From positions 1 to 28,104 of IMG/VR virus record IMGVR_UViG_3300030060_003653: a DNA stretch of 28,104 bases; one strand, written 5' to 3'. Under the pieces are notes generated by a model. The model was not told the DNA's origin. It saw only the letters and a program-made list of their open reading frames with translations, and did no database searches. Numbering within the stretch: the stretch's first letter is position 1; each line of letters begins with the position of its first letter. This document shows, one piece after another, positions 1 to 28,104 of this stretch. This DNA comes from a virus. A program made the position numbers and the translations under genes.

Positions 1-728
1 TGCACAAGATAGTTTCTCATGTTCGTTTTAAGTGTAGCTCCTTTTAAAGGATCAGAAAAATCAGGATGCTTAATAGCAACCTTTCTTTGTTCTTCAACTA
101 CAACTTTCTGAAACTCCTGTTCTTGATGTCTTTTTAGTTTATGTTGAGATTGCTGTATGCCTTCTCTCCTTCTTCTAAGTTTTCTTTCAATTTTAGCAGC
201 TTCAGTTGGGTCTTCATCATAAAGTTTATCCAACTCTTTTGAATTAAGTTCGTTGTTTAATTCAGCATTAAGAGTAACAGTAAGATTATTTAGATCGTCA
301 ATCTTAGTTGTGTACTCTTTTGACAGACGATCTTTGTCAAATTGCATCTGTCTTTTTTCGACAGCTAATTCTTCAGTTTTTCGTCTGTAGTCGGCATCTT
401 TTTGATAACCTGCTTTTAATTCTTCAAGGTCAACTTCAATCTTTTCACCATTAACAATAATTTGGTGTAGATCAGTTTCTTGTTCTTCTTGAGCATTTGA
501 ATCTTCGGATGCTTCTTCTTGCACTGGAGCTTCCTGTTCAGGTTGAGCTTCAGGTTGTTGTTGAACCTTTTGATTATCTTCGGCTTTAACCTCTGGTTCT
601 TTGGATTCAACTGGTGCTTCTTCTTTTTGAGGTTTAGAAATTACTCCTTTAGAGTCTAATAAACCTTCAATATGTTTAGCAGCACCTTGTACTGAACTTT
701 TGTTCAGTAGCGGATTTGTTTCTGACAT
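1..728 (-). CDS. phage scaffolding protein (3' part outside window)
   Basis: The start is ATG at 728, preceded by AGGAG 7 bases upstream; 242 codons are visible and the frame runs off the left edge. The first ~85 residues are low-complexity and rich in Glu, Gln and Pro. A conserved segment then reads INGEKIEVDLEELKAGYQKD-like (seen here as VNGEKIEVDLEELKAGYQ), followed by long charged helices with coiled-coil character. This acidic disordered head, the GEKIEVDLEEL block and the helical tail are typical of scaffold proteins of marine podoviruses, located between portal and major capsid genes. Gene order (TerL, portal, 95-aa protein, this gene) agrees. The capsid gene would lie just beyond the left edge. 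It would act transiently inside the procapsid. Confidence 0.8.
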   Translation of the reverse strand, partial: MSETNPLLNKSSVQGAAKHIEGLLDSKGVISKPQKEEAPVESKEPEVKAEDNQKVQQQPEAQPEQEAPVQEEASEDSNAQEEQETDLHQIIVNGEKIEVDLEELKAGYQKDADYRRKTEELAVEKRQMQFDKDRLSKEYTTKIDDLNNLTVTLNAELNNELNSKELDKLYDEDPTEAAKIERKLRRRREGIQQSQHKLKRHQEQEFQKVVVEEQRKVAIKHPDFSDPLKGATLKTNMRNYLV

Positions 729-788
729 ATAGTCTCCTATTGTTAAGCTCCCTTGATGGGTTGGCTTATTCTAATCTTTTGACTAGAA

Positions 789-1076
789 TTATTTTTCTTG
801 TTGATTTTGGAAATCAGCTAATTGTTTTTCTGCTAATTTTCCTGTTTCAAGAATTTCTTTAAAATGCTGTTCTACTTTTCCTAGAACTTGGTAAGCTAAC
901 CATAATTTTTCTCTAGCTTCACCATCTTTTGCTCCAGTTTGTTCAAACAAAGCATTTGAATAAATTTTTTTAAGCTCCTGAATAGACTCTTGAAAAAGTT
1001 TATTCTGTAATATCTGTTTCGCCTGAGTTGCCCTGCTCAATTCTTCTGCTCTCTTGGCTTTGTCTTTGTGGTTCAT
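789..1076 (-). CDS. conserved hypothetical head-region protein, 95 aa
   Basis: A mostly helical, charged protein starting MNHKDKAKRAEELSRA and containing the stretch LWLAYQVLGKVEQHFKEIL near the middle. Similar small proteins beginning MNH..RA..A.EL follow the portal gene in marine podoviruses; function is unknown. The start lies 77 bases inside the portal gene in another frame, an unusually long overlap. No Shine-Dalgarno sequence is obvious, so translation may be coupled to the portal. The next gene (scaffold) starts 60 bases downstream. It could be a minor head or procapsid component, but that rests only on position. Confidence 0.65.
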   Translation of the reverse strand: MNHKDKAKRAEELSRATQAKQILQNKLFQESIQELKKIYSNALFEQTGAKDGEAREKLWLAYQVLGKVEQHFKEILETGKLAEKQLADFQNQQEK

Positions 1077-3228
1077 TCAAATTTCGTATCTGTCTGCTTA
1101 GTATATTACCAGACTTTTGTGCCTGTTCAAGTATCTTATTGTTTCCTGACATTAAAGTCTTGTCTAAATCAGCATCTGCTTTGATTTTAGCTGTATCAAG
1201 TTGCGTATTATACTTTAAAGCCATATCTTTTATTCTTGTTTCAAAATCTAAAAGCATTTCTTGTTGTTTTTGCTGTAATTCTTTGTACTCTAGTTCCAAA
1301 TCAGCAATTTTTCTCTTATTCTCAGCATCTATTCTTGTAAATTCAATTTTTTCTATAGGTGTAACTGGTGGAGGAGGTGGTGGAGTAACAAATTGTCTTC
1401 CTAAATCAGGATTGATGAAGTAACTGTCCACTGTTTTTAGTCCTGCGTTCTCTACAATTTTAGATAATGTGTTGTAAATGTTTTTTAAACTTACCATTGG
1501 AAACTCTCTTTGTCCTTGTAAGTTAAAAGCTTGTAATTGTTTGTCTAAAATGTTGTTTAAAATAATTAATTGTTGTTCTTTAGTACCTGTGCCAAGACCC
1601 ACTTGTATTGTAATATTAAATCTATTTTTCCATTCTGTAGGCATTACTGGAATATATTGATTATTTAATTGTATAATTTTTTCTTTATCTTGATATTTAA
1701 CTGAAAGCTCAAACATTTTTCTAAATAAATCTTTTACACCAGTCTCAGCAAATATTCTTGCAATCAACTCTGCTCTCATTTGAGTTTGATTCATTATTGC
1801 AGAGATACCTGTAGCTGTTTTGTTTAACGAATCAGAATCTAAACCTTGATTGTATTTTGTAACACCTGTTCTTACTTCTCTAACTGTATCTAAGTATTCT
1901 AATAATGGAAAAGCTTGTTGTGAAATAGGTTGAGCTTGTATGGGTTGCATAACTTGGTTAGGTGCTTGTTTAGTTCTAACTACACCGCCAGGTCTTGATG
2001 TAAGTAAATCATCCATATTTACCATGCCATCCATAACTGCAACTCTGTTGTTATTAGTTAAATACATATTATCTAATAACTGTCTCATCACAGTTGATTT
2101 CATTAATTGTATATCTTCAACTAATTCTGAAACTGATCTTCCATAAAATCTGTGTGGCATTGGAATTGGTGTAACTGAAACAAACGGAATACTATCACAT
2201 GGCATATTTTCTAAAATAAATTCTGAACTATCACCAACAGATAATATTTTTCTAAGTTCTGCAATACCATCACCATCTGCATCATAACGAACATAGTTTT
2301 CATAAACTGTTATAGTTTGTGTCGATTGATTGTCAGATGTATTAAATGGAAAGTCCTCTATGTTCTGGTATCTTGCTAATCGTTCTGTATTTAATGTTGA
2401 TGCGTCTGAAGTTGGAAGATTATCTACATCATCTTTATCGTAACCCATGCTAATTAATTCTGATCTAGTCATTTGTACTCTGTGTGCAACAAAGTTTGCA
2501 TCTTCAAGTTTGATAGCGGTACGATCAATTAGAAATTCTTCTGGTGGAACAGACTCAACTTTTATATTTCCTTTTGAAATAATTCTTTTTATTTTACAAT
2601 TATATAAATTAAAATTAGGAGTTTGAACTTCCTCTGTATTTAAACCTTGTTGTTCTAAAGCTTTAATCTGATTTTCAAAAGCCTCTTTTGCTTTTTCATC
2701 TGTAGTAATTTTTTCTTCTACAACTTCTATTTCATCTTGTGTATTGTTTAGGGCTTCTTTTTCAGCTTGTGTTAAATTTTCATAAGTTTCATATTCTACT
2801 TTTTGTGTTCTATCGTAGTATATTTTTAAAATTCCATTTTTTTCTAATAAGGCATCTTTGAAAAAATTATATAATAATTGAAAGCCATCATTTTCTTTAT
2901 AAAAAATATGATTTAAATATGCTGTAGCTTGATCGGCTAAAGGTGCATCATCTGCTTTAACTGGCTCACAAGACACAACTTTATCTGATGATGTAAAAAC
3001 TCTTAAAAGATTTGGAAGTAAACTCTCAATGGTATCTGCAACATCTGTACTAACGACTTGCGATCTTCCATCTATTTCATTACCAAGTTTATCACCTTGA
3101 TAATATTCTAAAGATTTTTCTCTTTCAGAAGATAATGTACCTCCTAAAAAACCTAACGAATTATGTATGTGAGATTGTAAAGTATTTTTTAATTCTAAAT
3201 CTTCTAGTCTTTCAATTTTTTTTGCCAT
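1000..3228 (-). CDS. portal protein
   Basis: A 742-aa protein with the hallmarks of the large podovirus portal family. An N-terminal helical region contains SREKSLEYYQGDKLGNEIDGR and VSTDVADTIESLLPNLLRVF. The central RFYGRSVSELVEDIQLMKS segment corresponds to the conserved portal wing/stem. It forms the dodecameric ring at the head vertex through which TerL pumps DNA. The C-terminal 150 residues carry a proline run (TPPPPPPVTP) followed by Lys/Glu/Gln-rich coiled-coil helices, probably the barrel or crown. It begins 2 bases after the TerL stop and overlaps the next gene by 77 bases. No strong Shine-Dalgarno precedes it, so coupling to terL is likely. Confidence 0.9.
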   Translation of the reverse strand: MAKKIERLEDLELKNTLQSHIHNSLGFLGGTLSSEREKSLEYYQGDKLGNEIDGRSQVVSTDVADTIESLLPNLLRVFTSSDKVVSCEPVKADDAPLADQATAYLNHIFYKENDGFQLLYNFFKDALLEKNGILKIYYDRTQKVEYETYENLTQAEKEALNNTQDEIEVVEEKITTDEKAKEAFENQIKALEQQGLNTEEVQTPNFNLYNCKIKRIISKGNIKVESVPPEEFLIDRTAIKLEDANFVAHRVQMTRSELISMGYDKDDVDNLPTSDASTLNTERLARYQNIEDFPFNTSDNQSTQTITVYENYVRYDADGDGIAELRKILSVGDSSEFILENMPCDSIPFVSVTPIPMPHRFYGRSVSELVEDIQLMKSTVMRQLLDNMYLTNNNRVAVMDGMVNMDDLLTSRPGGVVRTKQAPNQVMQPIQAQPISQQAFPLLEYLDTVREVRTGVTKYNQGLDSDSLNKTATGISAIMNQTQMRAELIARIFAETGVKDLFRKMFELSVKYQDKEKIIQLNNQYIPVMPTEWKNRFNITIQVGLGTGTKEQQLIILNNILDKQLQAFNLQGQREFPMVSLKNIYNTLSKIVENAGLKTVDSYFINPDLGRQFVTPPPPPPVTPIEKIEFTRIDAENKRKIADLELEYKELQQKQQEMLLDFETRIKDMALKYNTQLDTAKIKADADLDKTLMSGNNKILEQAQKSGNILSRQIRNLNEPQRQSQESRRIEQGNSGETDITE

Positions 3229-3230
3229 AA

Positions 3231-4499
3231 CTAAACTATATAACTTGTATCAACATGGACTGGTTCTTTCCAGTTTGTTTTTTGTCCACCAATAAATGTG
3301 CAGCCATATCTAAATGCGTCTGCTGGATGTGATGCAAAATTGTGTATTGGTCTGTTTTTGAAACACTGATTTTTTTCATCCCATTTTTTTGAGTAAGCTT
3401 TTAATGCTTCAACACCCATTGCTGTATTTTGTCTGTCAAAATAACAATTAGGTAAAGCTTTTCGTACTGCCTCAATTCCATCTTCAATAGAAAGTTTTGG
3501 TGCAATATCAAATGATATACCTAATTCCAAAGCGATTTCCAACCTTGATTTTCCAAAAGCTCCTAATTCCCTAACTTTTATATCATGCGGAGCTATATGT
3601 CTATAATATTTATAAGGTTTGCTGTCCAGCAGGTCTGCATAAAAATCTAATCCTTCACCTGAGTTTTCTTCATAATCAATCACCCTAATTTGATCTCCAT
3701 GTCTTTGAACAAACCAAATAGCTGTAGAATCTTTTAAACCTAAATCCCACCAAGTTTCTGTATCTAGGTTTTCATCATAAGGCACAGATGTCATTCTTTT
3801 TCCTACTTCTAGCTTTTCTATAATAGCTCCATAATAAGAACCTGTGATTGCTGCTTGAAACGAACATTCAAACTCCTGATTATATAGATCATCTGACATG
3901 GTATTTTGTGCAGATCGCAATTCTTCTTTGTCTAAAATTTGTGTTTGAGATGCTTTGAAAACCCCTGTCCACCAACCTTTTTGTTGCATAGCTTCTTTGT
4001 GAAGTTTGTAAAAATAATTTTGACCTTTGGGTGTACCTATAAATACACACCATCCTTTCCTGTCGGCTAATGCTGGTCGGATAATTTCTGGAAACAATGT
4101 TGGACTAATATTCTGCGTTTCATCCATAACACATCCATCTAAAAAGATACCTCTTAATGCTTGATCATTCTCAGCACCTAAGATTGTTATTCTTGATCCA
4201 TTAGGAAAATCACATCTAAGTTCTGATTCATTAAATTTAACAAAGGGAATATTCTTGGCGAAATTTTTAATGTAATCCCATGCCGTACTTTTACCCTGTT
4301 TGAATGTTGGCGAAATAAAGGCATATCTAGGATTCGGCTGCTTATTAGTTAAAGCATCCCTTATCATGTGGTTAATGCACATTACAGTTTTGCCAGACCG
4401 CCTATGTGCCACAATAACATTGAATCTGCTTTTAGGAATTTGTGTGTGTAAAAATTTTTGAAGTTTTCTTGGTGAATATGGAATTACGATTTCTGACAT
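3231..4499 (-). CDS. terL: terminase large subunit
   Basis: A 422-aa packaging motor: an ATPase with a headful or site-specific nuclease. Walker A is AHRRSGKT at residues 31-38; Walker B is VMDE with D126-E127; the coupling motif is FIGTPKG near 153-159. The C-terminal RNase H-like nuclease shows its acidic residues in WWDLG (D252), in HDIKVREL in the middle, and in HPADAFRYG (D394). Length is on the compact side but complete for this family. Neighbours are the portal downstream (2-base gap) and a 57-aa gene upstream. The start ATG at 4499 has only a weak GGGG tract upstream. Confidence 0.95.
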   Translation of the reverse strand: MSEIVIPYSPRKLQKFLHTQIPKSRFNVIVAHRRSGKTVMCINHMIRDALTNKQPNPRYAFISPTFKQGKSTAWDYIKNFAKNIPFVKFNESELRCDFPNGSRITILGAENDQALRGIFLDGCVMDETQNISPTLFPEIIRPALADRKGWCVFIGTPKGQNYFYKLHKEAMQQKGWWTGVFKASQTQILDKEELRSAQNTMSDDLYNQEFECSFQAAITGSYYGAIIEKLEVGKRMTSVPYDENLDTETWWDLGLKDSTAIWFVQRHGDQIRVIDYEENSGEGLDFYADLLDSKPYKYYRHIAPHDIKVRELGAFGKSRLEIALELGISFDIAPKLSIEDGIEAVRKALPNCYFDRQNTAMGVEALKAYSKKWDEKNQCFKNRPIHNFASHPADAFRYGCTFIGGQKTNWKEPVHVDTSYIV

Positions 4500-4517
4500 T
4501 TAAAATAAAACCCCTAC

Positions 4518-4691
4518 CTAGTGAATAGTGTCATTCTCAGGAAAAGGCAAGTTTTCTATGTTGAGTTCTCTACCGATATATTTGGAAAAGTCTTTAGCAT
4601 CTTCATAGTCTGAGAAACCTTCAAAGTGAACAGAAACAGTATTAGTCATTTCTGAAACAAGTATCACTGCATATATTTTTGGCTTTTCCAT
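4518..4691 (-). CDS. small conserved hypothetical protein, 57 aa
   Basis: Starts at ATG 4691 with a strong GAGGAG ribosome-binding site 8 bases upstream, and ends at TAG 18 bases before terL. The protein begins MEKPKIYAVILVSEM and continues with alternating hydrophobic residues, then SDYEDAKDFSKYIGRELN, suggesting a small alpha/beta fold (strand-strand-helix). No known motif. Its place between terS and terL suggests a packaging role or simply an early-late small protein; neither can be shown from the sequence. Confidence 0.7.
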   Translation of the reverse strand: MEKPKIYAVILVSEMTNTVSVHFEGFSDYEDAKDFSKYIGRELNIENLPFPENDTIH

Positions 4692-4763
4692 AAATCGGTC
4701 TCCTCATCTATTTATATATACCTCCCCATTTTAATCGACAAACGAAATATATAGTTTGGTGGT

Positions 4764-4782
4764 GGGGTTTCATCAAAACCCC
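4764..4782. repeat. GC-rich hairpin, 7-bp perfect stem
   Basis: GGGGTTT (4764-4770) pairs with AAACCCC (4776-4782) around a CATCA loop. Neither strand has a T-run directly after it, so it is not a standard intrinsic terminator. It stands out in an otherwise very AT-rich intergenic region downstream of terS. Confidence 0.5.
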
Positions 4783-4836
4783 CCAGAAATACTAATACAA
4801 CTAGAATAATTACTGATAACGATCAATTATAAGAAC

Positions 4837-4884
4837 CAACTAGCACTAGAAATATATATTTATTATGCAACTAGCACCAGAATA
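4837..4884. repeat. two direct repeats, 31-base period
   Basis: CAACTAGCAC(T/C)AGAA occurs at 4837-4851 and 4868-4882, one mismatch in 15 bases. Shorter derivatives are CAACTAGAATAA around 4798 and AGCTAGAAATAA at 4884. The spacing is about three helical turns, as expected for sites bound by the same protein on one DNA face. Confidence 0.5.
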
Positions 4885-4985
4885 GCTAGAAATAACGAAA
4901 ACCTATAACAACTGTGGGCAACAATACGCACAAACTTTGGCAGTCCATCAACAATAAATGTTGTAATACTTTACTTATTTAATAA

Positions 4986-5393
4986 TTACTGAGACTTTTC
5001 CCATTTAACAACAAGAGGTGTTTCTGCATTAAAACTGTGTTTAACTTGCTGTTTATTGGAATATTTAGGTAATAAATGGGTTGCTTTCCACTTAGTTAAT
5101 GCGACAGCTTCCTTTACTAAATGACTAATAGCAAGGTCGCCTTTGCCATTAATCTTGAAGTCTGCTATTGCACTTTCAAGCTGTGATGTAGCTTCGCTTA
5201 ATAGATAATCAACTCCGTCTTGTTTGGCTTGTTCATATTCTTGTCTCACTTTGGGCTTTTTGTGTAAAAGCTTTCTAAATCCCTCCCATGACAGTGATCT
5301 AGCTTCTAATGCCTTTTTAATCCCTTTTCCAAGAGCTAATTCTGCAAATAAGCTTTCTAATACTTCTGATGTGAACTTTACTTTATTACTCAT
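4986..5393 (-). CDS. terS: terminase small subunit
   Basis: A 135-aa protein with an N-terminal helix-turn-helix-like part (LALGKGIKKALEARSLSW to LLHKKPKVRQEYEQAKQDG, residues ~20-60) and a helical middle probably used for oligomerisation. This layout matches Sf6/P22-style small terminases, which bind the packaging site and recruit TerL. The start ATG 5393 lacks a clear Shine-Dalgarno. It is the first gene of the minus-strand packaging unit, divergent from the plus-strand small-gene operon; the putative recognition region lies directly downstream (4692-4985). Confidence 0.75.
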   Translation of the reverse strand: MSNKVKFTSEVLESLFAELALGKGIKKALEARSLSWEGFRKLLHKKPKVRQEYEQAKQDGVDYLLSEATSQLESAIADFKINGKGDLAISHLVKEAVALTKWKATHLLPKYSNKQQVKHSFNAETPLVVKWEKSQ

Positions 5394-5407
5394 AAATATG
5401 TTGTTGA

Positions 5408-5451
5408 CTAGGTATTGACAAGATAGTCATAATTTGTTATTAAATACCTAT
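5408..5451. promoter_or_regulatory. divergent promoter region with inverted repeat
   Basis: On the plus strand TTGACA (5415-5420) stands 17 bases from TATTAA (5438-5443), a plausible sigma-70-type promoter for the small-gene operon. It is bracketed by a perfect 8-base inverted repeat, TAGGTATT (5409-5416) and AATACCTA (5443-5450), overlapping both promoter boxes, which suggests an operator. The same region must also serve terS on the other strand. Confidence 0.5.
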
Positions 5452-5491
5452 GTTGAATATAAACAAAAAACACAAAAAAGAAAGGGTAAAT

Positions 5492-5824
5492 ATGAACATA
5501 CAAGAAATAGAAAGAATAGGAAATGAAGCACAAAAAAGAAATGACCAAGAATTTAAAGAAAACAAGAAAAATATTAACTTTTCTTTAAGGGGTCATGATA
5601 AGTATTTTTATGCTTATCAATGTGCCTTATTTACTAAAAATGTAAAAAAGTATGGCTTTGGACATATTACAGTTGAAATGATTGACAAAGATGGAGTTTG
5701 CTTCAATCAATATTCTATAAACAATGGTTATAATAAATATTGTAGGGATATGAAAAGATTTAGCAGTAAAGAAGAAATGCTAGGTTTTGTCATTGGTTAT
5801 AATCAAGCAATAGAAAATTATTAG
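5492..5824 (+). CDS. hypothetical protein, 110 aa
   Basis: Start ATG 5492 is chosen because AAAGAAAGGG lies just upstream; an in-frame ATG at 5450 would add a Lys/Asn-rich leader and would sit almost on the promoter. The protein begins MNIQEIERIGNEAQKRNDQE, has a charged helical N-terminus and a mixed alpha/beta C-terminus (YGFGHITVEMIDKDGVCFNQ). No known motif. First gene of the plus-strand small-gene operon, so probably an early host-interaction protein. Confidence 0.65.
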   Translation: MNIQEIERIGNEAQKRNDQEFKENKKNINFSLRGHDKYFYAYQCALFTKNVKKYGFGHITVEMIDKDGVCFNQYSINNGYNKYCRDMKRFSSKEEMLGFVIGYNQAIENY

Positions 5825-5833
5825 GAGGTATCT

Positions 5834-5992
5834 ATGCTTAAAGCTTTCTATTTAGCTCTATGTTATGCACTAGCAATGTTCGGTTTGCTAGTCATAACAC
5901 AAATTAACCTTTGGCTAGGTTTATCAATGTTTTTTTTGTTCCTTGTTAAATTCTGGCTACAACTACCAACATATGAGGGAAATAATGGATAG
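5834..5992 (+). CDS. small two-pass membrane protein, 52 aa
   Basis: ATG 5834 follows a strong GGAGG by 5 bases. Two hydrophobic helices are visible: residues ~5-21 (FYLALCYALAMFGLLVI) and ~27-44 (WLGLSMFFLFLVKFWL). The C-terminus is short and polar. No known family. Gene-dense operon context and inner-membrane location suggest an early function such as membrane takeover or exclusion of other phages, but that is a guess. Confidence 0.6.
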   Translation: MLKAFYLALCYALAMFGLLVITQINLWLGLSMFFLFLVKFWLQLPTYEGNNG

Positions 5993-6038
5993 ATGGAAAG
6001 AGGGTAAAAATGAATGGATGTATGAGGAGGGAAGATGA
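5985..6038 (+). CDS. 17-codon open frame, possible coupling peptide
   Basis: ATG 5985 lies inside the end of the preceding gene with GAGGG 5 bases before it; the frame encodes MDRWKEGKNEWMYEEGR and ends in an ATGA overlap with the next gene. It could be a real micro-protein, or may only keep ribosomes moving toward the strong GAGGAGGG site it contains. Nothing in the peptide is recognisable. Confidence 0.3.
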   Translation: MDRWKEGKNEWMYEEGR

Positions 6039-6298
6039 CCAGACCACATTTAATATTAAAAAGATATAATTTAAATTTAACTAATGGCAAAAGTAATTAT
6101 AAATTGGAAAATGTGACAAGCAAACACTGTCCTAATTGTAATGAGCTATTATTTAACGAAGTTAATCAACCTGAAATAGATTATCCTTATGTTTGTTTAT
6201 TGTGTGATGAAAACTTTTTTAATATTGAGTTAAAAGAAAACAATAATAAATCTGATGTAGATTTATTTATAGAAAGGACACATGAAAACAATAATTGA
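6035..6298 (+). CDS. zinc-ribbon-like protein, 87 aa
   Basis: Two Cys pairs, C32-P-N-C35 and C54-L-L-C57, separated by 18 residues, form a typical zinc ribbon. The N-terminus is basic with Asn and Leu; the C-terminus is acidic. Start ATG 6035 has GAGGAGGG 4-5 bases upstream and overlaps the preceding short frame by 4 bases. Small zinc ribbons in phages often bind nucleic acid or host polymerase; which applies here cannot be told. Confidence 0.65.
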   Translation: MTRPHLILKRYNLNLTNGKSNYKLENVTSKHCPNCNELLFNEVNQPEIDYPYVCLLCDENFFNIELKENNNKSDVDLFIERTHENNN

Positions 6299-6398
6299 GG
6301 GTTTAATATTCTTTGCTCTTATGTACTTCTTGCTTTTCTATGGGTTAGAAATAGCAATAAACTTTGAGCAACATATATTAAATACAAGGGAGATATAA
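6282..6398 (+). CDS. single-pass membrane micro-protein, 38 aa
   Basis: ATG 6282 with AAAGGA upstream. MKTIIEGLIFFALMYFLLFYG forms one hydrophobic helix (residues ~4-24), followed by a short polar tail. It overlaps the zinc-ribbon gene by 17 bases in another frame. No family recognised. Confidence 0.5.
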   Translation: MKTIIEGLIFFALMYFLLFYGLEIAINFEQHILNTREI

Positions 6399-6424
6399 TG
6401 ATTAAAAAACAAAGGAGGAAAACA

Positions 6425-6526
6425 ATGAAAAAATACATAGATAAATTTCATGTTTGGCACTTGCATTACAGACAAGAAATAATTTGGTTTGTGGTTGGTT
6501 TTGTTATTGGAGCAATACTATTATGA
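6425..6526 (+). CDS. single-pass membrane micro-protein, 33 aa, His-rich head
   Basis: ATG 6425 has an ideal AAAGGAGG with a 6-base spacer; an upstream in-frame ATG at 6398 would place this ribosome site inside the gene, so 6425 is preferred. The head KYIDKFHVWHLHYRQE has three His in six residues, followed by a C-terminal membrane helix (IIWFVVGFVIGAILL). It overlaps the lipoprotein gene by ATGA. Unknown function. Confidence 0.5.
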   Translation: MKKYIDKFHVWHLHYRQEIIWFVVGFVIGAILL

Positions 6527-6639
6527 AATATATATTTTATTTCTTAATACTGTTCGTTTTGGGTTGTTCTCAAATACAAGACTTTGACCCCAATCCAAGC
6601 ACAACAATAGTTAAAACAATAATGAAAGGGAAAAAATAA
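6523..6639 (+). CDS. small predicted lipoprotein, 38 aa
   Basis: MKYIFYFLILFVLGCSQ is a short lipoprotein signal: one Lys, a hydrophobic core and the lipobox VLG-C at Cys15. After cleavage a 24-residue lipid-anchored peptide remains; Ser at +2 predicts the outer membrane. The body contains DFDPNPSTT. The size would suit an outer-membrane spanin (Rz1-like) or a superinfection-exclusion lipoprotein of the T5 Llp kind. It lies in the putative early operon rather than with the lysis genes, which favours the second. Starts in an ATGA overlap with the preceding gene. Confidence 0.6.
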   Translation: MKYIFYFLILFVLGCSQIQDFDPNPSTTIVKTIMKGKK

Positions 6640-6809
6640 TGGCACAAGACTTATCAGAAAAAATAGATGAATATTGTTTAGAAAATTACGGACATACAAA
6701 CTGGGGTTATTTAAACACTTATAAAAAAGAGGAGTTAGATAAAAATGACCATGAAATGGAAGGTGGAATTGTTTTTTGGTTAGAACCGAAGGAAGATGAT
6801 GATGTTTGA
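6639..6809 (+). CDS. hypothetical acidic protein, 56 aa
   Basis: ATG 6639 overlaps the lipoprotein stop (TAATG) with GAAAGGG upstream. The protein begins MAQDLSEKIDEYCLENYGHT and ends in EPKEDDDV, strongly acidic and soluble. No motif recognised. Translationally coupled to its neighbours. Confidence 0.55.
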   Translation: MAQDLSEKIDEYCLENYGHTNWGYLNTYKKEELDKNDHEMEGGIVFWLEPKEDDDV

Positions 6810-6960
6810 AGTATTAATGAATATGTTAGAAGACAGATCATTTCATATACTGCTATTGACAATTATTGCTGGAGTTGTATATTTCAAATGGAAAGAAAGT
6901 AGAAAAGGGTATGAAAGATATAAAAAATGGAAAGCTAGTCAAGGTTGGTCAGACCATTAA
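6802..6960 (+). CDS. single-pass membrane protein, 52 aa
   Basis: Three consecutive in-frame ATG codons at 6796, 6799 and 6802 follow AAGGAAG; 6802 gives the best spacing. A membrane helix (residues ~14-29, FHILLLTIIAGVVYF) is followed by a basic, aromatic-rich tail (KWKESRKGYERYKKWKASQG). Positive residues after the helix predict an N-out, C-in orientation. Unknown function. Confidence 0.55.
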   Translation: MFEVLMNMLEDRSFHILLLTIIAGVVYFKWKESRKGYERYKKWKASQGWSDH

Positions 6961-7084
6961 TAAAATGGAAATTAAAACTGGTCATATACTTTGGTTAGAA
7001 AAAGAAACGATTAAAAATATATTAGCAGGAAAGGGAAAATGTTTAAAAGAAACGATATTGTATATCACAAACAGCTTAAAATAA
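6911..7084 (+). CDS. doubtful small frame, 57 aa
   Basis: This frame overlaps the end of the 52-aa membrane protein and the start of the next gene (7039). AAAAGGG abuts ATG 6911 with almost no spacer, and a second ATG at 6965 has no ribosome site. The peptide (KDIKNGKLVKVGQTINKMEI...) has no recognised family. Kept because the 78 bases between 6960 and 7039 are otherwise unexplained. Confidence 0.25.
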   Translation: MKDIKNGKLVKVGQTINKMEIKTGHILWLEKETIKNILAGKGKCLKETILYITNSLK

Positions 7085-7236
7085 TTGGTTGGGTGTATAA
7101 AGCACCAACAAGAAACACAAGCGATTGTGTGATCATAGACCTTGAAAAAGAAATGCAAGGTATCAAATCCAAAATAAACGTCAAGGAATATGACCTTGAA
7201 TTACAATGTAATGGGGATGGATATTGTTATGAGTAA
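7039..7236 (+). CDS. hypothetical protein, 65 aa, possible small beta barrel
   Basis: ATG 7039 has GGAAAGGG close upstream. The N-terminus FKRNDIVYHKQLKIIGWVY looks like the first two strands of an SH3-like/KOW barrel, as in many small phage proteins beginning with a hydrophobic-D-x-V-Y pattern. The C-terminus ends CNGDGYCYE with two Cys. The fold call is a guess from strand pattern. Confidence 0.5.
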   Translation: MFKRNDIVYHKQLKIIGWVYKAPTRNTSDCVIIDLEKEMQGIKSKINVKEYDLELQCNGDGYCYE

Positions 7237-7257
7237 TAATTTAATAAAGGAGGGATA

Positions 7258-7452
7258 ATGAAAGCAAAAAAGAAAAAACAAAATAAATGGGATAAGTTAG
7301 AAACTAAAATATGGAGAGTAGTTTTATTTAAAGAAGATAAAAAAGGTAATCAAAGATTTTATGAATATGACGGAGATCATAGTTATATAGCTGAACAAAT
7401 GTATGATGTAGAAAATAAATATTTAAATGAAATAGAGGAGAATAAAAAATAA
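7258..7452 (+). CDS. hypothetical basic protein, 64 aa
   Basis: A strong AAAGGAGGG lies 4 bases before ATG 7258. A Lys-rich start (MKAKKKKQNKWDKLETK) is followed by WRVVLFKEDKKGNQRFYEYDGDH, a strand-turn-strand, and a helical end. No family recognised. Last gene of the operon; a strong hairpin follows 7 bases after its stop. Confidence 0.6.
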   Translation: MKAKKKKQNKWDKLETKIWRVVLFKEDKKGNQRFYEYDGDHSYIAEQMYDVENKYLNEIEENKK

Positions 7453-7458
7453 GAGGTA

Positions 7459-7495
7459 GGAAGACCCCCAAAGAAAGGGTAAGAGGGGGTCTTTC
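7459..7495. terminator. GC-rich hairpin at convergent gene ends
   Basis: AAGACCCCC (7461-7469) pairs perfectly with GGGGGTCTT (7485-7493), with G-U and G-C pairs extending it to 7459/7495, around a 15-base loop. It lies between the converging small-gene operon and the minus-strand island. Read on the minus strand it is followed by a T-rich tract (ending in TTATTTTTTATT), so it may stop leftward transcription best; on the plus strand no T-run follows. Confidence 0.5.
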
Positions 7496-7498
7496 CTG

Positions 7499-7518
7499 AC
7501 TATCTTTGAGAAGATAGT
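7499..7518. terminator. second hairpin, 8-bp perfect stem
   Basis: ACTATCTT (7499-7506) pairs with AAGATAGT (7511-7518) around TGAG, directly after the GC-rich hairpin. An AATACCTA copy follows at 7521, the same 8-mer found in the 5408-5451 promoter region. It may be a back-up terminator or a binding site. Confidence 0.35.
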
Positions 7519-7538
7519 TAAATACCTAGATATTGTGT

Positions 7539-7808
7539 TTAAACTTTACCATTATACTTGATCTTGAACTTATCTGCAATTTCTTTTTGAAAGCTAGGGT
7601 TCTTTTCAACAGCTTCCCAATATTCCCTGACAACTTGGTCAATTTCTGCGTCAGAAATCTTAATAGATTGTAGATACTGTAATAGCTTAACCAGTGGGGG
7701 GTTTTTTGGAGTTTGGTTCTTGTTTCTAATTATTGCTTGTTGGTATCGGAAGTCAAAAGACTTCCTAGTCTTGTTAATAATATTGTGTATTAACTTTTTA
7801 TTAGCCAT
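7539..7808 (-). CDS. hypothetical protein, 89 aa
   Basis: A mostly helical, basic protein with an N-terminal KKLIHNIINKTRKSFDFRYQ segment, an Asn/Pro-rich linker and a C-terminal helical pair. No family recognised. ATG 7808 lacks a clear Shine-Dalgarno. A TATAAT box at 7831-7836 (minus) and an inverted repeat at 7859-7876 precede it, so it probably has its own regulated promoter. Confidence 0.55.
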   Translation of the reverse strand: MANKKLIHNIINKTRKSFDFRYQQAIIRNKNQTPKNPPLVKLLQYLQSIKISDAEIDQVVREYWEAVEKNPSFQKEIADKFKIKYNGKV

Positions 7809-7830
7809 ATTCTAATTAGTATATATTTAT

Positions 7831-7876
7831 ATTATATCTTTATATCAGGTGTAATTATTTCACCTATCTAGGTGAA
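7831..7876 (-). promoter_or_regulatory. TATAAT box with operator-like inverted repeat
   Basis: On the minus strand TATAAT lies at 7836-7831, 22 bases before the start codon at 7808. Upstream is TTCACCT-ATCT-AGGTGAA (7859-7876), a perfect 7-base inverted repeat, with further CACC/GGTG half sites at 7848 and 7884. No TTGACA-like -35 is present, which suits an activator-dependent or repressor-controlled promoter. Confidence 0.45.
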
Positions 7877-7894
7877 CTATTTTCACCCTCACTG

Positions 7895-8311
7895 CTAGAC
7901 CTTTCTAACTGGCTTTAGTAAGATGATCCCTTTTTCCTTTGCCTTTTCTAGCTTTCTTTTTTCGTACAAAATCTTTTGTTGCTTACTCATTTTAGTTCTT
8001 AATCGTAGGTTGTGCAAAAGGATTGATTGAAAGTTATCTTGTCCCCTGAATATAAACCTATTTGTATTACCTTTGCCTCTATTTTGCCATGTTATATATC
8101 CAAGCAACTGCAACCTGTCCAAATGCTTCACAAGGGTTTTAGAGCTTTTTAAACGCAATCTTTTTTTTAAGTAAAGGTGGCTAGGTGTACACCCTTTAGG
8201 AGCTGTCCTAAGCCGTCTAAGGAGCAGTAAAAGGCATTTCTGGGTAGGTGTTAAAACCTGATCATCTATAAGCTCATGCTCAACTTTTAAGAATGGTTTA
8301 CTTTTGTTCAT
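7895..8311 (-). CDS. winged-helix protein, replication-initiator-like
   Basis: A 138-aa protein. Residues ~7-90 read FLKVEHELIDDQVLTPTQK, then a helical block, then SKTLVKHLDRLQLLGYITW and a beta wing ending NTNRFIF, the pattern of the HTH_36/Rep N-terminal winged-helix domain. The C-terminal 45 residues are strongly basic. Such proteins in phages bind origins or act as regulators. With no phage polymerase in the window, an origin-binding role that brings in host replication is attractive but unproven. Its start lies 14 bases inside the upstream oxygenase gene. Confidence 0.65.
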   Translation of the reverse strand: MNKSKPFLKVEHELIDDQVLTPTQKCLLLLLRRLRTAPKGCTPSHLYLKKRLRLKSSKTLVKHLDRLQLLGYITWQNRGKGNTNRFIFRGQDNFQSILLHNLRLRTKMSKQQKILYEKRKLEKAKEKGIILLKPVRKV

Positions 8312-8969
8312 ATTGGGTCATTTCATCAAATATAACTGTTGTATTAAAACTAAAAGATATTCTTTCAGCATTATCATCATCACTAGAAAAAGGATAGACA
8401 ATATGTTTCATGTTGGCAGGAAATAAATAATAATCGCCCAAAATGGGTTGAACTAAATAATTAGCATTATTAAATATACTTTCAGACCCCTCACAAAACT
8501 CTATCCAACCACCAACCTGATGATGTTCTTTAGAATGATTATAGGGTATCATTTTAGGTATCTGTAAATATCCAACACAAGATAAATCAGGGTTCAATGC
8601 TTTATTAGAAAAATGAGTGTGTGTATGTAATGGATTATAATCGTTTGGTTTTTGTGTATTAGTCCATGCACTTTGAACTACACATTTTGCCATTTTATTA
8701 TTTTTATAATGTGCTTCTACATAGTGTCTAATAATGTGGTCAAAATATTTTTGTTTCCATTTCAACATTACGTCAGGACTAATCAATAATTCTTTATAAA
8801 CTTGTCCTGCAAGTCTATGACCAAAAGCATATTGTTTTGCTTTGTCTGGGTTTTGTCTTATGTCATAAAGGTCTTTTAAAAAATCATCTATTAATTCTTT
8901 TGGCAAAGTAGATTTGGCAATCGTTGAGCCAAATGGTTTTAATAATTTACATTCTATTTTATCTTTCAT
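8298..8969 (-). CDS. 2OG-Fe(II) oxygenase
   Basis: A 223-aa member of the 2-oxoglutarate/iron(II) dioxygenase superfamily, as found in cyanophages and pelagiphages. Visible features are the metal region NPLHTHTHFSNK (H115, H117, H119), CVGYLQIP strands, YLFPANMKHIVYPF with distal H189, and R203 in AERISFSFN for 2-oxoglutarate. These enzymes hydroxylate proteins, nucleic acids or small molecules; the substrate is unknown. It stands apart from the other oxygenases of this phage, between a PD-(D/E)XK-like protein and a winged-helix gene, overlapping both. Its type differs from the PiuC-like one at 24859. Confidence 0.8.
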   Translation of the reverse strand: MKDKIECKLLKPFGSTIAKSTLPKELIDDFLKDLYDIRQNPDKAKQYAFGHRLAGQVYKELLISPDVMLKWKQKYFDHIIRHYVEAHYKNNKMAKCVVQSAWTNTQKPNDYNPLHTHTHFSNKALNPDLSCVGYLQIPKMIPYNHSKEHHQVGGWIEFCEGSESIFNNANYLVQPILGDYYLFPANMKHIVYPFSSDDDNAERISFSFNTTVIFDEMTQYEQK

Positions 8970-9465
8970 TTTTAAACTCCGTTATTGGTTTTAAATTTTC
9001 AATGGGTACAGACCAAACATAAGGTCTTGTTGTAATATTAAAATTAGTCCAAGTTCCTTTCTTTCTTATATCTTTAGCAGAAATGTAGCCAAAAAATGTA
9101 TATATTGGTGTTTCATCTCCTACTAAAAAATAATAATCACTTTCTTTATACCCTTGTCTTATGATAAGATTGTTGGTTTTTTTTGTCATAAGTTGAGATC
9201 GTACTTGTATGCTTTTTCCATCAATATGTAAATCAGACCCTTTAAAATTATTTACTGAATGTGGAAAATAACTGTCCATTTTTTTTGCAAGTGCTTGTTC
9301 GCATATTGCACCTGAAACTGTCATACCCCATTGTTTATAAATATCAAAAGAAGCTCCATGACCCCAGCTTATATTCTGTCTCATGCTTTCTGTCTGTCGC
9401 AAAAGTCCTGTAATAGCAGAAGATAATATTTCTTCCCACTTTAATTCAATCGTTGGATAATCCAT
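8959..9465 (-). CDS. PD-(D/E)XK-like protein of a phage family
   Basis: A 168-aa protein. A central alpha-beta-beta core reads GAICEQALAKKMDSYFPHSV, then GSDLHIDGKSIQVRS, then strands and WSVPIENLKPITEF at the end. This pattern (E in the helix, D in SDL, then a (Q/E)VR strand, final VP..L.P) fits a phage family with a PD-(D/E)XK fold. The usual catalytic Lys is replaced by Arg in QVR and the preceding acid by Gln, so cutting activity is uncertain. First gene of the minus-strand island; ATG 9465 has no clear Shine-Dalgarno. Confidence 0.6.
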   Translation of the reverse strand: MDYPTIELKWEEILSSAITGLLRQTESMRQNISWGHGASFDIYKQWGMTVSGAICEQALAKKMDSYFPHSVNNFKGSDLHIDGKSIQVRSQLMTKKTNNLIIRQGYKESDYYFLVGDETPIYTFFGYISAKDIRKKGTWTNFNITTRPYVWSVPIENLKPITEFKNER

Positions 9466-9579
9466 ATATAGTGCAACCCTTAATTGTTATAACAACATCT
9501 TGTATATAACTTATAGCAATTCTAAAATTAATTGCAAATACATATTGACATCTATATTTAAATAGTAAATAAGTTGTCT
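9466..9579. promoter_or_regulatory. divergent promoter region
   Basis: On the plus strand TTGACA (9545-9550) lies 15 bases from TAAATA (9566-9571), about 8 bases before ATG 9580, so the nuclease mRNA may be leaderless or nearly so; no Shine-Dalgarno is present. On the minus strand a TATAAC box overlaps a perfect 12-base palindrome TTGTTATAACAA (9484-9495), a good candidate operator. Confidence 0.45.
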
Positions 9580-10509
9580 ATGCCAGAAAGGTTTATAGAT
9601 GAAGCTTGGATCAAAGGGGATTTCAAGAAAGCAACCATATCAGCAAGTCAATCAGCACTTACAGATAGTATCTGGTTTATAAAATATCCTTTTTCATTAT
9701 ACGCAAAATTTAAACCACAAAAACCTAGTATAAGTTTTCATGCAGGTAAAAAAGTACATGGTTATTTTCAAGAAATTATACAAAAAAAAATGAAGATAGA
9801 AGATGTGCAACAAGATTTTAATAAATCAATTATAGAAATTGATTTAAGTGAAAAAGAAAAAGCAAAAGGTAATTTTATAAAAGAAAGAATTGTTCAATAT
9901 GTGCAAAATCATATCAACGCACTCATAGAAATATCTAATAATGCACATCTTGATAAATGGAATTGTGAATTATTTTTTAGTGAATGGTATGATGAAAAAT
10001 ATTTTAGCAAACAATTAGGTATAGAAACAGAATTATATGTAGATTGTGCTTCTGAATTTTTACAAAAATTATCTGAACATAAAAATAGATTTGGCTCAGT
10101 TTATAAATACAAGGACAAGAAAGGTAATGAAAGTTGGAAATGGAGAAAGGCACAAAAAATTAAATCACCACAATTTACACATTGCATACAAACAGCAGTA
10201 TATTCAAAATCATTACCCAACTATAAACCTTACTTAGTTTATACAGATGAGGAAAACTACACCATATTTAATGAAGACAACTGTTATGAATTAAGTCCAT
10301 CAGGATTAAAATATTTTTTTAATAAATATATTCAGATCAACGTAAGAAGACAAGAAATGTTAAGAATGGCAGATGGGGATATAAAAAAGTTAGCCATGAT
10401 GATTGGGATTGATTGGTCTGAAATAAGAAATAGAGAAAACAATCCAATACTTAACACTATACAAGATGAAGACATACAAAAACTGGAGGAGTTTTATGAT
10501 AGTTTGTGA
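9580..10509 (+). CDS. RecB/Cas4-like PD-(D/E)XK nuclease
   Basis: A 309-aa protein (TTG at 9574 would add two residues). The N-terminus ATISASQSALTDSIWF and FHAGKKVH (H60) match motif I of RecB-like phage exonucleases. The motif-II aspartate is probably D155 in ETELYVDC. Q204xxxY208 in HCIQTAVYSK matches motif IV (QxxxY). The usual D/E-x-K of motif III is not clear; WKWRKAQK occupies its place. It sits upstream of the ERF annealing protein, the standard exonuclease-annealase pairing used for recombination and end processing. Probably early. Confidence 0.7.
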   Translation: MPERFIDEAWIKGDFKKATISASQSALTDSIWFIKYPFSLYAKFKPQKPSISFHAGKKVHGYFQEIIQKKMKIEDVQQDFNKSIIEIDLSEKEKAKGNFIKERIVQYVQNHINALIEISNNAHLDKWNCELFFSEWYDEKYFSKQLGIETELYVDCASEFLQKLSEHKNRFGSVYKYKDKKGNESWKWRKAQKIKSPQFTHCIQTAVYSKSLPNYKPYLVYTDEENYTIFNEDNCYELSPSGLKYFFNKYIQINVRRQEMLRMADGDIKKLAMMIGIDWSEIRNRENNPILNTIQDEDIQKLEEFYDSL

Positions 10510-10663
10510 TGGTATTTCACCAGAAGATATAAAAAGAATTATAAACAGTAGGGTTCTTGAAAAGCTAATTAAGGACAAAGCTAAGGAAGTTTATAATGAG
10601 GAAAAACAAAAAGAAAAAGAAGAAATAATTGGTAATGCAAAAGGAAAGGAGGGAACAATTTGA
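10496..10663 (+). CDS. hypothetical small helical protein, 55 aa
   Basis: ATG 10496 has GGAGGAG upstream and overlaps the nuclease gene by 14 bases; an earlier in-frame ATG at 10466 would place the ribosome site inside the gene. The sequence MIVCDGISPEDIKRIINSRV is followed by a Lys/Glu-rich helix. It sits between the nuclease and the annealase, so could be a partner of either. No family recognised. Confidence 0.55.
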   Translation: MIVCDGISPEDIKRIINSRVLEKLIKDKAKEVYNEEKQKEKEEIIGNAKGKEGTI

Positions 10664-11325
10664 CTAAAAACATTTATCAAAAATTAAAATCTGCTTCAGA
10701 GGAAGCAAGGATGGTTAAAAAAACACAAAAAAAAGGTGGAATGAATTTTAATCCATTGGAGCATGACGCAGTACAAGGTGTTGCTATGGAAGCTTTAATT
10801 AAAAATGGTTTATATCCATACTGCACTTACAAAGATTTTAATATACAAGATATGTTTGTGCAAACAACTTGTAAGATGACTATTGTAGATGTAGATAATC
10901 CAAAATCTTTTATCGAAATTGAAACTCATGCTATTGCAAAAACAGATAAATATGGTTCAGGAAACTGTATGTCTTACGCAAGAAAGTATGCTTTTTTAAA
11001 TGCTTTAAATCTAAGAACAGGCATGAAAGATGATGAGGTTGAAGCAAAGGATAGTGAAGATGGATATAATGCTGATCCACTATACAAAGCAACAGAAAAA
11101 GAAGTAGGTATGACAAAAAAACAAATTTCTTTGGGTAATAGAATTGAAGCTATTGAGGTTCATCTATCATCTAAGAAACCAGATTTGACCACTGTTAAAA
11201 AATTAATAATGGAATTTAAATCTGATAACAGAAACGACTATGGGAATTTTATCAGAAGTGAAGTTGGTAAAAGACTTGTAGTTTGTGAAAATAAACTAAC
11301 AAAACTCAAAACTAATAGGAGATAA
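10660..11325 (+). CDS. erf: ERF family single-strand annealing protein
   Basis: A 221-aa ssDNA-binding recombinase. The ERF signature is KYGSGNCMSYARKYAFLNAL (residues ~97-116) followed by an acidic stretch MKDDEVEAKDSED; upstream are NGLYPYCTYKDF and strands typical of the family. It anneals complementary strands during replication and recombination, working with the RecB-like nuclease two genes upstream. The start is TTG at 10660, supported by an excellent AAAGGAGGG 5-6 bases upstream and a TTGA overlap with the preceding stop; no ATG fits as well. The C-terminal ~70 residues are helical and basic. Confidence 0.85.
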   Translation: MTKNIYQKLKSASEEARMVKKTQKKGGMNFNPLEHDAVQGVAMEALIKNGLYPYCTYKDFNIQDMFVQTTCKMTIVDVDNPKSFIEIETHAIAKTDKYGSGNCMSYARKYAFLNALNLRTGMKDDEVEAKDSEDGYNADPLYKATEKEVGMTKKQISLGNRIEAIEVHLSSKKPDLTTVKKLIMEFKSDNRNDYGNFIRSEVGKRLVVCENKLTKLKTNRR

Positions 11326-11327
11326 AC

Positions 11328-11522
11328 ATGGGTGATTTTGTATTGAAAGAAGGAACAGGATATATGAACAGGGATAATGAAAACCCTGATAAATTCTGGG
11401 GTTCATTTAAAGTAGATAAAGACTACAAAAAAGGTGAACAAATAAACTTAACAGAATACATCAATCGTAAAGATGATGGTAAAGAAGTTCATAAATTACA
11501 AGTTAGAAGACCAAAAGTATAA
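11328..11522 (+). CDS. small conserved phage protein, 64 aa
   Basis: Strong AGGAG before ATG 11328, two bases after the erf stop. The protein begins MGDFVLKEGTGYMNRDNENP and continues DKFWGSFKVDKDYKKGEQIN, a pattern of short strands with conserved Gly. Small proteins with an FVLKEG.G.(L/M).. start are common next to recombination genes of phages and may bind ssDNA or partner with the annealase; this is a context guess. Highly charged and soluble. Confidence 0.6.
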   Translation: MGDFVLKEGTGYMNRDNENPDKFWGSFKVDKDYKKGEQINLTEYINRKDDGKEVHKLQVRRPKV

Positions 11523-11530
11523 CTTGTAGT

Positions 11531-11587
11531 AGGGGTGCTGGGTCATTTTTCCTCCCTATTCGAATCGGTAAAAAAATCAGCACCCTT
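11531..11587 (+). promoter_or_regulatory. long hairpin before the secreted-protein gene
   Basis: AGGGGTGCTG (11531-11540) pairs with CAGCACCCTT (11578-11587): nine Watson-Crick pairs and one G-U. The 37-base loop contains TTTTTCCTCCC, which could mask Shine-Dalgarno sequences, and the palindrome ATTCGAAT (11558-11565). The next gene starts 5 bases after the stem and has no visible Shine-Dalgarno. It could be a terminator, RNase III site or translational control element. Confidence 0.45.
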
Positions 11588-11591
11588 TATT

Positions 11592-11819
11592 ATGAAAACT
11601 TTTTTCTTGTATTTGTTTTTTATGACATCAGAAACAAGCTATGACTTTTACAAAATAAAAGTAAAAGACTTTACGACTTGCCAAAATGCTTTAGAAAAAT
11701 ATACAAGTATTCATATTGACAATGGAGTTAAATATAAAGGTAAAACAATATTTATGTATTATTGTAAAACAAAGGATGGAAAATGGGCAAAGACGACAAT
11801 ATCAAGTGGATTGATATAG
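11592..11819 (+). CDS. small secreted or membrane-anchored protein, 75 aa
   Basis: ATG 11592 gives MKTFFLYLFFMTSETSYDFY, a short signal-like hydrophobic start. The mature part has two cysteines (in FTTCQNALEKY and MYYCKTKDG) that could form a disulfide in the periplasm. The end, CKTKDGKWAK, resembles small marine-phage exported proteins with an MYYC segment. The upstream in-frame extension to 11535 covers the hairpin and is unlikely to be coding. Role unknown. Confidence 0.5.
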   Translation: MKTFFLYLFFMTSETSYDFYKIKVKDFTTCQNALEKYTSIHIDNGVKYKGKTIFMYYCKTKDGKWAKTTISSGLI

Positions 11820-12121
11820 GAACTAAATTGACAAAAGAATTATTAAAAAGAAAACAAAAAGAATATGGAGACTTTGAAAGTAATGCTTACATTATAGCAA
11901 AGTTTATAAAATCAGTATTGGAGGTTGTAAATAAACAAAAGTTAAAAGTACCTATAACTATTGTACCTCAACTTATGATTGTGTTAAAACTTACAAGAAC
12001 CATAGAAGATGGTAGTAAAGGAACACTTCATAAACCTGACACATTTGCAGACATCAAAGGTTATTGTGATTTGTTAGATGATATGGTTAAACAAATAGAG
12101 AAAGATGAGAATGGGAAATAA
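11783..12121 (+). CDS. DUF6378-like phage protein
   Basis: A 112-aa helical protein. The blocks RKQKEYGDFESNAYIIAKF and KLTRTIEDGSKGTLHKPDTF followed by ADIKGYCDLLDDM match the pattern of DUF6378 and of nucleotide-modification-associated proteins (YGD near the start, KLxR in the middle, DTxxDxxGY at the end). These all-alpha proteins are often found with nucleotide metabolism genes and may be MazG-like, but activity is not established. The start overlaps the preceding gene by 37 bases with AAAGGATGG upstream. Confidence 0.65.
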   Translation: MGKDDNIKWIDIGTKLTKELLKRKQKEYGDFESNAYIIAKFIKSVLEVVNKQKLKVPITIVPQLMIVLKLTRTIEDGSKGTLHKPDTFADIKGYCDLLDDMVKQIEKDENGK

Positions 12122-12374
12122 AATATTTTATAGTCCAAAAATCAAACAAATCATTGATTTTATGATAGAATACCACAAGAAGGAACAAGCTTATCCTAGA
12201 CTAATTGAGATTGGAGAAGCTTTAAATTTATCTAAACAAAGGATTGGTATTTTAATGAAAAATGCTGTTAAGCTTGGCTTGGTCAAAGAGATGGATGTGT
12301 TTATGAGAAAATATCATTTGACTAAATCCATTAAAAGTAGTAAATTTAAAGTCAATAATTACTATGAGTTGTAA
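12105..12374 (+). CDS. winged-helix DNA-binding protein, 89 aa
   Basis: Residues ~10-75 read SPKIKQIIDFMIEYHKKEQA, YPRLIEIGEALNLSKQRIGI and LMKNAVKLGLVKEMD, the order of the LexA/MarR-like winged helix (scaffold helix, IxExLxLSxxxV recognition region, LGLV wing). Only the DNA-binding domain is present. Probably a regulator of phage or host genes. ATG 12105 (or 12111) overlaps the preceding gene by 17 bases. Confidence 0.65.
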   Translation: MRMGNKIFYSPKIKQIIDFMIEYHKKEQAYPRLIEIGEALNLSKQRIGILMKNAVKLGLVKEMDVFMRKYHLTKSIKSSKFKVNNYYEL

Positions 12375-12585
12375 TAAGTTCACAACTTATGAAGTTGTAG
12401 TAGTTGTTGAAGAAAAATTCGCTAGTGTTGAGAACGCAGTGGATAACAAAGACGCAATAGGAGAACCTGTTGCTAAAGTTGTTAGTAAAAGGTTCTTGAA
12501 GTCTAACATTAAGTTGGAGGATAAACATGGACTACGATCCAAAGAGGGTAAGGGAAGCTCAGGAGAGACTGGAGAGAGCAGTTAG
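12364..12585 (+). CDS. doubtful frame, 73 aa
   Basis: Starts inside the end of the winged-helix gene with no ribosome site and overlaps the well-supported gene at 12527 by 59 bases. The middle (TTYEVVVVVEEKFASVENAV) looks protein-like, but the last 20 residues are Gly/Ser/Lys-rich and probably just the other frame of the next gene. The start region also contains a DNA hairpin ACAACTT-ATG-AAGTTGT. It may be coding only up to about 12530, or not at all. Confidence 0.35.
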   Translation: MSCNKFTTYEVVVVVEEKFASVENAVDNKDAIGEPVAKVVSKRFLKSNIKLEDKHGLRSKEGKGSSGETGESS

Positions 12586-12694
12586 GGTAATGCAGAAAGC
12601 TAAAGCTCTTGTACAGAAAAAGAAAAATCAGATTGCTGTAATCAGTAATCAAATTTTATCTGAGCAAAATAAACAAATTAGAATTTCAAGCTAG
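12527..12694 (+). CDS. small coiled-coil protein, 55 aa
   Basis: ATG 12527 follows GGAGG by 6 bases. The sequence MDYDPKRVREAQERLERAVR followed by MQKAKALVQKKKNQIAVISNQ is one long amphipathic, basic helix. No known family. It precedes the XRE regulator by 53 bases and may oligomerise or bind nucleic acid. Confidence 0.55.
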   Translation: MDYDPKRVREAQERLERAVRVMQKAKALVQKKKNQIAVISNQILSEQNKQIRISS

Positions 12695-12747
12695 AGAGAA
12701 ATTCTAAAAACAAAAAAGGCAAACTAGAAGAAAGGAGAACTATCGCT

Positions 12748-13131
12748 ATGGCAAAATGTCAAGATAGTAAAGAAACAATCATCAGTCAGCACATAGGTAA
12801 AAAAATAAGAAAAAGGAGAATTGAGTTAGAAATGACTCAAACTGATCTTGGAAATCATTTACCTACAAGTTTCCAACAAATTCAGAAATATGAAAAAGGA
12901 ACTAATGCTGTGTCATCACCAAAGCTATTGTATTTATCATTAGCTTTAAAAGTTCCAGTATCTTATTTCTTTGAAGGATTTGATATTGTTAAAGGTGAAA
13001 GTAATATTGCTTACAAAGACAATCCACCAGAATTGCATAGAGGTAATCAGGTAAAAAATGCAAAGTATTATCCTGATCCACAAGCAGTTGAAGATCAAGT
13101 CATTATAGAAAAGTTAGAAAAAATAATTTAA
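12748..13131 (+). CDS. XRE-family helix-turn-helix regulator
   Basis: A 127-aa protein. Residues ~16-75 carry an HTH_XRE domain: IGKKIRKRRIELEMTQTDLG, then SFQQIQKYEKGTNAVSSPKL and LALKVPVSYFFEG. This version (Q-Q-I-Q-K-Y-E-K-G-x-N, then SYFFEG) is typical of alphaproteobacterial and phage regulators. The C-terminal 50 residues are not recognised. Start ATG 12748 has AAAGGAG upstream. Last gene of the plus-strand early operon, so it could be an early/late switch; candidate operators are the inverted repeats at 5409-5450 and 9484-9495. Confidence 0.85.
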   Translation: MAKCQDSKETIISQHIGKKIRKRRIELEMTQTDLGNHLPTSFQQIQKYEKGTNAVSSPKLLYLSLALKVPVSYFFEGFDIVKGESNIAYKDNPPELHRGNQVKNAKYYPDPQAVEDQVIIEKLEKII

Positions 13132-13140
13132 CTTATGGAA

Positions 13141-13177
13141 GTTAGGGGTGTCCTAAGAATAAGGTACTACCCCTAAC
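13141..13177. terminator. hairpin between convergent operons
   Basis: GTTAGGGGT (13141-13149) pairs perfectly with ACCCCTAAC (13169-13177), 9 bp, around a 19-base loop. It is followed by a second inverted repeat AGGTA-TG-TACCT (13181-13192). It lies 9 bases after the XRE stop and before the end of the minus-strand late operon, so is probably a bidirectional terminator, although no T-run is present. Confidence 0.5.
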
Positions 13178-13199
13178 TCAAGGTATGTACCTAACTATA

Positions 13200-13397
13200 T
13201 TAGTTTTCTTTCTTAGGTTCAACTTCTAATTGTCTTTCCTCATCATCCTTTTTCATACAAGCATAATGAGCAGGTATTCCACCCATAAACATTACAAAAG
13301 ATTCATCAGAAACAATCATTTGATTACAGTATTTACAAAGACCAACATTTCTAATGATGTTTCTTTTTCTATTCCAAGTCTTTTTACGTTTTTGCAT
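13200..13397 (-). CDS. zinc-finger-like basic protein, 65 aa
   Basis: The N-terminal 17 residues are strongly basic. Then C21-K-Y-C24 and H44-Y-A-C47 form a plausible CCHC zinc site, with FVMFMGGIPAH between. The end is acidic. It probably binds nucleic acid or another protein. Last gene of the minus-strand late unit; overlaps the preceding basic protein by 14 bases. Confidence 0.65.
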   Translation of the reverse strand: MQKRKKTWNRKRNIIRNVGLCKYCNQMIVSDESFVMFMGGIPAHYACMKKDDEERQLEVEPKKEN

Positions 13398-13623
13398 AGT
13401 TCGGTCTTTTACCTTTTCTTGGTTTTTTTTCAGCTTGTTTTTTTCTTCTGACCGCAGCCGATAACTGTGATTTAGTCATTGATCTGACTTTGGCTATCGG
13501 TAAACATTTTGGATAATTTCTTCTTTTCTCACCTTTACTTCTTCCACATGGAGGATATGAACCATCTGATCTTCTATTGGCAACATCAACCCATTTTTGT
13601 TGTGTCCATTTTCGTAATGACAT
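13384..13623 (-). CDS. small basic phage protein, DUF6321-like, 79 aa
   Basis: Recognisable by W6..W11V (KWTQQKWVDVANRRSDGSY), PPCGRSKGEKRRNYPKCLP and a SMTKSQLSAAVRRKK region followed by a Lys/Arg/Pro tail. Such proteins are widespread in marine phages and of unknown function; two Cys (in CGR and PKC) are conserved. Very basic, so probably nucleic-acid-binding. Coupled to both neighbours by overlaps (TAATG upstream). Confidence 0.7.
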   Translation of the reverse strand: MSLRKWTQQKWVDVANRRSDGSYPPCGRSKGEKRRNYPKCLPIAKVRSMTKSQLSAAVRRKKQAEKKPRKGKRPNYAKT

Positions 13624-13760
13624 TATCTTCTCTTTTTAGTTTTTCTTCTTCCAACTTTACCCTTACAATATTTAGATGCCCACATATTTGCGTATGCACT
13701 AGGATATACTTTAAACTTTCTTTTGGCGGCAGCTTTACCTGCTGGACATAACTTAGCCAT
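13623..13760 (-). CDS. small basic phage protein, 45 aa
   Basis: Reads MAKLCPAGKAAAKRKFKVYP then SAYANMWASKYCKGKVGRRK. The AAKRKFKVYPSAYAN segment is a recognisable motif of tiny proteins in many marine phages; function unknown. Two Cys and a very basic tail. The start is inside the preceding gene (ATGGCTAA junction), and its stop overlaps the next start, a tight coupling chain. Confidence 0.7.
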   Translation of the reverse strand: MAKLCPAGKAAAKRKFKVYPSAYANMWASKYCKGKVGRRKTKKRR

Positions 13761-13872
13761 GTCTTTTCTGTACTGTGAACTTAGCCATCTTTACAGCACC
13801 TTTCATAAGTTTATATGAACTACCTTTTTTCATCCAATGAAAACCTTTAGGTGCTTTTACTGTTTTCTTCAT
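13753..13872 (-). CDS. small basic phage protein, 39 aa
   Basis: MKKTVKAPKGFHWMKKGSSY then KLMKGAVKMAKFTVQKRHG. The KAPKGxHWMKKG start and VQKxH end recur in tiny marine-phage proteins encoded beside the 45- and 42-aa ones. Function unknown, predicted pI above 10. Starts in an ATGA overlap. Confidence 0.65.
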   Translation of the reverse strand: MKKTVKAPKGFHWMKKGSSYKLMKGAVKMAKFTVQKRHG

Positions 13873-13997
13873 ACTTTTTTCTTTCTTTTTTTCTTAAGCA
13901 TAGCAAAGTCTGCGGCAGTTATTTTATCAAATGGTGCTGCCATTTTTGCTATCTTCATTTGTTTCTTACTATATTTTTTATTTTTACCTTTTGGCAT
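13869..13997 (-). CDS. small basic phage protein, 42 aa
   Basis: MPKGKNKKYSKKQMKIAKMA then APFDKITAADFAMLKKKRKKK. The GKxKKYSKKQMKIAxMA start and ITAADFAxL end are a recognisable tiny-protein family in marine phages. A strong AAAGGAG precedes ATG 13997, so ribosomes probably enter here for the downstream coupled genes. Confidence 0.7.
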   Translation of the reverse strand: MPKGKNKKYSKKQMKIAKMAAPFDKITAADFAMLKKKRKKKV

Positions 13998-14029
13998 ATT
14001 ATCTCCTTTGTTATTCCCTCCAACAACCC

Positions 14030-14046
14030 AGCTTAATCATTAAGCT
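14030..14046. repeat. 7-bp hairpin between basic micro-genes
   Basis: AGCTTAA (14030-14036) pairs with TTAAGCT (14040-14046) around TCA. It lies in the 53-base gap between the 42-aa and poly-Lys genes, downstream of the latter on the minus strand; possibly an mRNA processing or attenuation element. Confidence 0.4.
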
Positions 14047-14050
14047 TCAC

Positions 14051-14116
14051 CTAGTATTTTTTCTTCTTTTTGTTTTTTTTCTTTTTATTCTTCTTTTTCA
14101 TTTTTTTATTATACAT
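14051..14116 (-). CDS. poly-lysine micro-protein, 21 aa
   Basis: ATG 14116 has AAAAAGGAG 5 bases upstream, one of the better ribosome sites in the region. The product is 15 Lys, 3 Asn, 2 Met-type starts and 2 Tyr: MYNKKMKKKNKKKKNKKKKK plus a final Tyr. It lies between basic genes of the cassette and on the same strand. It could neutralise DNA or RNA, or act as a translation-slowing leader. Length makes the call uncertain. Confidence 0.45.
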   Translation of the reverse strand: MYNKKMKKKNKKKKNKKKKKY

Positions 14117-14131
14117 AGTTTCTCCTTTTTA

Positions 14132-14371
14132 TTACCATTTTTTACAACTCCAGTATCTTGCACTGAACTTGTCTTTAGCAGTAGCACATCTGTGCCTAGC
14201 TCTAAAGCTTTTTCTTCTTGCAGGGATATTCTTTTTAATTGTCATATTAGCATCCCCAAACCTAATAATCTTTTCTTTACCACCTTTACAAGCTTTAACA
14301 ACAAACTTTTTTCCTCCAGATATTTGTCTTTTGGGTTTGTTGCATTTCATCTTTGACTTGTCTATCGCCAT
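14132..14371 (-). CDS. conserved small phage protein with Cys/His motif, 79 aa
   Basis: Contains KKFVVKACKGGKEKIIRFGD, then ANMTIKKNIPARRKSFRARH and RCATAKDKFSARYWSCKKW. The IRFGDxNMxIKK..parRKSFRARHxC..(n)..YWSCKxW pattern is a distinctive, widespread marine-phage family of unknown function. C10, C28, C62, C76 and H60 could bind a metal. It overlaps the end of the endolysin gene by 10 bases. Confidence 0.75.
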   Translation of the reverse strand: MAIDKSKMKCNKPKRQISGGKKFVVKACKGGKEKIIRFGDANMTIKKNIPARRKSFRARHRCATAKDKFSARYWSCKKW

Positions 14372-14817
14372 TCAATATATCCTTCACCTTTATTTTTTAT
14401 CAAAGATTGCTTTCTATTGCCAGATTTTTTGTAAGATACATGAATCCATCCAGAATCAGAAACACCAGAAATGTAGTATTCACTTATAAGTTGATCATAG
14501 TCAAAGTTGTTTTTTATATGTGATGCAACTTCTCTATTATCAAATCCTGCTATTTCAAAATCAACAGCTTCTCCTTTACAATGTTGAGATTGTCTTGAAG
14601 ATTTAATCGCCTCTGACAATTCAGGACTGCGAAATCCAGATGTAATAGTTATAGGTCTGGACTCATAATATTCTCTTAATGGTTCTAATATGTTCTCACA
14701 TATCGCCTTTAAGTTTTCTATCTGTTCTTCGTTGGGGGTATTATCTATCCCCATTCTTGATGCTGTTGATGATTTAGTCATTTCTTCAAGACTAAAGTGT
14801 TTTGATAATTGTGTCAT
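14362..14817 (-). CDS. M15-family peptidase endolysin
   Basis: A 151-aa zinc D-Ala-D-Ala carboxypeptidase-like enzyme (peptidase M15A type) that cleaves peptide cross-links of peptidoglycan. Zinc ligands are H79 and D86 in SQHCKGEAVDFE and H126 in WIHVSY; TSGFRSPELSEAI is the typical entry to the catalytic core. No signal peptide, so it needs a holin, probably the protein at 15290-15679. It overlaps its upstream neighbour by ATGA. Confidence 0.85.
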   Translation of the reverse strand: MTQLSKHFSLEEMTKSSTASRMGIDNTPNEEQIENLKAICENILEPLREYYESRPITITSGFRSPELSEAIKSSRQSQHCKGEAVDFEIAGFDNREVASHIKNNFDYDQLISEYYISGVSDSGWIHVSYKKSGNRKQSLIKNKGEGYIEWR

Positions 14818-15038
14818 GATATTTTTCCTTTTGTTTTTGGATCATAATAACAACTGAATTTTATTATAATCTGGTTTTTATTAATTTCTTTCATGCCTAT
14901 TTCTTTACTTTTATCTATAGATTCTTCATATCCTGCAATCATACAATTATAAAAATTGTCATAATGTCTTAAAAAATGAGGAGGCATACACTCACCAACA
15001 ATTTGACTACACATAATCATTACCAAAGCTACTTTCAT
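14814..15038 (-). CDS. small exported Cys-containing protein, 74 aa
   Basis: MKVALVMIMCSQIVGECMPP looks like a short signal peptide. The mature part has Cys in GEC, YNC and FSC and mixed charge. It sits within the lysis region, coupled by ATGA on both sides. It may work in the periplasm, but whether it is part of lysis is not shown. Confidence 0.5.
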   Translation of the reverse strand: MKVALVMIMCSQIVGECMPPHFLRHYDNFYNCMIAGYEESIDKSKEIGMKEINKNQIIIKFSCYYDPKTKGKIS

Positions 15039-15274
15039 AATTTTTCTTCTATTATTTTTTTAGTCTTTTTAAAATCAGACAATTTGTCCTCTAGCTCTTT
15101 TAATTTTTTGTTTGCTTTTTCTAAGTCTTCATTAGCATATTCTAATTTTTGCAAACACCTCTTGTTAGCAGAATCTTTGCTTTTATTCTGATCTTCAAGT
15201 TCATCAACTTGTTGTTTGAGTATTCGGACTTGATCTTTATACTCATTAATAATCTCTCTACTTGTGTCGGACAT
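15035..15274 (-). CDS. coiled-coil protein, 79 aa
   Basis: Nearly all of the protein is a heptad-rich coiled coil (YKDQVRILKQQVDELEDQNK, then KLEYANEDLEKANKKLKELE). No membrane segment. Located between the holin-like and exported proteins; it resembles the periplasmic part of an i-spanin but lacks the membrane anchor. ATG 15274 has no obvious ribosome site. Confidence 0.6.
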   Translation of the reverse strand: MSDTSREIINEYKDQVRILKQQVDELEDQNKSKDSANKRCLQKLEYANEDLEKANKKLKELEDKLSDFKKTKKIIEEKL

Positions 15275-15289
15275 AAGTTTTGATTTTAT

Positions 15290-15679
15290 TTATTTTTTTT
15301 TGAAAGTAGATACACCTTTTATGCCTAGTATTGTACTAAAAGCACCTACCACAAGAGCTTGATAGAACATTGGAAGGTTAGAAAATTTATCAAAAAAAAT
15401 ATCTATCTTTGCTTGAATGTCAGGATCATCACTAAATACAGACCAAGCTAAAAGTAGTAAAGGGATTGATATAAGGATAAGACAAAATTCATCTTTCAAA
15501 TCTCCCCTATGTGAATCAATTACAGCTTTTTTAAATTCAACTTCACCATTAGCCATCTTCTCAGCTAACTTAAGTTCAGCAACTGATTCTAATTCTTTTG
15601 TTTTTCTTCTATTGGCAGCAATAGACATACCTGTCTTGATAATGCCTGGTACTAATTTAGCTGCAATATTCATCCACAT
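15290..15679 (-). CDS. holin-like membrane protein, 129 aa
   Basis: The N-terminal amphipathic and charged half (KTKELESVAELKLAEKM, then KKAVIDSHRGDLKDEF) is followed by two membrane helices at ~65-82 (FCLILISIPLLLLAWSVF) and ~103-121. The DEF(C)LxxxxIPLLLL entry and GIKG exit match holin-like proteins of marine phages. Location with the M15 endolysin supports a holin role. The start ATG 15679 or 15673 is uncertain; no Shine-Dalgarno. Confidence 0.7.
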   Translation of the reverse strand: MWMNIAAKLVPGIIKTGMSIAANRRKTKELESVAELKLAEKMANGEVEFKKAVIDSHRGDLKDEFCLILISIPLLLLAWSVFSDDPDIQAKIDIFFDKFSNLPMFYQALVVGAFSTILGIKGVSTFKKK

Positions 15680-15682
15680 ATA

Positions 15683-15748
15683 TTACTTATAAAAGTCTTT
15701 GAATAACCAATCAACGTATTTTTTCCACATTTTTTTAATAAAACGCAT
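15683..15748 (-). CDS. amphipathic micro-protein, 21 aa
   Basis: ATG 15748 has AAGGAG upstream and the stop lies just 3 bases before the holin-like gene. The product MRFIKKMWKKYVDWLFKDFY plus Lys is a cationic amphipathic helix with Trp and Phe on one face. It may help membrane disruption or couple translation to the holin. Size makes it easy to miss. Confidence 0.45.
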   Translation of the reverse strand: MRFIKKMWKKYVDWLFKDFYK

Positions 15749-15766
15749 AATATTTTACTCCTTTTT

Positions 15767-16054
15767 TTATGGTTTATATAGGTCATAAGTTAATGTTAGT
15801 TCTTGGTTTGCTTTAATATCCTTGTCTGTTTTTAAAAACCATCTGTTGTTATGCTTTCTTTTGATGCAATTAGAATCATCAGCATGATTAATAAATCCTC
15901 CTAATGGAGTTCTGATAAGATCATTTTCAATCTCTATGTGTGTCATACCTATTGTAGTATCTTTTGGTATTTCAGTAAGACTAAACAAACCTAAGCCATG
16001 CACATCAGATTTTTTTATTGTTAAATAAAATGGTAATGGTTTATATTTAATCAT
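15767..16054 (-). CDS. SET-domain protein (putative protein lysine methyltransferase)
   Basis: A 95-aa minimal SET fold. Motifs in order: SDVHGLGLFSLTEI (residues 16-29, SAM-binding), GGFINHADDSNC (52-63, the NHxxxxN knot) and ANQELTLTYDLY (82-93, catalytic tyrosine region). SET proteins use S-adenosylmethionine to methylate lysines. Start ATG 16054 overlaps the Cys-rich gene (ATGATTAA); the longer frame to 16120 is only the other frame of that gene. No pre- or post-SET regions, as for small bacterial and viral SET proteins. Substrate unknown. Confidence 0.75.
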   Translation of the reverse strand: MIKYKPLPFYLTIKKSDVHGLGLFSLTEIPKDTTIGMTHIEIENDLIRTPLGGFINHADDSNCIKRKHNNRWFLKTDKDIKANQELTLTYDLYKP

Positions 16055-16154
16055 CTTCTTTGCAGGTGCAGTTATCACAAGTACAAAGTCCATATTCATC
16101 TGCATGAAGACCATCTTCACAATGACAATTATGATAACATTTTTTACACTTCAT
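16047..16154 (-). CDS. cysteine-rich metal-binding-like mini-protein, 35 aa
   Basis: MKCKKCYHNCHCEDGLHADE then YGLCTCDNCTCKEDD. Eight Cys occur as CxxC, CxC, CxC, CxC plus three His in 35 residues, a metallothionein-like density. It overlaps the SET gene by 8 bases, so the two are made together; SET proteins often need a Cys-rich zinc cluster, which this might supply in trans. No Shine-Dalgarno is clear. Confidence 0.5.
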   Translation of the reverse strand: MKCKKCYHNCHCEDGLHADEYGLCTCDNCTCKEDD

Positions 16155-16155
16155 T

Positions 16156-16359
16156 TTAATCGCTCTTTGAAATTCTTATAATTTTTCCATCTTTTACTTC
16201 TGCTTTTACTTTTGTACAAACATAGCTTACTCTTGCACCGCTATTTCTGGCTGCAATTCTTTTTTTTTCTAAACACTTAGAAACATTAGGCATAAGTGTA
16301 TGTTCTTTTAATACAGCAGGTTCACCTAAAAACATTAATAATGCAATAACAGTTTCCAT
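16156..16359 (-). CDS. small exported marine-phage protein, 67 aa
   Basis: METVIALLMFLGEPAVLKEH is a short hydrophobic start, then MPNVSKCLEKKRIAARNSGA and VSYVCTKVKAEVKDGKI. A hydrophobic start, CLxxKRxAxR, then a VxYxCxKVxAE strand is a recurring small marine-phage protein with two Cys, probably disulfide-bonded in the periplasm. GGAG precedes the start. Function unknown. Confidence 0.6.
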   Translation of the reverse strand: METVIALLMFLGEPAVLKEHTLMPNVSKCLEKKRIAARNSGARVSYVCTKVKAEVKDGKIIRISKSD

Positions 16360-16692
16360 TTAGTGTTCTCCATTCATTTTTTTCTGCAACATATCTACCT
16401 GTTCTTTTAAATGATCTATATTTACTTTGTTATATCTACTAGCTTCTATCTCTTTTTCTATACTTTCTATCTGACCAGCAAGGTGTTCAATGAGCATATA
16501 CATTTCTAAATTTTTTGGTTCTTGTTCTGCCTTTTTTAAAAGATCAGCTTGAAATAATGTATCTGCTGTTTCTAATTTATTTAATCTTTCCTCAACACCA
16601 AAGTAAGCCCAAACACCAAGAGCTACAGCACCTATGATTGCCACTAAGTTTCTTATGGGTAAACTTATATTTGTATTATCGTTAATCTTCAT
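16360..16692 (-). CDS. membrane-anchored coiled-coil protein, 110 aa
   Basis: Membrane helix at ~15-32 (LVAIIGAVALGVWAYFGV) followed by a coiled coil (ERLNKLETADTLFQADLLKK to the end). The architecture is that of an i-spanin or of an XhlA-like protein; the segment NLEMYMLIEHLAGQIESIEK is characteristic of marine-phage lysis-region proteins. A likely contributor to lysis. Confidence 0.6.
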   Translation of the reverse strand: MKINDNTNISLPIRNLVAIIGAVALGVWAYFGVEERLNKLETADTLFQADLLKKAEQEPKNLEMYMLIEHLAGQIESIEKEIEASRYNKVNIDHLKEQVDMLQKKMNGEH

Positions 16693-17044
16693 AGTTAATC
16701 ATCAAAAGTCTTATACCTAATCTCTTTTGCTCCCTAGTTGGTGTCCTGTGTATTTTATAAGAACCTTTAGGTTTATTCTTTAACATCTTACCTTTAGCTC
16801 TTTTGCGATATGTAATTGTTTTAATATCTAAAAGTTGTATTTTACCATTTTTATCTACAATCACAATATCAAAAGGACAGGTAGGGTCGCAACTTTTTGC
16901 TACATAATAACCAGCTTTAGTAAGCTTTGCTATAGTATCATATTCTCCAACAGTTCCTTTAATGGATGTTTGTTTACCTTTTAAGACAGAAGATTTACGA
17001 CTAAGTTTATTAGACCACTTAGACTTATTGTTACAGCTACCCAT
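16682..17044 (-). CDS. PD-(D/E)XK endonuclease-like protein
   Basis: A 120-aa protein. A basic N-terminus is followed by GTVGEYDTIAKLTKAGYYVA (E34), then PTCPFDIVIV (D59) and QLLDIKTITYR (D73-x-K75), the complete E...D...DxK active site of a small PD-(D/E)XK nuclease, similar to PDDEXK_5/group-I-intron-type enzymes or Holliday junction resolvase-like folds. In the late/lysis region, where resolving recombination intermediates before packaging could be its role. Overlaps the preceding membrane protein by 64 bases and the next by 11. Confidence 0.75.
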   Translation of the reverse strand: MGSCNNKSKWSNKLSRKSSVLKGKQTSIKGTVGEYDTIAKLTKAGYYVAKSCDPTCPFDIVIVDKNGKIQLLDIKTITYRKRAKGKMLKNKPKGSYKIHRTPTREQKRLGIRLLMINYED

Positions 17045-17199
17045 AGAAGTTTATAGATTGTACTTACTTTTGAATCAAGGTGTGCAAGGTGATTGTCTCT
17101 AATATTTGTTATTTTTTCATGGATAACTTTTAACTCACCTTGAATTTTAATTATTTCTTCTGAATTTTTTTGTGATTGTGATTTCATATTATTCATCAC
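16981..17199 (-). CDS. XhlA-like small membrane protein, 72 aa
   Basis: Coiled-coil N-terminal two thirds (SEEIIKIQGELKVIHEKITN, then HLAHLDSKVSTIYKLLW) and a C-terminal membrane helix (VAVTISLSGLINLVVNLL). This order is that of haemolysin XhlA and phage anti-holins. Start ATG 17199 or 17187 overlaps the end of the 920-aa gene. A candidate second lysis protein. The 64-base overlap with the nuclease is long. Confidence 0.6.
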   Translation of the reverse strand: MMNNMKSQSQKNSEEIIKIQGELKVIHEKITNIRDNHLAHLDSKVSTIYKLLWVAVTISLSGLINLVVNLLS

Positions 17200-19951
17200 T
17201 TATAATTTGTTTTAAAAATGTAAAAGGTTTTACACTATCAGGATCACTTGGTGGATCAGCAAAAATATCACCACCTAATTTAGATAATATGGCTGCGGCT
17301 TGTGTTGTTCCTGGTTTTAATTTTCTCAATTTAATTAAATCTTTTAAAGATTGTGGGTCAAGAATAGCATTTTTAATTATTCTTTCTGCTGTTCTTTTGT
17401 ATATTCTTCTTGCAGCAGTAAATAATCTACCAGCTACTGTAAATTGACCTAATCTTGCTCTAATAATATCTGTTAACGCATTTCCTACAATACCTTCACC
17501 TCTAGCAGTAGCTTTCCTAGATGAAATTTTTAATGCTTTATTTAGTATGTCTAAATTGTTTACAAATTCTTTATTAAACACTTCTTCAAGAGCAACTCTA
17601 TATCCTTTTTCATTACCTGCTCCATTTAAATATGTATCAAATCTTTTGGCATCAACAACTTTTATACCTAAATCATCAGAAGTTTTAACGACTGCTTCAT
17701 TTAAATCAGTTAATACCAATCTTTGAAATGCTTGATAAATTTCTGGGTCTTTTTTTAATATTTTTTTAAGTTCTCTTATCTCACCAATATTGTTAGGTTT
17801 GTAAATTTTACTAATAATTTCACCAGGACTTGTTCTTTCTAATTTACCAGCAAAACTTTTTTCTAAATCTCTTAAAACTATATCTCTTTTTTTAGTTGCG
17901 TTTTCTAATGTTGTTTGAAAACCACCTATTTTTGTAATTTGATCTAATTCATTTTTACTAAAAAATGTTTCTAATGGAGATTTAAATTTTTTTAAAAAAT
18001 TATTATGTCGTACAACATTAACTTTATCATTAGTAATTACATCCTCTTTATATTTTTGAAAAATAGAATCCTTATAAGCTTTCATAGCATCTGGACTATC
18101 TTTAATAACATTATGTATTGCTTCCGCATAAGCTTTTGATTTATTACCTGTTTTAAAAGACATAGCAAAAATATCTTCATCATCAAATCTTAATTTACCA
18201 GCTCTATCAAGATTAATTCTTGATAATAGTTCATTGTTAAGTAATTTTTTATTATCTCTTACTAAGGCATTAAAATTATTAAATTCATCAATGTAAGCTT
18301 TTGGTGCATCTTTATTTAATTGTTCAGTTAAAGATTTTTTCAAAAGTTTTAATGCACCTACTTCTGGAGTTTCACCAGTAACAGAACCTACAGCAGATTT
18401 TCTTATATCTGATGATACTGTACTCAATGTGTTTCTTACAGTAGAAATTGGTATTTTTGCTGTACCTGCAATAATATCATTAACAAGTTCTGTATTTTTA
18501 AAATAATTTTGTAAATTACCTGTTTTTATTAAATTGTTTTTTTGTTTGTTAGATAATTGATTTATAGCTTTTGATACAATATCAGAATTTATAGTATTTA
18601 CACCAGCCGCATCATCTAAAGATTTTGCTGCTGCATCAACTTTTTTTTTGTATGCTTGTGCTACTTGATCTATTTTTGATCTTATCTCAACTCCTGTTTC
18701 TTTAAATGATCCATCAGGTAGTCTTAAAATTGATTTTGACAACACTTCATCTGCTTCAGCTTGTTGTTTGTTTAGTGCTTTAATTATAGGTTCATTATTC
18801 TTTTTAATTACACCTTGTATTAAAGTTCCTCCCTCAAAAGCATTTATAGGTTTGCTTGTAGAAGAACCAAATCCAGATTTTAAAAAACCAAAATAATCAT
18901 TTAAAGCTTTTGCTTGATTTAAATTAAACTCTTTAAATTCACCCATAAAACCTAATTTATTTTGATTTTCAAACGCAGCTTGTGCAGCTAATAAATCAGC
19001 GTCATTACCTGCTTGTGCTAATGTAAATTTTAAATTTGAATTTATTTTTGCAGAGTCTAATGTTTTATTTATACTTTCCGCTACTTCATCAGCTTTTAAA
19101 ACTTCTTGCTCAATTCTAGCATCAGCAACTTCATTTCCTTTTACAAACCTACCTTTAATTAAATTATTTACACCTTTAATAATTTTTACACCAGCAACAC
19201 CTAGTACAGAAGCACCAGCAGAAATACCTGCTGCTCTAAAAGCTGCGTCTAGTAATTGATCGTTAGTTATATCTTTATTAATACCATAAATATTTTGACC
19301 TAATTTATATCTTGTATATTCTGCAATACCTGCTGTTACAGCACCTGCGGCTATACCTGATGGTAAACCTCCAAGATAAACAGTTCCTGCAATAGTAGCT
19401 GCAATATCTGGTATGATAACCATAGCATCACCAGCTAATCCTGTAAAATCACCAAGATCAACACCAGGCTTATTAACTAATTCATACTTTTCTGTTTTAG
19501 GATTAAAAAATTCTAATTCACCAGTTCTTGAACCTTTTCTAACATCAATATCTTGATTGTAAATATTGCTTAAAATATTTTTAATAGCTAAAGCTTGATT
19601 TTTTTCATCATAACCAAAAGATGCTGCAAGTCTTGCCTCACTATCCGCACCTTCTTTTACACCTACATCAGCTAATTTTGCTATATCTTTTATTTTGGGT
19701 CTGAAATTTATATTTTGTCTTATGTTTTGATTAAGTAGCTCATCATCAGGAGATACAATACCACCAGATTCAGGAATGATTGATGATTCAGCTTGTTCTA
19801 TTCTTGCGTCTGCTATGCTAGGAAAAAATTTTTGATAAAATAAATCTTTGTCTAAATCTGGATAATATTTATCATATAGTTTATCAGCTAATTCAAGATC
19901 AGGTATATCATCATATCCTGGATATTTTTTTCTAAATTCATTTATGTTCAT
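17189..19951 (-). CDS. internal (ejection) virion protein, 920 aa
   Basis: Largest gene of the window. The N-terminal FRKKYPGYDDIPDLELADKL followed by YDKYYPDLDKDLFYQKF is the recurring motif of internal virion proteins in marine podoviruses. Hydrophobic Gly/Ala-rich stretches at ~166-215 and ~237-257 could insert in the host membrane. The remainder is long helical with Lys/Glu-rich regions. It is probably carried inside the capsid and ejected with DNA to build the channel across the cell envelope. Overlaps 313-aa protein by ATGA. No lysozyme motif noticed. Confidence 0.75.
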   Translation of the reverse strand: MNINEFRKKYPGYDDIPDLELADKLYDKYYPDLDKDLFYQKFFPSIADARIEQAESSIIPESGGIVSPDDELLNQNIRQNINFRPKIKDIAKLADVGVKEGADSEARLAASFGYDEKNQALAIKNILSNIYNQDIDVRKGSRTGELEFFNPKTEKYELVNKPGVDLGDFTGLAGDAMVIIPDIAATIAGTVYLGGLPSGIAAGAVTAGIAEYTRYKLGQNIYGINKDITNDQLLDAAFRAAGISAGASVLGVAGVKIIKGVNNLIKGRFVKGNEVADARIEQEVLKADEVAESINKTLDSAKINSNLKFTLAQAGNDADLLAAQAAFENQNKLGFMGEFKEFNLNQAKALNDYFGFLKSGFGSSTSKPINAFEGGTLIQGVIKKNNEPIIKALNKQQAEADEVLSKSILRLPDGSFKETGVEIRSKIDQVAQAYKKKVDAAAKSLDDAAGVNTINSDIVSKAINQLSNKQKNNLIKTGNLQNYFKNTELVNDIIAGTAKIPISTVRNTLSTVSSDIRKSAVGSVTGETPEVGALKLLKKSLTEQLNKDAPKAYIDEFNNFNALVRDNKKLLNNELLSRINLDRAGKLRFDDEDIFAMSFKTGNKSKAYAEAIHNVIKDSPDAMKAYKDSIFQKYKEDVITNDKVNVVRHNNFLKKFKSPLETFFSKNELDQITKIGGFQTTLENATKKRDIVLRDLEKSFAGKLERTSPGEIISKIYKPNNIGEIRELKKILKKDPEIYQAFQRLVLTDLNEAVVKTSDDLGIKVVDAKRFDTYLNGAGNEKGYRVALEEVFNKEFVNNLDILNKALKISSRKATARGEGIVGNALTDIIRARLGQFTVAGRLFTAARRIYKRTAERIIKNAILDPQSLKDLIKLRKLKPGTTQAAAILSKLGGDIFADPPSDPDSVKPFTFLKQIISDE

Positions 19952-20889
19952 TGTCTAATATCTAATACGTCAAAAGGTAGTTCTTTCTTTTTTTTCTTTG
20001 TGCCTGTTTTAATTTGTGTTGTTCCAATATTTGTTGATCCTGGAGCTGTAAGTGTTACTTTACCATCTACTAATGTATAACCAAAATTACCTTGAGGAAG
20101 TAAAGCGCTGTATGTTGATGAAGCTCTATCATATTCATCCCTCAATACTTGATCTAATTTAGCAATAATTTGATCCCTTGAACCACTGTTAAAACCAATT
20201 CTTTCAAACTGTCTTAAAATATCACCTTCTGAATATTTTGGATTTCCTGGTTCAGCAATAGAGGCTAAAACATAAGCTAAGTTTGTCATAGAAGATTTAA
20301 TTCTTGCTACATCCTGTGCTTCTCCAGCAAAACCACTTTTGTCTATATAAGCTTGTATATCATCAGCAGCATCACTTCTAAATTTATTTGGAACATTAAT
20401 TTCGCCAAGTTGTGCAATTTGATCTCCAATACTATTAATAAGTTGCACACCACTTCCTACAGCACCAGTTTTTGAATTGGCTACAGCAGCTTGTAATGAT
20501 GGTATTGTTTTATATAAAAGATCATAACTTGATTTAATACTTCTAGCTTTATTTAAATTTTTTTGTGCTGCTGCACCTGTTCCTGTTCCACCAGACGATA
20601 TTTCAAATTCACCTGTTCTTGGATTAAATTTAATTGATTGACCTTTTTTAGGTGTTAAAGCTTGTTTAATTTTTGCTGTTTTTAATAATGCTGGAACAAG
20701 TGAACTAAATGGGTCTTTGCCTTTTACACCTGATCCAATTAAATCTGCACCAATAAGTAATGTAGGATTAATATTAGATAATAAACCACCTGTTAAATTA
20801 CTACCAAAAAAACCTTGATTGTTTTGACCTTCTTTTGTTGCATAATCCATCATCAACATTTTTCTAAATCTATCGTCTATAATAGCCAT
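19948..20889 (-). CDS. internal virion/DNA-ejection protein, 313 aa
   Basis: N-terminal part with Gly-rich turns (NLTGGLLSNINPTLLIGADL) and a C-terminal helical domain containing RIKSSMTNLAYVLASIAEP and GDILRQFERIGFNSGSRDQI, a pattern seen in ejection proteins of podoviruses. No enzymatic motif. Lies between two other likely virion proteins with 1- and 4-base overlaps, so co-translated with them. Confidence 0.65.
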   Translation of the reverse strand: MAIIDDRFRKMLMMDYATKEGQNNQGFFGSNLTGGLLSNINPTLLIGADLIGSGVKGKDPFSSLVPALLKTAKIKQALTPKKGQSIKFNPRTGEFEISSGGTGTGAAAQKNLNKARSIKSSYDLLYKTIPSLQAAVANSKTGAVGSGVQLINSIGDQIAQLGEINVPNKFRSDAADDIQAYIDKSGFAGEAQDVARIKSSMTNLAYVLASIAEPGNPKYSEGDILRQFERIGFNSGSRDQIIAKLDQVLRDEYDRASSTYSALLPQGNFGYTLVDGKVTLTAPGSTNIGTTQIKTGTKKKKKELPFDVLDIRQ

Positions 20890-21818
20890 TAAATTAATCC
20901 TCTTTGTTGTAAATATGGAACATTAAAAGCATTCGCATATAAATTAGCAGTTGTTGTATTACCAAAAGGTGTTGCTGAATAACCAAATTGGTTTTGCAAA
21001 GGTGTAATATTTAAAGTGTTTTGCACATTTGTTTTTGCGGCATTATAATCGTTTTCAAGCTGAGTTGAAAGACCTTGTTGATTACCTAAATTCTCAAAGT
21101 ATTTAGTAACTTGAGATTCTATAGGTGCTTGATTCCCATAAGCAAAAGGTGCTTGAATAACTAATTCATTTATAGCATCTGATTCTGGTTGTGAAAGATT
21201 TTGCAAATTATCTAAATTACCAGTATCATAAAGCGATTGAAATGCAGGTGATCTATAACCAGCATTAAAAGCTTCTTGATCTATAAATTGTTGTTGTTCT
21301 AAATCTAAAGCAGAATAATCAGAACCTAAACCTCTTGATTCTGCAAAATCGTCAAGTGTAGAAACATAATCACCTTCTCCATAACCATCCTCTCCAGTAA
21401 TACCTGCATATTGATTTTCAGGTTTGCTAAAAATATTACTGGCTATATTACCTATAACACCACCACCTTTAAAAAAATCTACAACATTATCCACAACAGA
21501 TGGTTCATTTACTGGTGTAAAATCTGCTCCTGATGCTGTGTAGGTAGAATCAATGTCATCACCATTACTAAAATTATCATCACCACCTCCAAATGTGTCT
21601 TCTGGGCTTCCTCCGCCAAACTCACCTCCAGCAGCAGCTCCTGCTACAGCATCATAATCTCCAAAATCAATAAAACTTGGAATACCAAATGGACCAGGTA
21701 TACCTGAACCACCCATAGATTTTAGTACATTTGCTTCTTTTGGATTAATGTAAGCTAAAAAGTGATTAGTAGGAGCTTTCTCATTTAAAAGTCCTATTAC
21801 ATTGTTTACATTTTGCAT
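20889..21818 (-). CDS. virion-associated protein, 309 aa
   Basis: The N-terminal APTNHFLAYINPKEANVLKS, then MGGSGIPGPFGIPSFIDFG, is a recurring start of internal/neck-region proteins in marine phages (HLAYI...EA..L...GGSG...G.PSF). The middle is Gly/Asp-rich and low-complexity; the C-terminal ~150 residues are Gln/Asn-rich and helical. Start ATG 21818 has GGAG upstream. Structural role inferred from position and motif. Confidence 0.65.
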   Translation of the reverse strand: MQNVNNVIGLLNEKAPTNHFLAYINPKEANVLKSMGGSGIPGPFGIPSFIDFGDYDAVAGAAAGGEFGGGSPEDTFGGGDDNFSNGDDIDSTYTASGADFTPVNEPSVVDNVVDFFKGGGVIGNIASNIFSKPENQYAGITGEDGYGEGDYVSTLDDFAESRGLGSDYSALDLEQQQFIDQEAFNAGYRSPAFQSLYDTGNLDNLQNLSQPESDAINELVIQAPFAYGNQAPIESQVTKYFENLGNQQGLSTQLENDYNAAKTNVQNTLNITPLQNQFGYSATPFGNTTTANLYANAFNVPYLQQRGLI

Positions 21819-21827
21819 AAATTTCTC

Positions 21828-21938
21828 CTAAAAAATTATTGCGATACAAAATAAAATAAACATAAAAATTAATGCTTTACTTGGATTGTTTTTAATTTTT
21901 ACATCAAAGTCGTACATTATCTTTTGTATTTTTTTCAT
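21828..21938 (-). CDS. single-pass membrane micro-protein, 36 aa
   Basis: MKKIQKIMYDFDVKIKNNPS then KALIFMFILFCIAIIF: a basic N-terminus and a C-terminal membrane helix. Start at 21938 overlaps the upstream stop (TAATG) with GGAGG 12 bases upstream. Embedded between virion genes; could be part of the ejection apparatus or a small inner-membrane protein. Confidence 0.5.
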   Translation of the reverse strand: MKKIQKIMYDFDVKIKNNPSKALIFMFILFCIAIIF

Positions 21939-22648
21939 TATAATAATCCTCCGATAAATCCAGCAGCTCCACCTAGTAATGGACCAACACCAGGTATAGC
22001 AGAACCTATCAAAGCACCCCCTGCTGCTGTCGTTAGTGGGTTTGCTCTTGTGTTTACTTGTCCTGATGTAACAGGGAATCCTGATGCAATAGGTGAAACT
22101 AAACCAGCATATTGTTGTAAACTTAAAGCTGGAGCCATGTTTTGTTGTCTTTGTATATTTTCTAATTGTGAACCTACAGCAGTTAATCCAGGTGCTTGTG
22201 ATGCTATTGCTAACTGTCTTCCTCTTTCAGTATCATATTGTCCAAAAGCTAGAGGTAAAGCAGCTTGTGCTACTTGACCTAATGCAGTTGCTTGTGCAAC
22301 TGGAGATGTAGGTGTTCTTCCAGCACCACTAAATTGTGATTGAACATTTGTTGTAATGTCTGATGCTGTTTTTTGTATTAATGGAGCTAAAAAAGGATTT
22401 AAATATTGTCCTCCAAGTGTTGCAGCTAACTGTTGATTGGCTGCGTTTGCCATTGTTTCTTGTGCAGCAATACCTTGTAATGTTTGTTGAGTAGGTGCAA
22501 CATAACCTGCTGCTTGTGGTCCTTGAGCATATAATTGACCAGCTTCTGAAATAATTTGATTTAATGCTGGTTGTGCTGCTGAATAAGGCTGCACTGATTG
22601 TGTTGTTGATTGATTTCCACCTGATGAACCGCCTCCGCCAAAACTCAT
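21938..22648 (-). CDS. virion protein with C-terminal glycine zipper, 236 aa
   Basis: Gly/Gln-rich N-terminus (MSFGGGGSSGGNQSTTQSVQ), helical Gln/Ala-rich middle (ALNQIISEAGQLYAQGPQAA, QYLNPFLAPLIQKTASDIT), and a C-terminal glycine-zipper stretch (GGALIGSAIPGVGPLLGGAA, then GFIGGLL) that could insert in membranes. Such proteins sit among podovirus ejection proteins; P22-like DNA-transfer proteins have comparable composition. Start with GAGGAG upstream and ATGA overlap. Confidence 0.65.
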   Translation of the reverse strand: MSFGGGGSSGGNQSTTQSVQPYSAAQPALNQIISEAGQLYAQGPQAAGYVAPTQQTLQGIAAQETMANAANQQLAATLGGQYLNPFLAPLIQKTASDITTNVQSQFSGAGRTPTSPVAQATALGQVAQAALPLAFGQYDTERGRQLAIASQAPGLTAVGSQLENIQRQQNMAPALSLQQYAGLVSPIASGFPVTSGQVNTRANPLTTAAGGALIGSAIPGVGPLLGGAAGFIGGLL

Positions 22649-23088
22649 TTTTTCTCCTCTTGTTTTATTTTTTTTTCTAAGACAACATGGGTTCTTTTAT
22701 ACCCATAGTTGTTTAAAACTTTTTGCCAACCTGGTCTAGCAATCAACTCCATCATTTGACATTCTTCATCTTTTGCAAACTTCTCAATGTCTTTGACTAA
22801 GTATTGCCACTTGTGTCTTTGTTTACCAGTCATAATATAAATATGACAAACTTTACCTAATTTTCTTTTTATAAGTTCAGTAACCACAACACCAAAATAT
22901 TTTTCTATCGGTTTTGGTTTAGACTTATCCCACAAAACCCAAATTTGAAATTTACCATCTTTTGCGGTTTGTAAAACAAATTCTGAATCAGTGAGTTGAC
23001 TTGAATAATGTAAGGCATCTTTAATATCTTGTTCAACCAGACCCCATATTTTATCAAGTTCTTTGATAGGTATTCTAACTAATTCCAT
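22645..23088 (-). CDS. GNAT-acetyltransferase-like protein, 147 aa
   Basis: Strand-turn-strand segments KDGKFQIWVLWDKSKPKPIE, YFGVVVTELI and KVCHIYIMTGKQRHKWQYLV lead to the typical GNAT end ELIARPGWQKVLNNYGYKRT. A protein with this fold lies among the internal-protein genes of many podoviruses. The Q/R-x-x-G-x-G/A acetyl-CoA loop is not obvious, so it may be structural or inactive. Fold call moderate, activity uncertain. Confidence 0.6.
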   Translation of the reverse strand: MELVRIPIKELDKIWGLVEQDIKDALHYSSQLTDSEFVLQTAKDGKFQIWVLWDKSKPKPIEKYFGVVVTELIKRKLGKVCHIYIMTGKQRHKWQYLVKDIEKFAKDEECQMMELIARPGWQKVLNNYGYKRTHVVLEKKIKQEEKK

Positions 23089-23112
23089 AAATACACTAAT
23101 ATAGTATATTTG

Positions 23113-23451
23113 TTAAGGACTTTTTTCATCAAAAATCTCTAAGTAACTTATCATACCCTCTATTTTATTAGCTGAAGCAGCTTGTATTTTAACAATATCT
23201 CCAGATTCTAAAACTAGGGGTGAGACTACACCATTATCTGTAGTGTCTGCTGCTAAATCTTTGTGATAAATTTTATAAGTAGCACTAGCTGATGAATCTG
23301 TTACAGATATTTCCACCTGTATTGCAGAAGAATCATCATTATTAATTTGTATGCTTTTTACAATAGCAGTTCTATTTGTGGGAACTGTGTAAACAGTTGT
23401 TAAATTAGTTGTACTTAGATTAAACCCTGCGTTTTTATATATATTAGCCAT
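23113..23451 (-). CDS. small structural (beta-sandwich) phage protein, 112 aa
   Basis: MANIYKNAGFNLSTTNLTTV then YTVPTNRTAIVKSIQINNDD and a strand-rich remainder with SSASATYK and LVLESGDIVKIQA. The TTVYTVPxNRTAIVKSIQI segment is a recurring structural-protein pattern in marine phages, near tail-fibre genes. ATG 23451 is preferred over 23487 because the longer form would include a hairpin. No ribosome site is visible; a hairpin at 23463-23490 lies 11 bases upstream. Confidence 0.7.
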   Translation of the reverse strand: MANIYKNAGFNLSTTNLTTVYTVPTNRTAIVKSIQINNDDSSAIQVEISVTDSSASATYKIYHKDLAADTTDNGVVSPLVLESGDIVKIQAASANKIEGMISYLEIFDEKSP

Positions 23452-23462
23452 AATAATTTGAA

Positions 23463-23490
23463 GGGGTAAACAAGGTGGATTGTTCACCCC
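23463..23490 (-). promoter_or_regulatory. hairpin in front of the structural gene
   Basis: GGGGT (23463-23467) pairs with ACCCC (23486-23490) and AACAA (23469-23473) with TTGTT (23480-23484), one mismatch between, around a 6-base loop. On the minus-strand transcript it ends 11 bases before ATG 23451, where a Shine-Dalgarno would be expected but is missing. Could be an RNase III site, partial terminator or translational control. Confidence 0.45.
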
Positions 23491-23503
23491 AATTTGTATT
23501 CTA

Positions 23504-24157
23504 TCACTTTTTAAACCATGAAGGTAGTCCTAAATGCTTTCTTGTATCATAAATATTTTGATTTGCATTTTTAGACTTTTGGTCATTATAGTGTAGAAAA
23601 ACTTGACAACAATCGTTACCTTGAAATTCTTCTCTCCAATGTTCTAGTTCCATGCCTCTATAAACTAGCATATCACCAGGTTTTAAAACAACTTTAGTTC
23701 CTTTGTTATTGCTTGATACTGTAATTTTTTTACCATCAGGAATACCTACATTTTTTTTAGGTTCTAAATAAATAGCCCAAGCATCACCACCTAGATTTAA
23801 TGTTGTAGATATTTCACAGCTAAATCTATCTTTGTGTCTGTGTAGTATATCTCCTGTTTTATAAATCCTTGCATAAGAATATGTTGGGTTTAATTTTAAT
23901 CCTGTTTTTTTTTCCATGATAGGCAAAGTTCTCATTAATAAAGTTTCCATAGCTATATCTGCATAATGAGAATATGTGCCTGGAACTTGTTGATCTGCCC
24001 AAGTACCCCATTCTTCTGTAAAATTAGAAATATATCTTTCGTCAAATAAAGTTCTTGCAACTTGTCTTTTAAGTAAGAAATAATTGTAAACAAATGTAGC
24101 TATATCTTTTGGTACAGCTTCTTTAATGACACAATATTTATTTTTTTGGAAGTTCAT
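23504..24157 (-). CDS. 2OG-Fe(II) oxygenase (HxDR-type)
   Basis: A 217-aa dioxygenase. H108-x-D110 lies in ILHRHKDRFSCEIS, distal H173 in LEHWREEF, and strands TTLNLGGDAWAIYL and VLKPGDMLVYRG fill the double-stranded beta helix. This variant with HKDRxSCEIS is frequent in cyanophages and pelagiphages. ATG 24157 with AAAGGAG upstream is preferred over a 13-residue longer start. It overlaps the preceding oxygenase by 20 bases, so the two are co-expressed. Substrate unknown. Confidence 0.85.
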   Translation of the reverse strand: MNFQKNKYCVIKEAVPKDIATFVYNYFLLKRQVARTLFDERYISNFTEEWGTWADQQVPGTYSHYADIAMETLLMRTLPIMEKKTGLKLNPTYSYARIYKTGDILHRHKDRFSCEISTTLNLGGDAWAIYLEPKKNVGIPDGKKITVSSNNKGTKVVLKPGDMLVYRGMELEHWREEFQGNDCCQVFLHYNDQKSKNANQNIYDTRKHLGLPSWFKK

Positions 24158-24857
24158 TAGTATTGCTCCTTTCTTTTGATATTGCTGTTTCAACAACTTT
24201 AATATTCCAATGTATAAATCTAAAAGGTTCTAATCCTGCATCTACCGAAAATTCATGTGGAACATATCCTGGAAAAATAATCATAGTTCCTGGATTAGGT
24301 TTGTAATGAACTTGATTAGTACCCATTGTAATTTGTGATGGATTTTTTAAAGGTAACTTTGTCATTTCTGCACCAGGTCTTGGCTCATGGAATATAGGGT
24401 AAGATGTTTTGTCAGAACATTTTAAAAAATAAAATCCTGATACATGCTGATTCCAATGTTGATGTGTAGAATGATGACCTCCACCTTTTTCACTAAATTC
24501 TTGTACCCAAAATTCTGTAAAGTGTAAACTGTGGTTTTGTAAATTAAATCCTTGCCAATCTAAAAATTCATAAGATCGTTGTCCTATAAATTGAACTAAT
24601 TCTTTTACTTTAGGATCATTAGAAAAACTTTCACTGTGTTTAGACAAACCAAATGTACCAATATCTTTTTTCCATTTTGGTTCATTTTTTAATTTATCTT
24701 TTAAAAGTTTTTCTGCTTTCTTAATATATTTATCTGTTGTTTTAATTGCATTTTTTAAAAACATGGGTGCTTCTGCAATCCAGATTGGTGTTTGAAAATA
24801 AAATGCAGACTTAAAATCTACATGACCTTTTGGTTTATTACTTCCGCCTTGTATCAT
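24138..24857 (-). CDS. 2OG-Fe(II) oxygenase (2OG-FeII_Oxy_5-like)
   Basis: A 239-aa dioxygenase of the family with a HxH-type metal region: HHSTHQHWNQHVSGFYFLK (H132, H134), distal H201 in PGYVPHEFSV, and R213 in PFRFIHWNIK for 2-oxoglutarate. GTMIIFPG is the penultimate strand. A TTG start at 24878 is possible, but ATG 24857 directly after the preceding stop is more likely. Middle member of the oxygenase cluster. Confidence 0.8.
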   Translation of the reverse strand: MIQGGSNKPKGHVDFKSAFYFQTPIWIAEAPMFLKNAIKTTDKYIKKAEKLLKDKLKNEPKWKKDIGTFGLSKHSESFSNDPKVKELVQFIGQRSYEFLDWQGFNLQNHSLHFTEFWVQEFSEKGGGHHSTHQHWNQHVSGFYFLKCSDKTSYPIFHEPRPGAEMTKLPLKNPSQITMGTNQVHYKPNPGTMIIFPGYVPHEFSVDAGLEPFRFIHWNIKVVETAISKERSNTNELPKK

Positions 24858-24858
24858 A

Positions 24859-25503
24859 TTATCTAAAAGGATAGCCAAGATTCCATATTACTAAGCTATG
24901 CCTTACTCCTTTGGTTACTGGTTTAACTCTATGCCATACAAAGCTAGGAAATACCACTAAAGAACCTTTTGGTAATATTTCAGTACAGGCTCTGATATTT
25001 GGTTTTTTATCAGGGTCTAAGTTTCTGAAATCAAACTCTAGTTCTCCACCTTTGTATTCTTTTGGGTCTGTCAAACTAACTGTTACAGATAGTTTTCTTA
25101 TTTTACCTTTAGTTGGACCTTCTTCCATATAAGGTTTATCCCAACTATCACAATGCCAATCATAATACTGACCTTTTTTGTATATTGTAAATTGACAAGA
25201 TTCTGAAAAATTCCAATCAAAATTCCAACCTGCATTTTTATTTGCTTTATGTACATAAGGTTGAATTTCTTTGTATATCCATTTATCGTTCATCCAAACA
25301 ATATTTGAATCTCTTTTTTTTTGTAAATCTTTTATTTCTTCTTTACTAAGAGGTTGTTTATTTAAATCTCTATCTCTGCCGTAACCACCTGTGATAGCCA
25401 TAATCTCTCTATTTTTTTCTGCTTTACCATATTGAACAATCATATCGCAAATTCTTGGCGGTATAACAGATTGAAAATACCAGTAATAATTAAATATATT
25501 CAT
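24859..25503 (-). CDS. 2OG-Fe(II) oxygenase (PiuC/prolyl-hydroxylase-like)
   Basis: A 214-aa dioxygenase with the PKHD/P4Hc pattern: H117-x-D119 in YYDWHCDSW, KLSVTVSLTDPKEYKGGELE in the core, distal H191 in FPSFVWHRVKPV and R201 in GVRHSLVIWNLG. Related enzymes hydroxylate prolines or other residues or siderophore-related targets; the phage substrate is unknown. Start overlaps the preceding gene by 14 bases. Confidence 0.85.
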   Translation of the reverse strand: MNIFNYYWYFQSVIPPRICDMIVQYGKAEKNREIMAITGGYGRDRDLNKQPLSKEEIKDLQKKRDSNIVWMNDKWIYKEIQPYVHKANKNAGWNFDWNFSESCQFTIYKKGQYYDWHCDSWDKPYMEEGPTKGKIRKLSVTVSLTDPKEYKGGELEFDFRNLDPDKKPNIRACTEILPKGSLVVFPSFVWHRVKPVTKGVRHSLVIWNLGYPFR

Positions 25504-26041
25504 AATTAATAGTTAATAAAACATTTAGTTGTTTAGAGTTATTTTTAGTTATAAAGTATTTTTGTGTAGCAGGGAACATATAGAAATGATTGTTATGCAC
25601 AGGTAAATGCCATGTTCTATTTTTTCTTCTATTATCATCATATTCAATAACAAGTTCACAAGAATCTTTTGCACAATCTAAAGCATAAATTAATGTATAA
25701 TCAGGTGAGTTTCTTAAATCTACAGGTTCTATTTGATGTCTTAAATAAGATTGTTCTTTAGGATGTAATACATTACCATGTTGTAATTTTTCAACTAAAG
25801 TAAATCCATGCTCTACTCTAATATTATCTCTAATATAATCTTTAAACCATTGTAAGGGTTGTGAGAAAGGCACTTCATAATCTTCGTATGAATATGCTTT
25901 TGAATTTGTGTTGATTTTTTTTTGATCTATAAAAGATTTAATAATATCGTTTTTAATTTTATCTCTATTAATTTCAAAACCTTTAGGAAGATTGACAGGA
26001 CCATGTATTAAATCAATTTCAGACAGCACCACCTTCTGCAT
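25490..26041 (-). CDS. oxygenase-like beta-helix protein lacking metal ligands
   Basis: A 183-aa protein whose C-terminal half (YTLIYALDCAKDSCELVIEY, then HNNHFYMFPATQKYFITKNN and LNVLLTINYEY) follows the strand order of the neighbouring oxygenases, with FPATQKYF where they have FPxxxxH. I see no HxD, so it may be a catalytically inactive relative or use another chemistry. First gene of the cluster; coupled to the next. Similar genes lie beside oxygenases in marine phages. Confidence 0.5.
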   Translation of the reverse strand: MQKVVLSEIDLIHGPVNLPKGFEINRDKIKNDIIKSFIDQKKINTNSKAYSYEDYEVPFSQPLQWFKDYIRDNIRVEHGFTLVEKLQHGNVLHPKEQSYLRHQIEPVDLRNSPDYTLIYALDCAKDSCELVIEYDDNRRKNRTWHLPVHNNHFYMFPATQKYFITKNNSKQLNVLLTINYEYI

Positions 26042-26044
26042 AAA

Positions 26045-26488
26045 TTAAGCTAAACTATTTTCTATATCCCAAGATTGACCAGACTCATTCCAGTTATATG
26101 ACCAACTGTGAGTTCTAGCTTCGTTTTGTGAAGATTGTTCTGCTGTTAAAGCAGGAGGATCACCTGCTGGTGACTGCCATCTAGCTTCTGCTGTATTAAG
26201 AACCCAACTAGCAAAAGGTTTTTTAGGTAAAAATAAATCATTGTCCTCATCATAAATCATACCAATACCTGCATAGTTACCTCTTAAAGGTGTTCCGCCA
26301 TTTTTGTGTTGTCCGCCATGTGTATTATAAGATGTTTTTACCCAATGAGGATAGTTGTGTATTCTTTCTAAGAATTGTCTGCCAACTTCTTCATCTTCTA
26401 TACCATCAGCATTTTTACAATCTTTATCAGCTACAACATGAACTGCTATAACTTTACTATTAATTCCTAATTTTGCATAATGTGCCAT
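26045..26488 (-). CDS. tail-fibre-associated conserved phage protein, 147 aa
   Basis: MAHYAKLGINSKVIAVHVVA then VKTSYNTHGGQHKNGGTPLR, GNYAGIGMIYDEDNDLFLP and KKPFASWVLNTAEARWQSPA, ending in SYNWNESGQSW. This is a highly recognisable protein of cyanophages and pelagiphages, nearly always beside tail fibres; function unknown, perhaps structural. A strong AAGGAG precedes ATG 26488. Confidence 0.8.
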   Translation of the reverse strand: MAHYAKLGINSKVIAVHVVADKDCKNADGIEDEEVGRQFLERIHNYPHWVKTSYNTHGGQHKNGGTPLRGNYAGIGMIYDEDNDLFLPKKPFASWVLNTAEARWQSPAGDPPALTAEQSSQNEARTHSWSYNWNESGQSWDIENSLA

Positions 26489-26526
26489 AATGTTCTCCTT
26501 ATATGTTAATTTTTAATTTATTTCAA

Positions 26527-27876
26527 CTATTGAAATTTATACCTTATTACTACTATTCCTGATCCTCCTTGACCTGATGTTGTTGCGTCAGGTGGACTTA
26601 TATAATTTCCACCTCCTCCTCCACCGCCACTATTTGCGGCTGCGTTAGATGCTGGATTTCCTGGACTAGCTGCACCTGCTGTACCACTACCGCAAGGACT
26701 AGCTGCACCTGCTGTTATACTTTCAGGTGTGCTTGATGCTCCTCCTCCACCACCTGATTTTGAAATTGGTGAACCAGGTATATTTGTTGTTCCACCTGCT
26801 CCACCTCTACCGCTTTTATTTGGAGGTCCTGATCCTGCTTGACCTGCTTCTGTAGCACCGCCACCGCCACCCATAGCATTCAAAGGTGCTGCTGATCCTG
26901 TGCCTCCAGGATTGCCTTGAGGAGGTGAAACTGGAGGTGTATTTCCAGTACCTGCAGCTCCTATTCCTGAAGTACCATAAGAACCACCCCCACCTGATCC
27001 TCCATTTCTACAACCAGTACCACTTTGTCCTCCACCTCTAGCTCCTCCAGCAGATGTTATTGTTGAAAATACTGAATTAGCACCTGGAGTGCCTTCTGCG
27101 TTTGATGGTGCAGATGGTGCATTTGTTCCACCTGCTCCTACTGTTATTGGATAAGTTTGCACTGAAACTGGTAAGCCGTCTGCTGCTACTATTGGCGAAG
27201 CTGTATAAGAATCAAAAGCTGGTGCTTTACCTTCTCTAAAACCTCCACCTCCTCCACCGCCACCATATCTACCTGCACCACCTCCACCTCCAGCAACGAC
27301 TAAATAACTTACTTTATTAGAACCACCTGAATTACCAGCATTAGTAACTTGAAAACAACCATTTGATGTAAAAGTATGAATTTTAAAATTTCCACAAGTT
27401 GTTATCGTACCACCTGTTGCAGCAATAAACTCTGCTCCTAAAGCACCAACATCATCATCATTAACTGCTTTCCAACCTTTAGTTCCATCAACATAAATCA
27501 TTGTGATTGATTGACCATTTGTTTTTAAAGTGCTATTAAAACAGTTACCACACATTTTTGAACTATTCCTACAAACTGTAACATTGTTAGTGCCAAAAGT
27601 TCTAGCATAATCATTTATAGAAACTATATCTCCAGCACTAGGACTTGCAGGTAAAGTTACAGTAACCGCACCGCCAGTCGTATTAACAAAATACCCCTTA
27701 CCACTTACAGAAGTAAAAGGTGAAGTTTTGGCAGTCGTACACCAGTCAACTGTTCCTGTTCTACCAAATCCAGTTTGTGTAGAACCACAAGCTAGAGTTA
27801 CTGCTGTGCATGGTCCACCTAATGTAAGTGTGCTGCCTGTTCTTTTTTCTATTTTATTTACTTTAATTGTACTCAT
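26527..27876 (-). CDS. glycine-rich tail fibre/adhesin, 449 aa
   Basis: N-terminal MSTIKVNKIEKRTGSTLTLG is the typical attachment part of cyanophage/pelagiphage fibres, followed by a beta-rich section (VTVTLPASPSAGDIVSINDY). The C-terminal ~260 residues are extremely Gly-rich with runs of five or more Gly (AGGGGGAGRYGGGGGGGGF), ending GSGIVVIRYKFQ. Poly-glycine-II type bundles of this kind bind host receptors (as in S16-type adhesins). About ten Cys occur in the first 180 residues. Probably the receptor-binding fibre. Confidence 0.8.
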   Translation of the reverse strand: MSTIKVNKIEKRTGSTLTLGGPCTAVTLACGSTQTGFGRTGTVDWCTTAKTSPFTSVSGKGYFVNTTGGAVTVTLPASPSAGDIVSINDYARTFGTNNVTVCRNSSKMCGNCFNSTLKTNGQSITMIYVDGTKGWKAVNDDDVGALGAEFIAATGGTITTCGNFKIHTFTSNGCFQVTNAGNSGGSNKVSYLVVAGGGGGAGRYGGGGGGGGFREGKAPAFDSYTASPIVAADGLPVSVQTYPITVGAGGTNAPSAPSNAEGTPGANSVFSTITSAGGARGGGQSGTGCRNGGSGGGGSYGTSGIGAAGTGNTPPVSPPQGNPGGTGSAAPLNAMGGGGGATEAGQAGSGPPNKSGRGGAGGTTNIPGSPISKSGGGGGASSTPESITAGAASPCGSGTAGAASPGNPASNAAANSGGGGGGGNYISPPDATTSGQGGSGIVVIRYKFQ

Positions 27877-27883
27877 AATTTAC

Positions 27884-28104
27884 CTAATTTTGAAATTTAT
27901 ATCTTAAAACCACTATACCAGAACCTCCTACTCCTCCACCTGATGGAGCTGCACAAGCTCCTCCACCTCCACCACCACCTAGATTAGTCGTTCCATTTGT
28001 TCCTGATCCTCCTGGGGATGGTCCACCAGCACCTCCGCCGCCTGGTCCACCAGCTGCACCATTAGGTGAGTTTCCTGGATTGTTAGCTCCTCCACCTCCA
28101 CCAC
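27884..28104 (-). CDS. second glycine-rich tail fibre (5' part outside window)
   Basis: The last 73 residues are visible: Gly/Pro/Asn-rich repeats ending GSGIVVLRYKFQN, nearly the same end as the 449-aa fibre. It is thus a paralogue, 7 bases before the next fibre start, in tandem and coding on the same strand. The N-terminus lies beyond the right edge. Confidence 0.75.
   Translation of the reverse strand, partial: GGGGGANNPGNSPNGAAGGPGGGGAGGPSPGGSGTNGTTNLGGGGGGGACAAPSGGGVGGSGIVVLRYKFQN

Follow-up and report, generated by a model that had tools for sequence, protein, structure and literature searches.

A cassette of 2OG-oxygenase-fold genes inherited with glycine-rich fibres in marine phages and its possible link to fibre proline

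Why do marine phages carry clusters of 2OG-Fe(II) oxygenase genes? These clusters are a long-standing unexplained feature of such phages and are usually assigned to host metabolism. Several reports describe phages with many 2OG genes (PMC3037559; PMC9599517; PMC10665884, which cites 24 for cyanophage S-SCSM1) and pelagiphages of the HTVC023P type with co-located 2OG-Fe(II) "AMG" genes and a "ferrochelatase" (PMC9599517). Similarity of marine phage 2OG proteins to the human prolyl hydroxylase EGLN3 has also been reported (PMC12774648). We address the question in a virus contig of 28,104 bases (IMG/VR record IMGVR_UViG_3300030060_003653), a phage genome fragment referred to in its entirety as the window. 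The nearest cultured relative of this phage is Pelagibacter phage HTVC106P, and Pelagibacter-type hosts are the commonest bacteria of the ocean. A first-pass annotation had singled out three canonical 2OG-Fe(II) oxygenases of different subtypes in a row, a related fourth gene and a fifth oxygenase elsewhere, and had considered so many of them notable. The genes are present, but their number is not in itself new (PMC9599517; PMC10665884).

Gene order and predicted folds in the window

The genes belong to a minus-strand operon with the transcription order Gly-rich fibre(s), G, D, C, B, A and backbone genes. The complete fibre gene (26527-27876), the proposed substrate, encodes 449 amino acids with 23% Gly and 6.0% Pro and matches PF21722 (Gly_rich_2, 6e-19). 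A second Gly-rich fibre gene is cut by the window edge, and its 3' part (27884-28104) encodes the same ...GIVV.RYKFQ C-terminus. The N-terminal domain of the complete fibre contains several Cys (GPC, LACGS, DWCTT, VCRNSSKMCGNC), which is odd for a virion fibre unless they are disulphide- or metal-linked. Gene G (26045-26488) encodes a small protein (phrog_7759) that usually comes next after a Gly-rich fibre gene, oxygenases present or not; an upstream ORF of at least 200 amino acids was found in 409 of 478 G loci, and 271 of the 279 usable ones had at least 17% Gly. Four overlapping or abutting ORFs follow at the coordinates reported by the first-pass annotation, namely D (25490-26041), C (24859-25503), B (24138-24857) and A (23504-24157), with likely ATG starts at 26041, 25503, 24857 and 24157, respectively (a TTG at 24196 is also open for A). 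C starts inside D, the ATG of B lies one base past the stop of C, and the ATG of A lies inside B. Because this arrangement is that of a co-translated set, A-D probably form a co-translated cassette.

C and B are recognized by sequence profiles. C is a P4H/PKHD-like oxygenase that matches PF13640 (2OG-FeII_Oxy_3; 1.2e-15, 58.7 bits vs a cut-off of 27) and phrog_61 (3.5e-38), and H117, D119, H191 and R201 of its HxD..H..R site are invariant in 20 homologues. Its nearest relatives in the PDB, the PKHD-type hydroxylases PiuC/YbiX (3dkq; 9ghl, PiuC), have this site in common with C, but C scores far below the PKHD YbiX/PiuC equivalog cut-off (61.2 vs 143 bits) and is located in a fibre operon. B is of the PF13759/TIGR02466 type; it passes the Pfam threshold for PF13759 (3.6e-13, 50.2 bits vs 27) but stays under the NCBIfam cut-off for TIGR02466 (48.8 vs 62.5 bits). 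The HxH..H residues H139, H141 and H208 are invariant in 22 B/PF13759 relatives, even in those only 16-23% identical, and the second His of B is therefore the ligand pattern of the family rather than a local mutation. The same site occurs in the TIGR02466/PF13759 proteins of marine bacteria that are the PDB relatives of B (3bvc, 8e-11; 2rg4, 9e-9). The fifth oxygenase, E (8298-8969, minus strand), lies outside the cassette and is confirmed, likewise as a PF13759 protein (2.7e-12, 47.4 bits vs 27). It neighbours an ORF matching phrog_18407 (8298-9465 for the pair, minus strand) with a GSDLHIDGKSIQVRSQ stretch resembling a PD-(D/E)XK nuclease, and also adjoins a LexA-like DNA-binding gene (7895-8311).

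Gene A goes by another name in the literature. It matches phrog_2954 (2e-48), a family called "ferrochelatase" in PHROGs and in RefSeq records; there was no significant Pfam match, and searches for a ferrochelatase family in Pfam (E<=1) and NCBIfam (E<=0.1) returned none, the label being solely PHROG's own. The AlphaFold model of A (pLDDT 92) has a double-stranded beta-helix (DSBH) fold. In Foldseek the best match is a bacterial prolyl-4-hydroxylase (4iw3, E 5e-8), and 613 PDB chains fall at E<=0.001, with 2OG oxygenases dominant among the matches listed; in VIA, Z reaches 16.1 to 2OG oxygenases (rmsd 3.0 over 190 residues to 5erl). In an alignment of 51 close homologues the HxDR..HWR motif, with H108, D110 and H173, is invariant, and the invariant Arg residues include R97, R111 and R175. 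Remote cyanophage relatives keep HDR/HR wherever both motifs align, except for HDQ in the second S-SM1 copy. Pseudomonas putida prolyl-4-hydroxylase (4iw3/4j25) and PHD2/EGLN, which are the best Foldseek matches, have the DSBH and HxD..H in common with A, but identity is only about 13%, and the 51 homologues have no conserved Arg/Lys about 10 residues past the distal His, the usual C-terminal site for the 2OG C5-carboxylate. A PDB sequence search gave no confident relative of A, and profile-profile comparisons between A and C and between D and A were without a match; the case that A and D are homologous to 2OG enzymes thus rests on structure rather than sequence similarity, and for A also on the conserved triad. 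Given the predicted fold and the invariant HxDR..HWR, the "ferrochelatase" of the literature is, by its model, a protein of 2OG-oxygenase fold, and the label of phrog_2954, on which two ecological papers are based (PMC9599517; PMC11561400), is very probably wrong. The predicted fold, the HxD..H site and the lack of a match to the ferrochelatase profiles searched speak against a ferrochelatase role for A.

D, the fourth gene that had been thought related, shares the 2OG fold without conserved metal ligands. Its AlphaFold model (pLDDT 89) gives VIA Z scores of 16.3 to 2rg4 (rmsd 3.1 over 169 residues) and 15.9 to 3bvc, the same structures that are relatives of B, and bacterial prolyl-4-hydroxylase and PHD2/EGLN are also among its top matches. 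However, D lacks the site of the 2rg4/3bvc-type proteins: across 32 homologues none of the His residues is conserved, and hence there is no conserved HxD/E/H...H triad, the invariant residues being D114, N137, F156 and P157. Sequence searching of the PDB yielded no confident relative of D, and profile-profile comparison with B reached just 4.6% probability, while comparison with C gave nothing. With a confidently predicted 2OG fold that is devoid of any conserved His, D looks like a pseudo-oxygenase. There is precedent for an inactive partner of this fold in the fungal heterodimer TlxI/TlxJ, where the inactive TlxI boosts the active TlxJ (PMC12141560). The profile searches and structure predictions that the first-pass annotation had proposed as checks thus bear out a row of three families with conserved sites (A, B and C), although "canonical" is too strong a word for an HxH site in B and for an A without the usual Arg.

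Inheritance of the cassette with one fibre type

HTVC106P shares the backbone of the window. Gene I (23113-23487, minus strand), directly downstream of A-D, marks the junction with this backbone and is 94% identical over its best segment to HTVC106P gp46. At the equivalent site HTVC106P has no Gly-rich fibre, G or A-D and carries other late genes with low Gly content, but it keeps a homologue of E (gp11, 3435-4097). Hence, there are at least two alternative fibre modules, and A-D are part of one of them; E is not, being a phage backbone gene unrelated to the cassette.

A-D, the Gly-rich fibres and G travel as one module across unrelated phage backbones. The order fibre(s)-G-D-C-B-A was found in most of about 240 loci annotated with profiles of these genes, and the genes downstream of A belong to several unrelated backbones. 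In anchored counts, which are not independent since each comes from the best 80 related sequences, loci found through A with more than 4 kb upstream had C and a Gly-rich fibre in 36/36 cases and G in 33/36; loci found through C had A downstream in 47/47 and an ORF of more than 20% Gly upstream in 40/42, with the fibre family itself upstream in the remaining two; and loci found through the fibre had G, D and C in all 27 with room for them. D was present in 112 of 114 loci with the fibre type of the window vs 12 of 27 with other Gly-rich ORFs (raw counts, kinship included). HTVC023P carries A-D, G and Gly-rich fibres, A-C also occur in HTVC033P, and in the myovirus HTVC008M a Gly-rich ORF adjoins A, a C-type gene and other 2OG genes. 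The cyanomyoviruses S-CAM8, S-MS29 and P-RSM4 share an arrangement in which a 2OG gene is followed by A, G and several more 2OG genes. The HTVC023P-type clusters discussed in PMC9599517 comprise the same gene families as A-D of the window; the available text of that paper reads A as a ferrochelatase partner and connects the clusters neither with fibres nor with a pseudo-oxygenase. In our analysis A has a predicted 2OG fold, and it is the fibre that defines the module.

The association is not universal. Gly-rich fibres with G but without nearby oxygenases are found in HTVC025P, CRP-207 and Melnitz, so the oxygenases are not generally required for this pair. Remote homologues of A in Syn30 and S-RIM32 adjoin DNA methyltransferase or helicase genes, not fibres, and the A family may therefore have more than one role. 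A host origin of A was considered and rejected: 14 matches were found in genome contigs, and these look like phage contigs because other module genes mostly lie on the same contig. Only two remote matches, one in Brasilonema and one in an alphaproteobacterium, may be cellular.

Some 2OG clusters located close to genes for fibres or necks have further neighbours. In Mosig EXVC030M (locus L256) the cluster adjoins haem oxygenase and bilin reductase genes, in HTVC008M (L006) a tryptophan halogenase gene, and in cyanophages (L250/L251/L390) a carbamoyltransferase gene. In 2OG clusters of both pelagiphages and cyanophages, small proteins that carry the annotation "DNA endonuclease V" have HxD..H..R motifs (L002, 7922-8404; L256, 5663-6175) and look like further 2OG oxygenases.

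Fibre proline and nearby oxygenases

G follows Gly-rich fibres with and without oxygenases and is therefore a neutral anchor for a substrate test. In an exploratory set of about 14 annotated phages, Pro made up 3.7-6.5% of fibres beside oxygenases vs 1.7-2.6% of the others; the fibre of Bellamy has 7.2% Pro and an A homologue about 10 kb away. Two further scans were anchored on oxygenase-poor G lineages, and 143 non-redundant loci were compared. Oxygenases within 5 kb were counted by similarity only, those farther away being scored as absent (e.g., Bellamy). Median fibre Pro was 2.4% in loci without a nearby oxygenase and rose from 2.5% for a single one to 4.4% for two and 6.0% for three (Spearman 0.77). 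In a held-out set from which the exploratory phages were excluded (n=133), fibres with two or more nearby oxygenases had a median of 5.8% Pro vs 2.5% for those with fewer (Mann-Whitney p=1.5e-21), and phylogenetic regression with GC as covariate, on a tree built from one short protein (G), gave an increase of 2.2 points of Pro (p=2e-7).

The effect is specific in the full set. Among the 20 residues Pro had by far the lowest p (4.8e-6) and was the only one to survive multiple-testing correction; enrichments of Lys and Cys disappeared after phylogenetic and GC correction. The Pro excess was largest inside the Gly-rich stretches of the fibres (6.8 vs 1.7% in Gly-rich windows), and Pro-Gly dipeptides were 4.6 times commoner in oxygenase-linked fibres. 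Protein G showed no Pro effect, and other, neighbouring ORFs went in the opposite direction. Moreover, oxygenase-rich loci are AT-rich, which would, if anything, lower Pro. The best single predictor of fibre Pro was the presence of A (p=8e-7), followed by C, while B showed no association. About eight independent state changes (gains or losses) underlie these statistics, and six of seven clade contrasts were in the expected direction. Hence, Gly-rich fibres are Pro-rich mainly when oxygenases adjoin, and this suggests chemical finishing of the fibres by the virus itself.

A search of the accessible literature did not find the linkage to a fibre module, the re-identification of the "ferrochelatase", the pseudo-oxygenase D or the proline association, nor any paper with hydroxylated phage fibres or mass spectrometry of them. 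We consider the predicted 2OG fold of A, the module of A-D, fibre and G across backbones, and the association with fibre Pro to be new.

Possible functions of the cassette

Our preferred explanation, to which we assign a probability of about 0.5, is that late in infection the cassette hydroxylates proline residues in the Gly-rich fibre, D being a partner without catalytic activity. Its grounds are the folds, the conserved sites, the synteny, the co-inheritance and the Pro association; the late expression (from gene position), enzyme activity, proline target, role of D and benefit are what we infer from them. A-D would be the late cassette of a Gly-rich fibre (adhesin) module of the virion, and fibre and enzymes would be produced jointly from a single operon. 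A and/or C would hydroxylate prolines in Gly/Pro-rich segments of the fibre before assembly, and B may oxidize another residue. D, catalytically dead, would probably be a scaffold or substrate-presenting partner, as TlxI is for TlxJ, although that pair works in a small-molecule pathway and the partnership of D is our proposal. The benefit could perhaps lie in fibre stiffness, solubility, or altered receptor binding or binding surface of a polyglycine-type fibre. The broader formulation of a mobile "fibre plus finishing enzymes" module, whose dioxygenases and dead scaffold put hydroxyproline or another proline oxidation into a Gly/Pro-rich fibre, is more tentative; if true, it would amount to collagen-like chemistry within a bacteriophage virion, in a non-collagen fibre. 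Several observations count against proline hydroxylation: Gly-rich fibres with G exist without oxygenases, the state changes are few, B has no link to Pro, A lacks the usual Arg, homologues of A sit beside DNA genes in Syn30 and S-RIM32, and a substrate does not follow from fold similarity.

The same synteny would be expected if the cassette modified the host surface (LPS sugars, outer-membrane proteins or lipids) or fibre-attached glycans and travelled with the fibre through a shared receptor. The presence of three families and a scaffold points to several reactions, and carbamoyltransferase and tryptophan halogenase genes also occur in cyanophage clusters; yet such a role does not by itself predict Pro enrichment specific to fibres and their Gly-rich windows, and the cassette of the window contains no sugar-modifying gene, so we regard it as unlikely. 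The first-pass annotation had proposed hydroxylation of virion proteins or of the cell envelope rather than DNA. Inheritance with Gly-rich fibres and the specific enrichment of Pro favour the virion, with cell-envelope or metabolite substrates as the possible alternatives. The metabolic reading has been put forward in print, through 2OG/NtcA for cyanophages (PMC3037559) and, in the available text of PMC9599517, through haem iron and a ferrochelatase partner for pelagiphages, the co-occurrence with oxygenases being reported also in PMC11561400. In such a role, drawdown or sensing of 2-oxoglutarate and iron would steer host nitrogen or energy metabolism and the "ferrochelatase" would handle haem iron. 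The predicted 2OG-oxygenase fold of A with its HxD..H site, the lack of ferrochelatase matches in Pfam and NCBIfam, and the fact that metabolic genes need neither follow one fibre type nor track its composition make this quite improbable.

Linkage without function seems to us about equally improbable. Fibre loci are exchange hot spots, and a hypervariable cargo could hitch-hike on fibre replacement with Pro merely marking one fibre lineage, which would fit the small number of independent transitions (about eight). However, catalytic residues and gene order are strongly conserved across divergent backbones, and the Pro association holds up under phylogenetic regression and strengthens as the number of genes grows. 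AlkB- or TET-like modification or repair of DNA or RNA, in line with the DNA repair proposed for 2OG proteins in Syn9 (PMC2984593), the methyltransferase beside A homologues in Syn30 and the weak similarity of A to a Tet-like dioxygenase profile (E 0.3), is the least probable, given the fibre-linked context in pelagiphage-type loci and the distance of A-D in the window from the recombination gene ERF (10660-11325). A predicted proline target in one fibre type yields a simple mass-spectrometry test on cultured pelagiphages. Elsewhere in the late region of the window, near the lysis genes, a gene at 15767-16120 (minus strand) encodes a small SET-domain protein (PF00856, 1.6e-9) with a lysine-methyltransferase-type fold, which is unusual in a phage this small.
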